A stretch of DNA of 64,000 nt from Spirosoma rigui (lineage in GTDB: Bacteria > Bacteroidota > Bacteroidia > Cytophagales > Spirosomataceae), in assembly GCF_002067135.1 (NCBI RefSeq), contig NZ_CP020105.1, positions 372,001 through 436,000 of the forward strand, given 5' to 3'. Of this stretch, positions 1 to 64,000 are shown one piece after another. Below the pieces are notes generated by a model. It was not told where the DNA came from, ran no database searches, and saw only the letters and a list, made by a program, of their open reading frames with translations. Each line of letters starts with the position of its first letter. Within the stretch, counting starts at the first letter, position 1. The translations under genes and the position numbers were made by a program.

Positions 1-375
1 CGGCGACTGCCCGAAGAGCTGAAAGTTATAGGCCAGCCCCACGGAAAGCCCACCGAAGGCGATACTGAAGATCCAGGCCACTTGCAGTCCCGCCCGGAAT
101 AGGCGGTTTACCTGGCCGGGATCGTTCTGGCTGCTCGACCTGGACACCAGCGCGGCTACCACCGACAACCCGCCGACGCCAATGCAGGAAACCAGAAACG
201 ACAGCGAAGTCGCCAGACCAGCGGCTCCCAGCGGTACGGCCCCCAACAGCCGGCCCACAAACAAATTGTCGGTAACGCCCATGAGTACCACACCCAACTG
301 AGCAATAACAATGGGAACGCTCAGGCGAAATGTGTCGGTAAGTTCGGAGCGGTACGTGCGTAAAAAGCGGAGCAT
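1..375 (-). CDS. MATE family efflux transporter (N-terminal fragment)
   Basis: The minus strand is open from an ATG at 375 to the window edge, so only about 125 N-terminal residues are seen. They read MLRFLRTYRSELTDTFRLS followed by alternating hydrophobic helices, with VPIVIAQLGVVLMGVTDNLF and the Gly/Ala-rich second helix typical of the MATE (multidrug and toxin extrusion) fold, a 12-helix cation-coupled exporter of the inner membrane. The rest of the gene lies outside the window, so the substrate cannot be judged. It is divergent from the DUF4290 gene, with about 120 bp between the two starts. Family assignment is from sequence character only. Confidence 0.75.
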   Translation of the reverse strand, partial: MLRFLRTYRSELTDTFRLSVPIVIAQLGVVLMGVTDNLFVGRLLGAVPLGAAGLATSLSFLVSCIGVGGLSVVAALVSRSSSQNDPGQVNRLFRAGLQVAWIFSIAFGGLSVGLAYNFQLFGQSP

Positions 376-435
376 AAACGGAAAATGATACTCACTTGAC
401 AAAATCCGGGGGGCGGATGTTCCCCCAAATGGCAA

Positions 436-469
436 CTTGCGGATTTTGGCCTGATTGTTTGTACTTTTG
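436..469 (+). promoter_or_regulatory. Bacteroidota-type promoter for the DUF4290 gene
   Basis: A perfect -7 element TACTTTTG (462-469, consensus TAnnTTTG) is preceded at 22 bp by CTTG (436-439), a weak match to the -33 TTTG. It lies inside the longest possible reading frame of the next gene (396 onward), so translation must start downstream of it. Confidence 0.6.
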
Positions 470-494
470 TGTTACATCACGAATCGGTAAGCCC

Positions 495-1340
495 TTGAAA
501 GAATACGGCAGCAGTATGCAGAAGTTGGTTGACAACATGGTCAACATTGAGGACCGGGAAAAGCGTACCCGCTACGCCCACATCCTGGTTGAACTGATGC
601 GGCAAATTCACCCCAATATGAAGGATGGGCAGGACTACTACAATAAACTGTGGGACGACTTGTATATCATGTCTAATTTTACCCTCGACGTTGACAGCCC
701 CTACCCGCCCCCATCGGAGGAGGCACTGGGCAAGAAACCGCAGCGGGTTCCTTATAATACCCACCAGTTGCGCTTCAAACACTTCGGCCGTAATGTCGAT
801 CTGTTGATTGCCAAAGCCGTAGCGCTCGAAGAGCCCGAAGAACGGCGCGCTTTTGTGTCCTACCTGACCCGCCTGATGCGGACCTTCTATCAGGCCTGGA
901 ACAAAGAATCAGTAGAAGACGAGACGATCTACCAAAGCCTGATCGAGCTGTCGAACGGTAAACTAGCCAATGACATTAAACTCATTCGGGAAGAAGGACT
1001 CGTAGAAGCAACACCCCGCGAACGTACCGGCGACCAGGTTCAGCCCCAGCGGATCAGCAACGTATCTACCAATCAGGGCCTGCGCAACAACCGCGATGGT
1101 GGGTCCCGCAACCAGGGCCGGCCCAACAACGGCGGCCGCGATGGGAATCAACGCAATCAGGGACGACCCAACAACAACGGACGTGACGGAAACTCGGGGC
1201 CAAACCGGAACGGCGGCCCCCGCAATTTCGGCAATAACAATTCGGGGCGCGATGGCGGCTCCCCGCGCCCCAACAATGGCGGACCACGCGACGGCGGTTC
1301 AGGCCCAAATCGCACGAATAACGACCGCAGAAGGCGGTAG
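495..1340 (+). CDS. DUF4290 domain-containing protein with disordered Asn/Gly/Arg-rich tail
   Basis: The N-terminal two thirds (EYGSSMQKLVDNMVNIEDRE and onward, to about residue 170) match the DUF4290 family, a Bacteroidota-specific conserved protein of unknown function. The frame is open back to 396, but a promoter -7 box at 462-469 argues for a start after it. TTG at 495 gives a family-like N-terminus (KEYGSSMQK), and ATG at 516 is the alternative. The last 80 or so residues are low complexity, with repeated units such as NQGRPNNGGRDGN and RNGGPRNFGNNNSGRDGG, basic and aromatic-poor, like RGG-type disordered RNA-binding tails. It precedes murA on the same strand with a repeat-rich gap of about 90 bp. 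Family call is good; the RNA-binding idea is inference. Confidence 0.8.
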   Translation: MKEYGSSMQKLVDNMVNIEDREKRTRYAHILVELMRQIHPNMKDGQDYYNKLWDDLYIMSNFTLDVDSPYPPPSEEALGKKPQRVPYNTHQLRFKHFGRNVDLLIAKAVALEEPEERRAFVSYLTRLMRTFYQAWNKESVEDETIYQSLIELSNGKLANDIKLIREEGLVEATPRERTGDQVQPQRISNVSTNQGLRNNRDGGSRNQGRPNNGGRDGNQRNQGRPNNNGRDGNSGPNRNGGPRNFGNNNSGRDGGSPRPNNGGPRDGGSGPNRTNNDRRRR

Positions 1341-1344
1341 TTGT

Positions 1345-1428
1345 TCCAGGATGAGTCATGAGTGATAAGCGATGAGTGCTTACTCTCGTTTCTCATCGAT
1401 TAGTACTCATAATTCATCACGATTATCA
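1345..1428. repeat. Degenerate short-unit inverted repeat between DUF4290 gene and murA
   Basis: Units of the form GATGAGTN recur on the left side (1352-1376, e.g. GATGAGTCATGAGTGATAAG) and their complements on the right (TCATCG, TACTCAT, ATTCATCACG up to 1421), giving an imperfect hairpin just upstream of the murA start. It resembles in design, not in exact sequence, the elements at 19077, 29484 and 38967. Confidence 0.4.
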
Positions 1429-2736
1429 ATGGCATCATTTCAAATTACAGGTGGGCGCAAGCTCAACGGTGAACTCATTCCTCAGGGAGCGAAAAACGAA
1501 GCACTGCAAATTCTGTGCGCTGTTCTGCTGACCAAAGAACCCATCACCATTCATAACATCCCGGGCATCCGCGACGTCAATCAGCTGATCGAACTGCTGG
1601 GCGATCTGGGCGTTTGGGTTACCCGCATCGGCGAAAGTTCGTACCGCTTTCAAGCGTCGGATGTTAATCTCGATTACCTCGAAACCGATACGTACAAGCG
1701 GAAAGCGGCTGCCCTGCGCGGGTCGGTTATGCTGCTTGGACCCATGCTCGCCCGTTTCAAGAAAGGCCGGATTCCCCGGCCGGGTGGTGACAAAATCGGT
1801 CGCCGTCGGCTGGATACCCACTTCCTAGGATTCGAAAAGCTGGGCGCTCAGTTCAACTACGACGCTAACGACGGCGGTTACTATAAGGTCGACGCCAGCA
1901 ACCTGCGGGGTGCCTACATGCTGCTCGACGAAGCCTCGGTGACGGGAACGGCCAACGTACTGATGGCGGCTGTGATGGCCGAAGGGACTACCCAGATTTA
2001 CAACGCAGCCTGTGAGCCATACCTCCAGCAGCTGAGCAAAATGCTCAATAGCATGGGGGCCAAGGTTACGGGTGTCGGCTCCAACCTGCTCACTATCGAA
2101 GGCGTATCCGAGCTGCACGGTACCGAACATACGATGCTGCCCGACATGATCGAGATTGGTTCGTTCATTGGTATGGCCGCCATGACCCAGTCGGAGATCA
2201 CGATCAAAAATTGCCGGATTCCGGAGCTGGGTATTATCCCCGATCAGTTCAAACGGCTGGGTATCCAGATGGAATTCCGGGGCGACGATATTTTCATTCC
2301 CGCTCAGGAACACTACCAGATTGAAAGTTTTCTGGACGGCGGCATGATGACCGTTTCGGATGCCCCCTGGCCCGGCTTCACGCCCGATCTGCTCAGCATC
2401 GTACTCGTTACGGCCGTACAGGCGCAGGGAACGCTGCTCATTCACCAGAAAATGTTCGAGAGCCGGCTGTTCTTCGTCGATAAGCTGATCGACATGGGCG
2501 CGCAGATCATTCTCTGCGATCCGCACCGCGCTACCGTCGTTGGTCTGAACCGGCAGCTACCTTTGAAAGGCATCCGCATGTCGTCGCCTGATATTCGGGC
2601 GGGCGTAGCGCTGCTGATCGCGGCTATGTCGGCAAAAGGCACCAGCATCATTGACAACATCGAGCAGATCGACCGGGGCTATCAACATATCGATACCCGA
2701 CTCAATGCCATCGGCGCGGAAATCATCCGCTTATAA
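1429..2736 (+). CDS. murA: UDP-N-acetylglucosamine 1-carboxyvinyltransferase (MurA)
   Basis: Catalyses transfer of enolpyruvate from PEP to UDP-GlcNAc, the first committed step of peptidoglycan synthesis, in the cytoplasm. The protein of 435 aa has the EPSP-synthase double-domain fold signature: K22-N23 in PQGAKNEALQ, a flexible loop RPGGDKIGRRRLDTH (about residues 117-131) and a C-terminal RGYQHIDTRL. In the loop the usual nucleophile position (Cys115 in E. coli, context GGC.IG) is Asp121 here, the substitution known from naturally fosfomycin-resistant MurA such as that of Mycobacterium. The frame is open from 1372, but ATG 1429 gives the normal MASFQITGG start, and the upstream part is repeat DNA. 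It is followed by a clear terminator. Confidence 0.96.
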   Translation: MASFQITGGRKLNGELIPQGAKNEALQILCAVLLTKEPITIHNIPGIRDVNQLIELLGDLGVWVTRIGESSYRFQASDVNLDYLETDTYKRKAAALRGSVMLLGPMLARFKKGRIPRPGGDKIGRRRLDTHFLGFEKLGAQFNYDANDGGYYKVDASNLRGAYMLLDEASVTGTANVLMAAVMAEGTTQIYNAACEPYLQQLSKMLNSMGAKVTGVGSNLLTIEGVSELHGTEHTMLPDMIEIGSFIGMAAMTQSEITIKNCRIPELGIIPDQFKRLGIQMEFRGDDIFIPAQEHYQIESFLDGGMMTVSDAPWPGFTPDLLSIVLVTAVQAQGTLLIHQKMFESRLFFVDKLIDMGAQIILCDPHRATVVGLNRQLPLKGIRMSSPDIRAGVALLIAAMSAKGTSIIDNIEQIDRGYQHIDTRLNAIGAEIIRL

Positions 2737-2743
2737 TACCCTT

Positions 2744-2799
2744 AAAACGCTGGTATCTGCGTGCTCCACAGTGGTAACGCGCGGCTACCAGCGTTTTTT
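2744..2799 (+). terminator. Rho-independent terminator of murA
   Basis: AAAACGCTGGTA (2744-2755) pairs perfectly with TACCAGCGTTTT (2786-2797) and is followed by more T. The loop is about 30 nt and may itself fold. It is placed 8 bp after the murA stop. Confidence 0.8.
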
Positions 2800-2810
2800 C
2801 ATGCCGAATC

Positions 2811-3953
2811 ATGCAGCTTCTCAAACTGTATGCGCTTGCTACACTCCTGCTTTTTTCCACCTGCAAGCGTCGTCCCGGTCCCGAACCGGATAAAAATGCG
2901 CTGGTCTTCATTGGGACAGACTCACCTTCGCAGGGTACCCTGTACGCCCTGGATGCGAATACGGGCCAGCCTAAATGGACATTTGAAACAACGAATTACA
3001 TGCCCAGTAGTCCCACCGTTGCTGGCCGTACGGTCTATGCAGCCAGTGATGACGGGTTTTTGTATGCCTTTGACGTTGATACGGGTGTGCAGCGCTGGCG
3101 TTTCAACATTGGCGGCTACATCGTCTCCAGCCCTACCGTAGCCAATGGGGTTGTGTACATAGCCGGGGGTAACGACGGCAAGCTATACGCTATCGATGCC
3201 AACCTAGGAACCGAAAAGTGGAGTACTTCGGTGAAGGGGGCGGCAAACCTGTCGACGAGTATCATCAGTAGTCCGCTGCTGGTCGACAACCTGGTTTACA
3301 TTGGTAGTGTCAGCGGACGCCTGTCAGCCGTCAATGCAGCGACCGGCGCGCTGGTCTGGCAGTTCACCGCCCGCGACAGCACACCAATCATGGCCGGATC
3401 GACTACGCAGAACGGTATCATCTACACCTCTAGTCTAACCACCGTCTATGCACTCAATGCCCAAACGGGCGCTCTTTTGTGGGAATACGACACTGGCTTT
3501 CCCGCTACCAACAGCAGTCCAACGCTGTACGACGGCGTTTTATACGTCAATGTGCAGGACCTTGAACTGGTTGCGCTCGATGCCCCATCTGGGCGGCTCC
3601 TGTGGAAGCTGCCCATTCAGTCGGGGGCCGTATCGGCAAGCCGGCGTTCGAGTCCGGTGGTTCAGGATGGTATCCTCTACATGGCTAACACGGACTTGAA
3701 TCTGTATGCTATTGATCTTAGCCGCAAACAGATCAAGTGGAAACTGCGTACGGGTGCCGTTTATATGGTTTCCAGCCCCGTAATAGCCAACGGTATTATT
3801 TATTTGGGCGGAGATAAGCTGTATGCGGTCAACGCGTCGGATGGAACCGTACAATGGACCTATCGCACCAATGCAGGGATGGACGCTTCAGCCTGTGTGC
3901 TGACAACTAAGGGGAATGTCTATCATTCGGGAATAAGCGGAGTAACACGGTAA
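2811..3953 (+). CDS. PQQ-like beta-propeller repeat lipoprotein
   Basis: Protein of 380 aa with a short hydrophobic N-terminus ending in LLLFSTC (Cys18), a plausible though imperfect lipobox, so probably an envelope lipoprotein. The body consists of eight similar blades, each with a core such as LYALDANTGQPKW, LYAFDVDTGVQRW, LYAIDANLGTEKW, LSAVNAATGALVW, VYALNAQTGALLW, LVALDAPSGRLLW, LYAIDLSRKQIKW and LYAVNASDGTVQW. This predicts an eight-bladed PQQ/BamB-type propeller. No quinoprotein dehydrogenase active-site motif or haem site was seen, so a binding or assembly role is more likely than redox catalysis, but the ligand is unknown. It stands alone between the murA terminator and the next gene. 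Confidence 0.85.
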   Translation: MQLLKLYALATLLLFSTCKRRPGPEPDKNALVFIGTDSPSQGTLYALDANTGQPKWTFETTNYMPSSPTVAGRTVYAASDDGFLYAFDVDTGVQRWRFNIGGYIVSSPTVANGVVYIAGGNDGKLYAIDANLGTEKWSTSVKGAANLSTSIISSPLLVDNLVYIGSVSGRLSAVNAATGALVWQFTARDSTPIMAGSTTQNGIIYTSSLTTVYALNAQTGALLWEYDTGFPATNSSPTLYDGVLYVNVQDLELVALDAPSGRLLWKLPIQSGAVSASRRSSPVVQDGILYMANTDLNLYAIDLSRKQIKWKLRTGAVYMVSSPVIANGIIYLGGDKLYAVNASDGTVQWTYRTNAGMDASACVLTTKGNVYHSGISGVTR

Positions 3954-4131
3954 ACGTCGCGTCGATGTGCTACGTACCCCCGGCTACCGTTGACCCCAGG
4001 GCCGTTTTATTACAACGGGTCTGGCCAGACCACTAGAGCCGATCGTTTCCGTTTCGTTCAGGTGTTACTAAACCTTTCTCTACTTTAGCGGTCTTATTAC
4101 TGAATTTCGCACAAATCAACCAAGTAGGACT

Positions 4132-4794
4132 ATGAAGACGAAAAACACACCCATCAAACACCAGGCGGTTCTAGTACTGACGGCCAGTCTGCTTTTTAGT
4201 TCAATGTTTGCCTGTGCGCAGGCTAGACCCATGTCGTCGACTACGGCCGCCCGCGTGGGTGTTCAGCCCGACCCAGCCAAAACAGCTCTGCTCCAGCCGA
4301 TGCAGCAGATGGTAACGAAACTGAAGAAACTACAGGCGACCGGCGACCCTGATTTTGACTATGCCTTACAGGCAAAGACGCACGTGCAGGGCGAACAGGA
4401 TTTTCTCAAACAAGCCGCGCAGAGCAGCAAAGATTCAACGGTGAAAAACATGATTCAATCGTTGATGACAAGCACACAGGCAGACATATCCCTACTGGAT
4501 GGCACCATGCGCCAGATCAAGCCGGCCCGGCCGAACCAGGCTTATACCCAGCAGCAAAGCCGTAACATCGAAGCCATTAACCTGAAACTTCAGCAGACGG
4601 GCAGCAGCGACAAACTAACCAGCGATGTTGACAAGAACGTAGTGGCGCTGCTGGCCGATCATCAGCAGGATGCTATCGATATGGCCAACACGTACCTGCA
4701 GTATGGTAAAAACGCCACGCTCCGTACCTACGCAACCCAACTGGTAGAGAAAGCCACCTCACAGCGGGCCCGGCTGGCTGCCATGCCTAAATAA
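4132..4794 (+). CDS. DUF305/ferritin-like helical exported protein
   Basis: Protein of 220 aa with a signal peptide (hydrophobic 13-28). It ends in MFAC-AQA, so it could be a lipoprotein (Cys28) or be cut after AQA. The mature part is helical with two related halves: DPDFDYALQAKTHVQGEQDF and, later, VALLADHQQDAIDMANTYLQ. Both resemble the DUF305 pattern, where D..F...M..HH..A..MA is followed by Q..E. The paired His of DUF305 is reduced to single His here, so metal binding is uncertain. A weak -7-like TACTTTAG lies at 4081-4088. The family call is from pattern only; DUF4142 would be the other candidate. Confidence 0.6.
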   Translation: MKTKNTPIKHQAVLVLTASLLFSSMFACAQARPMSSTTAARVGVQPDPAKTALLQPMQQMVTKLKKLQATGDPDFDYALQAKTHVQGEQDFLKQAAQSSKDSTVKNMIQSLMTSTQADISLLDGTMRQIKPARPNQAYTQQQSRNIEAINLKLQQTGSSDKLTSDVDKNVVALLADHQQDAIDMANTYLQYGKNATLRTYATQLVEKATSQRARLAAMPK

Positions 4795-4804
4795 GAACGA
4801 GTTG

Positions 4805-4872
4805 GTACAAAAAGGGCCAGGGGGTAGAAACCGGTTATCGAACTGGTTTCTACCCCCTGGCCCTTTTTGTAC
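4805..4872. terminator. Very long perfect hairpin, terminator
   Basis: The left arm at 4805-4832 pairs without mismatch over 28 bp with 4845-4872. The stem then continues through GGTT/AACT (one G-T pair) to a 4-nt loop ATCG at 4837-4840. The outer part has A5 on the left and T5 on the right, so it would work as a terminator in both directions. Confidence 0.85.
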
Positions 4873-5306
4873 TGAAAAAATGAACGGTACCCTTAGAACA
4901 GGAAAAGTGTAACGCTATTCATTACATAGCTTCTTTTTACAGGGAATCGTCCCAGGCTTCGGTCATATTCTGTTAAGGAAATCCTTCGATGGTTGAGGGA
5001 CTCTCCAAGTGGTGTATGATTTCGTCCCCGGCACAGATCGTTGATGGAACGCCGGGACTCGTATTGCCCGTCATCCGCCCCCTCTGCCCCCACCGTTTAC
5101 ATACCCAATTGTGGTGGTTTTGCCGGCTTTTGTCGATTCGACTCAAGTGCTCTTTTGGGCAGTAAACCTCGCCTGCGTAATTTGCTGCTGTTGTGCCAGC
5201 AGGTGCTCTACAACTACACTTCGCTGCATTTCGCGTATCCGTGGTCCCTTTCTCTGCTGGCTACTATTTGTTTGCCTTTTTCAAAACCACCTTCACTGCA
5301 TCGCCT
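4873..5306. other. Non-coding region, 434 bp
   Basis: Short open frames on both strands here have no family character. No clear -7 box (TAnnTTTG) was found; the nearest is a one-base-longer TACTATTTG near 5263. It probably holds the promoter of the following SAM hydrolase-like gene. Nothing else is seen. Confidence 0.5.
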
Positions 5307-6208
5307 ATGCAAATTATTTACAGACTACTGATCGTGTTGGGTGTGTGCATTACACCCTTGGCGAAAGGTCAAAATGGTATCGTTGTTTTTCAGTCCGACT
5401 TTGGATTGAAAGATGGGGCCGTATCGGCCATGAAAGGCGTCGCGCTGGGCGTATCCCCAGCACAGCACTTAAGCTGGAAGATCTTACCCACGAAATTCCC
5501 GCCTACAACATATGGGAAGCCGCCTACCGGTTGTACCAGACCGTTCCCTACTACCCAAAAGGAACCGTGTTCGTTTCTGTCTGCGATCCCGGCGTCGGTA
5601 CCGAACGGCGGTCGGTCGTGATGCTCACCAGGTCGGGGCACTACGTCGTTACGCCCGACAATGGTACGCTTACGCTACTGGCCGAACACCTCGGCATTGC
5701 CGAAATCCGGCAAATCGACGAAGCCACGAATCGACTTAAAAACTCGGGGGCGTCCTACACCTTTCACGGTCGTGATGTTTATGCCTACACCGCTGCCCGC
5801 CTGGCGGCATGCGTCATCCAATTTCAGCAGATAGGCCCCAAATTAGCCTCTGATGTCGTACGGCTGGATTACCAGAAAGCAACCTACGAAGAGGGAGTTG
5901 TGCGGGGTAACATTCCGGTACTCGATGTTCAGTATGGCAACGTCTGGAGTAATATTCCCCGGACGCTGATTGATCAGTTGGGCGTGAAGGCGGGCGGGTC
6001 GGTACGCGTCCAGATTCTCCACGGCAAAACTCCTTTATACGACAAGACGATTCCGTTAGTGAACACGTTCGGGGAAGCTGCACTGGGCGACGATGTAGCG
6101 TACATGAATAGCCTGCTCAACTTTTCAGTTGCCGTTAACCAGGGCAACTTTTCAGAGAAGTACAAAGTATTCAGTGGCCCTGACTGGAGCATTGTTGTGC
6201 GAAAGTGA
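5307..6208 (+). pseudogene. SAM hydrolase / chlorinase-fluorinase family (DUF62) gene, frameshifted
   Basis: The product would belong to the SAM hydroxide adenosyltransferase/halogenase family. The N-terminal part from ATG 5307 has a signal-like segment, then IVVFQSDFGLKDGAVSAMKG. After about 50 residues the frame shifts, and the second frame continues ALKLEDLTHEIPAYNIWEAA, CDPGVGTERRSVV, TPDNGTLT and TFHGRDVYAYTAA to the stop at 6206-6208, with conserved Asp/Arg/His positions present. One missing base in CCCC at 5455-5458 (five C would give VSPSTALKL) explains the break. The homopolymer context makes a sequencing error as likely as real decay. The signal-like N-terminus (to about residue 20, ending AKG) suggests export, which is unusual if SAM is the substrate. 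Confidence 0.8.
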
Positions 6209-6241
6209 GTGTCGTACCAACCGGGGTAGTCGGTACGACAC
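6209..6241. terminator. Hairpin between convergent genes
   Basis: GTGTCGTACC (6209-6218) pairs with GGTACGACAC (6232-6241) around a 13-nt loop. It lies between the SAM hydrolase-like gene and the convergent ABC transporter and touches the latter's stop codon, so it probably serves both. Confidence 0.6.
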
Positions 6242-8074
6242 TTAAACGCCCTGCATAGTGCTCAGCCGGCGATAGAATCCTTCGTCGAGCGTTAGCAGTT
6301 CGTCGTGCTGACCACGCTCAACGATGCGGCCCTGATTGACCACCAGAATCTCGTCGGCATGCTGGATGGTACTGAGTCGGTGCGCAATCACCAGCGTCGT
6401 CCGATTCGCCATCAGGCGCGTCAACGCTTCCTGCACGAGTTTTTCCGACTCGGTATCGAGTGCCGATGTGGCTTCGTCGAGAATCAGAATTGGCGGGTTT
6501 TTCAGGATAGCGCGGGCAATGCTGATCCGCTGCCGCTGACCGCCGGACAGCTTCCCGCCCCGGTCGCCAATGATCGTCTGGTAACCGTCACCCTGCGCCA
6601 TAATGAAGTCATGGGCATTGGCAATCCGGGCCGCTTCCATCACCTGGGCCTCGGTAGCGGGCGTCCCGAACGCGATGTTATTGAAGATCGTATCGTTGAA
6701 CAGGATACTTTCCTGTGTAACAATGCCCATCTGTCCCCGTAGCGACGCCATTGTACAGTCGCGCAGATCGACACCGTCAATCAGAATCTGACCGTCGGTG
6801 GGATCATAAAACCGCGGAATAAGGTCGGCAATGGTCGACTTGCCCCCACCCGACGACCCGACGAGCGCAATGGTCTTTCCCTTTTCCAGATCGAAGCTAA
6901 CATCGCGCAGAACGGGCGTCTCGGGGTTGTAGGCAAACGATACGTTCTGCACCGAAATGCGGTCCTGAAAACCGGACAGCACTACGGCACCGGGTTTATC
7001 CCGGATAGACGACTGTGTGTCGATGAGTTCGAGGACCCGTTCGCCCGAGGCCACGCCCCGCTGCGAGCCGCTGAACGCATTGGAGATGTCTTTGGCCGGC
7101 CGGGTCACCTGCGAAAAAATGGCAATGTAAGCAATGAACTCAGCCGCCGTCAGATCTGACTGACCGCTGAGCACCAGCGAGCCGCCATACAGCAAAATCC
7201 CCGACACGACAGCTACGCCCATTACCTCAGAGAAGGGCGAGGCCAGTTCGCGCCGGTAAGCCAGCGAGCGCACCGCCTGCCGGTAGCCTTCGTTTTCGGC
7301 CCGGAATTTATCCAGAATGAATCCTTCGGCGACAAAACCTTTCACCACCCGCATTCCCCCAAAGGTTTCATCGAGCAAACTTACCAGGCTGCTCAATCGC
7401 TGCTGCCCGGCCTGCGCGTCGCGCTTCATCCGCCGAACGAGCGTGGCAATGAATCCCCCCGACAGCGGAATGACAACGATAGCGAACAGTGTCAGCTTGA
7501 CCGAAATGCTGAGCAATGCGATGATATACCCAATCAGCAGGAACACTTCTTTGGAAGCCGCCGACATGGTGTTGGCAATTGAGTTTTCGACTTCCTGTAC
7601 GTCGGAGGTGGTGCGGGAAATGAGATTGCCTTTGCGCTCGTTGGAGAAAAAGCCGAGGTGAAGCTGGAGCGTTTGCGCAAAAACGGCCTCCCGCAGCCGG
7701 GCCACCATGCGGGCTTTGAACGTTTCCAGCTGCCGCACCGACAGGTATTTAAACAGGTTGCTGAACAACACCGAAGCGACAATAACGCCACACACAAACT
7801 GCAGTGCCCCCACCTTGCCATAATCCCGGAATATCTGGGCGAAATAGTAGCTGAACGCACTGGCGGGCGAGCTGGTCAGCGAGGGGGCTGGCTGACTCAG
7901 CAGGGTGCGCAGCTGCGCGGAGTCGACCTTGTCAAACAGGATGCTGAGCAGGGGAATCAGCAGCGTAAAATTCAGTACACCAAACACACTGGCCATGAGC
8001 GACGTGAACACGAAGGGCGTCAGGAATCGCCCCAGCGGTTTGGCAAACGAAAGTAATCGAAAGTAAGTCTTCAT
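6242..8074 (-). CDS. ABC exporter, fused permease and ATPase (MsbA-like)
   Basis: About 610 aa half-transporter that would dimerise in the inner membrane. The N-terminal six-helix exporter domain (residues 1-330) is followed by a nucleotide-binding domain with Walker A GSSGGGKST, signature KLSGGQRQR, Walker B ILILDEATSALD and switch His VIAHRLSTI. This layout fits MsbA/lipid or multidrug exporters; in Bacteroidota such genes commonly flip lipid A-core. The frame is open from 8203, but ATG 8074 (MKTYFRLLSFAKPLG) lies 8 bp after a -7 promoter box, so it is taken as start. Substrate is inference. It is too far from the lasso cluster (37 kb) to be assigned as its exporter. Confidence 0.92.
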   Translation of the reverse strand: MKTYFRLLSFAKPLGRFLTPFVFTSLMASVFGVLNFTLLIPLLSILFDKVDSAQLRTLLSQPAPSLTSSPASAFSYYFAQIFRDYGKVGALQFVCGVIVASVLFSNLFKYLSVRQLETFKARMVARLREAVFAQTLQLHLGFFSNERKGNLISRTTSDVQEVENSIANTMSAASKEVFLLIGYIIALLSISVKLTLFAIVVIPLSGGFIATLVRRMKRDAQAGQQRLSSLVSLLDETFGGMRVVKGFVAEGFILDKFRAENEGYRQAVRSLAYRRELASPFSEVMGVAVVSGILLYGGSLVLSGQSDLTAAEFIAYIAIFSQVTRPAKDISNAFSGSQRGVASGERVLELIDTQSSIRDKPGAVVLSGFQDRISVQNVSFAYNPETPVLRDVSFDLEKGKTIALVGSSGGGKSTIADLIPRFYDPTDGQILIDGVDLRDCTMASLRGQMGIVTQESILFNDTIFNNIAFGTPATEAQVMEAARIANAHDFIMAQGDGYQTIIGDRGGKLSGGQRQRISIARAILKNPPILILDEATSALDTESEKLVQEALTRLMANRTTLVIAHRLSTIQHADEILVVNQGRIVERGQHDELLTLDEGFYRRLSTMQGV

Positions 8075-8082
8075 TGTTGACA

Positions 8083-8090
8083 CAAAGGTA
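8083..8090 (-). promoter_or_regulatory. -7 promoter element of the ABC exporter gene
   Basis: On the minus strand the sequence reads TACCTTTG, a perfect TAnnTTTG box, 8 bp upstream of the ATG at 8074. No good -33 TTTG is seen at the right distance. The mRNA would have almost no leader. Confidence 0.5.
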
Positions 8091-8262
8091 CGGCGCAAAT
8101 ACCGTTTCACTACCGGTTCACCGATATCGCGACCAGCGCACGAGTATGCAGAATAGATTGGCTGCCGGCTTAGCGATGAATGACCAGCCGGGCCCGAACG
8201 CATTACCGACGGCTATCATCTATCTGACCCATGCCTGATTCCGTTGCGTATAATCAACCAGA

Positions 8263-9372
8263 CTACAAAACAGTCGCCAATTGGTCGTAGAGCTTCCGGT
8301 ATTCCGCCACTACGTCGGGCCAGCTGAACGTAGCCGCGCGTTTCCGCATCCGCTCCTGGCGCAGGGTGTTCTGCCCGAAATCATGCAGACCGTCGTGCAG
8401 GACCTTCGCCATATTTTCGGGGTCGAAATTCTCGAAATAATACGCTTCCTTGCCCCCTACTTCGGGTAGGCTGGTCAGACTGGAAATGAAAACCGGCTTG
8501 CCAAACGTCATGGCTTCGGCTACGGGCAACCCGAAGCCTTCCGACAGGGATGGAAACAGAAATGCCTCACAATGGGCGTATAACCATAACTTCGTGGCCT
8601 CATCAATTGCCCCGGGCATCAGCAGCCGGTCGGCCACGCCAAGTTTTTGGGCCTGTTCCCGGATGTGCTGGGCATACGGATGCCCATCCGGACCAGCCAG
8701 GACCAACCGGTAGTCAGGAAAGGCTTCGAGCAGCGGCAGCAACGTATGCACGTTCTTCTTGGGATGTACGACACCCACAAAAAACAGAAATGGCGCTTCG
8801 GTGAACGGACGCAGGGGTGAGTTGGCGGGTAGCTCGGCGGGGGCTTTCGCCGGGTCGACGGCCACGCCCGTATACACAACCGGGAAGGGCAGAGATTCCG
8901 GGACAGTCAGGTGGGTGCGCACGACCTCAGCGGTATAGGCTGATCCGGCCGTCAGCACCGATGCCCGGTTAATCTTACGCTGAAGCTTAGCCAGCTTACG
9001 CTTTTTTCTGGCTTCCGAGTAGTCGACCCGTTCCAGAAAATTCAGGTCATAGATCGTCAGCATGAGCTTGCCCTGCCCGGCACGGGGCAGGTACGACGAA
9101 TCCTGGTGCAGGCAATGCCAGCCATCGAATTGACCGGGAATCCAGAGTTTGCGCAGCCACCACGCTTCCATATACGTAATGGTCACGCCAGGCCGTGAGT
9201 CGCCAAACACACCAGACCGGCCTTTCGGTACCAGAAACGTCAACTGCCAGGATTGGCCCGTGGGGTCGTTTGTGCACTGGCGAACAAGTTCGCGGCCCAG
9301 GTGCAGGCACACCTGCCCTAACCCGCTGTTGGGGGCCCGCAGGCGTTCGGCATCGATAAAAAGGGATGGCAT
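8263..9372 (-). CDS. Glycosyltransferase family 4 protein
   Basis: About 370 aa GT-B enzyme that would transfer a sugar from a nucleotide-sugar donor, probably to a cell-surface glycan. The C-terminal half holds PFLFFVGVVHPKKNVHTLLP, the GT4 nucleotide-binding region LLMPGAIDEATKLWLYAHCE and the E-x7-E motif in EGFGLPVAEAMTFGKPV. The N-terminal half is a Rossmann-like acceptor domain. The frame is open to 9483, but ATG 9372 (MPSLFIDAERLRAPNSGLGQ) starts the conserved part. It is the upstream neighbour of the MsbA-like exporter on the same strand, with a 188-bp gap, consistent with a lipid-linked glycan role (inference). Confidence 0.88.
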   Translation of the reverse strand: MPSLFIDAERLRAPNSGLGQVCLHLGRELVRQCTNDPTGQSWQLTFLVPKGRSGVFGDSRPGVTITYMEAWWLRKLWIPGQFDGWHCLHQDSSYLPRAGQGKLMLTIYDLNFLERVDYSEARKKRKLAKLQRKINRASVLTAGSAYTAEVVRTHLTVPESLPFPVVYTGVAVDPAKAPAELPANSPLRPFTEAPFLFFVGVVHPKKNVHTLLPLLEAFPDYRLVLAGPDGHPYAQHIREQAQKLGVADRLLMPGAIDEATKLWLYAHCEAFLFPSLSEGFGLPVAEAMTFGKPVFISSLTSLPEVGGKEAYYFENFDPENMAKVLHDGLHDFGQNTLRQERMRKRAATFSWPDVVAEYRKLYDQLATVL

Positions 9373-9603
9373 TGGCTTTACTAGTTTCGGCAAAATTGGG
9401 AAATCTTTACCCATTCTACCCCATCCGACCGGCAAAGCCAATCCATAACTTACCCTGGCCAGGCCTAAAGCCAACGCCAACAATGTTTCGCGAAGTGAAC
9501 TGCTGCTGGTATTTCTGCCACGCAGGGTTCACGTAGCTGGCCTCCCGGTTAATTGAGCTTCACTTCCCGCCCGTGCTGGCACAACAATACTCTACCATTT
9601 TAG

Positions 9604-9611
9604 TATATTTG
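9604..9611 (+). promoter_or_regulatory. -7 promoter element of the response regulator gene
   Basis: TATATTTG matches TAnnTTTG exactly, 28 bp upstream of the ATG at 9640. The -33 region is not recognisable. Confidence 0.45.
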
Positions 9612-9639
9612 CTTACTACATCACTACGTCAACAAACTC

Positions 9640-10065
9640 ATGTCGCTACTAGGCCCGATCATTTCCATAGAAGACGATGAAGACGACCAATACCTGATAG
9701 AGCAAACCATCAATCAGTTGAACATCCCGAACGAATTACGATTCTTTTCGAACGGTGAAACGGCGCTGCACTACCTGCAAACCACCACCGAGCAGCCATT
9801 CCTGATCCTGTGCGATGTGAACATGCCCATAATGAACGGGCTGGAACTGCGGCACCTCATCAACCAGAGTGAGTACCTGCGGGAGAAATCAATTCCATTC
9901 ATCTATCTGACCACCGCTGCCAATGCCCAGCTGGTGCGGGAGGCTTACGACGCAACCGTGCAGGGCTTTTACAAAAAAGCATCTGACTATGCCGGAATGC
10001 GCCATCAGATCAAGCTGATCATTGATTACTGGCAGGCTTGTCTGCACCCGAACCGGGAATTTTGA
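9640..10065 (+). CDS. Single-domain response regulator (CheY-like)
   Basis: 141 aa, only a receiver domain. Acidic pocket in IEDDEDDQY (residues 10-16), phospho-acceptor Asp in ILCDVNMP (about residue 59), switch Thr in YLTTAA and conserved Lys in FYKKAS. No output domain is present, so it would act through a partner, such as a hybrid kinase, in phosphorelay. It has no kinase neighbour in the window. Members of this type (short, often with DDxDD start) are common next to chemotaxis or hybrid kinases in Bacteroidota; the partner here is unknown. Confidence 0.92.
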   Translation: MSLLGPIISIEDDEDDQYLIEQTINQLNIPNELRFFSNGETALHYLQTTTEQPFLILCDVNMPIMNGLELRHLINQSEYLREKSIPFIYLTTAANAQLVREAYDATVQGFYKKASDYAGMRHQIKLIIDYWQACLHPNREF

Positions 10066-10082
10066 TTGATCAGTTCACACAA

Positions 10083-10122
10083 AACCGGTTCGTATACCTG
10101 GCAACTGGCATACAAACCGGTT
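10083..10122. terminator. Hairpin between convergent genes
   Basis: AACCGGTTCGTATACC (10083-10098) pairs with GGCATACAAACCGGTT (10107-10122) with two wobble pairs and an 8-nt loop. It lies between the response regulator gene and the convergent efflux operon. Confidence 0.6.
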
Positions 10123-10205
10123 CTTGAAGTGAATCCTGTTGAGGGTTCTACGTTAAGCCAACGCTCAGCTTCAATGGATAGCCATATTTTGAACGACCAT
10201 TCTGC

Positions 10206-11384
10206 TTAAGCAGCAACGGACGTGGTTTCAACGGTGCTGGTTCGGCGCATTTTCCACCACAGGGCAACCCAGGCCAGCAGTAATGCTACCCCGCCGTAGA
10301 TAAATAGGGTCTGCACTTCGGGCAGAATCACTGACAGGGGTGCTTTCAGGAAGAACACTTTCCGGAGGGCCGCCAGGTAGTGCGTGAGCGGAATAGCCTG
10401 CGCTACGTTCTGGAGTAGTACCGGCATCTGGCTGGTGGGCCACGAATACCCACTGATGATAAAAGCCGGCGTGGCCACGATCATTAAGATCTCGGTAGCG
10501 CGCAGCTGATTTGGTACCAGAATACTGACCAGAATACCCAGCCCCGTCAGCGCCAGCGTAAACGCAGCCACGAGAGTGATCAGGGCAGGCAGCGAGCCAA
10601 AGTCCGGCAACCGAAACAGCGGAAACAGAACACCCAGCACAAACGTCCAGACGCCCGCGCCCATGATCCAGTAGGGCAGTGTTTTTGCCAGCAGCACCAC
10701 GCCCGACCAGCGGGTCTGGCTCGTAAGCTGGTCGAAGGTTTTTTCTTCAAACTCCTTACTGAAGGCCAATGCCAATACCAGTAAGAACACTTGCTGAACA
10801 ATGGCCCCCGTTACGCCGGGCAGCATGTAGTAGCCATAGTTACCCGACGTATTGAAAAAGCGTGTGTTGTTGATGCTGAAGGCCTGAAACTGGTTCCGGG
10901 CGTCGAGGGCGGGAACGCCCCGTTTCATGAGCCCTTCCATTTCGATGCCCGCGTTCAGCGTCGAGAGGGTCGTTTGCACCGCCCGAGACACGAAGTTGGC
11001 CGTCAGAATATTAGCCATGTTCAGGTCAACTTCCACCTCAGGCGTCCGGCGCTGCTGCACGTCACCTTCAAAATTTTCGGGTATGGTAACGACGGCCTCG
11101 AACTCCCCTTTCTCAAAAGCCCGGCGGGCGCTGGTTTCGTCGGCGAAGACCGTCATCAGTTTAACGGTTGGGTTGTCGCCCAGGGCATCGATCACCTTAC
11201 CGCTCAGCGCCGACCCATTCAGGTCAACTACGGCAATAGGCAGGTTGGTAACTGTTGCATTGGTGTAGGTGTACCCAACCAGTAACCCGAACAATACCGG
11301 TCCGCCGAGGAAGACCGCTACCGCCACACTATTGCGGGAAAACTGGCGAAACTCACGGACTAACAGGTTGAAAAACGTTTTCAT
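10206..11384 (-). CDS. ABC-2 type transporter permease
   Basis: 392 aa inner-membrane protein of the YhhJ/YbhR type. One N-terminal helix (residues 20-38) and a large periplasmic domain (about 40-170) with the usual IAVVDLNGSALSGKVI and FEAVVTIPENFEGDV are followed by five C-terminal helices, including YMLPGVTGAIVQQVFLLVLA and SGYSWPTSQMPVLLQNVAQA, the latter with the family PxxxMP-like motif. It is the last gene of the TetR-TolC-HlyD-permease set, 12 bp after the HlyD gene. No ATP-binding subunit is encoded with it, so the ATPase must come from elsewhere, or the system is incomplete. Confidence 0.9.
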   Translation of the reverse strand: MKTFFNLLVREFRQFSRNSVAVAVFLGGPVLFGLLVGYTYTNATVTNLPIAVVDLNGSALSGKVIDALGDNPTVKLMTVFADETSARRAFEKGEFEAVVTIPENFEGDVQQRRTPEVEVDLNMANILTANFVSRAVQTTLSTLNAGIEMEGLMKRGVPALDARNQFQAFSINNTRFFNTSGNYGYYMLPGVTGAIVQQVFLLVLALAFSKEFEEKTFDQLTSQTRWSGVVLLAKTLPYWIMGAGVWTFVLGVLFPLFRLPDFGSLPALITLVAAFTLALTGLGILVSILVPNQLRATEILMIVATPAFIISGYSWPTSQMPVLLQNVAQAIPLTHYLAALRKVFFLKAPLSVILPEVQTLFIYGGVALLLAWVALWWKMRRTSTVETTSVAA

Positions 11385-11396
11385 GGGTGTACGGGA

Positions 11397-12365
11397 TTAG
11401 TTGTTGGGCAGCAATACCGTCTGATTCGACAACAGCTTATCCTGTTGAAGAGGGTCGGTGGGCACAAGTTTCAATTCGTAGGTTGCTTCACCCAGCTCGT
11501 AGGTAGGGTAGCTGCTGGTACGGGAAGCGTAGCTGTTCAGCTCTTTCACCGTCACGAGTTTGGCCGCTACCGTCTGGTTGGCGGCAAAGGGCAGCTTCAC
11601 GCTGTACTCATTACCTTTGGCAAAGCGGGCTACTTCTTTTTCGCTCACCGTGAAACGCAGGTAGGTCCGGCTGTTGTCGTAGCCCGACAGTACCGTGTAG
11701 CCGGCTGGGGCCAGTTCGCCTTCGTGGAGGCTGATGCTTTCGATGGTCATGGCCTGCGGGGCTACGATCGCTTTTTCCCGGATAGCCGCCTGCACCTCTT
11801 TCAGCGCCCCTTCGGCCCGGAGCATATCGCCGTAAGCCATCCGGACCCGTTCGGCCCGTACCGTCCCTTCAACCTCGTCTCGTTTGGCCTGCGTACCCGT
11901 CAGTTGTGCCTTCGCCGACTGGTATTTCGCGCTCATCTCGTCGTACTGCTGCGCTGAAATCAGCGAGTCGCGGTACATATTCTGCACACGGCCCAGACTT
12001 TTCTCGGCTAGAGCAGCCTGCTCGCGGGCGGCAGCCAGGGCGGCATCGGCCTGCCGGCGTTCATTGGGTGTGGCCCCGTGCAGCGCCATTTGATACTGGG
12101 CTTTGGCCGAGGTGTAAGCCCCCTGCGCCTGAAGCAACTTGGCTTCGGCTTCAGGAACATCGATGCGGGCCAGAATTTGCCCTTTGGTAACAATGTCACC
12201 TTCTTTCACCAGCAGCTGGACAATACGTCCGGTTACTTTGGCCGATACGCCAACGGTTTCTTTTTTTACTTTTCCTTCCAGATCGCTCGTCAGGGTTTGT
12301 TTGGACTGGCAGCCCGCCAGTGTTAAAAGACTAATGGCTACTGCCGGGAGAATATGCGCTTTCAT
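11397..12365 (-). CDS. HlyD-family periplasmic adaptor (membrane fusion protein)
   Basis: 322 aa with lipobox LLTLAGC (Cys19), so a lipoprotein anchored in the inner membrane. Biotinyl-lipoyl-like domain in VSAKVTGRIVQLLVKEGDIV and ILARIDVPEAEAKLLQAQG, a coiled-coil hairpin (about residues 75-185, rich in Ala/Gln/Arg) and a beta-barrel part with KEVARFAKGNEYSVKLPF. It would bridge the ABC-2 permease to the TolC channel. The N-terminal core resembles E. coli YhiI/YbhG. It follows the TolC gene after 18 bp in the same operon. Confidence 0.92.
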   Translation of the reverse strand: MKAHILPAVAISLLTLAGCQSKQTLTSDLEGKVKKETVGVSAKVTGRIVQLLVKEGDIVTKGQILARIDVPEAEAKLLQAQGAYTSAKAQYQMALHGATPNERRQADAALAAAREQAALAEKSLGRVQNMYRDSLISAQQYDEMSAKYQSAKAQLTGTQAKRDEVEGTVRAERVRMAYGDMLRAEGALKEVQAAIREKAIVAPQAMTIESISLHEGELAPAGYTVLSGYDNSRTYLRFTVSEKEVARFAKGNEYSVKLPFAANQTVAAKLVTVKELNSYASRTSSYPTYELGEATYELKLVPTDPLQQDKLLSNQTVLLPNN

Positions 12366-12383
12366 GATGATAACTGAGGTTGA

Positions 12384-13730
12384 CTAGTTGATATCGGTAC
12401 TGGTGAGGGTGCCTACTGCTTCGAGTTGAGCCACCTGGGCAGCCCGTTGGTTGGCAATGGTCTGGACATAATCGAGCTCGGCTTTCTGGTAGTCCGTTTC
12501 GGCCTCGAGCCGTTCCGTAATCCGGATGAGTCCCTGCTCATACTGTCGGGTAGCAATGTCGAGGGCTTTGCGGGCCAGCACTGCTTTCTGCTGGGCTACA
12601 TCTGCCAGTTGGTTGGCCGTAGTCATTTCCGACTGGCTTTTCTGCAGGTTCAGCGTTAGCAGATCGCGCGTCTGGTTCATGGTATTCTGCGCCATTTCGA
12701 GATCCTGCTGGGCCGTCCGGCGCTCGGTACGTGACGTGAACTTATCGAACAGGGTCCAGCGAACGCCAACGCCCGCATACCAATAGGGTTCGATAGCCGA
12801 CAGGTCTTTCCGGTACAGCTCGTTTTTACCGAATGCATATACCTGGGGCAGGTATCCCGACAGCGTCGCTTTCTGCCGGTAGCGCGTGGCTTCCCGCGCC
12901 AGTTCCAGTGATTTCAGCTCGGGACGGTTCTCTACCGATGCTACGTTCATATCGGCCACCAGCCGGGTCAATTCGGGGCGGATACCGGCTAGCTGTTCGG
13001 CCGGGACTCCGGTCAGCTGAGTCAGGCGGGCTAGAGCCAGCTGTCGTTTTCCGTTCAGGTCAACGCGTTTTGCCTGCAAGTCCTGCACCGCCAGCTCGAC
13101 TTTACTGCGGTCATAGGGGGTGGCCAGTCCTTCTTTCACGGCTTTATTGATGAACCGTACCTGCTCGGCCAGTCGTTTGTCGGCTTCGTCGAGCACCTGC
13201 TCCGACTGGGAAATCAAACCCAGCTGATCATAGGCCAGGGCTACATCCCGGATAATGGCCATCCGCTCTTTATCGGCCAGCGCACGGACAGCCTGCTCTT
13301 TGAAAGTAAGGGCTTTGTTCAACGTGGGAATTTTGGTTCCCGAAAACAGGAGCATGTTGGCCTGTACGGTTGCTTTCATAATGTTCTGCGGCTGAAGTTG
13401 CTGCTCCAGTTCATAGGGGCCGCTGTATACTTCTTTGGGCAGTGGTTGGTAGGGCAGCCGGGGCAGTGTAATACTGATGTCGCGGTCGAGGTGCGTGTAA
13501 GTTGGGTTGAAGGTCACTTCGGGCAGGTACTGGTTTTTTAGTCCCTGCTTTTCGATCTGTACCTTCCGTTGCTCCGCCTGGTTGTTGGCCAGTGCGTAGC
13601 TTTTCGTCAGCGCCTGCTCAATCAGCGCCTGCCGGGTGGGCACCGTGCCGACCGGCGGAGCAGGCTGCGACCAGGTCGTTGTGGCCAGTAGCAAACCTAC
13701 TAAAGATGCGGAAGCGGTTATCGTTTTCAT
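12384..13730 (-). CDS. TolC family outer membrane protein
   Basis: 448 aa with a signal peptide (about residues 1-21) and two repeated long helical segments typical of TolC/OEP channels (residues 30-230 and 240-445). Examples are the Ala/Gln/Glu-rich helix LIEQALTKSYALANNQAEQR and the motif NQTRDLLTLNLQKSQSEM. It forms the trimeric outer-membrane duct of a tripartite exporter. It is encoded 58 bp after the TetR gene and just before the HlyD and permease genes. The gap upstream (13731-13788) is A+T-rich and may carry a second promoter or the TetR operator. Confidence 0.93.
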   Translation of the reverse strand: MKTITASASLVGLLLATTTWSQPAPPVGTVPTRQALIEQALTKSYALANNQAEQRKVQIEKQGLKNQYLPEVTFNPTYTHLDRDISITLPRLPYQPLPKEVYSGPYELEQQLQPQNIMKATVQANMLLFSGTKIPTLNKALTFKEQAVRALADKERMAIIRDVALAYDQLGLISQSEQVLDEADKRLAEQVRFINKAVKEGLATPYDRSKVELAVQDLQAKRVDLNGKRQLALARLTQLTGVPAEQLAGIRPELTRLVADMNVASVENRPELKSLELAREATRYRQKATLSGYLPQVYAFGKNELYRKDLSAIEPYWYAGVGVRWTLFDKFTSRTERRTAQQDLEMAQNTMNQTRDLLTLNLQKSQSEMTTANQLADVAQQKAVLARKALDIATRQYEQGLIRITERLEAETDYQKAELDYVQTIANQRAAQVAQLEAVGTLTSTDIN

Positions 13731-13788
13731 TTGTATTAATTACACTTTTATTGTTTTTTTAGTTTCCGTTAAGTCAAAAAAAACTGAC

Positions 13789-14433
13789 TCACTCCAGGTA
13801 GAATTTTTCGGTCAGAATGCCACGCAAAAGGATGTTGAGCACCAAGTCGATTCGGTCCTGGGTTGTTGCGGGGATGTCACGGGTAATTTCGGCGGGAAAC
13901 TGGCTCAGAAAATCAGCGTCGGTCAGTTGCTGCACGGCGCTGATGAACATCACGATGGCAATTTGCCGGGACGCATCGTCCCGGATATACCCTACGCGAA
14001 CGCCCTCCTCGACGAGTTGGGTCAGGTAGCGCAGTTGCATGTCGCGCCGAAAATCATTGGCTTTCTTATAAGAAACTGGTTCCGAACGCTTTAGATCATC
14101 CCAGAACTCCTTGTTGACGGCCGAGAAACTACCACCAATATGCTGCAGATAGGCGTTTAATTTCTGCCGGAGTGACAAATCTACATCATTCACGATCTCA
14201 TCGGCCCGCTGCCGGAACTGCCGCGCAAAGTGGTCAATGCCAGCGGTTAAAATCTCCGATTTACCGCCGAAGTGATTGTAGACTGTTTTCTTACTGATGG
14301 CTAGTTCCCGCACAATGTCATCGACAACTACCCGGCTATAGCCGTAGCGAAAAAACAAGGTCATAGCGGCATCGACTATACGCTGAGCCGTGCTTGTGTC
14401 ATCAGGAGCCGGTAGTTTAGTTGCTTGTCTCAT
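13789..14433 (-). CDS. TetR/AcrR family transcriptional regulator
   Basis: 214 aa. N-terminal helix-turn-helix (about residues 17-62) with RIVDAAMTLFFRYGYSRVVV and SKKTVYNHFGGKSEIL, and a variable helical ligand domain. First gene of the efflux operon; probably represses the operon and itself and is released by a transported compound (inference from arrangement). Its promoter is one of the clearest in the window and ends only 7 bp before the ATG, so the transcript is nearly leaderless. Confidence 0.93.
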   Translation of the reverse strand: MRQATKLPAPDDTSTAQRIVDAAMTLFFRYGYSRVVVDDIVRELAISKKTVYNHFGGKSEILTAGIDHFARQFRQRADEIVNDVDLSLRQKLNAYLQHIGGSFSAVNKEFWDDLKRSEPVSYKKANDFRRDMQLRYLTQLVEEGVRVGYIRDDASRQIAIVMFISAVQQLTDADFLSQFPAEITRDIPATTQDRIDLVLNILLRGILTEKFYLE

Positions 14434-14440
14434 TGGAAAC

Positions 14441-14472
14441 CAAAAGTAATACTGAAATGTAATCTGTGCAAA
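14441..14472 (-). promoter_or_regulatory. Promoter of the TetR efflux operon
   Basis: On the minus strand TTTG (14472-14469) is followed by 20 bp and then TACTTTTG (14448-14441): perfect -33 and -7 Bacteroidota elements. The -33 TTTG is itself the end of a second possible -7 box (TATATTTG), so two overlapping promoters are possible. The ATG follows 7 bp downstream. Confidence 0.8.
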
Positions 14473-14729
14473 TATAATCTGCTAACTTTCTTTCGTCACA
14501 TAAAGTTCAGACTACTGGCCGGGGCCTCACCGTATAAAATCATTTGCCAGGTCATTGGTTTTTACCATTAACTCAAAAACCGCTATACCCATCCTCATCA
14601 ACGAGTTAACTTCAACCGTACGGCATCCGACTACGCGGCAACCAGGGCAATAGATGATTCTGCCGGTATGCATTACCCGTACTTTGCCCCTGCTTTTCCA
14701 TAAATCGAGTTTCTGACCCCTTCCACACC

Positions 14730-15224
14730 ATGCACTCTTTTCTCATTCTTCTCTTATTGGCCGGAGTTCCGATGCGGCTGTCGGCCCAGGCGACCAGCCC
14801 GGACGAATTAGCCATACAAATGGTCATCGAACACGAAACCCAGGCGTATCTCGACCGTAACACCGACCGGCAGAGCGCCTGCTGGGCAGACAGCACCGGC
14901 TTATCGCAGCGGATTTGCCTTAACGATGGTCGAATCATTGCCGCCGACGGCGATCATGCAGCGCTACGGCGTGGTCTGGAAAGCTACTTCCGGCAACTGC
15001 CCGACCCTGATCCATCGGTTTTTGAACACCGGCACTACAAAATTCGAATTCGGGGTGAGGCTGCGTTTGTCACCTTTGTCCAGATCATGCAGTGTGCCGG
15101 CCGTCCGGCCAGCTACAGCCAGCAGGTGCGGTATCTGGAACGGGAAGCCGGCAGTTGGAAGATCATCCATTCCGGCGTATCGTACTACGATCCGACGTCC
15201 AGGCAGGTGCAAGCCAGTCGGTAA
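14730..15224 (+). CDS. Exported NTF2-like (SnoaL/DUF4440-type) protein
   Basis: 164 aa with a signal peptide (MHSFLILLLLAGVPMRLSAQ, cut after SAQA). The mature part has the NTF2-like pattern: a first helix with ELAIQMVIEHETQAYLDR, then a strand-rich body with YKIRIRGEAAFVTFVQ and ending RYLEREAGSWKIIHSGVSYY. Members are small cone-shaped ligand-binding or enzyme domains; no catalytic residues can be assigned. A hairpin with arms AGTCGGTA/TACCGACT overlaps its stop codon. Function unknown. Confidence 0.75.
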   Translation: MHSFLILLLLAGVPMRLSAQATSPDELAIQMVIEHETQAYLDRNTDRQSACWADSTGLSQRICLNDGRIIAADGDHAALRRGLESYFRQLPDPDPSVFEHRHYKIRIRGEAAFVTFVQIMQCAGRPASYSQQVRYLEREAGSWKIIHSGVSYYDPTSRQVQASR

Positions 15225-15268
15225 CCGGTAATCCTACCGACTACCGTTAACGAATCGCCGTTCGGTCG

Positions 15269-15276
15269 TACTTTTG
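15269..15276 (+). promoter_or_regulatory. -7 promoter element of hemE
   Basis: TACTTTTG, a perfect TAnnTTTG box, ends only 4 bp before the hemE ATG at 15281. If the usual geometry holds, transcription starts at or within a base or two of the ATG, giving a leaderless mRNA. The -33 region (GTTA, 19 bp upstream) is weak. Confidence 0.6.
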
Positions 15277-15280
15277 CGTC

Positions 15281-16333
15281 ATGACTTTACAAAACGATTT
15301 GCTGCTCCGCACGGCGCGGGGTGAGTTGACCGAGCGGGTGCCGGTCTGGATGATGCGGCAGGCTGGTCGCGTACTGGCTGAATACCGGGCTGTTCGGGAG
15401 CGGGCCGGGAGTTTTATTACGCTGGCTAAAACCCCTGAACTGGCGGCCGAAGTGACCATCCAACCCGTCGATGCGTTTGGCGTCGACGCAGCTATTATCT
15501 TCTCCGATATTCTGGTAGTTCCCGAAGCCATGGGCCTTCCCTACGAGATGATCGAGAGCCGGGGCCCGGTGTTCCCGACCACCGTTCGTACTACCGCCGA
15601 CCTCAGCCGCCTGCGCGTAGCCGACGCAGAAAGCGATCTGGGCTACGTGCTGGATGCGATTCGCCTGACCAAAAAAGAACTGAACGGGCGTGTTCCGCTC
15701 ATTGGTTTCGCCGGGGCACCGTTTACCATCTTTTGCTACATGACCGAAGGCAAAGGCTCTAAAACGTTCTCCATCGCCAAGAAGCTGCTATATACCGATC
15801 CCGTTTTTGCCCACACGCTGCTGCAGCAGATTACCGACAGCACCATTGCTTACCTCAAAGCACAGGTGCGGGCGGGCGTTAACCTGGTGCAACTATTCGA
15901 TTCGTGGGCGGGTATCCTGTCGCCGGAGCAATACCGCCTGTTTTCGCTGCCTTACATCAAGCAGATCTGTGATGCCCTGGGCAGCGAAATCCACGACGGT
16001 GTAGTTAGCCACGCACCCGTACCGGTCACGGTCTTCGCCAAAGGCGCTTTCTTTGCCCGCCACGAGATCGGTCAGCTGAGTTGCTCGGTGGTGGGGCTCG
16101 ACTGGAACATGGACCCGGCTGAGTCACGGGAGCTGATCCCGAACAAAGTATTACAGGGTAACCTCGACCCCTGCGTCCTCTACGCTGATTTTGCCCAGAT
16201 CCGGGCGGAGGTTAAAAACATGCTCGATGCCTTTGGTCACCAGCATTACATTGCCAACCTGGGCCACGGTATTTATCCCGATACCGATCCGGACAAAGCC
16301 CGCTGCTTTGTCGATGCGATCAAGGAAATGTAG
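15281..16333 (+). CDS. hemE: Uroporphyrinogen decarboxylase (HemE)
   Basis: 350 aa cytoplasmic enzyme that removes four carboxyl groups from uroporphyrinogen III to give coproporphyrinogen III in haem synthesis. Diagnostic motifs: [12 protein letters not shown] (residues 19-30) with the substrate-binding Arg, the catalytic-Asp region [19 protein letters not shown], the central [20 protein letters not shown], and the C-terminal [16 protein letters not shown]. Length and both ends are normal. It stands alone, with no other haem gene nearby, and ends in a long hairpin. Confidence 0.97.
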
Positions 16334-16339
16334 GTATAG

Positions 16340-16405
16340 CGTAGTACGGCCTGCGGTCGGTGTTAGTTACCTGAGCAGTTAACACCGGCCGCAGGCCGTA
16401 CTACG
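16340..16405. terminator. Long hairpin between convergent hemE and rfaE1
   Basis: Arms at 16340-16368 and 16377-16405 pair over about 29 bp with only two wobble positions (core TAGTACGGCCTGCGG against CCGCAGGCCGTACTA) and an 8-nt loop. No long T tract is present. It serves both convergent genes. Confidence 0.7.
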
Positions 16406-16415
16406 TTCTGTCGTA

Positions 16416-17414
16416 TTACAGATTCTCTTTGGCTTCCTGTTTGAGCTGCGCTTTGTTGATGGGTACCACCCCTACCGATTCACAGACGAGGCCACCGCCC
16501 AGGTTCGATAGACCGGCAATAACAGCGGGCGACTGTTTCAGCGCAACGCAACAGGCGGCAATACTGATTACGGTATCGCCCGCCCCCGACACATCGGCGA
16601 TCTGGCGAATATGGGCCGGGAGTTGCCGCTGCTCGCCATTGAAGTCGATGAACACCCCCCGCTCCGATAAGGTGATCAGCGCCCCTTTCACGTTCAGCGT
16701 CGATTTCAGCTGATCGACCGCGGCCCTGAACTCGGTCGTGTTGTCAACGTCAAAATCCAGCTTCAGTCCTTCGCGTAGCTCCTTTAGATTGGGCTTGAAG
16801 AGTGTCGTGTTCTGATACGACAGGAAATTACGTTTCTTAGGGTCAACCACCGTTGGCACGTTCTGCGCGTTGGCAAAATCAGTGATTTCGGCGATCGCTT
16901 CCTTGCTCAGCACGCCTTTGTCGTAATCCTCGAAGATGACCACGTGGCAGCTGGGAATCAGCTCCTTCGCTTTGGCCACGAGTTGCGCCCGTTCGTCGGC
17001 CGTAATGTACCTATCCGTTTCGGTATCGACCCGCACTACCTGCTGCGAACTGGCAATGATCCGTTCCTTGATGGTTGTAATCCGGTCCTGGCTCCGGATC
17101 AGACCGTCGCAGCTAAGGCCCCGGTTGCATAACTCCTGCTTGAGCTGATCGCCGGGCGTATCGGTACCGATGATGGAGCAGATGATGGCTTCAGCACCCA
17201 GCGCCTGCACATTGAGCAGGACATTGCCCGCCCCACCGAGCCGTAGTTCACGCCGGTCAACGGTCACCACGGGCACGGGTGCTTCGGGCGAAATTCGTTC
17301 TACGCGTCCCCATACATAGGAGTCGAGCATTACATCACCAATAATCAGTACGCGTAGGTTATCGAACTGGTCAAACAATTCGTCAAGCGACATATCTAGA
17401 ACTGGACTCGTCAT
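16416..17414 (-). CDS. rfaE1: D-glycero-beta-D-manno-heptose-7-phosphate kinase (RfaE1/HldE domain I)
   Basis: About 332 aa PfkB/ribokinase-family kinase that phosphorylates heptose 7-phosphate to the 1,7-bisphosphate for LPS-core heptose. Motifs: VLIIGDVMLDSYVWGRVERI, GGAGNVLLNVQALGAEA, and the C-terminal anion hole with catalytic Asp in DVSGAGDTVIS. The C-terminal nucleotidyltransferase half of E. coli HldE is absent, so it is monofunctional. The frame is open from 17546, but ATG 17414 (MTSPVLDMSLDEL) or 17393 (MSLDELFDQF) are better starts. Nucleoside kinase substrates cannot be fully excluded, but the RfaE pattern is strong. Confidence 0.88.
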   Translation of the reverse strand: MTSPVLDMSLDELFDQFDNLRVLIIGDVMLDSYVWGRVERISPEAPVPVVTVDRRELRLGGAGNVLLNVQALGAEAIICSIIGTDTPGDQLKQELCNRGLSCDGLIRSQDRITTIKERIIASSQQVVRVDTETDRYITADERAQLVAKAKELIPSCHVVIFEDYDKGVLSKEAIAEITDFANAQNVPTVVDPKKRNFLSYQNTTLFKPNLKELREGLKLDFDVDNTTEFRAAVDQLKSTLNVKGALITLSERGVFIDFNGEQRQLPAHIRQIADVSGAGDTVISIAACCVALKQSPAVIAGLSNLGGGLVCESVGVVPINKAQLKQEAKENL

Positions 17415-17573
17415 TGCAAAAGAGTAAATGGCGCAGAAATGACCGGCGCAGTACAGTGCCTTCAGCAGGCCTACCGCCGGTTCAACGCCCGTGTTCACTG
17501 GCTGAATTTGATGCAAAGAAAAGAAAACCGGGACCGTTTCCGGCACCGAAGGGCGGTGTTCGAGTGAGTGGTC

Positions 17574-19091
17574 TTACCAACTTGCCAGCATAGCCAACAA
17601 CCAGTCAGGTTTTAGAAACAGCCCCACCACCGGCACCACCAGACCCACAGCCAGCCAGACGGTAGCCCTGGAGGGTTTACGTTCCTTACCCGATTCGGCC
17701 TTCACCGGGGCGGGGCGAAAGAAAAGCAGGAACGGAATTTTCAGGTAGTAAAACAGCGAGATCAGCGCATTGAGCAAACCCAGTGCAAACAACGCCAGCA
17801 GCCACGGATCGGGTCGTTGCTGGTAAGCGTCGTAGAGCGCCGAAAACGACAAAAGCTTAGCCGTGAAGCCAACCGTTGGCGGCAGTCCTGTCAGGGCGAG
17901 CATCACGATCGTGAGTGCCACAGCCAGCAACGGCTGCTTGACACCCAACCCGGCAAAATCACTGATAGCCAGTGTCGTATTATTGACCTGAGCCAGCAAA
18001 TCGATCAGAAAAAAGGCGGCCAGCGATATGAACATGTAGGTACTGGCATAAAACAGAACAGCCTCGAAACCGGCTTCATTCAGTGCAACGACGCCTACCA
18101 GCAGAAACCCCGCATGAGCAATCGTCGAATAGGCCAGCAACCGCTTGGCGTCGGTCTGGCGCAGCGCCGACAGATTACCAATGAGGATACCAGCCAGCGC
18201 CAGAACGGCCAGTGGCGTCTGTAACGCCGTTGCCGTAGCCCCGCCACCACTGGATTCAACCGGCAGTGCCGTAACGATACGCATCAGTACCAGCACCGCA
18301 GCCGCTTTGGGTGCTACGGAGAAGAAAGCCGCTACCGGCACGGGTGCCGCTTCGTAAGCATCGGGGGTCCAGACGTGAAACGGAACACCCGCCAGTTTAA
18401 ACAACAGCCCCGCCAGCGTCAGCAGTACGGCCACGGCGACTACGGCGGCATCCTGCCGGGCCAGTTCAGCCCCGAACGCTTCGGCGGTCAGGTCGAGCGT
18501 ACCCGTCATGCCATACAGGAACGACATACCGTAGAGCATGATGGCGGAGCTGATGGCCCCGAAGAGCAGGTACTTGATCCCGCCTTCCGACGCTTTCCGG
18601 TCGGCCGTCAGGGCCGTGAGCAGGTACGAGCAGATGGACACCAGTTCAATGCTGAGGTAGATACTGAGCAGATTCACCGACATTGTCATCAGGAACAACC
18701 CCAGCGTCATGGCCACCAGGATGGCGTACCACTCGAGGGGGAGTTCCCTCACCCCCGGCCCCTCTCCCCTGGGGTGAGGGTTGAGCACCTCGTACAGCAG
18801 CACTAACACCGCACTCAGGGCAATGACGACCTGAAAATAAATAGCCTGGTTGTCGAGAAATAACAGCCGCAGAAACAGGAAGCCACGTTCTGGCAGCAGA
18901 ACCGCCCAGATGCCCGCGCCCAGTACCGCTCCGATGCTTAAACCAGCCAGCACCTGTCTTGCCTTCCGACGATCGGACCGCAACAGCAATAGTTCGGCAA
19001 CCAGCAGGGCACAAAAAGCTACTGACAGCCATACCTCAGGGCCAAAGCCACCGAGACTGCGTAGTATGTTGGTAAGTTGATCGGTTAACAA
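17574..19091 (-). CDS. nuoN: NADH-quinone oxidoreductase subunit N (NuoN)
   Basis: 505 aa, about 14 membrane helices, one of the three antiporter-like proton-pumping subunits of complex I. Conserved features: SIYLSIELVSICSYLLTAL, the TM-helix Lys/His region SEGGIKYLLFGAISSAIMLY, and FLLFKLAGVPFHVWTPDAYE-type helix with the conserved KxxxxPFHxWxPDAY. Residues about 104-117 (NPHPRGEGPGVREL), in the loop before helix 4, are encoded by an inserted palindromic repeat (see 18746-18780). The only start in frame is TTG at 19091. No other nuo gene is adjacent on either side, although nuoN normally closes the nuoA-N operon, so this copy appears detached. Confidence 0.92.
   Translation of the reverse strand: MLTDQLTNILRSLGGFGPEVWLSVAFCALLVAELLLLRSDRRKARQVLAGLSIGAVLGAGIWAVLLPERGFLFLRLLFLDNQAIYFQVVIALSAVLVLLYEVLNPHPRGEGPGVRELPLEWYAILVAMTLGLFLMTMSVNLLSIYLSIELVSICSYLLTALTADRKASEGGIKYLLFGAISSAIMLYGMSFLYGMTGTLDLTAEAFGAELARQDAAVVAVAVLLTLAGLLFKLAGVPFHVWTPDAYEAAPVPVAAFFSVAPKAAAVLVLMRIVTALPVESSGGGATATALQTPLAVLALAGILIGNLSALRQTDAKRLLAYSTIAHAGFLLVGVVALNEAGFEAVLFYASTYMFISLAAFFLIDLLAQVNNTTLAISDFAGLGVKQPLLAVALTIVMLALTGLPPTVGFTAKLLSFSALYDAYQQRPDPWLLALFALGLLNALISLFYYLKIPFLLFFRPAPVKAESGKERKPSRATVWLAVGLVVPVVGLFLKPDWLLAMLASW
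18746..18780. repeat. Small palindromic repeat inserted in the nuoN coding region
   Basis: CCCTCACCCC (18746-18755) and GGGGTGAGGG (18771-18780) form a perfect 10-bp inverted repeat around CGGCCCCTCTCCCCT. It belongs to the CCCTCACCCC...CCCTCTCC type of dispersed repeat known from many bacterial genomes, and in frame it encodes the peptide HPRGEGPGVRE. It keeps the reading frame of nuoN. Confidence 0.7.
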
Positions 19092-19178
19092 ATTGATCGG
19101 TTGGTGAATCGGTGAGTCGGTCAGTGAGTCAAGTGGAGCATTTACCGCGTCGGCAACTGACCCGCTTACCGATTCACC
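19077..19178. repeat. Short-unit inverted repeat between TerC gene and nuoN
   Basis: The left arm GGTGAATCGGTGAGTCGGTC (19103-19122, continuing to 19125) pairs with 19156-19178 at 20 of 23 positions. Within it, 8-bp units (GATCGGTT, GAATCGGT, GAGTCGGT) are repeated, and the direct repeat TTGATCGGTT occurs at 19077-19086 and 19093-19102, so the element also supplies the first codons of nuoN. It shares TCGGTAAGCGGG with the element at 38967-39061. Confidence 0.6.
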
Positions 19179-19193
19179 CGTGCATTGGCTGTG

Positions 19194-20006
19194 TTAAATC
19201 ATTCCGTCGCGCTGGGGCTGCCCTTCGTAGTTGCGCAGGTGAATTGGCTTCTGGGTTTTGCGCAGGCGAATGTTCAGAAACTCAACTAGCAGCGAGAAGG
19301 CAATAGCGAAGTACAAATACCCCTTGGGTACCGTTCCTACTTCCTGATCGAAGATAACTACTTCCGACAGGTGAGCACCTTCGGCGATGAGCATGAACCC
19401 GATCATGATCAGAAAAGCCAGGCCAAGCATCTGAATGGTTGGGTGTTCGTTGACAAACTTGCCCACCGGACCGGCAAAGAACATCATGATAACAACCGAC
19501 AGCACAACGGCGATCATCATGATCGTTACGTTTTGTGTGAGGCCGATGGCCGTCAGGATAGAGTCGATCGAGAAAACGATGTTGGTGATCGCAATCTGTG
19601 CGACAACACTGCTGACCGTCGCTTTACCATTCATGGCACCTTCGTCCAGTTCATTGTCCGACCCTTCCAGCTTGTGGTGAATTTCGGAGGTTGCTTTATA
19701 AAGCAGGAAGATTCCGCCGGCAAACAAAATCAGGCTCTGGCCGGTTAGGGCAGCCCGAAACCAGCCCGCATCGATGTGCGTGAACGGTTTACTGAGTGAA
19801 ATAACCACCGAAATAATGGTCAGCAGCCCCAGCCGGAAAGCCATGGCCAGAATCAGTCCAATGTTACGTGCCTTTCCCTGATCCTGGGGAGCCAGTTTAT
19901 TGGCGGCAATCGAAATAAAGATGATATTATCGATGCCCAAAACGATCTCCAGGAACGTTAGGGTTAGTAAGCTAATGATGGATGCAGCGGTAAATAAGTC
20001 GCTCAT
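19194..20006 (-). CDS. TerC family integral membrane protein
   Basis: 270 aa with about seven hydrophobic helices. The family motif LTFLEIVLGIDNIIFISIAA sits at residues 16-35, and the second conserved acidic motif INIVFSIDSILTAIGL-like (FSIDSI) lies mid-protein. TerC-family proteins are linked to metal export (manganese) at the membrane and to tellurite resistance. A charged loop (EIHHKLEGSDNELDEGAM) separates the halves, and the C-terminus is basic. It is transcribed towards nuoN with the repeat element between, and divergent from tamB. Substrate is not shown by the sequence. Confidence 0.92.
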   Translation of the reverse strand: MSDLFTAASIISLLTLTFLEIVLGIDNIIFISIAANKLAPQDQGKARNIGLILAMAFRLGLLTIISVVISLSKPFTHIDAGWFRAALTGQSLILFAGGIFLLYKATSEIHHKLEGSDNELDEGAMNGKATVSSVVAQIAITNIVFSIDSILTAIGLTQNVTIMMIAVVLSVVIMMFFAGPVGKFVNEHPTIQMLGLAFLIMIGFMLIAEGAHLSEVVIFDQEVGTVPKGYLYFAIAFSLLVEFLNIRLRKTQKPIHLRNYEGQPQRDGMI

Positions 20007-20393
20007 AGTTCGTTAAATGTGTGGCCAAAAATACCGGCTTACAACCGGGTGTGCAACACATGCTCCATAAAACAGCCGGAAACAGGATGAAAGGCCAGTC
20101 GATGTGTTCAGAGGTTCAGGCCACCACATGCACACATCACCCCGGCGTCAACGCGTTATACGGCTCATTAATGGACCGCTATCATTTGGCACGGGTGTTG
20201 CAACATAACCTGACCAACACCCGTATTCGTATGAGTATAGTGGCCCGTTCGCAACCGATTGGGTCAGCCAGCCGCCCCGATACGCATGATGCAGGTAACA
20301 TAATCCCGGTTATGGGCGTTATATTCGGAGACCTGGGCTGTTGGCAAGCAGCCTGGGCGGAGTCCTGCCAGTCGGAAAACTTATTGATATACT
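20007..20393. other. Non-coding divergent region, 387 bp
   Basis: Lies between the divergent TerC and tamB genes. An open frame on the plus strand (20021-20515) overlaps the tamB start in another frame and has no protein character. No clear TAnnTTTG box was found for tamB. Nothing else is seen. Confidence 0.5.
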
Positions 20394-23300
20394 GTGTCCA
20401 AAGCCCTTGTTCGTATCCTGCTCGGTATCCTGGCCCTCATTCTGTTGTTGGCGGGATTTGTGATGCTCATTGCCACGACACCCTGGGGACAGCAACTGGT
20501 TACGAAGCAGGTTAACTCATACCTCGCCGGAAAGCTCAACTCTCCGTTCCGCATTGGTAGAATCCGGTATTCGATTCCTGATTACATCGAGCTGGAAAAT
20601 GTATTTTTCAAAACACCCAAGGGTGATACGTTACTCGACGGTGGTCGAATGCGTGTTGACCTCGACATGTGGGGACTCTTGCATAATCGGGTCGCTATCA
20701 ACAACATCGAACTCGAACACATTCGGTTGAATGTAAACCGGATCGCCGATGCGACCAGCACGGCTACCAACCCGCCCAGCTTTAACTTCCAGTATATTCT
20801 TGACGCGTTTATTCCACCCGGCGATACGACGAAGCCGACAACGCCCGTCGATACAACCGTGGCCCCGCTGGATGTCAACCTCGCCGGTATCTTCCTGAAC
20901 GATGTCCGGATCAGGTACCGCGACGATGTAGTGGGGGCCGACGTCAACGCTTACGTCGACAGCCTAAGGGCGGGTTTCGACAAGACCGATGTCTCCAAAT
21001 CCCAGTATTATCTGTCGAACGTAGCCGTCAATGGGCTGAACGCCTACACGCGTCTGTACGAAGGCATACCTGTACCTTCTGACCCGTCAGATCCCAATGA
21101 TTCGCTCGATATAGGACTCGGAAAATGGCAGGTTAACAAAGCAAAATGGGATGTCCGCGTTGAAACGGCTGATTTCAAAACCACAGGAAGCGTCGGAAAG
21201 CTCACCATGGAGTCGGACTATTTTTACCTGAACGGCGCCAAAATCGGTATCAAGTCGCTCGCTATGGCCAATGCTGACATCGCGGCCGTCCTGACCAAAC
21301 CGACGAAGAAAGCCGCATCGACCCCGCCCTCGTCAGCGACCTCAACCGCGCCGGGCTGGCAAGCCAGAATTGGCACCGTTCAGTTCGCCAATAACCGCAT
21401 CCGGTACGACGACGAGACAGCTCCCCGCCAGAAAAACGGCCTCGACTACGGCCACCTCGACCTGCGCGCGTTTGGCGTCGAAGGCAAGGCACTGGCTTAT
21501 CAGGATCTGGGTAAGCGGGGCCAGCGGGTAAGCGGGCAGATTCGCAAAGCGCAGTTCAAGGCGACCAGCGGATTTACGCTCCAGCAGTTCGACGCTGACC
21601 TGCTCTACGACGATAAAAACACGCGCCTGACGGGTTTGTATATCAAAACCCCAACATCGCTCCTGCGCGATCAGCTGATACTCCGCTACGATTCGCTGGC
21701 GCAGCTGAGCGACCCGCGCTTTGCCAAACGGGTAAGTGTGCGGGCCAACCTGCGCCAGAGCCGGCTATCGGTTCTCGACGTGCTCCAGCTGGCTCCGTTT
21801 CTGGCCGACACACCACCTTTTACCGACACGCGGGCCGTCTTCCGGGCCGATGCCCAGGCTAATGGCACCCTGGCTGCGCTGAACATACCCCGTTTCGGGC
21901 TCGACATGCTGTCGGGTACGCACGTTCGGATGAGTGGTCAACTGACAAACGTAACCGATCCCGACCGTATTGGTGTTGACCTGCAAATTCAGGACGGAAC
22001 AACGCGGCTGGCCGATATTAATAAACTTGCCCCCAAAGGGTCAATTCCTTCGTCTATTGCCCTCCCCCCCTGTTTGATCTGACCGGCCGGATCAAAGGGC
22101 AATTGGATAACCTGGTTATCGATGCCAACCTCAATACGGACTGGGGAACGGCGGCTTTCGACGGGAAGCTGGCCGGATTTGTGTCGGGCAAAAACCAAAC
22201 CTACCAGGGCACTCTCGACCTCAACGATTTCAATGCGGGCAAATGGCTGAAACAGGAAGGTAACGTAGGCAAACTGACCGGCCGGGCTACGTTCGACGGG
22301 CGGGGTATTGATGTCAATACCCTTACAACCCGCTTCGACCTCAACGTGCAATCGGCCGAGCTGAGCGGCTATCGCTACCAGAATTTCGACGCCACGGGAA
22401 ACCTCAATAACGGCGACCTGACGCTGACGGGTGGCCTCAAAGACCCAAATGCTAACCTGGCACTGGATATAAAGGCCGGCCTCAAAGGGGAATTCCCAAG
22501 CGTTGTGGGCAACGCTACCATTCAGGAGCTGAACCTGCAAAAGCTGAAGCTCTATAACGATCCGCTTTCGCTGAAAGGAAAGATCGTTCTGGACATGCCC
22601 TCAACCGACCCGGCCAAACCCGTCGGTACAATTTCGGCCACCGACGCAGTTGTGACCCTGAACGGCAAGAATTACCCCGTCGATGCGCTTTACGCCAAAC
22701 TGGCGGTGAACGGCACGACCAAGAATGTAGAGGCTCAACTGCCTGGCGCGCAACTGGTGCTTAATGGCCAGTTCGAGTACGCCCAGCTTTACGACATTGT
22801 TGCGGGTGAAATCAGCAAGTACCTGGCCATTCCCGCCCTTGCGTACAAGACGGTTCCCCCACCCTACGCCTTCACGATTGATATGAAGGCGTATCAGAAC
22901 CCGATCTTCCAGGCATTTGTACCCGCCCTGACCCGGCTCGATACGGTTCGGCTCAACGCCTATCTCGACAATACCCGGGATACTACCCTGTCGGCTACGG
23001 TACGGACCGGCACTATCGTGTACGATACCACCACTATTCAGGGGGCGAGTATGCGGCTGCAGGCGGCTAACAACCAGCTCAACGTAGCCGGACGTGTCAA
23101 CGGTATTCTCTATGACGACCTGCGCATCCGCGAAACGAACCTGGTGGGCGTAGCGGCCAATAACCGCTTCCGCTTCTCGGTTGTGAACCAGGACTCCATT
23201 GGTCAGGATCTGCACGCGCTGGCTGGTACGCTTAGCATTGTTGACAGCAGCTACCGGTTTCAGTTCGCACGCGATGGGCTGATGACCAGCTACCAGAAAT

Positions 23301-25495
23301 GGACCGCCGATACCAGTGGTTTTGCCCAGTACGGCAACGATGGGGTGCTGATCAATACCATCCGACTCGAACAGGACAGCCAGTTGCTGGAACTGAGCAG
23401 CACCGAACCGTATGGCAATGCCCCCATCCGGGTAACGACGCGCGGTATTCAGATTGCGAACCTGGCCCGGCTGGCCAATCAGGATACGACGCTGGCCGCG
23501 GGTGAGCTGAACGGAACCGTCGTTGTGCGGGATTACATGGCCGAAGACAGCCAGCTGGCCTTTATCGGCTCCATCTACGTCGATAGTCTGCGCGTTATGT
23601 CGCAGCCCATTGGCAACCTTACAGCCCGTTTCCGCAACAACTCCGATGGCCGTATCGACGTGAACACCACCCTCGCCGGACCGTACAATGATGCTACCGT
23701 CGTCGGCTTTTATAATCCGGAAAATGTGAAGCAGGCCCTCGACCTGACCATCAATTTAAAACGACTCGACGCCCGCACCATTCAAGCTTTCAGCTTTGGG
23801 GAGTTGCGGCAGGCTAAAGGTAAACTCGTAGGAGAATTTACGGTAAATGGCGCGGCCGACAACCCGCAGTTGAACGGCAGCGTGAATTTTGACTCCGTTG
23901 CCTTTAACATCAAACAGCTGAACGCAACCTACCGTATCGATCAGGAGAAACTCAACTTTGCCGGGCAGACGATCACCCTGTCTGACTTTAACGTACGGGA
24001 CACCCTCGGCCGGACGCTGACTACCGACGGAACCATCGTGCTCAAGAACTTGCCCAATGCTACGTACAACATGCGGGTTCGGGCCAACAACTTTCAGGTG
24101 CTGAATGCCGCCCGTAAAGACAACAACTATGCGTATGGGCAGGCATCAGTAACGGCCGACCTGCGGATTAAAGGCGTCGGTACGAGTCCGTCGGTAAATG
24201 GGACCGTACGGCTCGAAGATGGCAGTAAAGTGTCCGTTGTCCTGCCCGATGAGTCGGTCGACGCCAATGAAGCCAATGGCATTGTTACCTTCATCAACCA
24301 CAACGATTCGCTGGCGCTGAGTAAATACATTTACCGCCCCAAGCGCGACAGTGTGACCACACGGTTGGCATTCGACCAGTTGACCAACGCCAATATCTCG
24401 CTCGACCTGGAAGCCGACGAAAAATCAGAGCTGACGATCATCGTCGACGAACTGAACGGCGACTACCTGCGGGCGCGGGGTAACGCCCGGCTCAACGTAA
24501 CGGTCAATGCGGCTGGTCAGATCAGCGTGCTGGGTCGATATGAAGTCACCGAAGGCGAGTACTCCCTAACCTATCAGGTACTGAAACGCCAGTTCGAGAT
24601 TCAGAAAGGCGGCTACATTAATTTCTCCGGCGACCCCCTAAAGGCCGATCTGAACATCACGGCGATTTACAAAGTATCCGTAGCCCCCGGTGATTTGGTG
24701 GGAAATGAATCAACCTCGCTGCCAGGCTCGGATACCAAGCGGAAGATGCCGTTCGATGTTGCGTTGAGCATGAGCAACAACCTGGCCGCGCCCAAGCTGG
24801 ACTTCGACATTCAGTTGTCGGGCGTCGATAAGAACGGCCAGACGTCGTCGAGCCCGCTCGTCACTACGATTGAAAACAAACTAACGACCCTCCGGCAGGA
24901 TCAGTCACAAATCAACAAACAGGTCTTTGCGCTGCTCATCCTCAACCGGTTCCTGCCCGAGAACACATCGGACTTTTTCTCCGGATCGGGCAGTGGCGGG
25001 CTGGACAACCAGGCCGAAGGGGTGGCGCGCAGCAGCGTGAGCAAGCTGATTTCGGAGCAGTTGGGTCAACTGGCCTCCAACGTATTGAAAGGGTTCGACG
25101 TCGATTTTAACCTGCTTTCCCAAACGGGTAGCGCGAACACCGGCGGTACCACCAACGGCGCTCGTACCGATCTGAACGTCGGTGTGTCGCGAAGTTTCCT
25201 GGAAGGCCGCATTACGGTATCGGTAGGCAAGAACTTTGTGCTTGAAAATGCCGCGGGAGCGGCTACCTCTGCCAATCAGGTCTTTGATAACCTGTCGGTC
25301 AATTACACACTTACGCGTGACGGCCGCTATGTGCTGCGGGCCTACCGAAGCAATAACTACCAGGCCGTGCTGGACGGCTTTGTGATCGAAACGGGCGTCG
25401 GCTTTATCATCACCCTCGATTACAACACACTGGGCGAAATATTCCGCAAGACGTCGGCAGGTACGGCCGATCCATCCACTACGTCACTGAATTAA
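20394..25495 (+). pseudogene. tamB: Translocation/assembly module TamB (DUF490), one frameshift in a poly-C tract
   Basis: Full length would be about 1,700 aa: an N-terminal inner-membrane anchor (residues 8-30, ILLGILALILLLAGFVMLIA), then a very long periplasmic beta-helical AsmA/TamB body, and the C-terminal DUF490 domain (LLILNRFLPEN, GLDNQAEGVARSSVSKLISE, VSRSFLEGRITVSVGKNF). It would form the groove that brings lipids or outer-membrane proteins to TamA, encoded next. The start is GTG 20394. The frame breaks at C7 (22064-22070): first half ends SIALPPCLI-stop; with eight C it would read ALPPLFDLTGRIKGQLDNLV straight into the second half. Both halves are otherwise intact, so either a sequencing error or slippage in the homopolymer is likely, rather than decay. 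Confidence 0.88.
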
Positions 25496-25545
25496 GCCTT
25501 CATGCTACCACTCATCCGTCATATCCTGAACAAACCTTTTCTTCT

Positions 25546-27942
25546 ATGCTGAAGCAGACGCACAAATCACCCGGCCAATTTACCTGGACCGTCCTGAGTC
25601 TGCTGCTCCTCGCCTGTTTGCTCAACGCCTGTAATATTGCGAAACACCTGCCGGCCAATGAGCGGCTCTATATGGGAACGGACGTAAAAATCAACGCCGA
25701 CTCGACCGTTACCAAGGTCGAGCAGGAATCTCTGTCCGAGCAACTGTCGGCGGTGGCGCGACCACGCCCCAATGCGCAACTCTTCGGCTATCCGTACCGG
25801 GTGGGTTTGTATTATCTGTTTGGTGAACCCAAAAAACCGAAGGGATTCCGATCCTGGTTCCGCAAAAAATTCGGCCGTGAACCTGTGTTCGCCAGCGCTC
25901 GTGCCATTTCGGCTAACGTGCCAATTATGAAGGCCCTGTTTCAGAACGAAGGCTACTTTGGTTCAACGGTAAGCGGCTCCCTCAAGGAAGAAGGCTACAA
26001 AGCGCGGGGCGTATATGAAGCAGAAATGAAACAACGTTTCTACGTCGACTCGGTTGCTTTTCAGAAAGACTCGGCCAACGTGGGCGTCCGGCCCGTAATC
26101 CAGGCCCTGCAGGCCTCAGCCCGGCGCACGATCTTCAAAAAGGGTGATCCCTATCGCTTCGATAACATCAAGCTGGAACGCGAGCGAATTGGTCAGGCCC
26201 TTAAGCAGCGTGGCTTGTATTATTTCACCCCCGACTACATTGGCGTACTGGCGGACAACGACACGGCCCGGCACCGGACCACGCTGATCTTCTATATCAA
26301 GCCCGAAATGCCCGAAGCCGCCGGTGTTCCCTACGGCATCCGCAACGTATTCATCTATCCCAATTATAATCTCTCTACGGCCCGCATTGATACCAACCGG
26401 GGGCAGGCCTACCAGTCTGAGCAGCGATTCAACATCGTTGATTCAACCCGCCGGTTCGACCCGAAACTGTTCCGCGACGTCGTGACGGTGGAGCCCGGCA
26501 GTCGATACAATAGCCGGCAGCAGGATCTGACCTTATCGCGGCTGGTCAACGTAGGCGCGTTTAAATTTGTCCGGAACCGGTTTGATCCTGATCAGCAGGG
26601 CGATTCGGCCGTATTGGATGTGCATTATTACCTGACGCCCTATCCCACCAAGTCGATGCGGCTGGAGTTGGACGGAACATCCCGCTCCAATAACTTCAAT
26701 GGTACGCAGGCCATTCTGAGCTGGCGTAACCGAAACGCGTTGCGCCGGGCTGAACTCCTGACCATAAATGCTAACGCCGGTATCGAGTTTCAGGTAGGTG
26801 GGGGCGATCAGCCGCTGACCAATTACCGGTACGGACTTGACGCAGTTCTGACGTTTCCGCGGCTGGTGAGCCCTCTGCGATTCAAATATGACCAGCGACA
26901 GGCCCTCCCCAAAACGAACCTGACAGCAGGTTATCAGACTATCCTGCGCGGTGGTCTATACCGCATCAACTCGTTCAACACAACGTTTGGGTATGCTTGG
27001 CGACGGAGCCAGCGGGTTGAACACGTTTTCCAACCCTTTAATGCCAACTACGTTTTTGTGCCGTCGAAACACATCAGCACTCAATTTTACGAGATTCTCC
27101 AAGACACATTAGTACCAGCTGTAATCAAGCAGCAATACAACAACATCCTTTTCTCCGATCAGCTGATTTTAAGCACCCTTTATACATTCAACTACAACTC
27201 GTCGCCACGTTCCAACTCGCCCAACACGTTCCGTCTAACAGCCAATGCAGAAGCCGCCGGGAACCTGGCCAGCTTACTGATACCCCTTAAAGACGGTCAG
27301 GATCGCAAAACAATCTTTGGCGTTCCCTTTGCGCAGTACCTTCGCTTTGACACCGATGCGCGATTCTACCGCAAAATAGGAAGCAGTTTGACCTGGGCCA
27401 ACCGTCTGTTTGCTGGACTGGGCCTCCCTTACGGCAACTCAAAAGAGTTTCAACTGCCGTTTACCCGCCAGTATTTCGTGGGCGGCAGCAACAGCATACG
27501 GGCTTTCCGGCCCCGCGCCATTGGGCCGGGTTTATTCACCCGTGATACGCTTCGTAACATACCCCTATTCCAGGATGGCGGGGGAGACATCCGGCTCGAA
27601 GCCAACACGGAGCTACGGCAGAAATTCAATAAGTACATTGAAGGGGCCATATTCGTCGACGCGGGTAATATCTGGACTTATTACCCATCGGACCGATTTA
27701 CCGTTGACGGGCAGGATGGACAGTTCCGTCGCGATTTTTACCGACAGATTGCCGTTGGTACGGGGGTTGGTATCCGCATTGACCTCTCCTACTTCCTGGT
27801 ACGATTTGACCTGGCAACTCCCCTCCGTAAACCTTATAAAACAAACGGCAGCGAGTGGGTCATCGACCAGATCAATTTCCGAAGCCGCGACTGGCGCAAA
27901 CAAAACCTGGTCTTCAACATCGGTGTGGGCTACCCGTTCTAA
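25546..27942 (+). CDS. tamA: Omp85/TamA-like outer membrane protein
   Basis: 798 aa with lipobox-like LLACLLNAC near residue 27. Periplasmic POTRA-type repeats occupy about residues 40-430, followed by a C-terminal 16-strand beta-barrel of the BamA/D15 family. Typical motifs are the RQYFVGGSNSIRAFRPRAIG stretch (the conserved (V/I)RG(F/Y) region in lid loop 6) and a last strand ending in GYPF with terminal Phe. It follows tamB after 50 bp on the same strand, so the two form an operon for outer-membrane biogenesis. The N-terminal Cys suggests it is lipid-anchored, as described for Bacteroidota TamA-like proteins. Confidence 0.92.
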   Translation: MLKQTHKSPGQFTWTVLSLLLLACLLNACNIAKHLPANERLYMGTDVKINADSTVTKVEQESLSEQLSAVARPRPNAQLFGYPYRVGLYYLFGEPKKPKGFRSWFRKKFGREPVFASARAISANVPIMKALFQNEGYFGSTVSGSLKEEGYKARGVYEAEMKQRFYVDSVAFQKDSANVGVRPVIQALQASARRTIFKKGDPYRFDNIKLERERIGQALKQRGLYYFTPDYIGVLADNDTARHRTTLIFYIKPEMPEAAGVPYGIRNVFIYPNYNLSTARIDTNRGQAYQSEQRFNIVDSTRRFDPKLFRDVVTVEPGSRYNSRQQDLTLSRLVNVGAFKFVRNRFDPDQQGDSAVLDVHYYLTPYPTKSMRLELDGTSRSNNFNGTQAILSWRNRNALRRAELLTINANAGIEFQVGGGDQPLTNYRYGLDAVLTFPRLVSPLRFKYDQRQALPKTNLTAGYQTILRGGLYRINSFNTTFGYAWRRSQRVEHVFQPFNANYVFVPSKHISTQFYEILQDTLVPAVIKQQYNNILFSDQLILSTLYTFNYNSSPRSNSPNTFRLTANAEAAGNLASLLIPLKDGQDRKTIFGVPFAQYLRFDTDARFYRKIGSSLTWANRLFAGLGLPYGNSKEFQLPFTRQYFVGGSNSIRAFRPRAIGPGLFTRDTLRNIPLFQDGGGDIRLEANTELRQKFNKYIEGAIFVDAGNIWTYYPSDRFTVDGQDGQFRRDFYRQIAVGTGVGIRIDLSYFLVRFDLATPLRKPYKTNGSEWVIDQINFRSRDWRKQNLVFNIGVGYPF

Positions 27943-27964
27943 TCACGCGCTTACATAACGCGGG

Positions 27965-28005
27965 CCGCTGGTCCGCTTGCAAGGTAATTACCCGAGAACC
28001 AGCGG
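27965..28005. terminator. Hairpin between convergent tamA and tesA-like gene
   Basis: CCGCTGGT (27965-27972) pairs with ACCAGCGG (27998-28005). It is short and lies between convergent genes; strength uncertain. Confidence 0.45.
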
Positions 28006-28011
28006 TCTGCC

Positions 28012-28728
28012 TTACTTGAGGATCGGTTTGATTACGGTCCAGACGTTTTCGGCTACAATCTTGTGACCGGCCGGATTGGGGTGAATACCATCAGCCTGAT
28101 TGAGTTTTGGAATTCCACCCACGTTTTCGAGCAGGAACGGGATGAGAATCGCTTTATTCTTGTCGGCCAACTCCTTGAACAACTCCCGGAACTCCCGCGT
28201 ATAGTCGGTACCCAGGTTGGGCGGAATCTGCATACCAGCCAGAACGATAGTTGCCTGCGGGCTTTTACGACGAACGGTATCCATGATAGCCTGTAGGTTC
28301 TGACGGGTAGCCGACAGCGGCAAGCCGCGCAGCCCGTCGTTACCACCCAGTTCGAGCACGAACACCGCCACCGGCTGGCGCAGTACCCAGCCGATACGGC
28401 TCTTGCCACCCGCCGTTGTTTCGCCACTCAGACCGGCGTTGACGACGGTATAGTTCAGACCCGCCGAGTCGATCTTTTCGCCGATCAGGGCCGGAAACGC
28501 CTGCGACGGCTCCACCCCGTAGCCAGCGGCCAGGCTATTACCAAAAAACAACACGGTCTGTTTGGTAGACGCTGGGATTGGTTTGGCCGGCTCAGCCGTT
28601 TGGGCGGGTTCCGTGGCTGGTTTGGTATCGGTTTTTGTTTCGGATGAGCCGCACCCCCAGACCGTTAAGATCAGCATCAGTCCGCTCATCACGGAATACA
28701 GCATTCGATTACCTGGTAAGAACTTCAT
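28012..28728 (-). CDS. tesA: SGNH/GDSL-type esterase lipoprotein (TesA-like)
   Basis: About 238 aa. The N-terminus is a lipoprotein signal with lipobox ILTVWGC, then a Pro/Ala/Thr-rich linker. The catalytic SGNH blocks are visible: block I FFGNSLAAGYGV (nucleophile Ser), block II Gly in NAGLSGETT, block III LELGGNDGLRG (Asn), and block V QADGIHPNPAGH (Asp and His). This matches the arylesterase/TesA group of thioesterase I/protease I. It is divergent from the ybbA/ybbP homologues, the same arrangement as in E. coli. The frame is open from TTG 28737, but ATG 28728 is the likely start. Confidence 0.92.
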   Translation of the reverse strand: MKFLPGNRMLYSVMSGLMLILTVWGCGSSETKTDTKPATEPAQTAEPAKPIPASTKQTVLFFGNSLAAGYGVEPSQAFPALIGEKIDSAGLNYTVVNAGLSGETTAGGKSRIGWVLRQPVAVFVLELGGNDGLRGLPLSATRQNLQAIMDTVRRKSPQATIVLAGMQIPPNLGTDYTREFRELFKELADKNKAILIPFLLENVGGIPKLNQADGIHPNPAGHKIVAENVWTVIKPILK

Positions 28729-28785
28729 AGACAGCAAGGCAGTTGTGTTTACACAAACAAAGTCGTATCCTCTGAAATTTGTTCA

Positions 28786-29487
28786 ATGAGCATTCTACGC
28801 GTCGAAAATCTGACGAAAACATATGCCAGTGGAGGCAGCAACCTGACTGTTCTGCACGGCGTCAATTTTACCCTTGAACCGGGCGATACGTTCGCCATCG
28901 TTGGTCCGTCGGGCAGCGGCAAAACAACCCTGCTGGGCCTGTGTGCCGGACTCGACCGGGCGACATCGGGCAGTGTTTACCTGAACGATATCCGGCTCGA
29001 TACCCTGAATGAAGATCAGCGGGCCGCCATCCGGAATCAATACGTCGGCTTCATTTTCCAGAACTTTCAGCTCCTGCCTACCCTGACGGCGCTAGAAAAC
29101 GTCATGGTACCCCTCGAACTGCGGGGTGAACGCGGAGCCCAGAAGAATGCGCAGGCCTTGCTGGATCGTGTAGGTCTGGGCCAGCGCGGTCACCACTACC
29201 CCACCCAACTGTCGGGGGGCGAGCAGCAGCGCGTGTCGCTGGCCCGTGCGTTTGCCAATCGGCCCAAGCTCCTCTTTGCCGATGAACCCACCGGCAACCT
29301 CGATGCTGACACCAGTGCGACGGTCGTGGACCTACTGTTCGAACTCAACCGCGAAGCCGGCACGACCCTTGTCCTGGTTACCCATGATCTCGAGCTGGCC
29401 GCCCGTACGCAACGCATTGTCCGGGTTAAGGGCGGTACTGTCGTTTCCGATACACATACCCTGAAGAGCGAAAGCGTGAATGATTGA
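28786..29487 (+). CDS. ybbA: ABC transporter ATP-binding protein (YbbA/LolD-like)
   Basis: 233 aa nucleotide-binding subunit of the MacB/LolD class. Walker A VGPSGSGKTTLLGLCAGLDR, Q-loop FIFQNFQLLPTLTALENVMV, signature LSGGEQQRVSLARAF, Walker B KLLFADEPTGNLD and H-loop LVTHDLELA. Partner of the following FtsX-type permease. A near-match -7 box (AAATTTG) lies just before the ATG. Start and length are normal. Confidence 0.94.
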   Translation: MSILRVENLTKTYASGGSNLTVLHGVNFTLEPGDTFAIVGPSGSGKTTLLGLCAGLDRATSGSVYLNDIRLDTLNEDQRAAIRNQYVGFIFQNFQLLPTLTALENVMVPLELRGERGAQKNAQALLDRVGLGQRGHHYPTQLSGGEQQRVSLARAFANRPKLLFADEPTGNLDADTSATVVDLLFELNREAGTTLVLVTHDLELAARTQRIVRVKGGTVVSDTHTLKSESVND

Positions 29488-29555
29488 GCGAATGGTGATT
29501 GAGCCAACAAAGAAGACAGGCCTAATTGGATTCACCACTCCATTGCTCAGTCACT
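29484..29555. repeat. Short-unit inverted repeat between ybbA and ybbP homologues
   Basis: Units TTGAGCGAATGGTGATTGAG (29484-29503) are answered by the partly complementary TTCACCACTCCATTGCTCAG (29531-29550). The pairing is imperfect. It shows the same layout as the elements at 1345, 19077 and 38967. It lies inside a presumed operon. Confidence 0.4.
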
Positions 29556-29576
29556 CGATAAACCTTACCTGATTCC

Positions 29577-32138
29577 ATGAATTTCTCCTGGCTTTTCCGG
29601 ATGGCCTGGCGCGACAGCCGTCGAAGCCGCCAACGGTTGTTACTATTCATGTCGGCCATTGTGCTCGGCATTGCGGCCCTGGTCGCCATCAACTCTTTTG
29701 GCGATAATCTGGCGCTGAGTATCGACGATCAGGCCCGCGAACTCCTGGGGGCCGACCTGACGCTGTCGTGGAACCGGCCACCAACCCGCAAAACGCAGCA
29801 ACTTGCCAAAACCATCGGTCGAGATCGGGCCTACGAAGTATCATTCGCGTCGCTGGTCTCGATTCCCAAGACGGGTGGGGTTCGGCTCGCGCAGGTCAAG
29901 GGCCTGACGGGTAACTTTCCTTACTACGGCACCTGGGAGGTGCAGCCAGCATCGGCGGTGCAAACGTTCCGGCAGGCCAACGGCCGGGTTGCACTCGTTG
30001 ATGATGCGCTACTAGTGCAACTGGGCGCGCAGCCCGGCGACTCGGTCCGGCTCGGAAATCTCTCGTTTCTGATTGCGGGCCGGGTAACTAAAACCCCGGG
30101 GCAGGCTGCCATTGCTGCTACGGTGGCTCCAACGGTTTTCGTTCCTAACCAGTTTCTGGAAAAGACAGGGCTGCTCCAACGCGGTAGCCGCGTCAACTAC
30201 AAATACTACTATCAGTTTGCGCCGGGTACGGATGTCGAAAAGTACGTCCGGACTATTTCGGGCCGCCTGGACAAGGACGGTGTCAACTACGATACGGTTA
30301 CCGAACGCAAAAAACAGACAGGCCGCTCCTTTGCCGACCTGACCAAATACCTGAGCCTGGTGGCCTTTGTAGCACTGTTACTGGGCTGCGTGGGCGTAGC
30401 CAGTGCCGTGCAGTTATACGTCAAAGAAAAGATTGCCTCGGTAGCTATTTTGCGCACCCTGGGCGCCAGTGGGCGGCAGGCGTTGCTGATTTACTTATTA
30501 CAGACGGCTCTTATGGGCCTGATTGGCGCTACGGTTGGCGCACTGGTCGGGTCGGCGGTGCAGTTGATACTACCCCGCGTCTTTGGCGACTTCCTGCCGG
30601 TCAGCGTGCAAACGACACTGTCGGCACCGGCTATCCTGGGTGGTATTGGTACAGGACTCCTTATCTCGGTTCTATTCGCGCTACTGCCACTACTGGCTAT
30701 TCGCAACGTATCTCCCCTGCGGGCACTGCGGAACTCCTACGACGATGATCTGAGCGGCCGCGACCCGCTGCGCTGGATAGTGTACTTACTCATCATTGGG
30801 TTTATCATTGGCTTTGCCTATCTGCAAACGCGCAACCTGATGCTGGCGGTAGGGTTCACCGGTGGGCTGGCGGTGGCGTTTGGTACGCTGACGCTGCTAG
30901 GTCTCGGCCTGATTGCCCTGGTTCGCCGATTTTTCCCCGCGTCGTGGAGCTACGTCTGGCGGCAGAGCCTGGCAAACCTCTACCGTCCCAATAACCAGAC
31001 CCTTATCCTCGTGACCGCCATTGGCCTTGGGGCGTTTCTGATTGCTACGCTATACCTGACCCAGGGATTGCTGTTAGGCCGGGTGCAGCTGTCGGGTAGT
31101 GGCAAACAGCCCAACATGGTTCTGTTCGATATTCAGAATGAACAGATTGCCGGAGTACGGGCACTGGTCAAACAGCAGAAACTACCCATTTTACAGGAAG
31201 TGCCCGTGGTGACCATGCGCCTGAACGACATCAACGGCAAAACGGCCTCGGCGGGCAAGCCACCCCGTCCCGATCAGCCTACCGATACTGTCCGAACCGA
31301 TACCGTCAGGCGGGCACCCAGCTGGGCCTTTACGCGTGAGTACCGGGTAACGTACCGCGACAGCCTGATTTCGTCGGAGAAGATCGCAGCCGGGAAAGGC
31401 CCTTACCAGGCAAACGGGGCTATCTATGTCTCCGTCGAGAAAGATTATATGGAACGGATGCACGTGAAACTTGGCGATACGCTGAATTTTAACGTGCAGG
31501 GTGCCCCTATTCCTACCATTGTGGGTGGTACCCGCGAGGTGGACTGGAGCCGGGTACAAACCAACTTCCTGATCGTCTTTCCATCGGGCGTACTGGAGCA
31601 GGCCCCGCAGTTCCGGGTCCTGATGACGCGCGTCCCCGACAATAAAACATCGGCGGTACTACAGCGCGGGCTGGTGAGTCAGTTCCCCAACGTATCAGCC
31701 ATCGACCTGGGCCTGATTCTGCAAACGATCGACGAAATTCTGGGCCAGATCTCATTCGTAATCCGGTTCATGGCGTTGTTCAGCATCCTGACGGGCTTGC
31801 TGGTACTGGCGTCTTCGGTGGTCATCAGTAAATACCAGCGGCTACGGGAGAGCGTGCTGCTGCGTACCCTGGGTGCCAGCCGTAACCAGATTTTGCGTAT
31901 TACGGCCTTGGAATACGGATTGCTGGGGCTGCTGGCTGCGCTGTCGGGCATTCTACTCTCGATAGCGGGGACCTGGGCGCTGGCGCGGTTCGTGTTCGAA
32001 GTAGCTTACCAGCCCGATGTTGTTCCCCTAATTGTCGTTACGGTCGTTGTTACGATACTGACGGTAGTGATTGGTGTCCTCAACAGCCGCGATGTGCTGG
32101 TCAGGCCCCCGCTCGACGTACTGCGGAGCGACGTGTAA
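29577..32138 (+). CDS. ybbP: ABC transporter permease with two FtsX domains (YbbP-like)
   Basis: 853 aa inner-membrane protein. N-terminal helix and MacB-type periplasmic domain, first FtsX domain (about residues 255-390, with LRTLGASGRQALLIYLLQTA), a second pair of helices, a large periplasmic loop (about 480-710), and second FtsX domain at the C-terminus (LRTLGASRNQILRITALEYG). This duplicated layout is that of YbbP, the partner of YbbA. Probably moves lipids or lipoproteins between membranes (inference from family). It is followed by a strong terminator. Confidence 0.92.
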   Translation: MNFSWLFRMAWRDSRRSRQRLLLFMSAIVLGIAALVAINSFGDNLALSIDDQARELLGADLTLSWNRPPTRKTQQLAKTIGRDRAYEVSFASLVSIPKTGGVRLAQVKGLTGNFPYYGTWEVQPASAVQTFRQANGRVALVDDALLVQLGAQPGDSVRLGNLSFLIAGRVTKTPGQAAIAATVAPTVFVPNQFLEKTGLLQRGSRVNYKYYYQFAPGTDVEKYVRTISGRLDKDGVNYDTVTERKKQTGRSFADLTKYLSLVAFVALLLGCVGVASAVQLYVKEKIASVAILRTLGASGRQALLIYLLQTALMGLIGATVGALVGSAVQLILPRVFGDFLPVSVQTTLSAPAILGGIGTGLLISVLFALLPLLAIRNVSPLRALRNSYDDDLSGRDPLRWIVYLLIIGFIIGFAYLQTRNLMLAVGFTGGLAVAFGTLTLLGLGLIALVRRFFPASWSYVWRQSLANLYRPNNQTLILVTAIGLGAFLIATLYLTQGLLLGRVQLSGSGKQPNMVLFDIQNEQIAGVRALVKQQKLPILQEVPVVTMRLNDINGKTASAGKPPRPDQPTDTVRTDTVRRAPSWAFTREYRVTYRDSLISSEKIAAGKGPYQANGAIYVSVEKDYMERMHVKLGDTLNFNVQGAPIPTIVGGTREVDWSRVQTNFLIVFPSGVLEQAPQFRVLMTRVPDNKTSAVLQRGLVSQFPNVSAIDLGLILQTIDEILGQISFVIRFMALFSILTGLLVLASSVVISKYQRLRESVLLRTLGASRNQILRITALEYGLLGLLAALSGILLSIAGTWALARFVFEVAYQPDVVPLIVVTVVVTILTVVIGVLNSRDVLVRPPLDVLRSDV

Positions 32139-32152
32139 CGCCCGTTCTTCCG

Positions 32153-32212
32153 AAAAGTGGAGTCATAGTGGTGTCGGAATTCCAAGTCCGACACCACTAT
32201 GACTCCACTTTT
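32153..32212 (+). terminator. Long perfect hairpin with T tract after the ybbP homologue
   Basis: 26 bp of perfect pairing between 32153-32178 and 32187-32212 around an 8-nt loop (ATTCCAAG), followed by additional T. A classic intrinsic terminator, but with an unusually long stem. Confidence 0.9.
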
Positions 32213-32250
32213 TTTGTGTCCGTGTTTGCCGGTTTGTTTTTTTCACGACT

Positions 32251-32291
32251 AAGGGTGATACCTGAATTTCCCTCCTAACTCAATCACCCTT
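32251..32291. promoter_or_regulatory. Inverted repeat upstream of the metalloprotease gene
   Basis: AAGGGTGAT (32251-32259) and ATCACCCTT (32283-32291) are perfect inverse copies separated by 23 bp, ending 12 bp before the ATG. This could be an operator half-site pair or an mRNA hairpin in the leader that covers the ribosome site. Low confidence in function. Confidence 0.4.
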
Positions 32292-32303
32292 AACCGTTTA
32301 CTC

Positions 32304-34541
32304 ATGGAAACCATCAAAAAGAAGCCTAAAAAAGCAACGGCAAATTTATCTGGTCAGGCGTTTCCAATTGTCACACCCGCGCCGTTTACGGAGCAGCCCG
32401 AACCCCGCAACGATCCGTCAACCGGGTTTCCGCCCCTGCCGGATGCCATCGTTAGCCAATCGCACTTTCCCGCCGAACTGCTTCAGTTGCTTTTGTCGGA
32501 CGGGCAGGATACCAATCTGCCCATACCCACGCCACTACCGTTCCGGTTCTACAGCCTTAACATAGGCAGTTACCTGGTTCGTTTCGATCCAACGGGTACC
32601 TCTTACCACTACGACGGCACCATCCGGGTGAGTCGCCAGGGGCTCAACACAACGGCCAGTGGCGACCTGTATTATCACAAACCACTCATTATCTGGCCGC
32701 TTCCACAACCCGTACCACCCATCATCAGTCCGCAGCAGGATGTGTTTGCCCTGTTGGGCGAGCCTAATCCAGCCAGTGGTATTCCCAAGTTTGCCCGTAG
32801 CCGCTACCGCTACTACCTGCGCATCACGCAGATCCTCGAAGGCATCAGCCCGGCGAAAACATTCACGATGGGGTTCGAAATGTGGAAATTCAACGGTGTC
32901 TCTGCAACCCCCATGTGGACCAATGAAGGGACCTTCACGGCAGATATGACGTTCGGGTCGGCCCCCGCCAGCTACCCGGCAGGAGCTGATTACTTAACGG
33001 GTAAGGTGAAAAACAGCGCGGGAACCATTGTAGGAAATCTAACCATGGGCCAGGTGTCCAAGTACCTGCGCGAAGCCACCGTAGAAATCGACTCAGTATC
33101 GGGGTCAGAAGCTCCCGTCGACAGCGGTGCCGGTCATACGTGGCAATCGATTTTCGACTCGGTAGGCTGGAAGATCAATGTCGTACCAAGCAACACCAAT
33201 GTGGTTGAACCAAGCGGCAACTCCTGGAGCGACGGCGAGATGCACGCAGCGATGCTGGCCCGGCGCGACTCGTCGAATCTGGACACGGAATGGCGTTACC
33301 ACATCCTGGCGGTGAAAAACATCGACTCAACCCCACGGGGTATCATGTATGATGCCTACGGTACAGACTCCAATAATATTCCCCGCGAGGGAATTGGCAT
33401 TGCCTCGCACTGGGTCATTCCCAACGCCAATCCGTGGGGGAAAACGAAAGGACTGCGCTTCGGTACGGCCAAAGCACCTTACTTCCGCACGGCCCTGCAC
33501 GAGATTGGCCATGCCATGGGCCTGTACCATAATACGGTCGACTTTGGCATTATGAACACAACCGATGTTATCGCGGCCGGGGCCGTAGCGCCGGTTCAGT
33601 TTCCGGACAACATTAAATGGCTGCACGCATCCGACGATCAGAAACGCCTGCGCCACATGCCCGATATGTTCGTGCGGCCCGGTGGCATACCTTTCGGCGG
33701 GGCGTATTCAACCCAGCCCATCAGCCCCGACGATGAGCACGTGGATGCGGTTGGGCTGGCGCTACAGGTGAAACCCCTGAACGACGTGCTGCCCATTGGT
33801 GCACCGGCCCGGTTTGAGATCAGCCTGACCAACCAGTCCGACCTGCTGCTGCCGGCCCCCACAAGCCTGCAGATGAAAAGCGGCTTCGTGAGCGGCCGCG
33901 TAACCGACCCATCGGGTACAGTTCGTTCCTTCAGTTCAATTGTCATTTGTGTGGAAGAGGTACCCCTGAGCTACATGCAGCCGGGCGATGTGCGGACAGA
34001 ATCGCTGACGCTTTTGCGCGGGGGCGACGGAGCGCTGTTTCCCATTGCCGGTGCCTACACCGTTGACGTGAACGTAGCGTGGGATCTGAACGGCGGGCAC
34101 GTTGGCGTTACCGGTTCAACAAACGTGTACGTAACCGGTGCCCAGACCGAATCACACGCCCGGGCGGCCATGAAAATTCTCTCGACGCCGGATACACTCC
34201 TCAGTCTGGTCATAACGGGCGATCACCTGGTCGACGGAAATGACGCCATTCAGGCAGCTCTGGAGGATAAAACGCTCTGCCCTCACTTTGCCTATGTAGA
34301 AGCAAAACGACTGGCCCAACCCTTTGCCGGACGCGAAGCTAACCTTGATGCAGCGGCCTCGCTGCTGACCGACAAGACGGTGATGAGTTCGAGTGAAATC
34401 AGAAAATGCGCTAAATTAATCGGCAAGTCGAAACAGGCGACCGGCAAGCAGGCCAAAAGCAAGATTGTTGACGTATTGGCCGTCAAGGCCAGGGAAAGTG
34501 CCAATGCCGATTCGCTCGAAGCAACGCTGACAAAGCTGTAG
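32304..34541 (+). CDS. Metzincin-type zinc metalloprotease domain protein
   Basis: 745 aa. The zinc site HEIGHAMGLYH lies at about residues 399-409 and is followed by a Met-turn region (DFGIMNTT), the signature of metzincins such as matrixins. N-terminal to it is a 330-residue region without clear family; C-terminal to it is an Ig-like beta region (about 480-610) and a Lys/Ala-rich helical tail. The N-terminus (METIKKKPKKATANL) has no signal peptide, which is odd for a metzincin, and no T9SS C-terminal sorting domain is apparent. It may use an unrecognised export route or act in the cytoplasm. The substrate is unknown. Confidence 0.75.
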   Translation: METIKKKPKKATANLSGQAFPIVTPAPFTEQPEPRNDPSTGFPPLPDAIVSQSHFPAELLQLLLSDGQDTNLPIPTPLPFRFYSLNIGSYLVRFDPTGTSYHYDGTIRVSRQGLNTTASGDLYYHKPLIIWPLPQPVPPIISPQQDVFALLGEPNPASGIPKFARSRYRYYLRITQILEGISPAKTFTMGFEMWKFNGVSATPMWTNEGTFTADMTFGSAPASYPAGADYLTGKVKNSAGTIVGNLTMGQVSKYLREATVEIDSVSGSEAPVDSGAGHTWQSIFDSVGWKINVVPSNTNVVEPSGNSWSDGEMHAAMLARRDSSNLDTEWRYHILAVKNIDSTPRGIMYDAYGTDSNNIPREGIGIASHWVIPNANPWGKTKGLRFGTAKAPYFRTALHEIGHAMGLYHNTVDFGIMNTTDVIAAGAVAPVQFPDNIKWLHASDDQKRLRHMPDMFVRPGGIPFGGAYSTQPISPDDEHVDAVGLALQVKPLNDVLPIGAPARFEISLTNQSDLLLPAPTSLQMKSGFVSGRVTDPSGTVRSFSSIVICVEEVPLSYMQPGDVRTESLTLLRGGDGALFPIAGAYTVDVNVAWDLNGGHVGVTGSTNVYVTGAQTESHARAAMKILSTPDTLLSLVITGDHLVDGNDAIQAALEDKTLCPHFAYVEAKRLAQPFAGREANLDAAASLLTDKTVMSSSEIRKCAKLIGKSKQATGKQAKSKIVDVLAVKARESANADSLEATLTKL

Positions 34542-34548
34542 AACAACC

Positions 34549-34956
34549 ATGTCCCTAATCGGCTCCGGCAATTTACGTCGGCTAGTGCAGGCAGCGCTAA
34601 TCCTGGTCAGTACAGGACCCGGATTAGCGCTGAGCTGCCGCTATCATTTACCCGTTCATAAACCAACTACGACCATGAATGTGCTCGGCCGGTGGCAGAA
34701 GATTTCCGATTCAACCTGTAGCGGGCAGTATCCCGCAGTCATTGACTTCAAACCAGACGGTCTCTACTCAACCGAAAGCGATCCGAGGTCACCTGTCCAT
34801 CCGATTTGGGATGTCGGCACGTTTAGTGTGGATTCGAATCAAGTTCATCTGTCAACGGCCAACGATGCCATTGTTGCCTATAAAACAACACAGGCCCGCG
34901 AACAGCTTACCTTTCAGGCACCCGACGGGTGTGTTATCGCTTACAGGCGTTTGTAG
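34549..34956 (+). CDS. Small lipocalin-like lipoprotein
   Basis: 135 aa, with signal peptide and lipobox ALSC (Cys30). The mature part has a lipocalin-like pattern: MNVLGRWQKISDSTCSGQYP, then alternating strands, a WDVGTFSV strand and final GCVIAYRRL. Two Cys (about residues 58 and 128) could form a disulfide. It begins 7 bp after the metalloprotease stop, so the two are probably co-transcribed, and it may be a partner or inhibitor of that protease (speculative). Confidence 0.6.
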   Translation: MSLIGSGNLRRLVQAALILVSTGPGLALSCRYHLPVHKPTTTMNVLGRWQKISDSTCSGQYPAVIDFKPDGLYSTESDPRSPVHPIWDVGTFSVDSNQVHLSTANDAIVAYKTTQAREQLTFQAPDGCVIAYRRL

Positions 34957-34966
34957 CCAGGCTCGT

Positions 34967-35719
34967 CTAGTGAGCCAGATAGCCCCCATCAACGGGGTAG
35001 TACGAACCCGTTACGAACGAAGCCTTGTCGGAGGAGAGCCAGATCACCAGTTCTGCTACTTCTTCCGACTTCCCTAACCGCCCGATGGGGTGCATGGCAA
35101 TCAGTTGCTGCCGCGCTTCGTCGGGGAGTACTGACAGCAGGGGTGTATCGATGTAAGCAGGGCCAACAGCGTTGACGCGAATCCCTTTCTGGGCGTATTC
35201 GAGCGCGGCCGTTTTCGTTAGTCCCACCACCGCATGCTTGGCGGCTACGTAGCCCGGCGAGTTGGGTGTACCAACCTGCCCCAGAATCGACGCCATGTTC
35301 ACGATACTACCGTGGCCCTGTTTAACCATCTGTGCCAGTTGATATTTCAGACAGAAAAAAACGCTGTTGAGATTGATATTGATAATTTTCTGCCAGCCCT
35401 CCAGACTATAGTCGGCGGTCATGTTCAGTTCACCGCCAATACCGGCGTTATTGCAGGCAATATCCAGCTTGCCATAGCGGTTAACCGCTTCGTTGACCAG
35501 CCGCTCGCAGTCCGACGGATCACCCACGTCGGCCAGTACGAAATGGCTCTGAACGTCCATCCCTTTAATCTGTTCGACCACCACCTGCCCCTTTTCGGCA
35601 TCGAGGTCAGAAACCAGTACGTTGGCCCCATGCTGTGCGTAAAGGAGCGCAACCGCTTTACCAATGCCCGAAGCGCCCCCTGTAACGAGGGCGGTTTTTC
35701 CCGCTAGTGAATGTTCCAT
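34967..35719 (-). CDS. Short-chain dehydrogenase/reductase (SDR)
   Basis: 250 aa classical SDR. Cofactor motif TGGASGIGKAVALLYAQHGA (residues 14-33), NNAGIGGE, and the Ser-Tyr-Lys active site in MASILGQVGTPNSPGYVAAK. Asp in VLVSDLD after the second strand suggests NAD preference. The closest functional groups are FabG-like 3-oxoacyl-ACP reductases and glucose 1-dehydrogenases; substrate cannot be told. It is convergent with the lipocalin-like gene and divergent from the decayed CehA-like gene. Confidence 0.93.
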   Translation of the reverse strand: MEHSLAGKTALVTGGASGIGKAVALLYAQHGANVLVSDLDAEKGQVVVEQIKGMDVQSHFVLADVGDPSDCERLVNEAVNRYGKLDIACNNAGIGGELNMTADYSLEGWQKIININLNSVFFCLKYQLAQMVKQGHGSIVNMASILGQVGTPNSPGYVAAKHAVVGLTKTAALEYAQKGIRVNAVGPAYIDTPLLSVLPDEARQQLIAMHPIGRLGKSEEVAELVIWLSSDKASFVTGSYYPVDGGYLAH

Positions 35720-35808
35720 CGTCTTGTTCGTTTTCTAGAGAACGCCCGCTACTCAAAATGGTTATCAGATCGCCAGCTTATTAAGACGGCACCCGTATGT
35801 TTGCAGGC

Positions 35809-37392
35809 ATGGGCCGCTTACATCTTTTTCTGTTTTTTCACTCCTGAACCTGCTGCTGGCCGTGGGATCGCCGGTGGTCCAGGGCCAGCCGGCGCGGTCT
35901 GCCTTGCTGACGGTAACCGTTCTCGACGCGGCAACGCACCAGCCCACACCCGTTAGAGTCTGCCTTACCCGTACCGGTAAGCCCGTTGTGACACTGTCCA
36001 TCGAAGCCGTTACCGTCATGTATGGGCTGTGGGACCACGAAGACGGGTATGCCTTTCAGCCCGACAGTTCGTTCTACGTAGCAGGCCAGTTTACGGTCAC
36101 CATGCCGCCGGGCACCTACCAGCTCCGTTTATTTAAAGGCCATGAATTTTTACAGCAGCAGGCTGAGATCATTGTCAGGCCCGGCCAACCTCTCAAACGA
36201 ACGTATGTGTTGCAGCGCTGGACCCACATGGCGGCCAAAGGCTGGTACTCGACCGACGGGCATATTCACATCCGGCGGTCGCCCCGCGAGAACCCGCTCA
36301 TTATGATCTGGCTTCAGGCCGAAGATGTCAACGTGGGGGCGCTGCTACGTATGGGTAATTTCTGGGAAACCTACTACCCGCAATATGCCTATGGCGGAGC
36401 GGGACTGTACGGACAGGGCAACTACCTGCTCACCACCGGCTAGGAAGACCCGCGCACGCCCGAGTTGGGCCATGCCTTCGCCATCGGTGCGTCGGACCGG
36501 GTTCGACAGCGCGATTGCTATTATCTCTTCGATGAAGTGTTCGATAAAGTCTATCAGCGCGGAGGAATGACGGGGTATGCCCACCAGGCCGAGGCATTCC
36601 ACGGCTATCGGAGTCTCATCCTCGACGGTCTACGGGGCAAAGTCGACGCGCTCGAGTTGCTGCAGTTTTGTGTGGATGAGTACCTGATGCATACCGAACA
36701 CTACTACCACCTCCTGGACCTGAGTATTCGGCTTACCGCCACGGCAGGCTCGGATTTCCCCTGGTGCGGACAGGACCACGGACACGGCCCACCCGAACGG
36801 TCGTCTCACATTGGCAATGCCCGTTTCTACACCCGGCTCAATGGCCCGCTTACCTTTGCCAACTAGCGCGCTGCAGTGCGGGCGGGGCATACGTTCGTGT
36901 CGAGCGGGCCCATGCTGAACCTGCGGGCAAGCACACCGGGCAGCCAGACCGCCATCTCTGGTGATCATCTGGCCCTGAGAAAAGGCAGCAGCCTAACCCT
37001 GACTGGCGACGCCTACGGGCATACCGGACAGGTTCCACGGAATACGCTCGAACTCGTCAGCCACGGCCGGGTAACGGCCCGCCAGCCGGGGCAGTCAGCC
37101 ATTTATCCTTGGTGGTTACCCTGCCTTCGGTGGATTACGGCCGGCGGGTGCCGCCCGCTGCACGGCAGGCCCGAGCCAGGCAGCCCACACCACACCCGTT
37201 TACGTAACGGTCGACGGCTGGGGCTTTCACAATCCACAAACGGCAGGTCATTACCTTGACCGCAGCGAGCGGTATTTACAGGAAATCGAGGAGGAAATCA
37301 GTCGCCCGAATCCGGCTACCGAACAACGGGCCTGGCGTTACGCCGATGCGCTGAAAGCGCGTATTGCCGAAACCCGGCAGGTCATCGACTGA
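35809..37392 (+). pseudogene. CehA/McbA family (PHP-like) metallohydrolase, decayed
   Basis: Parts of one gene can be read across several lesions. A start ATG at 35809 encodes MGRLHLFLFF. One T is missing in T6 (35830-35836 region) before the frame SLLNLLLAVGSPVVQGQ continues the signal peptide. The body has an N-terminal Ig/prealbumin-like domain and the metal motif YSTDGHIHIRRS. It is then stopped by in-frame TAG at 36441-36443 (expected Gln before EDPRTPELGHA) and TAG at 36864-36866 (expected Trp before RAAVRAGHTFVSSGPML). Further frameshifts occur after about 37090, and a normal C-terminus ends AETRQVID at 37392. Two nonsense changes plus shifts mean true decay. CehA/McbA enzymes hydrolyse ester or carbamate-type bonds in family members, or remain uncharacterised. 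Confidence 0.82.
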
Positions 37393-37481
37393 ATGTGAAA
37401 GGAATTGCGGTGACCGTACGTACCCACGGACTCTTGTGCATCTGCCAATTTGTAACAAGCGGACCGAAGACCGTCCGTACG

Positions 37482-38099
37482 TTATTTCCAGGCCGTTACG
37501 TCAATGATGTTTCTGCAGAAGTCGTACTCTTCGGGCTGGTTGGAGCCGATCAGCAGCAACTGATTGGGATCGAGTTGGCGTACTTCGTCGTGGTACCAGA
37601 GCGCACCCTGCCGGTCGAGGTTGGCGGTTGGTTCGTCGAGGATAACGACCGGCGATTGGGAGAAGAAGGCCAGCCCGAGTTTTACGCGCTGCTTCATCCC
37701 CGATGAGAAGTACTTAATTTCTTTGTTCCGGGCGTGGCCGAGGAGTAGCCGGTCGGCAATCGTACCAATGGTTAACCCGTTTTTAAAGGGCTTGAACGTC
37801 TGGTGAAACGTCAGCAGTTCGTCGAGCGTGAGTTCTTCCACCAGCTCCAGGTAAGGAGCGGCCACGCTCACCTGCCGGAACCAGTTGTCGGGGTCCAGCG
37901 TCCGGCCATTCAGCGCGTACGTCAGCGTGCCTTCCGTGGCGGGCAGGCTACCAGCCAGTAATTGAAGCAAGGTCGATTTTCCGCTTCCGTTTGGTCCAAC
38001 AAACGTGTAACTCGACCCTGCTTTGAGCGTCAGGTCGATGCGCCGGAAAATCCACTCTTTCCGGTACTTCTTGCCTATCTGCTCCGCAACAATTTCCAT
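37482..38099 (-). CDS. ABC transporter ATP-binding protein
   Basis: 205 aa nucleotide-binding subunit. Walker A FVGPNGSGKSTLLQLLAGSL, signature YFSSGMKQRVKLGLAF (SSGMKQR, as in CcmA-like and ABC-2 exporter ATPases), and Walker B PVVILDEPTANLD. It is the last gene after lpxA on the same strand, with a 65-bp gap. No permease is encoded beside it in the window. Possibly the missing ATPase of another ABC-2 system, but there is no direct link. Confidence 0.9.
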   Translation of the reverse strand: MEIVAEQIGKKYRKEWIFRRIDLTLKAGSSYTFVGPNGSGKSTLLQLLAGSLPATEGTLTYALNGRTLDPDNWFRQVSVAAPYLELVEELTLDELLTFHQTFKPFKNGLTIGTIADRLLLGHARNKEIKYFSSGMKQRVKLGLAFFSQSPVVILDEPTANLDRQGALWYHDEVRQLDPNQLLLIGSNQPEEYDFCRNIIDVTAWK

Positions 38100-38164
38100 G
38101 GTTGATCAAACGCTACGTCCACGACCGAATCGTTCCGGACGTACTGTACAGTTCCGGAGCCGGG

Positions 38165-38959
38165 TTAGTCCCGATCCCCACCCGACGATGGGCCTTTCAT
38201 GATGCCGCGCTCCGACGACCGGATAAAATTCACGATTTCGTCACGCTCGTCGGAAGGGGGCAATTCGAGTTCAATGCGGGTGAGGGCATCGGCATTGTTA
38301 AGACCCCGCATGTAGATATAGCGGTAAATCTCCTGAATCTGGTTGATTTTTTCGTTATCGAACCCCCGTCGACGCAGACCGATGGAATTGATACCGGTAT
38401 ACGAGAGCGGTTCCCGGGCCGCTTTCGTAAACGGGGGCACATCCTTACGGACCAGCGACCCACCTGATATCATGGCATGCGCCCCAATTTTGACCCACTG
38501 GTGCACCGAACTCGACCCGCCAACGATGGCCCAGTCGCCCATGTGAACGTGACCACCCATCTGCACGTTATTGATGATCAGGCAGTTGTTACCAATACGA
38601 CAATCGTGGGCTACGTGGGCGTAGGCCATGATGAGGCAATCTTTACCGATCTCGGTTCGCCAGTGTTCTTCAGTACCCCGGCTGATGGTCGCATACTCCC
38701 GAATGGTAGTATTATCGCCAATGAAGGTGCGGGTATACTCATTTTTGAACTTCAGATCCTGTGGTGTTGCCGATATGACCGCACCGGGATAGATCTTGCA
38801 GTTCCGCCCGATCCGGGCACCTTCGTTGATCACCGCATGGGAGCCAATCCACGTTCCTTCACTTACCTCAACGTCCTTGTGGATGATAGCAAACGGCTCG
38901 ACCACCACGTTTTGCGCGATTTTGGCTTCGGGGTGAATGTAGGCTAATGGTTGAATCAT
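38165..38959 (-). CDS. lpxA: UDP-N-acetylglucosamine acyltransferase (LpxA)
   Basis: 264 aa cytoplasmic enzyme for the first step of lipid A synthesis, adding a 3-hydroxyacyl chain from ACP to UDP-GlcNAc. Left-handed beta-helix of hexapeptide repeats (residues 1-190), catalytic His in AYAHVAHDCRIGNN (about residue 124), and a helical C-terminus. It is followed by the ABC ATPase gene and preceded by lpxC/fabZ across a repeat-bearing gap of 103 bp, in the lipid A block. Confidence 0.96.
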   Translation of the reverse strand: MIQPLAYIHPEAKIAQNVVVEPFAIIHKDVEVSEGTWIGSHAVINEGARIGRNCKIYPGAVISATPQDLKFKNEYTRTFIGDNTTIREYATISRGTEEHWRTEIGKDCLIMAYAHVAHDCRIGNNCLIINNVQMGGHVHMGDWAIVGGSSSVHQWVKIGAHAMISGGSLVRKDVPPFTKAAREPLSYTGINSIGLRRRGFDNEKINQIQEIYRYIYMRGLNNADALTRIELELPPSDERDEIVNFIRSSERGIMKGPSSGGDRD

Positions 38960-38966
38960 TTCTTTC

Positions 38967-39061
38967 TAGTCAGTAAGTCTGGTAAGTCGGTAAGCGGGCA
39001 CGTATCCCTGTCAGCGTGTAGCGGCTGGCAGATCGATGTACCGACTTACGGACTCACTAAC
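38967..39061. repeat. Short-unit inverted repeat between lpxC/fabZ and lpxA
   Basis: The left arm TAGTCAGTAAGTCTGGTAAG (38967-38986) and on to GTCGGTAAGCGGG carries the unit GTAAGTCGG-like; its complement lies at 39035-39061 (GATGTACCGACTTACGGACT and on). The central GTAAGTCGGTA/TACCGACTTAC pairing is perfect. It shares TCGGTAAGCGGG with the element at 19077-19178. Confidence 0.6.
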
Positions 39062-40456
39062 TCATTTCTTCTTTACTAAACTGGCAATCATGTCGGCTTC
39101 ACAAACCAGGTGGTCATTGACGTAACCCCGGCCCTGCATTTTCACAATACCCCGTTTCATGGGTGTTGTGAAGGCACATTTAAAGATTACGGTGTCACCC
39201 GGCAGAACGTTGCGCCGGAACCGGCAGTTTTCGATACCAACCAGAAACGGCCAGTAGTTTTCGGGGTCAGAAACGGTACTGAGAACCAGGATGCCACCGG
39301 TTTGGGCCATTGCCTCGAGCTGCATAACACCGGGCATGACGGGGTTGCCGGGGAAGTGGCCCGCAAAGAAGGGCTCGTTCATGGTTACGTTCTTGATCCC
39401 GACAACGCTGTTCTCGTCCAGTGCGATGATCTTGTCGATCATCTGGAAAGGATAGCGGTGGGGCAGCAGCTGCGAAATCCGGTTGATGTCCAGTACCGGT
39501 GGTTGCTTGGGATCGTACTGGGGTACCTGATTGGCGGCATTCTTCTGAATGAGCTTCTTGATCTTCTTCGCGAACGCTACGTTGGCAGCATGGCCGGGCC
39601 GGGCCGCCAGAATCTGCGCTTTGATGGGTCGCCCGATTAACGCCAAGTCACCCACCATATCGAGCAGCTTGTGGCGAGCCATCTCGTTGGGGTAGTGAAG
39701 CTCCAGGTTATTAAGGATACCGTCGTTCTTGTTGACGCTTACTTTCGGTTTGTGGAGCAGGTCGGCCAGGTAATCCAGCTCCCCTTCTTTTACTTCCCGG
39801 TCCACGATGACGATGGCATTGGTCAGGTCACCACCCTTGATCAGATTCTGTTTGTACAGTGCCTCCAGTTCGTGCAGGAACACGAAAGTACGGCAGTTGG
39901 CGATCTGTTCGGGGAACTGACTGATGTCGTTCAGGTAGGCGTGCTGGCTGCTGATAACCCGTGAGTTGTAATCGACCATCACCGTCAGGCGATAATCGTT
40001 GAGTGGCAGGGCCGCCAGTTCAATGTCTTTCTCAGGATTGCGGAAGTGAACGTATTCGTTGACTTCAAAATAGTTGCGGGTCGCGTTCTGCTCTTCAATT
40101 CCCGCTTCGCGCAGGGCGTTAATGAACTGGATCGATGAACCATCCATGATGGGTGGCTCGGGACCATCCAGCTGGATAAGTACGTTATCGATCTGTAGCC
40201 CCACCAGCGCTGCCAGCGTGTGCTCGACCGTGTGAATCCGCGCCCCACTTTGTTCAATGGTTGTACCGCGCGAGAGATCAACAACATTATCGACATCAGC
40301 ATCCACGATGGGGCTTCCGGGTAGATCGATGCGCTGAAACTTATAACCGTGATTGGATGGTGCGGGCAGGAACGTCATCGTTGCCGAAACGCCCGTGTGC
40401 AATCCCACACCCGATACCGAGACGGCCTTCTGGATGGTCTGTTGTTTTGTATTCAT
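39062..40456 (-). CDS. lpxC/fabZ: Bifunctional LpxC deacetylase / FabZ dehydratase
   Basis: 464 aa fusion. Residues 1-300 are LpxC, the zinc-dependent deacetylase that commits to lipid A: HTVEHTLAALVGLQIDNVLI with a zinc His, and second site MARHKLLDMVGDLALIGRPI with His and Asp. Residues 315-464 are FabZ, the 3-hydroxyacyl-ACP dehydratase of fatty acid synthesis, with hot-dog motif FFAGHFPGNPVMPGVMQLEA (catalytic His and Glu). The fusion is usual in Bacteroidota. It lies between lpxD and lpxA. Confidence 0.97.
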   Translation of the reverse strand: MNTKQQTIQKAVSVSGVGLHTGVSATMTFLPAPSNHGYKFQRIDLPGSPIVDADVDNVVDLSRGTTIEQSGARIHTVEHTLAALVGLQIDNVLIQLDGPEPPIMDGSSIQFINALREAGIEEQNATRNYFEVNEYVHFRNPEKDIELAALPLNDYRLTVMVDYNSRVISSQHAYLNDISQFPEQIANCRTFVFLHELEALYKQNLIKGGDLTNAIVIVDREVKEGELDYLADLLHKPKVSVNKNDGILNNLELHYPNEMARHKLLDMVGDLALIGRPIKAQILAARPGHAANVAFAKKIKKLIQKNAANQVPQYDPKQPPVLDINRISQLLPHRYPFQMIDKIIALDENSVVGIKNVTMNEPFFAGHFPGNPVMPGVMQLEAMAQTGGILVLSTVSDPENYWPFLVGIENCRFRRNVLPGDTVIFKCAFTTPMKRGIVKMQGRGYVNDHLVCEADMIASLVKKK

Positions 40457-40490
40457 TCATGAACGGGGCTGCGTCAGACGCCGATACAGC

Positions 40491-41519
40491 CTATTTGTCT
40501 GTTTTCTTCTCTAATTCTTCTAAACGACGCTCCAGTTCGGGCAACCGGCGAAAAATAGCCTGCGACCGCATATTATCACGCATGAGAAACGCCGTTGACC
40601 CATTCAGCGACACGCCCTCTTCCTTCACCGACTTGCCCACGCCCGACTGAGCCCCTACTTTGGTCCCGTTGGCAATGGTCAAATGGCCGGCGAAGCCAAC
40701 CTGTCCGCCAATGATGCATTTGTCGCCAATCTTGGTCGAACCGGCAATGCCCGTCTGGGCAGCTACCACCGTATGCCGGCCAATTTCGACGTTGTGACCA
40801 ATCTGAACCAGGTTGTCCAGTTTGGCCCCGAGCCGGATCACCGTAGAGCCCATAGTCGCGCAGTCGATGGTGGTACCCGCTCCTACGTTTACGTAATCTT
40901 CAACGATGACGTTGCCCAGTTGCGGTATTGTCTTGTAGGTTCCGTCGGGCTGCGGAGCAAAGCCAAAGCCTTCGCTGCCAATGACGGCTCCCGGGTGGAT
41001 CACACAGTACCGACCAATTAGGCAGTTATTAAGAATCCGCGCACCGGGGTGAATAATGGTGTTATCACCAATCCGGACGTTGTCACCCACGTAGGCATGC
41101 GGGTATATTTTAACGTTATTACCGATCTGGCAGTTACGCCCGATGTAGGAAAACGCCCCCCGGTAGATTTCGCTGCCAAGCGACGTGCCCTCGCCCATAA
41201 ATACGGGCTCCTCGACACCTACGCGGGCAAAACTAATGTGCCGGTGGTATTCTTCGAGCAGACGGGTGAAGGCTGAATAGGAATTTTCTACAAAAATCAG
41301 GGCGGGTGATACCGGCTTTTGCGGTTGAAACGATCGATTCACGATCACCGCGGAAGCCTGCGTTGAATACAGAAACGACTCATATTTTGGATTCGCCAGA
41401 AACGAAATATCGCCTGGCTTCCCTTCTTCAATCTTTGCTAAGCTACTGATTTTCAGTAGATCATTACCAGCTACTTCACCTTCTAGCAGTGTGGCAATCT
41501 GCTTGACTGTTAACTCCAT
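40491..41519 (-). CDS. lpxD: UDP-3-O-(3-hydroxyacyl)glucosamine N-acyltransferase (LpxD)
   Basis: About 342 aa, third enzyme of lipid A synthesis. An N-terminal uridine-binding domain ([36 protein letters not shown]) is followed by left-handed beta-helix repeats with catalytic His in [20 protein letters not shown], and the C-terminal helix with [13 protein letters not shown] 41519 gives the family N-terminus; the frame extends to 41594 but without homologous sequence. It is followed by lpxC/fabZ after 34 bp. Confidence 0.96.
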
Positions 41520-41713
41520 ATACGTATGACGGCCGTCGCGAAACATCCGGTTTTGGCGGACATTCGGGGCGCTAAGGTAGGTAACAAATTGCACTTTTCG
41601 GATAAAACAACCCGGAAATAGTGTATCACTGAGTCGTAGTAGTCACAAGCCGGCAGGGCTGCTCTGTAGGCCTCCCTTCTACTCCCCTGGCAGCTACTGG
41701 CACCGGCCGGGTT

Positions 41714-42961
41714 CTATTGACTTTCGACCACACTTAACCCCTTTGCCCAACAAACGTAGTACCGTCGAACAATATTGGTCAGCACCTGAATATTGGACAG
41801 GTCCGACGCATCGGCGATGTCAATGACCTTGCCCGATTTTAGCTTGATATTAATCCGTTCCTCCAGGGGTAGATATGCCGCGTTGGTTGCCTGCCCTTCG
41901 ACCAGAAAGTAAGACAGGTCTTCGTCTGCCACGCCCGCCTGCCGGAGTTGTCCGGCCAATTCATCGACCAGAACACCCGCAAAAGGTTCGGTCGACAGCA
42001 TGACCTTGAACAGCTTCCGGTCCAGCAGCATCTGGCAGAGCGTTGCCAGCACCGTATCCTCATGCCGCGCCCATTCTTTAATGCATCCCCAGACATCGTA
42101 GTCATCGAGTTGCGTAAACGCATTCAGATATGCCTGATTGGTCTGGAATTCGGCCAGGGAAATCCGCTGTGCCAGAAACATGCCAAATGCAGGCGGGGCA
42201 AAAACGGGCGTGTGCTGCCCGATCAGGAACTTGGCCCGACGCAGGATCTGAATCAGCATCGACTCGCAGCAGATAGAGGTTTTATGCAAGTATACCTGCC
42301 AGTACATGAGCCGCCGGGCGTTAAGAAAATTCTCCACGCTCAGCACACCTTTCGCTTCCACAACCAGCTGGTCATTGACCAGGTCGAGCATCTTAATGAT
42401 CCGTTCCGCCCCGATAGCGCCCTCAGCTACGCCCGTATAATACCCGTCGCGGTTGAGGTAGTCCATCCGGTCCATGTCCAGCTGGCTGGAGGTGAGCTGG
42501 TGGAAAAATGGCCGTTCGTAGCTCCCCTCGAACATACGGATGGCTAGCGAAAGCCGACCGTCGAACTGCCGGTTCAGGTCCTGCATCAGTAGCAACGATA
42601 TTTCCTCGTGCGGTACGTTATCGAGCAGGCAGCATTCGAGGACGTGCGAGAACGGGCCGTGGCCAATGTCATGCAGCAGAATTGCGATCTGCGCGGCTTC
42701 GCACTCGGCACTGCTGATGGTGTGGCCTTTGCTTTGCAGCGTCTGCATGGCCTGCCCCATCAGGTGCATAGCCCCCAAGGCGTGATGAAACCGGGTGTGC
42801 AGGGCACCAGGATATACGTACTCCGACAGACCCAACTGCTTGATTCGTCGGAGCCGCTGGAAGTACGGGTGTTCGACCAAATCGAACAGCAAGTCCGTAG
42901 GAATCGTAATGAATCCATAGACGGGGTCGTTGAGAATCTTCTTTTTATTGGGTGCTGCCAT
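41714..42961 (-). CDS. HD domain phosphohydrolase (dGTPase/SAMHD1-like)
   Basis: 415 aa from ATG 42961 (MAAPNKKKILNDPVYGFITI). The N-terminal HD domain has the typical order RLRRIKQLGLSEYVYPGALH, then HTRFHHALGAMHLM and ILLHDIGHGPFSHVLE, followed by the QLDMDRMDYLNRDGYYTGV motif of the dNTPase-like HD group. It probably hydrolyses nucleotides; the exact substrate is not shown. In many Bacteroidota this gene lies directly upstream of lpxD, as here (194-bp gap). A -7 box ends 4 bp before the ATG. Confidence 0.9.
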   Translation of the reverse strand: MAAPNKKKILNDPVYGFITIPTDLLFDLVEHPYFQRLRRIKQLGLSEYVYPGALHTRFHHALGAMHLMGQAMQTLQSKGHTISSAECEAAQIAILLHDIGHGPFSHVLECCLLDNVPHEEISLLLMQDLNRQFDGRLSLAIRMFEGSYERPFFHQLTSSQLDMDRMDYLNRDGYYTGVAEGAIGAERIIKMLDLVNDQLVVEAKGVLSVENFLNARRLMYWQVYLHKTSICCESMLIQILRRAKFLIGQHTPVFAPPAFGMFLAQRISLAEFQTNQAYLNAFTQLDDYDVWGCIKEWARHEDTVLATLCQMLLDRKLFKVMLSTEPFAGVLVDELAGQLRQAGVADEDLSYFLVEGQATNAAYLPLEERINIKLKSGKVIDIADASDLSNIQVLTNIVRRYYVCWAKGLSVVESQ

Positions 42962-42965
42962 GAAA

Positions 42966-42973
42966 CAAAGGTA
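42966..42973 (-). promoter_or_regulatory. -7 promoter element of the HD phosphohydrolase gene
   Basis: Minus-strand TACCTTTG, 4 bp before the ATG at 42961. The geometry suggests a leaderless transcript, as for hemE. No good -33 box is visible. Confidence 0.55.
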
Positions 42974-43043
42974 ACCAGACGGGCAGCATAGGCCCATCCT
43001 GGATATCAATGAAACTGGTTTTACGCCTAAAAATCCCGCTTAC

Positions 43044-43075
43044 TTGGTAATCCTGTCTAAAAAATTGTAAATTTG
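43044..43075 (+). promoter_or_regulatory. Promoter of the tRNA gene
   Basis: TTGG (43044-43047), 20 bp spacer, TAAATTTG (43068-43075, perfect TAnnTTTG). It lies 31 bp upstream of the first tRNA base, on the correct strand. Confidence 0.75.
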
Positions 43076-43106
43076 CATTGCTGATTTCGAGCCATCGAGC
43101 AGCAAC

Positions 43107-43180
43107 GGGCTTGTAACTCAGTTGGTTAGAGTGCCTGACTCATAATCAGTAAGTCCCTGGTTCGAGTCCAGGCTGGCCCA
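43107..43180 (+). tRNA. tRNA-Met (anticodon CAT; may be tRNA-Ile2)
   Basis: A complete cloverleaf can be drawn: D-arm with AGTTGGTTA, anticodon stem-loop CTGACTCATAATCAG with anticodon CAT, T-arm CCTGGTTCGAGTCCAGG, acceptor GGGCTTG against CTGGCCC (one G-U pair and one T-T mismatch), discriminator A. The 3' CCA is not encoded. The CAT anticodon allows elongator Met or, if lysidine-modified, Ile2; the first base pair G1-C72 excludes initiator type. Good promoter upstream and terminator downstream. Confidence 0.93.
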
Positions 43181-43183
43181 CTT

Positions 43184-43228
43184 CACAAAAAAAGCGCTTA
43201 CAAATGACTTGTAAGCGCTTTTTTTGTG
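43184..43228 (+). terminator. Terminator of the tRNA gene
   Basis: A perfect 20-bp stem (43184-43203 with 43209-43228), loop ATGAC, with A7 on the left and T7 on the right arm. It starts 4 bp after the tRNA. It marks the border to the A+T-rich lasso island. Confidence 0.9.
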
Positions 43229-43433
43229 GATTCACGGCGTGGATCACACAATTTTAACTACCAGGAATAGGCTTCTTTCAGAAGAAACTTTTAATAGGTT
43301 GTGGTATATTGTACAAATAAGCTACACTACCCTTGCCAATTAAACCGCTCACGTTAGCCTACTCTATTCACTATTTATTAAAGAGTTTATCGGTATGTAA
43401 TCGACGGAGTAGCCCATTACGTGCAGACAAATT

Positions 43434-44693
43434 TTACGCCCTATGTTTCCTGAAGAGGCAGTAAATCCACAATAAAGGAGCTATAACATAATTCAAAGCA
43501 AATAATTTATCATTAACTGAATAAATGCGCCAATAATCAGGGTTAATAAAAAACTTTTTGACGGTAGTATAAATGGCTTTAGAACCAGCCAGTAAATAGA
43601 TTGCCTGGTGAAAATAGACTACTTTTTTTACGGTTAATCTGAATGCTTTTAGAGAGGAAAGAGGACTCAAACTTGGGAGCGTAGTGGTGTTTATAAAGAA
43701 GATGGATGTCTCCGTAAGCTTGGAAAGTTGTGTATCTTCCTGTATGGCATCCTGAATAGGTTTGGGAAGATCGACTTTAAAAAGTAGATGAGCTAATTGA
43801 CATCCTTCTAGTACACATCGCTCTACATGGCTTTCAAGGGCTATTTCATAGGCATTCACGATAAAATCCTGGCCTTCTTTTTCAATAATCCGTACGATAT
43901 CCAATACCCAGAATAGCCTTTTCCATTGATGCGTACTCCCATGAACGCACAGGTATATAAAGTTTATAGAGCTGGATAATATCGAAATATGTAAACCACT
44001 AATGTGGTGAGCTATACTGTTTGGCCAAATCGTATGCTCTATATTCTCGGCTTCTATAGTCGACGTGAACAATTTCCAATGTAATTCTACTTGAATATCA
44101 GTTGCCTGATTATATAAATGATAATGGTGGAATGTTTTTTGGTATAGACTTTTCTGTTTAGGCGTTTCCCACAACGTTTCTGATAAGGTATAGCCCAGAT
44201 TTAAAAGTACCTGATACGCAGTTTCCAGATCACCGGGCTTAACTAAAATATCTAAATCATTGCACTCCCTCTCCGTATAGTCGTCGTAGTAAAGCTGCCC
44301 AAGTAATGGCCCTTTCAGCGAAATCAGATCTATATTTTTTTGTTGAAATAGCTTCACAATACGGCATAGCTCAGCCATGTGACGTAACATTCTGAGCTTA
44401 CTGGCGGTGTATTCACTTTTTAACGGGGGAGCAACAAATAAGGAAGAGAAGGGTGTGTTATTTACCCTTGAATAGAAGACAATTGATAAACGGTGACTAT
44501 CGAGAACATGGATAAGCTTATCCATGTTCGGATACGTATCCCTGTCTGATTTGAATGCCTGCCTGGAGGTTAACGTTTGAAGGATAAACCGTGTCTCTAC
44601 GTCTAAACGGGAGACCATGTCTGTGTTGACAGCACCATTTACCTGCATCTTATCAGGTAAATACGGCAATCTCTTTAAATTGGTCTGCTCCAC
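43434..44693 (-). CDS. Nucleotidyltransferase family protein of the lasso cluster
   Basis: 419 aa, or 404 aa if it starts at ATG 44648, just after the stop of the preceding gene; the longer form overlaps that gene by 41 bp. The central part LISLKGPLLGQLYYDDYTER followed by ECNDLDILVKPGDLETAYQV has the GxGxS-like and Asp-x-Asp pattern of the NTP_transf_5 nucleotidyltransferases. Such proteins occur in lasso clusters with a kinase (paeninodin/pseudomycoidin type), where they modify the phosphorylated C-terminus. It is the last gene of the cluster. Group transferred is unknown. Confidence 0.82.
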   Translation of the reverse strand: MEQTNLKRLPYLPDKMQVNGAVNTDMVSRLDVETRFILQTLTSRQAFKSDRDTYPNMDKLIHVLDSHRLSIVFYSRVNNTPFSSLFVAPPLKSEYTASKLRMLRHMAELCRIVKLFQQKNIDLISLKGPLLGQLYYDDYTERECNDLDILVKPGDLETAYQVLLNLGYTLSETLWETPKQKSLYQKTFHHYHLYNQATDIQVELHWKLFTSTIEAENIEHTIWPNSIAHHISGLHISILSSSINFIYLCVHGSTHQWKRLFWVLDIVRIIEKEGQDFIVNAYEIALESHVERCVLEGCQLAHLLFKVDLPKPIQDAIQEDTQLSKLTETSIFFINTTTLPSLSPLSSLKAFRLTVKKVVYFHQAIYLLAGSKAIYTTVKKFFINPDYWRIYSVNDKLFALNYVIAPLLWIYCLFRKHRA

Positions 44694-45087
44694 TTCCTCC
44701 TGTTACTACTACCGACCCGCACGTAAGCCAGGCATGCGCCAATAACTTTACGTTTTCATCATACGTCACCCCGAATACCAAAGTACTTTGTACACCGGTA
44801 AGTTGGAGAAGTAATTTGGCGGTCAAACCCTGTTCGAAGCATTTACAGCGCCAGGGTGTGTATTTGGCGACTCGCTGTAATGCCAAGCTAATTTGATTAA
44901 TGCGGGCTAACTGATGAACAGTGGGTTCCCTCGATACATACGTTGATCGTTTTCCTAGTAGGAAGGATAGCCGACTGAAGGGCACACTCTTGATCAGTAA
45001 GCTTGCTAGGCCAGTAACGAAAAAAGTAAAGGCGTACAAAGGATAATGGCCAACTTTTAGCGCAAACAGTTTGTGGGGGTACCGCAT
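44653..45087 (-). CDS. Lasso peptide leader peptidase B2 (transglutaminase-like)
   Basis: 144 aa. Member of the B2 protease family with a Cys-His-Asp transglutaminase-like fold: Cys in WRCKCFEQGLTAKLLLQLTG (about residues 80-99), His in KLLAHAWLTCGSVVVTGG, plus preceding hydrophobic N-terminal segment. It cuts the leader from the lasso precursor before ring closure. It works with the separate RRE protein encoded 8 bp upstream, since in this cluster B is split in two. The order A-B1-B2 follows transcription. Confidence 0.9.
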   Translation of the reverse strand: MRYPHKLFALKVGHYPLYAFTFFVTGLASLLIKSVPFSRLSFLLGKRSTYVSREPTVHQLARINQISLALQRVAKYTPWRCKCFEQGLTAKLLLQLTGVQSTLVFGVTYDENVKLLAHAWLTCGSVVVTGGSGADQFKEIAVFT

Positions 45088-45095
45088 TGACTACT

Positions 45096-45368
45096 CTACA
45101 CTTCTGATAGTTCCGTTACTAACCCTTTTTCTACAAGATCCTGCAGAAAGCTGGAGGTATCTTCCTGACAGGTGGCTTCATCTACATCGAATTCAACCTG
45201 CAACGCCTGGCACAGAGAAGTCAATGTCATGGGAGTTGCGGTCAGCAACTCCCATATTCGCGACCCAGTTTCATCAAGACCATAGTATTCGCCTGTGCTA
45301 ATGCTCATCAACACAATTTCATCGTCAATCTTACTTTCCAACACGTCTTGTGAACAGAAGTAAACCAT
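45096..45368 (-). CDS. Lasso RiPP recognition element protein B1 (PqqD-like)
   Basis: About 90 aa from ATG 45368 (MVYFCSQDVLESKIDDEIVL). The frame extends to 45401, but the upstream codons lie in the arm of the hairpin at 45399-45457. PqqD-type winged-helix pattern: VLMSISTGEYYGLDETGSRIWELL, then a helix and FLQDLVEKGLVTEL. It would bind the precursor leader (WSVPKI region) and present it to the B2 peptidase and cyclase. Confidence 0.9.
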   Translation of the reverse strand: MVYFCSQDVLESKIDDEIVLMSISTGEYYGLDETGSRIWELLTATPMTLTSLCQALQVEFDVDEATCQEDTSSFLQDLVEKGLVTELSEV

Positions 45369-45398
45369 ATGGCCTAACATAAAGGTGTGAAAAAATAC

Positions 45399-45457
45399 CA
45401 TTAAGCATTATTAAGCTGCGGTTTAACTACAAGTTTGCGGCTTAACAATACTTAATG
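45399..45457 (-). terminator. Hairpin between lasso precursor and B1 gene (partial terminator)
   Basis: The arms 45399-45419 and 45437-45457 pair over 21 bp with three non-Watson-Crick or wobble positions (CATTAAGCATTATTAAGCTG against its partner), loop 17 nt. It lies 52 bp after the precursor stop and before the enzyme gene, a place where RiPP operons often carry a processing or attenuation hairpin that favours precursor mRNA. Function is inference. Confidence 0.65.
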
Positions 45458-45508
45458 ATGGACTAAAGCCATTACTCAAGTATTAATCCATATCAAACTT
45501 TATATAGA

Positions 45509-45637
45509 CTAAGAACTCATCATATTGCTATCGCTTGAACCAGCCCTTGGTCCACTGGTGGATTGAATCGTCAGTCGACTTTTAATTTTTGGTACACTCC
45601 ATTGTCTTTTAGATATTGTATTGTTTTTCATGCTCAT
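45509..45637 (-). CDS. Lasso peptide precursor (42 aa)
   Basis: A small gene in the 300-bp gap between cyclase and RRE genes. ATG at 45637 (or the second ATG at 45631), TAG at 45509-45511. Leader of 28 aa includes QWSVPKIKSR, matching the YxxPxL leader signature (Trp for Tyr), and ends in STS with Thr at position -2, as required in lasso leaders. Core GPRAGSSDSNMMSS: Gly1 and Asp8 allow an 8-residue macrolactam, leaving the tail SNMMSS. The C-terminal Ser fits phosphorylation by the kinase of the cluster, as known for paeninodin. The start is preceded by an A-rich leader without strong Shine-Dalgarno. The core is assigned by motif and context; no product is known to me. Confidence 0.88.
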   Translation of the reverse strand: MSMKNNTISKRQWSVPKIKSRLTIQSTSGPRAGSSDSNMMSS

Positions 45638-45696
45638 TTTTGTTTAAATTGTGTCTAAAAAACGCAGTTTTTGCTTTAATAAGCAAGTGATAGGTT

Positions 45697-47613
45697 TTAT
45701 TTTCTGTTAATGTCGAGCCATAATAAATAGGCCATTGCCTGAAAACCCTGATTAATGACAGTTGACTCATGATGTCTACTCGACTCATTATATTTACTCG
45801 TCAAGGGTTGCATGGCGTTAAGCTCCTCAAGTATGTAGTCGAGGTTTAAGTACTCTGCTCTAGGACCGCCCAGTTCATAACGGATGGCTGTTGATAAAGC
45901 CAATTTTTCGGCAAATATTCGATCCCGAAAGTCTGGTGTGTATGGGGATTTAGTTGTCCTCCACAAAATTCCGTCGGGCAGAATACCTTCCATGGCCCTT
46001 CTTATATAGCCCCTTTTGTATCCCTTGTATAGAAAATTTGCTGGTGGAGAAGCCCACAAAAATTCAATGATCCGCTTATCTAATAATGGATAGGTATGTT
46101 CCTGCTTGTAATACGAGGTTAAACAAAAGTCTCCGTTAAACCACATCACTTCCTGATCCCAGATACTGGTATAATGGTCCATTCGGTCCCAAAGTCGTTG
46201 CTGTTGGTTTTTGTGCCACTTGATGGCCTGATGCTTTGAAACGAAGCCCTCACTCACCGGGCAATCTTCGAATTGAAAGACTTTCGTTTTAGAGTTGCCT
46301 TTAATTCGTATCAAAATGTCCAGTAGTTTACCTGAAAGAAGTGGAGCAATAATACTATTCTGTATAACAGTACGATATGAGCTCTGTTCTATCTTCTTCA
46401 CTTCATTAAGTAGCTCTAAACCTCTCCCTAACCTTAATCTCTTTATGTAGTTTGAAAGTATTAAATTTCCATGGTTTGATGTCGTGCTGTCTCCCCCATA
46501 CCCACTTAACACAACCCTGGTATGCGGTGCCAATGAATGATGCAGGGCATCATCCATGTAGTAGAACGAATTTACAGGCTCATGCGTTTTATCGAACATT
46601 GCCTGTAGGTTGTGGAATACGCCAATATTTTCAGCCGAAACGTACAGAGGGATGATATTTTTTTCCTGCGCTATTACCAAGTCAATATATTCTCGTTCAT
46701 CTTCTTCAACCCCCCTGTAGTTGGGCGATAATACCGACGATGCGCTATACAAATTCTTTCCAGACTGGGCTAATTTACGGGCAGCCAAGCAGGCAATTGA
46801 TGATGAATCCAGCCCACCACTCAGGGTGATACCCACCGGAAAATTGGTATTCATCCTGTCGTCAATTGCCTGCTGGAGTAAAGCTCTAAGAGCAAGCCCG
46901 TATTCCTTCTCATCAGCAAACTTTACGATATTCTTTTTATTTCGCTCCCAATAAAGTTGGGTTATTATATTGTGGTTTTCATACCAAAGCCAGGTTGCTG
47001 GGAGCAATCGCTTAACGCCGGCAACGAACGTATCGATAGCATCTTCTCCCTCAAATTCAAGATTGATTACGTACTTCCTGAAAACGTCTTCATTTAACTT
47101 ATTGCCAACAAAGTCCAATTTCGCTATAGAACGCACTTCTGTTGAGAAAATAAAGAAATTAGGTGCATCAGCGAAAAACAACTGCCGAACACCCGTGTGA
47201 TCCCGGGCGCAGAAAAGACTTCGCTCTATTTTATCCCATATCGCAAACGCAAAGTCACCTACCAAATGGGATGTACATTGTTTTCCCCATTTTTCGAAGG
47301 CTTTTACAATCAATAAGCTATCACAGATCTTTGAATGTTCTGAAGGCGATATATTTAGTAACGTATATAGCTCCTTTCGATTGTCTATTCGTGCATCAGC
47401 TGTAATTACCCAGTGGTGATAAACCAGCGGCATCTCCTCGAAACAGGATTCCGGCGTGTAGTGCAGCATCAAGTTGCCTAACGTAGCCCCGTCCGTTTCA
47501 AGCATACGTGCCCCATCGGGACCTCTATGCCTGAGCGACTCCAGCATGGAGTTTGTCCAGCGTTGTAGTATAGGCTGCTGGTTTTTACTAACTATTCCGA
47601 AAATACCGCTCAT
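45697..47613 (-). CDS. Lasso peptide macrolactam synthetase (asparagine synthase-like)
   Basis: 638 aa. N-terminal glutamine-hydrolase-like domain (about 1-210) begins MSGIFGIVSK: the catalytic Cys2 of asparagine synthase B is Ser2, so no ammonia would be made. The synthetase domain has the ATP-pyrophosphatase motif ITLSGGLDSSSIACLAARKL (about 240-260) and VVLSGYGGDSTTS. It activates the Asp8 side chain of the precursor as AMP ester and closes the ring onto Gly1. It overlaps the preceding gene by 4 bp (ATGA), so translation is coupled. It lies directly upstream of the precursor gene. Confidence 0.93.
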   Translation of the reverse strand: MSGIFGIVSKNQQPILQRWTNSMLESLRHRGPDGARMLETDGATLGNLMLHYTPESCFEEMPLVYHHWVITADARIDNRKELYTLLNISPSEHSKICDSLLIVKAFEKWGKQCTSHLVGDFAFAIWDKIERSLFCARDHTGVRQLFFADAPNFFIFSTEVRSIAKLDFVGNKLNEDVFRKYVINLEFEGEDAIDTFVAGVKRLLPATWLWYENHNIITQLYWERNKKNIVKFADEKEYGLALRALLQQAIDDRMNTNFPVGITLSGGLDSSSIACLAARKLAQSGKNLYSASSVLSPNYRGVEEDEREYIDLVIAQEKNIIPLYVSAENIGVFHNLQAMFDKTHEPVNSFYYMDDALHHSLAPHTRVVLSGYGGDSTTSNHGNLILSNYIKRLRLGRGLELLNEVKKIEQSSYRTVIQNSIIAPLLSGKLLDILIRIKGNSKTKVFQFEDCPVSEGFVSKHQAIKWHKNQQQRLWDRMDHYTSIWDQEVMWFNGDFCLTSYYKQEHTYPLLDKRIIEFLWASPPANFLYKGYKRGYIRRAMEGILPDGILWRTTKSPYTPDFRDRIFAEKLALSTAIRYELGGPRAEYLNLDYILEELNAMQPLTSKYNESSRHHESTVINQGFQAMAYLLWLDINRK

Positions 47614-48686
47614 ACTTCCTGATACGTAATAGAAACAGACGGTTGTAACATGCCTTTCCGATATAGTTCGTCGATTGGAATCTCCAGATTTAACATGATT
47701 TGGTAAGCATGATCGATAATCGATTTAGTCGTTCGGGCTCCATCGAATCTGGCCAAAAACGAGTAAGCAATCGGGTTTATCGTTGCCTGCTGATCGCCCA
47801 GCGTGAGTATACACTCAGAAGGGCTATGCTGAACAATCTGTATGTCATTATGTAGACATAAATAGTCAGGAATAATCGTTTGTGAGAAGGTATCCAGCAA
47901 TTCGGTGATGCTTTGAGCGAGTATTACCTGATTATGCCCACACAAGTCAGTGAATTTTTGCGCGTCCAGTGAGGCTACGATTTCATAGCTCCGGATGTAC
48001 AAAGCTTCTTCGTTCCCTTCCCAACCCTGCCATAATGTACTGTAAGCTTCCTGATTGGTTTGTCGACCATCTGTTTCAATCTCGAAATCAATTGACTTTA
48101 TAGGTACCGTTTTCAGGGTTCTGGCTGGAATACCTAATTGATAGAGTGCAAAATTAGAAAGCACGTTTTCTACCATCTTAAGATACCCGTTCGTGGCTTT
48201 CCAAAACGCTTTACCATGGCTACCACCAACCGAAAAACAGAAGTGGGTTGAACACAAATTTTCACGATAGTCCCATATAGTGCAATTTCCCTTATCCAAA
48301 TAAGGGCATTTGGCCAATTCAGAATTGTTAGCCATCACCCCTTTGTCCTGATCACCAGAAGGTAGTTTATCTTGTTCTTTATGCCACCATCTTGGCGGCA
48401 CTATACCGTATGGTGTTACGCCTTGTTTGCTTTGTATTAGCTGTCTTATCCGCTTTTTGCCTTCTTCCATTGCCGGACGGCTATCCTGCAATATACCGCC
48501 TACCAGATAATTGGCTAAATGTGGATAATAGTTGCAACACTTTGTATCGAGGTACGGACTTTTGGGCGAGCGGCAAATATTGCAGGCAGAACAGGTAGCC
48601 CACTTCTCTTCCGGAAACTCTTTTTCGATAAAATCCGGAAAAAAGTTATGGTAAAGCGGTGGTAGTTTTGATTTTAATTGTGGCAT
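47610..48686 (-). CDS. Cysteine-cluster (YkgJ-like) protein of the lasso cluster
   Basis: 358 aa, no family name that I can assign with certainty. The N-terminal half has nine Cys in spaced groups: CSACNIC (32-38), KCC (50-51), and KCPYLDKGNCTIWDYRENLC (126-145) with HFC (150). This CxxC...C-x7-C-x9-C-x4-C pattern resembles YkgJ-type zinc or iron-sulfur binding domains. The C-terminal 70 residues (NPIAYSFLARFDGARTTKSI to ELYRKGMLQP) look like a small winged-helix domain, perhaps a leader-binding RRE-like module. It is translationally coupled to the cyclase, so a role in modifying or handling the lasso precursor is likely. Chemistry unknown. Confidence 0.7.
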   Translation of the reverse strand: MPQLKSKLPPLYHNFFPDFIEKEFPEEKWATCSACNICRSPKSPYLDTKCCNYYPHLANYLVGGILQDSRPAMEEGKKRIRQLIQSKQGVTPYGIVPPRWWHKEQDKLPSGDQDKGVMANNSELAKCPYLDKGNCTIWDYRENLCSTHFCFSVGGSHGKAFWKATNGYLKMVENVLSNFALYQLGIPARTLKTVPIKSIDFEIETDGRQTNQEAYSTLWQGWEGNEEALYIRSYEIVASLDAQKFTDLCGHNQVILAQSITELLDTFSQTIIPDYLCLHNDIQIVQHSPSECILTLGDQQATINPIAYSFLARFDGARTTKSIIDHAYQIMLNLEIPIDELYRKGMLQPSVSITYQEV

Positions 48687-48718
48687 AATACGGGCAGAAA
48701 TGTCCCTGAATAAATACG

Positions 48719-49537
48719 TTAAGAACCAAGCAATTCATTCAGGGCGTATAGTCTACTCGACCCTTGTTTTTGGGGAACAACCTCATCCAATTGCGGAATT
48801 CCAAAAATTTGAGCCCAGTTCTTGGGTTTTGATAATGCTAAGGTGCCTTTGGGAACATAATGCAAAAATAATAAATGGCAAAAATTATCTTTCGTCGTTC
48901 TTACTATTCGCTCTCTATAATGCCACTGACTACTACCCGAAAATAGAAGACTATCACCTGGTTCAAGCGTAAACGATGTAAAACGGTGTTTGGGATCTTT
49001 TTTTATATGGTCTTCCCAATCATTGCCCGTATAATCAAAGTTTTCAGGCCATGGAACAATTTGGCTAAAGTGAATTGGCCATGGTGCCGATTGATCAATA
49101 CAAATATCTAACGTCCACTTTGCTTGTGGAGCATCCATGTGTATTGCACACACACCAAAATTATTATATAAGCTCAAAAAGTTATAACATGGCTCTACTT
49201 CTTCGCCAACGTTTTCACTCACTATTTGGGTGAGTTCATGCTGTAGTTGTTTAAAATAAGGAAGGTCGTGCATAATGAGACGGCCAAAATTGAAAAACTC
49301 TTGTTTCTCATAGTCGTTCATTTTTATGCTCTTTATATGTTCTTTAATTTCACATAGTTTTTCCTCCGAAAGTAAATTTCCAACCGTAACAACGTTGAAT
49401 TCAGGATTAGTCCGAAATACGGATAGCTTGCCTTCAAACTCCGACAGTCGTTCGGGATAATGTTCCGCAATGAAGTCTTTTACTTTTTTATATGTAGCAA
49501 GCCACGGCGAATCATACCAGGGGAGATTAATTTCCAT
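48719..49537 (-). CDS. Fe(II)/2-oxoglutarate-dependent oxygenase-like protein
   Basis: 272 aa. Central jelly-roll pattern: metal ligands His-x-Asp in GVCAIHMDAPQAKWTLDICI and a distal His with nearby Arg in LFSGSSQWHYRERIVRTTKD; strand LEPGDSLLFSG before it is typical of the oxygenase core. It would hydroxylate a substrate using O2 and 2-oxoglutarate. Hydroxylation of the ring Asp by such an enzyme is known for the lasso peptide canucin, so this precursor's Asp8, or Pro2, is a candidate substrate (inference). It is preceded by the kinase gene and followed by the Cys-cluster gene. Confidence 0.75.
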   Translation of the reverse strand: MEINLPWYDSPWLATYKKVKDFIAEHYPERLSEFEGKLSVFRTNPEFNVVTVGNLLSEEKLCEIKEHIKSIKMNDYEKQEFFNFGRLIMHDLPYFKQLQHELTQIVSENVGEEVEPCYNFLSLYNNFGVCAIHMDAPQAKWTLDICIDQSAPWPIHFSQIVPWPENFDYTGNDWEDHIKKDPKHRFTSFTLEPGDSLLFSGSSQWHYRERIVRTTKDNFCHLLFLHYVPKGTLALSKPKNWAQIFGIPQLDEVVPQKQGSSRLYALNELLGS

Positions 49538-49629
49538 TTTAGCTGATTATAGATTGTTAATTTGCGAAAAATACAATTTATGTTCAGGCATTAATTAACA
49601 ACTATATAGTTCGATTGAGGTCTCTTCCG

Positions 49630-50613
49630 TCAATTTACTGTATTTAATTCACCCCCACTGAAGGTCGTTTCCGTACAGCTTTGCGAATGATAGTTAGTTC
49701 TTAAATCCTCCATAACAAGTTCATACAAATCATTAATGGCAAAACAAGACGTTGGCCTCCGAAGCCGAACTACAGGAACAGATTGAGCAATAGTGCTACA
49801 AAAAACAAAATGTTCTTTTTGTAGACCGAACATAGCGATCCCTTCCAGACGAAACGTATTACTGGTCAAAGCCACTAGCTTTTCGTGACTCTTCAGAAGT
49901 TCCAGGCTTAGCACATCGTCATCGTTAGGCCAAAGCACATAGATTACCGTCAGGGGGTGTGGCTCTGACGGAAAGTTATGATGGGCAAATAGTTGTTTCT
50001 TATTCCAATCGGGCAGAATGGCAGAATAATCGGCATGCTGATATCCTATCGCATCGATGCTGTCATCCCAAAGCTTTACCCGATGACTCGACGGATAAGC
50101 GTAAGGCTTGTTGTTTTCCAGCAAGCGTACTACACACACATCATCTGACAATAAGGTATGGCCTTCTTTCAAAAATTTAGCAGCTGTTGTAGATTTACCC
50201 CACCCTGACGGTCCTATAAACATGGCTGTACCGTATTGCGTACAGATTGTGCTGCCATGAAACGGAAAAATGTGTTGTCTTAAAAGAAAAAAACCGAAAC
50301 AAGTGCCCAAGATATAGAGCCTGACCGTCGCGTAATCTACATACTCATATTTTTCAATTACCAGCCACTGGTTGTGGCTCATTACTATTCGGCCTACCCC
50401 ATCAATTGTTAATAGAATATCATCTTCATTTAACTCGTACCTTACTTCGTTTTCCCATAAAGATCCTCTTTTGCTGGTTTCCGATTCTGGTAAATGTATT
50501 GGTACGTTACCTTCAGTAATAACAACATCTGCTTTGCAAGCCACGGTTTCAGCTAATTCTGGAAAATCCAGACTGGATGCTACAACCAGATGATGAAGTT
50601 TATAATAATTCAT
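49630..50613 (-). CDS. HPr kinase-like protein of the lasso cluster
   Basis: About 327 aa from ATG 50613 (MNYYKLHHLVVASSLDFPEL), preceded by AAGGAAAA; the frame continues to 50655. C-terminal P-loop domain with GPSGWGKSTTAAKFLKEGH (about residues 155-173) followed by LLSDDVCVV, the HPr-kinase-type order, as in lasso kinases (PadeK in paeninodin, PsmK in pseudomycoidin). Those phosphorylate the C-terminal Ser of the precursor; the precursor here ends in SS. It is the first gene of the cluster. No HPr protein or PTS gene is near, so a role in sugar regulation is unlikely. Confidence 0.87.
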   Translation of the reverse strand: MNYYKLHHLVVASSLDFPELAETVACKADVVITEGNVPIHLPESETSKRGSLWENEVRYELNEDDILLTIDGVGRIVMSHNQWLVIEKYEYVDYATVRLYILGTCFGFFLLRQHIFPFHGSTICTQYGTAMFIGPSGWGKSTTAAKFLKEGHTLLSDDVCVVRLLENNKPYAYPSSHRVKLWDDSIDAIGYQHADYSAILPDWNKKQLFAHHNFPSEPHPLTVIYVLWPNDDDVLSLELLKSHEKLVALTSNTFRLEGIAMFGLQKEHFVFCSTIAQSVPVVRLRRPTSCFAINDLYELVMEDLRTNYHSQSCTETTFSGGELNTVN

Positions 50614-50752
50614 ATAATTTTTCCTTACTGCATACTCACAGGCTGAGCTTACCAAGAGGATATCAGCTTAATCAATTAACCTCGATTCAACAATCTAGTA
50701 CATGGGATTCGATTCATGATATTCCAGTCAAGCAGACATTTCACCACTCTTT

Positions 50753-51382
50753 TCAAAAATGAGCCTCCACTCCAATTTGCCCGCTTGCTGTGATACCTAC
50801 TTTAATGGTGTCCAGGTACGAAGACAAGCGTCGGGGAACCACGTTCGCATTGTATAGCTGGATTGACTTGGCCGTGAGTTCATTCGACAATTCGATCAGG
50901 CATAATCCGCCAGCGATCAGCCCCAGCCCTCCCACCAGCAGAGGCAGATTCCGGCGGGTGTAGGCTACAGTCACATCGGGTGGGTATGGATTTGATGGTG
51001 TACGACTGCCCCGGGCCATACCCGTCGTAGGTGTACCTTTAATGGCTATATACCCAATGGCCAGTCCCGCGACAGCCAACAGCGGACCAATCGGCTTTAT
51101 GAGTTGGCCTCGTTGGTATAATTGTCGCGCTTTTGGCGTGACTTCCAGTATAGAAAGGATTGAACCCCGGTGAAGACGTTTACCTAGTTGACTGACGCTG
51201 GTTAAAAGAAAGGAACGTTTAGCTACTAAAGAATCCGGAACGTCTGTAGGCTTGTAAGCAGACTGAGCCATTTGTTCTTCGTTAGATAGATCTGTACCAG
51301 TCAAACTCCCCTGTCCAAGAGCTATAGTTTGCCCCATAGCCCATAATAAAAGTATAGTCGAGAGGCTTTGAGTGAATTTCAT
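50753..51382 (-). CDS. Exported protein of unknown function with two membrane segments
   Basis: About 209 aa from ATG 51382 with a signal-like start (LSTILLLWAMGQTIALGQG) and two hydrophobic stretches (about GPLLAVAGLAIGYIAI and LPLLVGGLGLIAGGLCLIEL). No family recognised. It follows the Wzi-like gene on the same strand and is thus probably part of the surface-polysaccharide set; it is only 97 bp from the end of the kinase gene region and may be the border between the two loci. Confidence 0.6.
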   Translation of the reverse strand: MKFTQSLSTILLLWAMGQTIALGQGSLTGTDLSNEEQMAQSAYKPTDVPDSLVAKRSFLLTSVSQLGKRLHRGSILSILEVTPKARQLYQRGQLIKPIGPLLAVAGLAIGYIAIKGTPTTGMARGSRTPSNPYPPDVTVAYTRRNLPLLVGGLGLIAGGLCLIELSNELTAKSIQLYNANVVPRRLSSYLDTIKVGITASGQIGVEAHF

Positions 51383-51410
51383 ACGCCGGAAACGCGAAAA
51401 ATAAACATGA

Positions 51411-52913
51411 TTAAAACGTACGGCTGACAAGCAGGTTAATTCCCAGGTTTTGTTTCAGAATCCCGGCAGCATCGTAGCCGATGTTGGCCGTTACCAGATA
51501 CGCCTTAACTGGAAATATAAACTGCTGCTGAACTGAAGTCTGCGTATAGGACAGTGGTACTTCATAGCTTCCTAAGTTATTGCTGAAGCTTAACCGGGTC
51601 ATCATATCCAGCTGCTTGTACCGGCTTTTCACGCCCAGCGTCAGGGCATTTACTCGGTTATTGACGATGTATCGGGGATTTTTAACCAGATTTTGCGGTA
51701 CGCCCGTCGCATACTGAAGCGGCATTATAAACGGCGTTCCAATGGTCTGTCCTTTATATACCCAACCATCAATGTAGCGGCCATTGTTAAAATAATCCTC
51801 GTTCCCCCGTAGCTCAGGCGTTATAGCACCACCCGATGGGATTGAACCAGCCTGATTGGATGTATGCAGGTATTCCAAAACAAGGCGCTGAACACCTTGC
51901 TGGACACGTTTGCGAGTAATCGATAAGCCGGTTAACCCGTCGGAGATGTTACTCAGGTTATAAAGAGCACCTGCTTCATAGATCGACTGCCGGTACAGAA
52001 ACCACCGGCTTTTCTCATCTTCGTACTCAAAACCTACATCCAGGGTACCTAGATGATTACCTACCCGATTGCCTCCTTCGGCCGAAGCCTGACCATTTTG
52101 AACGATGAGTGGATCTGCAGTATACAATGTTTTACCGCTGATTACATACCAGTAGGTCGATAGGTCGGTACCAAACTGGGTGATACGGACTCCGGAGTCG
52201 TACCTTGGGTATAAAACAGTGCCTCCCCATTGTACCTGGTGATTAAATCCACCGTGTATTTTGAAACGCCAGTCAGGCTTTCCGATACGGATATACAGGC
52301 TTTTCTGATGGAGGAAATAATTCTGTACCGAATCGCCGGTGCCAAACCAGCCATGAGCATAGTTTCCTTTGACAGCAATTAAGCCATTCTTGAGAATAGC
52401 CGTATACTGCGGGATAGACAGTTGAATTTTGGGGAGCGGTAGCGCATTACCCGACCAGATATAGGAACCGCTGCTTAACAGCGTATCTACTAAACCAAGT
52501 ACTTCCCGCCGGCGGCCAACAGAGAACTCCAGAGGGCCATACCGCAATTTGCCGTACAGTTCGGAGAGCAGAAGTTGATTAACTGATCCCGCATTAACAA
52601 TAGCCCGGGCGCCATATCCGTAAGAGAACTTTTTGCGAGCCAGGGAGTCATAGTCTTTTTTTATCTGCGCCCGGAAGGTAAAACCTGGTGAACTAAGCAG
52701 TATTTCGCCAAATTGGTTAGACCTGATCCAGAAAGGATTCGTGTTGCCCGTCGACAGGAATGCACCTGCCTCTACCGTATAGTGAATATCGGACAACCGT
52801 TGCTGGGCACTGCCAACCGAATGGCCAAGGCCGAGTGCCAGCAGGCATCCAATGAGTTGGTAAAATGCAGGCCGCATCGATTGCTTGAAAACTACGGATT
52901 GGAAAAGAGACAT
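51411..52913 (-). CDS. Capsule assembly Wzi-like outer membrane protein
   Basis: 500 aa; signal peptide (LIGCLLALGLGHSVGSAQQ). The body is a beta-barrel-type sequence with the Wzi pattern: VEAGAFLSTGNTNPFWIRSN, ELYGKLRYGPLEFSVGRRRE, and later LVLEYLHTSNQAGS, RGNEDYFNNGRYIDGWVYKG, and a C-terminal strand ending LLVSRTF with terminal Phe. Wzi binds capsule at the outer surface. The ATG at 52913 and at 52877 are both possible. It follows the UpxY-type regulator by 19 bp, suggesting one operon. Confidence 0.88.
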   Translation of the reverse strand: MSLFQSVVFKQSMRPAFYQLIGCLLALGLGHSVGSAQQRLSDIHYTVEAGAFLSTGNTNPFWIRSNQFGEILLSSPGFTFRAQIKKDYDSLARKKFSYGYGARAIVNAGSVNQLLLSELYGKLRYGPLEFSVGRRREVLGLVDTLLSSGSYIWSGNALPLPKIQLSIPQYTAILKNGLIAVKGNYAHGWFGTGDSVQNYFLHQKSLYIRIGKPDWRFKIHGGFNHQVQWGGTVLYPRYDSGVRITQFGTDLSTYWYVISGKTLYTADPLIVQNGQASAEGGNRVGNHLGTLDVGFEYEDEKSRWFLYRQSIYEAGALYNLSNISDGLTGLSITRKRVQQGVQRLVLEYLHTSNQAGSIPSGGAITPELRGNEDYFNNGRYIDGWVYKGQTIGTPFIMPLQYATGVPQNLVKNPRYIVNNRVNALTLGVKSRYKQLDMMTRLSFSNNLGSYEVPLSYTQTSVQQQFIFPVKAYLVTANIGYDAAGILKQNLGINLLVSRTF

Positions 52914-52932
52914 CAGTTAGATAGGTACGCTC

Positions 52933-53424
52933 TTAAACGAGCCGTTTGTCGACCAGAGTCTTAGAGGTATCGACCGATATGCAAACGCCTAACGACTCCA
53001 GATGAACGAGCAGTCTTTTACCTTGTTGGGAAACGACCTCCCCCTGGTATTCCATAAACGAGCCGGAGCTGATGCGGACTTTATCGGTTACATTATACTG
53101 CGCAACCTGGATAGTTTTGTGATCAAACTCATTGAGCATTTTTTTGATCACATCGATCTCCGCTTGTCGAACGATCGCAGGCTGCTTGAGCCAGAATAGG
53201 TAGCGAACAAAACCGGGTACCCCAAACAGTAGCCCTCGATCCTTCTCCTCCAGGTGTACAAAGCAATACGATCGAAACAAAGGCTCTTCAACGAGTTTGA
53301 CTCGATCTGACCAAATTCGTTCTCTTTTCCAAAGCGGACAATAAACTTCAATGTTCCGTTGACGAAGCGTTTCGGCAACTCGTTTTTCGTTACGGGATTT
53401 TGTGTAAACAACAAACCAAGGCAT
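52933..53424 (-). CDS. UpxY-family transcription antiterminator (NusG-like)
   Basis: 163 aa. NusG N-terminal domain pattern at the start (MPWFVVYTKSRNEKRVAETL and PLWKRERIWSDRVKLVEEPL, FVHLEEKDRGLLFGVPGFVR) and a C-terminal KOW-like stretch (KVRISSGSFMEYQGEVVSQQ). Such proteins enable RNA polymerase to read long capsule operons. In Bacteroides they are encoded at the head of the locus; here the long A+T-rich gap lies upstream and the Wzi gene downstream, so it may head only this short operon, or act in trans on the main operon. Confidence 0.92.
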   Translation of the reverse strand: MPWFVVYTKSRNEKRVAETLRQRNIEVYCPLWKRERIWSDRVKLVEEPLFRSYCFVHLEEKDRGLLFGVPGFVRYLFWLKQPAIVRQAEIDVIKKMLNEFDHKTIQVAQYNVTDKVRISSGSFMEYQGEVVSQQGKRLLVHLESLGVCISVDTSKTLVDKRLV

Positions 53425-54128
53425 ATAAGTTAGTGTGGATATGGTAACAAATCAGACTGGTAAACAGACCATGTTATCAGCAAGCAGCTTGTGTCGACAG
53501 ATGAAAAAATATCACCTGCTTACAGACGGCCTGTCGATAAAGAATTGGTTATCTCTTTTCAGCTTCTGAGAAGTAAAAATACTTATTTAATTCAACTTCC
53601 AAACGATAAGTCTGTTTTGCAAATAAAAACCTGCTGCATTACTATATTTTTAGCGAGTAAAGAGCTTGCACAGCGTATTTATTGAGCTGATAACCCCGCT
53701 ATAATTTGATTTATAATCGACATATACATAACTGCGTAGTCTACCAACAAATCGTATTTCCCAAGCTAACCTATCGACTTAAGTTACATTTTTGTACGTC
53801 AATCTCATTACCACTCAACAGGCTAACTCACTAAAAATCAATATTTTACTAATTCCATATAGATAGTTTAATTATCATAACATACATTAATTACGCTATT
53901 ATAATCAGTTCTAGTTATTAGTAAACTTAAGCATATTCGCCACGTATCTTTACCCAACCTGCAAGCTAGCCAATCTAGAAATTGAGCTGACTGTTTCTCT
54001 CATGTAGTAGCTACTTCAACGACTAATTCATTAGCCAGAAAAAACACACACAAGCATAAAGTAATTATGCTCATCTCACATCTATACTATCAGGCAATCA
54101 ATACAGTACCTTTATTCTATAAAATCGC
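53425..54128. other. A+T-rich non-coding region, 704 bp
   Basis: No convincing gene: the open frame at 53491-53685 has no family character. The sequence is much richer in A+T than coding regions around it. It probably holds the UpxY promoter and leader, and perhaps an antitermination target of the locus. No TAnnTTTG box fits well near 53430-53480. Confidence 0.5.
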
Positions 54129-55316
54129 TTAGCTACGCACGTCATTTCCTGTAACGGCATAATTGCTGGTTGCTCCTGATGCCAATAATATGTCTACAAT
54201 GGTAGTAGCTGTTTTGCCTTCTCCATAAAAGGGCAAGAAAGAGACGGGAGGGGACTGCTCGAAGTCACTATAAGCATTTACTATCAGCTGTGTATCCGCA
54301 TCACAAAGCCGGGCCGAACCGCTCACTACAATTTCTGTCCATTCGGTCTGTGCCCGTAGGACGATACACGGCTTCCTGAAGAAAAACGCTTCCTTCTGTA
54401 CGCCCCCTGAATCAGTGATAATCAGCTTTGCCTGTTGCTCCAACTGCATCATATCCAGAAACGATACGGGATCAATCAGGCGGATGAACGGGTTTTCCTG
54501 TACAGCTTTGTAGAGATCGGCCGTCAGTAACGCGTCCATTTGTTTAAGAGTGCGTGGATGAAGAGGTAGCACCAGTGGAATGTGATGGTGGCTGGTTAGA
54601 GTCTGAAACGCCTTAAAAATTGCATTGAGCCGGTCAGCTTCATCGGTATTATTATTTCGATGTACAGTGGCCAATATGTAGCAATTCGGCTCCAGATGAA
54701 GCGTTGCGACAATGTTGGATTGAGTAGCTGCTAAAGCCGAATAAAACAGGCAATTGTCATACATGATGTCGCCGGCCAGAAATATCCCTGGGTTATCCTG
54801 GGTGTAGGGAGGGCGGTTGTCGGCCCGAAAACCTTCGTTCAGAAGATTCGTAAGCCCTGTCTGCGTAGGAGGAAATAAATAGGTCGATACATGATCGCTC
54901 AAAATTCGGTTTACTTCTTCCGGCATTCGTTTAGCAAACGAGCGAAGTCCAGCTTCAACATGCACAATTGGAACATTGCTTTTTGAGGCCGCAATAGCCC
55001 CGGCCAGCGTTGAATTGGTATCACCATATATTAGTAAAAAGTGAGGTTTTTCAACCTCAAGTATTTCTTCAATAGCGCTGATCATTCGGGCGGTTTGTTC
55101 ACCATGCTTCCCCGAGCCTACCTGTAAATTGTAGTTCGGCTGCGGAATTTGAAGCTCTTCAAAGAATACAGCCGACATCTGCGGGTCGTAATGCTGGCCG
55201 GTGTGTACTATAACTTCCCTAACCAGAGCGGAATATGCATGTTTAATTACTCGGCTCAATGCTGCCGCCTTAATGATTTGTGGCCGGGCACCGATTACAG
55301 TAAGTAGTTTGAGCAT
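54129..55316 (-). CDS. wecB: UDP-N-acetylglucosamine 2-epimerase (non-hydrolysing), WecB
   Basis: 395 aa cytoplasmic enzyme that interconverts UDP-GlcNAc and UDP-ManNAc for surface polysaccharide. Motifs: VIGARPQIIKAAALSRVIKH at the start, VHTGQHYDPQMS, LIYGDTNSTLAGA, PIVHVEAGLRSFAKRMPEEV, and C-terminal LIITDSGGVQKEAFFFRKPC. Length normal. Last gene of the main operon of the locus, 26 bp after the VanZ gene. Confidence 0.95.
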   Translation of the reverse strand: MLKLLTVIGARPQIIKAAALSRVIKHAYSALVREVIVHTGQHYDPQMSAVFFEELQIPQPNYNLQVGSGKHGEQTARMISAIEEILEVEKPHFLLIYGDTNSTLAGAIAASKSNVPIVHVEAGLRSFAKRMPEEVNRILSDHVSTYLFPPTQTGLTNLLNEGFRADNRPPYTQDNPGIFLAGDIMYDNCLFYSALAATQSNIVATLHLEPNCYILATVHRNNNTDEADRLNAIFKAFQTLTSHHHIPLVLPLHPRTLKQMDALLTADLYKAVQENPFIRLIDPVSFLDMMQLEQQAKLIITDSGGVQKEAFFFRKPCIVLRAQTEWTEIVVSGSARLCDADTQLIVNAYSDFEQSPPVSFLPFYGEGKTATTIVDILLASGATSNYAVTGNDVRS

Positions 55317-55341
55317 TGAGTGAATGAATAACCGGTTCTAG

Positions 55342-55740
55342 CTAGTATCTGCTCCTTGTTAATACCCCCAGCAGCAGGTACCCTAACCCTACACTTAGAC
55401 CATTGGCAAGCAGATCATTGATATTAAATGTGCGATAGGGTAACAGGAGTTGAAGGAATTCGCAACCGCCTGCAAAAATCAGGGCTGCAATGAAGTATAA
55501 TACTAATTGTCTAGAGCCTCTGGTCGAACGCTCCCAGCCAAAATGAAGCGATAGTACCCATGGAATAAATAGCATAGCGTGTGAGATGTAGTCCAGGCGC
55601 ACCTCCAGAATATAATTGTCATTTAAATGACCAAGAATCTGGTCTTCACCATTCAGCGGAAGGGTTACCAGCAGAAGAATTAAACAGGTATAGGCGCACC
55701 ATATTATTCTGACTCTCTCCGTACGGACATGTACATTCAT
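55342..55740 (-). CDS. VanZ family protein
   Basis: 132 aa, four hydrophobic helices. The family pattern is visible: LDYISHAMLFIPWVLSLHFG, then CEFLQLLLPYRTFNINDLLA and N-G-x-x-x-G-Y near the end. VanZ proteins are small membrane proteins found beside polysaccharide genes; biochemical role is not established. It lies between the deacetylase and wecB. Confidence 0.85.
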   Translation of the reverse strand: MNVHVRTERVRIIWCAYTCLILLLVTLPLNGEDQILGHLNDNYILEVRLDYISHAMLFIPWVLSLHFGWERSTRGSRQLVLYFIAALIFAGGCEFLQLLLPYRTFNINDLLANGLSVGLGYLLLGVLTRSRY

Positions 55741-55789
55741 CTGTAATTGAAAATAACCCTAAAGCACATTAACAGCACACACACGTTCG

Positions 55790-56596
55790 CTATCTCGACA
55801 CGAAAAAGTAGCGCTTAATTATATTTTTGACGTTCTGACTCACCAATTCCTCCATCCAAACATATGGATTGTTATTCCATCGTTGCGGATGAAACGTACA
55901 CATGATTTGATTGGGAAGAGATCCTCGGTCGGCCGCTGCAATGAGTTGATCTGTTGAAGAAGCATAGGTTTGTGCCTGATGGCTAACCACTTTATCGCGT
56001 ACACTGACTTTAGTACCATCCCAACGACGTCCCGTATCGGTCAGATACGCTACCTGATTGAAATCGATATCAAAGTAAGGTTCACCCTGTATACCGTAAT
56101 CGTGATACGAATGCGTGCGCCAAAGATCTTTGGAATCGTATTTAGACAGAGGGCTTCCATGCATGCAAATGGTTGAAACGGGAGCAAGTTGTCGAAGAGC
56201 CGTCAAATTCCGCTCAAAATCACGGATAGCCCGTTCTACATCCCCCCCACAGGTGGTTAGGCTTTCATAGTGATAGCCAATACGATGGCCTAAGTCAGCA
56301 ATCTCCAGAATAACGCGCTCATCCCAGCTCTGTGGTACAGCCCGGAAGTAGTAGCTCCCTGTCATTCCCCGTTCAGCCTGTATTCTGGCAAAAGTCAGCG
56401 CATTCTGCGGACGCAAATCAACATCGTGACGCAGGATAATAACCCTTTCCCCAGGAGTTTGTAAAAAAGCTTCGAACGACTGGAACGAGTAACCGGCTCC
56501 TTCCAGGCTTGCTAGCAGGGCGGCATACTTTTTTACTGTAAAATCGAGGGAAGAGCTAATGGGAGAATGAAGTGTAGGGGTCGGGTAAGGCATCAC
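55790..56596 (-). CDS. Polysaccharide deacetylase-like protein
   Basis: 268 aa. NodB-homology pattern: VIILRHDVDLRPQNALTFAR (metal and catalytic Asp-Val-Asp), GHRIGYHYESLTTCGGDVER (the second metal site has Y-H-Y-E), and TICMHGSPLSKYD, with TFHPQRW near the C-terminus. It could remove an acetyl group from sugar residues of the surface polymer, or have lost activity. It overlaps the DUF354 gene by 41 bp, so it may begin slightly later; the product of the operon is not defined. Confidence 0.82.
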   Translation of the reverse strand: MMPYPTPTLHSPISSSLDFTVKKYAALLASLEGAGYSFQSFEAFLQTPGERVIILRHDVDLRPQNALTFARIQAERGMTGSYYFRAVPQSWDERVILEIADLGHRIGYHYESLTTCGGDVERAIRDFERNLTALRQLAPVSTICMHGSPLSKYDSKDLWRTHSYHDYGIQGEPYFDIDFNQVAYLTDTGRRWDGTKVSVRDKVVSHQAQTYASSTDQLIAAADRGSLPNQIMCTFHPQRWNNNPYVWMEELVSQNVKNIIKRYFFVSR

Positions 56597-57686
56597 TCAT
56601 CGTTGAGAAAGATGTATTCATCTTCATCTGGCTGACACTCTCGGGGTAATTGGCAACGAACCAGATCAAAAATGACGTCAAATCTATTTTATCAGCAAGC
56701 ATCTTCTCTTTTCTTCGGCTCCACTCCGCTTTCACGTCAGGCTGTCTCAGTAGTTGGTCAATTTGCTCAAGCATTTGCTCAAACGAGGTCGGATGAAAAG
56801 AGTAGCACAACTGATACGTATTCTCCAGTTCGTTGGGTATGGATAGTCGACCGGCAAATGTATTCATCTTCACCGCAGGCGTACCCAGCAGGGCTGCCTC
56901 AGAAATCATGGTTTGACTATCGCCGATAAACATCATTGCGTAGTACATGAACGAGTGAATTTTATCGGGCGATACCGGAAGTTGATATTGTTTCAGGGCC
57001 GGTTCGGGTTCGCGTTCCGTTGTGATAAATACCCTGCCATACGGTCGAAGTAAATCAATGAGTACCAACTTCTGCTCCAGTGATATGCCCATAGCTTCCC
57101 CATCATGATGGGCTTTAAAAGCATTAAACCGAAGGATAAAGAATGGCTCTCCAGGTACCAGACCCGCTTCCTTAACCACCGCTGGATCGGGAGTAAACTG
57201 GCTTGGATGCAGATAAGCCAATTCATGAAAGCTGTTATGACAAATCCGGTTCGGTCCCCGATCTTCGTATGCTAACGGGCTGGGGTTTAAAATGACGTCG
57301 GCGAAGGAAACAAATTTTCCAAACAAGGGGGTAACCGTCAAATCATCATCATCCAGCGCAATGGATTTCATCCGGGTCAATTTAGACACCAGCGGCAACA
57401 CCATCGATACGCCAATACCATAATCGACCTGCTTCGTTTGCACAATGTACCACACCTTGACAAGGTGAAACAGTTCATATAGATACTTCAGTATCATACT
57501 GTCTTTTTTCTGACCAACTGTTATGAACGATATCTGCTCTTTTTGAAGTAACTCCTTGATAGAGGCACTATCCTTGGCCGTAACCAGAACCTCGTAGCCC
57601 AAGGCTTTCATGCCGGCAATGAACCCTTTAAACAAGTGAACATGCGCCGGATGATTGATATCGACTAGTATTTTTTTATCTCTCAT
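56556..57686 (-). CDS. DUF354 domain protein (GT-B-like), copy 1
   Basis: 376 aa. Begins KKILVDINHPAHVHLFKGFI and has the DUF354 pattern (GIGVSMVLPLVSKL, a central FILRFNAFKAHHDGE and MFIGDSQTMISEAALLGTPA). Proteins of this family are found in archaeal and bacterial surface-glycan loci and have a GT-B-like fold; activity unproven. It is a paralogue of the product of 59909-61027 in the same locus: both share the HPAHVHLF/HPAQYLFL start and the GDSQT.ISEA/SDSQSMSVEA motif. Confidence 0.85.
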   Translation of the reverse strand: MRDKKILVDINHPAHVHLFKGFIAGMKALGYEVLVTAKDSASIKELLQKEQISFITVGQKKDSMILKYLYELFHLVKVWYIVQTKQVDYGIGVSMVLPLVSKLTRMKSIALDDDDLTVTPLFGKFVSFADVILNPSPLAYEDRGPNRICHNSFHELAYLHPSQFTPDPAVVKEAGLVPGEPFFILRFNAFKAHHDGEAMGISLEQKLVLIDLLRPYGRVFITTEREPEPALKQYQLPVSPDKIHSFMYYAMMFIGDSQTMISEAALLGTPAVKMNTFAGRLSIPNELENTYQLCYSFHPTSFEQMLEQIDQLLRQPDVKAEWSRRKEKMLADKIDLTSFLIWFVANYPESVSQMKMNTSFSTMSDALPDPYTSFSH

Positions 57687-57692
57687 GGTAGG

Positions 57693-58862
57693 TCAACAAA
57701 TCACGGGTGGGGCAACCAAGGCGAAGTCGCGCAAAACCAAGTTGATTTTCTCCAGGTCCTGGTCAGTTAATCCAGTATGGCACGGAATAGTGATGAGTTT
57801 ATCTTGAAGGTATTCAAACGAAGGACAATCGCCGTGGCTATACCCAAATGTAGTAGCCCATGACAGTGCGTGCTGAAAATGCTTGCCAGCGCCAATGCCT
57901 CGTTCAATCAGAAAGTCATACAACGCATCCCTGTGTCTGGTTATAAGAACGACCGAAAAAATGCATCCATCATCACTACGGGGATAAATAAAATCGAACG
58001 AATGTCGGTTTCGGTTGATGAGCTGAAACGCGTTTCGTCGCTGCTGCGAAGCCAACGCAGGCAACGCAGGACGGACTGCGTCAAACAAGTGATGAACAAC
58101 GGCATAGGGCAATCGATCTTTAGCGGGATACCGGCTGACCTGCAGCCCCTTATCTGACCATTTTTTTTTGAGCAGGCTATAGAGCAAGCTGTATCCAAAT
58201 CGTGAGTAAAGGACCGAATACACGGATTTCTTAGCGAGAAACCACGTTTGCTTCAGCGCATTTGGTGATGGCAAATTACTCAGAGCGCGGCTTAGAAACG
58301 GACTATACGTAGTAGTATTGACAACCAGTACTCCACCATCGCCCAAAGCCGGAAACTTGCCGTGTCCAAACGAAAAGACAGCTATGTCAAAAAAGGTCCC
58401 CAACGGTTGGCTATCGTACGAAGTGAGGAACGCGTGCGCACAATCTTCTATGATCGGTAAGCGGCCAACCAGCTTTCTGAGTTGTCTGACATCCGCTGGG
58501 TTACTAAACATATGGGTTACCAGCAAAGCGTCCAGGGAATCTACTTTGCGAACAAGATCAGCACAGTCGATAGTTAACGAACGATCAATATCAATAAAAA
58601 CCGGCGTATACCCCAGCGAAGCAATGGCCGCCAGCACCGACGAACAGGTAAAAGGCTGCACACCGATTCGGGCATGGTCGTTTAATTGAAAGGCCTGTAG
58701 GGCATACTTTATGCCGACCCGGGCGCTACTTATCTCAAAAACATCAGCCTGCGGAAACAGGGTAGTAAAATAAGGCTTATCAAAGCGTCCCCGCGACTGG
58801 ATTCGCTTTAGCAATTGCCAGACGGCACCAGCCGAAAAAGAGTAATCAAATCGGGGTATCAT
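57693..58862 (-). CDS. DegT/DnrJ/EryC1 family PLP-dependent aminotransferase-like protein
   Basis: 389 aa. Sugar-aminotransferase pattern: VGIKYALQAFQLNDHARIGV, FIDIDRSLTIDCADL, PIIEDCAHAFLTSYDSQPLG, and PLP Lys region FSFGHGKFPALGDGGVLVVN. It would make an amino-sugar for the surface polymer. It overlaps the FemAB-like gene by 4 bp, so translation is coupled. Confidence 0.87.
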   Translation of the reverse strand: MIPRFDYSFSAGAVWQLLKRIQSRGRFDKPYFTTLFPQADVFEISSARVGIKYALQAFQLNDHARIGVQPFTCSSVLAAIASLGYTPVFIDIDRSLTIDCADLVRKVDSLDALLVTHMFSNPADVRQLRKLVGRLPIIEDCAHAFLTSYDSQPLGTFFDIAVFSFGHGKFPALGDGGVLVVNTTTYSPFLSRALSNLPSPNALKQTWFLAKKSVYSVLYSRFGYSLLYSLLKKKWSDKGLQVSRYPAKDRLPYAVVHHLFDAVRPALPALASQQRRNAFQLINRNRHSFDFIYPRSDDGCIFSVVLITRHRDALYDFLIERGIGAGKHFQHALSWATTFGYSHGDCPSFEYLQDKLITIPCHTGLTDQDLEKINLVLRDFALVAPPVIC

Positions 58863-59905
58863 CGGGAATACTGTTGCCAGAATTCAAACATTTTTTTGAA
58901 AAGCCGGAATAGATAGGGAAAATGAGGTTTCTCGTACCGGCCATGACTGACCAGTGTGCCGCCAAACTGCTTTTTGTAATCACGTACGCCGTAGGGTACC
59001 CCCGGTTTACCAGCTCCGCCAAAATCAAATAGAGAAAAGTTATGTTTCCTGGCCCACATGAATACCTCCCAGGGTAAAAGATCATTCGGGTATTTTTTAT
59101 AATGAGCGCTATACGCACCGGCGTAGTAGTCGAAAAGTTGATCACCATAGGCCAGGCAGAGCATACAGCCAATAATTTGATCCTGCCAGGTCACGGTAAA
59201 TACGCGTAGTCCCGACCGGTCGTCGGCAAAACGGAGTAGCGCTTCAAAATGACTGAGAGCCGGCAAAGGCAGTTTAGCCCGGCTATACACTTCTTCTAAA
59301 ATCGAATAACAAGCCCTTAAGGCTGCTACGGTAGTCTGCCGGCCAACAGTGCATCCCTCCTTTCGGGCCCGTCTGATCTGATTTCGCCGTTTGGGATAAA
59401 CACCTTTCCAAAGTTCATCTTCCGAGCGGGTAAGATCAACGAGAATTGTCAGATGCTCTTCATAGGTATAGTCAAATTTCCTAAAGACGTCTCTGTAGCT
59501 ACTGGTGTCGACCAGATTCCTGACCTGGGTGTAAATGGTCGACGGTTTACTCGATTTATAGTAGTGTAAAAGGCCTTCTACTATGTCGCAGTCAGGCACC
59601 TTCGTTACCGGTCCACCCCATATTATACTTCGGCTCGACAAAAACGAGAGCAGTGGCCTGGCGGACTGAACCTGAATGAAGTACAACAGAACACCTACCA
59701 GTTCATCGCCGACCCTGGCCAGACTGTAATAAGGAGTCAACTGATCTGATAGAAGGCATGCCCTGAAAAACGAGGGTGACTGGAAATAATGAAACCCTTT
59801 TGTTTCACTCAGGAAAAGGACGAGTTCTGCTTCCAGCTCATCCCCAACCGTACATCCGGATACACACTGATATCGAACTGGTTTACTCATGTTCGGGTAA
59901 GTCAA
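58859..59905 (-). CDS. FemAB/GNAT-like acyltransferase
   Basis: 348 aa. Double-GNAT FemAB pattern: VDLTRSEDELWKGVYPKRRN followed by QIRRARKEGCTVGR (the conserved basic loop), then FTVTWQDQIIGCMLCLAYGD, and C-terminal FDFGGAGKPGVPYGVRDYKK. Such enzymes transfer amino acids from tRNA or acyl groups; in glycan loci they decorate sugars. Substrate unknown. Confidence 0.85.
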   Translation of the reverse strand: MTYPNMSKPVRYQCVSGCTVGDELEAELVLFLSETKGFHYFQSPSFFRACLLSDQLTPYYSLARVGDELVGVLLYFIQVQSARPLLSFLSSRSIIWGGPVTKVPDCDIVEGLLHYYKSSKPSTIYTQVRNLVDTSSYRDVFRKFDYTYEEHLTILVDLTRSEDELWKGVYPKRRNQIRRARKEGCTVGRQTTVAALRACYSILEEVYSRAKLPLPALSHFEALLRFADDRSGLRVFTVTWQDQIIGCMLCLAYGDQLFDYYAGAYSAHYKKYPNDLLPWEVFMWARKHNFSLFDFGGAGKPGVPYGVRDYKKQFGGTLVSHGRYEKPHFPYLFRLFKKMFEFWQQYSR

Positions 59906-59908
59906 GCG

Positions 59909-61027
59909 TTAGCTGTTGAGAGCCCCGAGTAGCTTAAATCTATTTTGATAATTCGGGTTGGCTTTCATAGCAATTCGGCTCGCCGGATACTCGTCAAGGA
60001 ACCACACTAAAAAGGCGGTTACATCAATCTTATCATTGAGCATCGTTTGCCTTCTGGCCAAGAACACGCTATTGACATCCGGCTGTTCTAGCCACTCGAC
60101 TATCTTGTCCAGCACCAAGGTTTCATGGCCCGGTCGTATGCCAACGGTTAAGTGGTAGGTATGTTCTAATTCTTCTAGAACTGAAATTTTACCGACAAAA
60201 TCACTGTATCGGATGGAAGGAATGCCCAGCATAGCGGCCTCCACACTCATACTTTGACTGTCAGAGACCAGCAACGTAGCTTGTGCCAGAATGTGATGAA
60301 TATGACTTGGATCAATGGTCAGCGCATACGGTAAGAAGCGGTTATCCAGTTCACCTTCCGACGAAATACGGATATCAATATCTTTCGACTCAAGCAGGTC
60401 GATCATTTTCATGACCAGTTCAGCAGGTATACCCCGGATTCCGGTGTCATGGTGTGCCTTTAATTGTGACAGACGTATTAATACAAACCGGTTGCCCAAT
60501 GGGTGAGTTGCCCGAATCTGCTGATTGGGCACAAAAATAGAAGGAGACAAATAGGCTAACTTCATATATCCCTGATAGCCGATTTTCTTATCTACCCAAG
60601 GTCCAACCCGGCAAACCTCGGGACACAGGATCGTTTCGGTAAATGGATACGTTAACGTTGCCAGTTTTCGAATCACCTCATAGTCATCCTCAACAATCGT
60701 GATGCGATGGATGCCGAATACCTTCCCGACCAGTGCGATTGTTGCATCAGTTCCGATTAGCAGATCGGGTTTATGCCGCAGAACGACGGGAATAATTGTA
60801 ACCAGTCGTTTGAATAAACTCGACAGGACGGCAAAAGTGGAGTTGCCTCGGTACCTGGGTAAAATATTAACATAGTCCAGCCCATCATGGCGTATTAGCG
60901 TTTCCAACACATCCTTTGTTTTGATCAAAATGACGAGTTGGTGCCGGTCAGCCTCGGCTAGCCGTCGAATTGTTTCCCGTAGGAAGAGATACTGGGCCGG
61001 ATGACTAAAGAAAAACAGAATTTTCAC
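59909..61027 (-). CDS. DUF354 domain protein (GT-B-like), copy 2
   Basis: 372 aa. MKILFFFSHPAQYLFLRETI start, central FVLIRLSQLKAHHDTG and SHIHHILAQATLLVSDSQSM, end with KIDVTAFLVWFLDEYPASRI. Similar to the product of 56556-57686 along its whole length, including the common FLVWF motif at the C-terminus. The two copies suggest two consecutive transfer steps (inference). It is followed after 3 bp by the FemAB-like gene. Confidence 0.85.
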   Translation of the reverse strand: MKILFFFSHPAQYLFLRETIRRLAEADRHQLVILIKTKDVLETLIRHDGLDYVNILPRYRGNSTFAVLSSLFKRLVTIIPVVLRHKPDLLIGTDATIALVGKVFGIHRITIVEDDYEVIRKLATLTYPFTETILCPEVCRVGPWVDKKIGYQGYMKLAYLSPSIFVPNQQIRATHPLGNRFVLIRLSQLKAHHDTGIRGIPAELVMKMIDLLESKDIDIRISSEGELDNRFLPYALTIDPSHIHHILAQATLLVSDSQSMSVEAAMLGIPSIRYSDFVGKISVLEELEHTYHLTVGIRPGHETLVLDKIVEWLEQPDVNSVFLARRQTMLNDKIDVTAFLVWFLDEYPASRIAMKANPNYQNRFKLLGALNS

Positions 61028-61031
61028 CAGT

Positions 61032-62186
61032 TTATACCCGTTTGGTATCGACTATGTCAGTAGCCGACACCGACATTGGTGTGTAGCTATATAACCTTTT
61101 CAGTAGAGGACGAAATCGTTTTACTAACCCAAATATCAGCGCGTAGTTCGAAGGATAGTCAAACGTGTTTTTGGGTTGTGATGACCAAATTCGTTCGAAG
61201 TCAACATCCGACAAGGACAGTTTTTTCTGCACATACGCCCGGGTTTGCTCTAATTCAGCTGGGCTGGCGAACGGCTGGCTGAGTAGTACCAGTGCCTCCT
61301 GCCTGGTTAGGGCATTGCTCAACACCTGGGCCGACAGGTTTATTTTTCGCTTGTCAATACCAAATTTTTGGGGGAGCCAGTAAGCCATGGCAAATTTGGT
61401 GAATAGATTTTCGTGATGATGGCCTCCGTAGTCTTTCCAGTCATAGGTCTCCATCAACAGGCGTTTGGCATCCTGCTTGTTGTAGTCCAAGTAATAAAAT
61501 GGGCGTATGTCTTTGATGCCAATAACCAGGCCAGCGTACAGCTGCCTGAACAGGGTTAACATTGGGTACGTTCGAAGGGAAACGCCCTTGCCAAACTGTT
61601 TATGAATATACAGTAACTGGCGGGCATCGGAGTACGTCCACTCCTTCGGTTGTTTACCCTCCGATCGAAAATCGTTTCCTCTAAGAATGAACCGTATGCC
61701 CTCTGCCCGGGCTACCTTATACATGGTTGCTTTAATGGCCAGATCGGTAGGTGTGTCGATCCAGGGCATTCCCGCCTTCATATAGGCACTGAGCAGATCC
61801 TTGATCTCCTCGTAATCAACTACGTAGGTTTCCAGATCGACCGATAGGCTGGTCGTTATTTTATAGATATTCTGTACCGCAATTTCACTATTAAACCCAT
61901 TATCCAAGTTAACAGCCAGCGGACGCAACCCATATTGCCGGGCTATATGAAGCAGGTAAGAGCTATCGACACCACCACTCACCCCAATCACACAATCGTA
62001 GCGTTTCTTTCGGCCGGCCGTTTTCATGGCTGTCACAAGCGCATCCCAATCGCTTTGTCCAATAGCCCCTCTTGGATGATCAGCCATCAGTTTTTCCTGC
62101 AGGTTACAGAAATTTGACACCCCATCCTCATCAAAGGAAATACCGGGAATAGTCTCATCCCAAACCCCTTTTGTACATACTTTCAT
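61032..62186 (-). CDS. wbpG: N-acetyl sugar amidotransferase (WbpG-like)
   Basis: 384 aa. PP-loop ATPase motif CVIGVSGGVDSSYLLHIARQ (about residues 61-80) and Cys-containing N-terminus (CTKGVWDETIPGISFDEDG). WbpG acts with HisH2 and HisF2, encoded immediately upstream, to convert an acetamido sugar into an acetamidino sugar, the glutaminase supplying ammonia. It overlaps the hisF gene by 4 bp. Typically found in O-antigen loci such as that of Pseudomonas. Confidence 0.9.
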   Translation of the reverse strand: MKVCTKGVWDETIPGISFDEDGVSNFCNLQEKLMADHPRGAIGQSDWDALVTAMKTAGRKKRYDCVIGVSGGVDSSYLLHIARQYGLRPLAVNLDNGFNSEIAVQNIYKITTSLSVDLETYVVDYEEIKDLLSAYMKAGMPWIDTPTDLAIKATMYKVARAEGIRFILRGNDFRSEGKQPKEWTYSDARQLLYIHKQFGKGVSLRTYPMLTLFRQLYAGLVIGIKDIRPFYYLDYNKQDAKRLLMETYDWKDYGGHHHENLFTKFAMAYWLPQKFGIDKRKINLSAQVLSNALTRQEALVLLSQPFASPAELEQTRAYVQKKLSLSDVDFERIWSSQPKNTFDYPSNYALIFGLVKRFRPLLKRLYSYTPMSVSATDIVDTKRV

Positions 62187-62947
62187 GATGGACTAAACAG
62201 CTTTAGTAATTCGTCACTAGTTGGATAATTCACCAGTACGGCCTTACGGGGTCCATGGTAAACAAATAAAGAGCCAGCTGCCATGGCAGACGCGTAAGCC
62301 CGTCGAGCTGACGCAAAATCGGTCAGTTTCCCGGCACCACCAGCCGCGATAACAGGAATCTGCACCGCCATTGATATAGCCCGAATCAGCGGCAGATCAT
62401 AGCCCTGCATCATACCATCCTGTTCGATCGACGTAACCATTAACTCACCCGCTCCGTTGGCTTCCATCTGCTGCGCCCAGCGGATCGGGTCAAGCCCGGA
62501 TGCTTTTGTGCCCGCTACCGAGTAGACCTGTTGTTTACCCAGGAATTTCTTTTTTACATCAATCGCCACCACAACGGTCGAACTGCCAAACTCATCGGCA
62601 GCTTTTTGGATAAAAGCGGGCTCCCGAACGGCGAACGAGTTAATAATTACTTTCTCGGCACCGGCATTGATAATGGCTTTAATTTGAGGAATGGTCTGAA
62701 TGCCTCCCCCCACCGCAAAGGGCATGTTGGCCTCGTCACCCACTTGACGCACGAAATCGAGATCGATACAACGTCCTTCTTTTGTGGCTAAAATGTCCAT
62801 CACAATCAATTCATCGGCTTTCAGGTCATTGAAGATCTTGACAGCATTGATCGGATCACCAATGTATGTGTAGTCACTAAACCGTTTGGACTTAACCAGC
62901 CCTTTGTTTTTCAGAAGAAGAACGGGAATAACGCGGGGTCTAAACAT
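62183..62947 (-). CDS. hisF2: HisF-like acetamidino-modification protein (HisF2/AglZ-type)
   Basis: 254 aa TIM barrel. Start RPRVIPVLLLKNKGLVKSKR: in true HisF the corresponding region is CLDVKDG with catalytic Asp; here the Asp is replaced by Leu, which marks the polysaccharide-modification group and argues against histidine synthesis. The rest is normal: VVVAIDVKKKFLGKQQVYSV, PVIAAGGAGKLTDF. It forms a complex with the HisH protein encoded upstream (53-bp gap). Confidence 0.88.
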   Translation of the reverse strand: MFRPRVIPVLLLKNKGLVKSKRFSDYTYIGDPINAVKIFNDLKADELIVMDILATKEGRCIDLDFVRQVGDEANMPFAVGGGIQTIPQIKAIINAGAEKVIINSFAVREPAFIQKAADEFGSSTVVVAIDVKKKFLGKQQVYSVAGTKASGLDPIRWAQQMEANGAGELMVTSIEQDGMMQGYDLPLIRAISMAVQIPVIAAGGAGKLTDFASARRAYASAMAAGSLFVYHGPRKAVLVNYPTSDELLKLFSPS

Positions 62948-63000
62948 AAAGGGAGCGCAGCAGATAACGGGGGTGGTCGTCGTGTCCCCGAAGCAGGCCT

Positions 63001-63627
63001 CTACAAGGCAATGAAATTAGCCATCAACTGTTCCCCCCATTCGTGGCTTTTTTCCGGGTGAAACTGGGTACCAAATATGTTTTTTTTCTCAATCGCTGAG
63101 GTAAACGCATACTCATACGTGGTGCTGGTCAGTATATCCTGGGGCTGCTGGCAAGTAATATGGTACGAATGAACGAAGTAAAACAGAGCCTGCTCCGGCA
63201 CAGCCGTAAATAAGCGGGATGGCCGGGTACGTTCTCCCGTATTCCATCCTATATGAGGCACCTTATAGATTCGTTTATCATTCATCCGGAATCGTACGAC
63301 TTCAGCGTCAAACCAGCCAAGGCCGGTTACATTCCCTTCTTCACTTCGAAGGGCCATTAACTGCATACCCAGACATATACCAAGGATGGGTGTCTTTTCG
63401 ACCATCACTTTGTGCTGTAATACATCCCAAATACCTGACTCCTTCAGATTTCTAATACCCTGGGCAAAATGCCCGACTCCGGGCAAAATCAGCTTCTCTG
63501 CCTGAGCAATCTCCTGACAATCCGAAGAAATACGGACATCGGTATTCAATCGCTCAAATTTCTTTTCGACAGAACGAAGGTTGCCCATGCCATAATCAAT
63601 GATAATAATTCCGGCTTGTGAGCTCAT
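63001..63627 (-). CDS. hisH2: HisH-like glutamine amidotransferase (HisH2)
   Basis: 208 aa class I glutaminase. Triad visible: Cys in ILGICLGMQLMALRSEEG (oxyanion region), His and Glu in GTQFHPEKSHEWG. It supplies ammonia to WbpG via HisF2. No other histidine gene is in the window, and the WbpG neighbour places it in the acetamidino module. Confidence 0.9.
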   Translation of the reverse strand: MSSQAGIIIIDYGMGNLRSVEKKFERLNTDVRISSDCQEIAQAEKLILPGVGHFAQGIRNLKESGIWDVLQHKVMVEKTPILGICLGMQLMALRSEEGNVTGLGWFDAEVVRFRMNDKRIYKVPHIGWNTGERTRPSRLFTAVPEQALFYFVHSYHITCQQPQDILTSTTYEYAFTSAIEKKNIFGTQFHPEKSHEWGEQLMANFIAL

Positions 63628-64000
63628 TCAACCTGATGATAGAGGGTACGTATCTGGTCAGCAATCAACTGATTATCCAGGTGCTGGACATAGTGCCTCG
63701 ACAGAAAAGGTGACGTAGCGGTCAGCACTGATTGGATATTTTGGGCTACATCAGTCGGATCGTAGGTTGTCAAATGGCAACCCGGAATACCATTCATTAC
63801 CAGGCGGGCATCTCCAACATCGGTTGACACAACCGGGCAATTACAGGCTAGTGCTTCTTTAATAAACTGGGGCGATCCTTCTGAAAAAGACGTCATCAGG
63901 GCTACATCCACCGCCGTAAATAATAAGGCAACCTCCTGACGGGTATAATTTTTCAGTTCGAGCAACTCAATAGTATCATCAGCAAGCAGGTTCGTAGCGG
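63624..64000 (-). CDS. Glycosyltransferase family 4, C-terminal fragment
   Basis: Only the C-terminal 125 or so residues are in the window; the frame is open to the edge with no start needed. The GT4 E-x7-E motif is in SFSEGSPQFIKEALACNCPV, followed by VSTDVGDARLVM. It overlaps the HisH2 gene by 4 bp and would be the preceding gene in the operon. Acceptor and donor unknown. Confidence 0.85.
   Translation of the reverse strand, partial: ATNLLADDTIELLELKNYTRQEVALLFTAVDVALMTSFSEGSPQFIKEALACNCPVVSTDVGDARLVMNGIPGCHLTTYDPTDVAQNIQSVLTATSPFLSRHYVQHLDNQLIADQIRTLYHQVE

What the first reader, a model, noticed from the sequence alone, without database searches (positions are those of the whole stretch)
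43434..50655. Lasso-peptide cluster with kinase, nucleotidyltransferase, dioxygenase and Cys-cluster protein
All core lasso functions are present in one minus-strand run (precursor, split B1/B2, cyclase), together with four accessory genes. Kinase and nucleotidyltransferase recall the paeninodin/pseudomycoidin type from Firmicutes; the 2OG oxygenase-like protein recalls canucin. I know of no described cluster with all these plus a nine-Cys protein coupled to the cyclase, and this is in a Bacteroidota. It predicts a peptide with multiple modifications.
Basis: partly seen in the sequence, partly recalled or inferred. Interest (0 to 1): 0.95.

Follow-up and report, generated by a model that had tools for sequence, protein, structure and literature searches.

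The report
Lasso cluster with RRE-linked cysteine-cluster enzyme
A Bacteroidota genome carries the core genes for a lasso peptide (a small knotted peptide) with four extra genes for predicted tailoring proteins, one of which belongs to an uncatalogued family that sits beside lasso genes in other bacteria, is predicted to end in a peptide-grabbing domain, and would likely use a metal cluster to modify the peptide.

The parts
49630..50655 (-). K: HPr-kinase-like lasso peptide kinase (likely start ATG 50613)
   Evidence: PF07475 E 2e-5 below cut-off, TIGR04352 E 1e-6 below cut-off; H-K-D-D motif FPFHG...GWGKST...LLSDD as described for paeninodin-type kinases (PMC9266682 passage)
48719..49537 (-). 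Ox: predicted 2OG-Fe(II) dioxygenase; H133/D135 (HxD), distal H206
47610..48686 (-). Cys: YkgJ-like Cys-cluster part (1-268) plus predicted C-terminal RRE domain (274-353)
45697..47613 (-). C: lasso isopeptide cyclase (Asn-synthetase-like)
   Evidence: NF033535 E 1e-124, below its bit cut-off; PF00733; SGGLDSS motif (sequence)
45509..45637 (-). A: precursor peptide, 42 aa; predicted core GPRAGSSDSNMMSS, ring G1-D8, C-terminal Ser14
   Evidence: W..P.I leader motif and T at -2; no homologue found
45096..45401 (-). B1: PqqD-like RRE, leader recognition
   Evidence: PF05402 E 1e-21; NF033536 74.3 bits (cut-off 80)
44653..45087 (-). B2: transglutaminase-like leader peptidase
   Evidence: NF033537 over cut-off; PF13471
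43434..44693 (-). NT: PF14907 nucleotidyltransferase, PsmN-like role inferred (possible start ATG 44648)
   Evidence: PF14907 E 2.2e-48
43107..43181 (+). tRNA-Met; DNA similarity to two same-genus genomes ends at 43224 and 43232, just past it

Best explanation
This is a lasso-peptide gene cluster with all core genes, whose Cys-cluster protein, from a family without a Pfam or NCBIfam model, is predicted to end in an RRE domain and would likely work as a leader-guided, probably Fe-S-dependent tailoring enzyme on the precursor. Shown: gene order and families, repeated linkage of the Cys gene to B1, B2 and cyclase genes in other genomes, eight conserved Cys. Predicted: the C-terminal RRE fold and the 2OG fold. 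Inferred: B1 and the second RRE both hold the W..P leader; the kinase phosphorylates Ser14; NT decorates that phosphate (hexose or nucleotide, as PsmN may); the 2OG enzyme hydroxylates a core residue before cyclisation (as CanE does); B2 cuts after TS; C joins G1 to D8. The step I commit to for the Cys protein is a Met-directed modification by a FliB/YkgJ-type cluster, because Met-rich cores go with the gene; this last step is the weakest.
Confidence: 0.55

Rival explanations
1. The Cys protein is a non-catalytic, zinc- or Fe-S-stabilised scaffold with its own RRE that presents the precursor to B2, C or the kinase.
For: A second predicted RRE beside B1; Pfam calls PF03692 only a putative zinc- or iron-chelating domain; a YkgJ-type domain is fused to B2 in L012, which fits a delivery role.
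Against: Conserved non-Cys residues (G63, G76, P92, R141, W162, E173, W219, W222 invariant in 43 rows) look enzyme-like; most lasso loci do without the gene.
Confidence: 0.25
2. The Cys protein loads iron into, or gives electrons to, the neighbouring 2OG oxygenase.
For: The two genes are adjacent here; two pairs of metagenome proteins share long contig lengths (32,933 and 45,350).
Against: The oxygenase was not found in 12 of 12 other genomes with the Cys gene (several are incomplete bins and the call had no positive control); the RRE suggests direct contact with the precursor.
Confidence: 0.08
3. An ordinary kinase/nucleotidyltransferase lasso cluster in which the Cys and oxygenase genes are passengers or act outside the pathway.
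For: K and NT recur in this family; the oxygenase is rare in the phylum; one Runella-group cluster keeps only a 60-residue remnant of the Cys gene.
Against: The Cys gene lies inside the operon, overlaps the cyclase gene, and recurs beside lasso genes of at least two cyclase lineages.
Confidence: 0.12

Closest known systems
Pseudomycoidin / paeninodin lasso clusters
   Same: Kinase with H-K-D-D motif and a core with C-terminal Ser (paeninodin); kinase plus nucleotidyltransferase gene (pseudomycoidin)
   Different: Neither is described with a Cys-RRE protein or a 2OG oxygenase in the passages read (PMC9266682)
Canucin (CanE)
   Same: 14-residue lasso core and a 2OG-type enzyme in the cluster (PMC9266682 passages)
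   Different: CanE hydroxylates Asp14; here residue 14 is Ser and the only Asp is the predicted ring residue D8. The CanE sequence was not compared
FliB, [4Fe-4S] flagellin lysine methylase
   Same: Cys-rich motif likened to PF03692, near the N-terminus; acts on a protein substrate
   Different: No Lys in this core; no sequence comparison with FliB made here; no RRE mentioned in the parts read (PMC8598068 abstract, section 8)
YkgJ family (PF03692, CxxCxxCC)
   Same: Cys-rich, with a shared CPxxD...C.I...R...C block
   Different: No PF03692 match at E 0.1 in 43 of 43 members; first Cys block is CxxCxxC...CC; adds a predicted RRE
RRE-bearing RiPP proteins (TigE, MccB, PbtF, ThcOx)
   Same: An RRE-type domain joined to, or working with, a modifying enzyme (fold rows)
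   Different: Here the RRE is C-terminal and the partner domain is a Cys cluster

Membership tests
Lasso peptide cluster | Cyclase, B1, B2 and a precursor with leader motif, T at -2 and an acidic ring residue | tested here: met
   cyclase and B1 models match at E 1e-124 and 6e-21 but under their curated bit cut-offs; B2 over cut-off
Paeninodin-type kinase | H-K-D-D motif and a C-terminal Ser in the precursor | tested here: met
   (pattern found in the window's K and in 16 of 26 other K hits); core ends in Ser; activity not tested
PsmN-type nucleotidyltransferase | PF14907 domain in a lasso cluster with a kinase | tested here: met
   that PsmN itself is PF14907 is recalled, not checked
2OG-Fe(II) dioxygenase | Double-stranded beta-helix fold with HxD...H | tested here: met
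   (predicted model); Pfam PF13532 reached at E 0.1 by 4 of 32 members, best E 0.0048
CanE (canucin) hydroxylase | Sequence kinship with CanE and hydroxylation of a C-terminal Asp | not tested
   CanE sequence not fetched; no Asp at the C-terminus here
YkgJ / PF03692 | Match to the PF03692 profile | tested here: not met
   0 of 43 members; distant profile-profile match only
FliB | [4Fe-4S] cluster and SAM-dependent methyl transfer | not testable with these tools
   needs purified protein
RRE / PqqD fold | PqqD-like domain of about 80 residues | tested here: met
   by predicted fold only; profile comparison with B1 gave no signal

The most novel reading that the evidence does not exclude
The Cys-RRE proteins are a new class of RiPP enzyme: an iron-sulfur tailoring enzyme outside the radical-SAM families, steered by its own RRE, that modifies methionine (for example S-methylation to a sulfonium) in Met-rich lasso peptides of Bacteroidota.
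Probability: 0.15. Interest if true: 0.88.

Novelty: new variant of a known kind. Interest (0 to 1): 0.6.

Why it matters
A tailoring enzyme with its own leader-binding domain is easy to test, because its substrate lies in the same operon. A Cys-cluster/RRE family that matches no family library used here, recurs beside lasso genes of at least two cyclase lineages, and goes with Met-rich cores gives a concrete enzyme, substrate and mass-shift experiment. It could add a metal-cluster chemistry to lasso peptides and give YkgJ-like proteins a biochemical role.

Tried and rejected

Rows dropped or missing: A1 left out P0003 (fragment of the window's own protein) and P0044 (partial, with PF14907); A2 used 31 of the 120 oxygenase rows listed (816 found; one of the 120 is the window's own); the YkgJ set had 9 rows and its filter dropped L093 and L094; the tree left out L009 (same genome as L014). 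In the Met count no precursor was found or clear for L008, L014, L015 (Cys+), L056, L067, L085 (Cys-), and L061 was not extracted; L018 repeats L007. The precursors were found by motif and eye, which can bias the count; eight of the 26 Cys- precursors come from one locus (L074).

Papers: PMC8598068 outline, abstract and section 8; PMC9266682, PMC7533575 and PMC13352647 passages by search term; the others only in listings. That no paper describes this gene set or family rests alone, over an open-access library.

Full report
WHAT IS THERE. The window lies in a single-contig 5.83 Mb genome; its family holds Runella and Rhabdobacter (same contigs as L014, L017, L018), and its genus is probably Spirosoma (inferred from kin and genome sizes; no call shows it). 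One minus-strand run, 50655 to 43434, encodes K, Ox, Cys, C, A, B1, B2, NT. The precursor ends ...RQWSVPKIKSRLTIQSTS|GPRAGSSDSNMMSS: aromatic-x-x-Pro leader motif, Thr at -2, and one acidic core residue at position 8, so the predicted ring is G1-D8 with a six-residue tail ending in Ser. The Cys and cyclase genes overlap by four bases. No transporter gene was seen among the genes of the run.

KINASE AND NUCLEOTIDYLTRANSFERASE ARE ORDINARY. The kinase keeps the H-K-D-D motif described for paeninodin-type kinases; in pseudomycoidin PsmK phosphorylates the C-terminal Ser and PsmN is linked to added hexoses (PMC9266682 passages). HPr kinase and nucleotidyltransferase genes are also reported in ruminal lasso clusters (PMC7533575 passages). 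In the same bacterial family K and NT occur with B1, B2 or cyclase in L067, L068, L074, L077, L084 and L086, and 24 of 26 precursors from clusters without the Cys gene end in Ser (eight of the 26 from one locus). In Cys+ clusters 5 of 8 end in Ser, although K is present also in L007, L017 and L019, whose cores do not.

THE CYS PROTEIN IS THE FINDING. A search of 5.8 billion proteins found 44, the own one included. Of 43 aligned members none has a credible Pfam match (scattered hits, best E 0.01, each in one or two members) and none an NCBIfam match at E 0.1. Eight Cys are conserved (C127, C135, C145, C150 in all rows; C32, C35, C50, C51 in at least 90%) along with many Gly, Trp, Pro, Arg and Glu residues. 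It is rare: 5 of 222 family genomes and 3 of 395 across the phylum, one of these a marginal partial match.

ITS COMPANY IS LASSO GENES. In all four other family genomes it lies directly beside B1 or B2. Of 13 distinct loci outside the window, 9 have lasso genes next to it: L008, L011, L012, L014, L015, L017, L018, L019 with B1 or B2, and L013 with kinase and cyclase on a short contig. The kinase is in 8 of 13 and NT in 5 of 13. The exceptions are L016 (contig ends just upstream, where a precursor-like ORF remains), and L020, L021 and L022, the three lowest-scoring relatives (25-33% identity; L019, at 31%, is in a lasso cluster; L022 is on a 5.4 kb contig). L008 and L014 have no cyclase next to B1-B2-Cys. 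A maximum-likelihood tree of 46 cyclase-like proteins puts the window with L011, L012 and L013 (98/92) inside a group (100/98) with three clusters that lack the gene, and the Runella cyclases in another group (100/100); the Cys label needs 4 changes, and starred branches force 3 (L015, L019 and L014 are long branches of unsure place). So the coupling to lasso machinery does not come from one shared cyclase ancestor alone.

A CLUE TO THE TARGET. Counting from a fixed distance after the leader Pro, cores from clusters with the gene hold 19 Met in 162 residues, those without hold 2 in 404; by cluster, 7 of 8 against 2 of 14 (Fisher p 0.0015, kinship ignored). One of the two Met in the second group (L054) is at the predicted -1 position. 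L013 has the gene and no Met. L059 has Met but only a 60-residue remnant of the gene (97% identical to the R. aurantiaca protein), and L060 has Met with no trace of the gene in its 10 kb. The link crosses cyclase groups, but it is a correlation on few clusters.

MECHANISM. My reading: B1 and the second RRE both use the leader; Cys modifies the core before B2 and C act, most likely through a Cys-bound metal cluster; Ox hydroxylates and K and NT decorate Ser14. Everything beyond families, linkage and predicted folds is inference.

SETTING. The run has 38-44% GC per kilobase against 51-59% on its left and 39-49% on its right, and DNA similarity to two genomes of the same genus ends at 43224 and 43232, just past a tRNA-Met gene at 43107-43181: probably an acquired, tRNA-side island.

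VERDICT. New variant of a known kind, with one protein family that deserves bench work.

Noticed in passing
L063:291-866, L067:4803-5339, L068:8533-9021, L069:8292-8804, L077:7216-7461, L085:1-378: Small PF03692-type (YkgJ) genes near the cyclase in other Bacteroidota lasso clusters; a second kind of Cys-cluster partner.
   Followed up: partly
L012:6674-7606: A YkgJ-type domain fused to the N-terminus of the B2 leader peptidase, in a cluster that also has the long Cys protein.
   Followed up: partly
L059:5277-5489: Remnant of the Cys gene (last 60 residues, 97% identical to R. aurantiaca) between cyclase and B1 in a Runella relative: recent loss.
   Followed up: partly
L008, L014: B1-B2-Cys (with K and NT in L008) without an adjacent cyclase or a recognisable precursor; the Cys protein may serve another peptide there.
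   Followed up: partly
L015:8966-9934 and L067:3281-4187: Sulfotransferase genes next to lasso genes (Pfam match in L015; L067 by its SYPKSGNTW motif only).
   Followed up: no
L074:12684-14926: A run of eight lasso precursor-like ORFs in one cluster.
   Followed up: no
window 43107-43232: tRNA-Met, after which similarity to two same-genus genomes stops: likely island boundary.
   Followed up: yes
L016:117-266: Precursor-like ORF with T at -2 and a possible S1-E9 ring just upstream of the Cys gene at a contig end.
   Followed up: no
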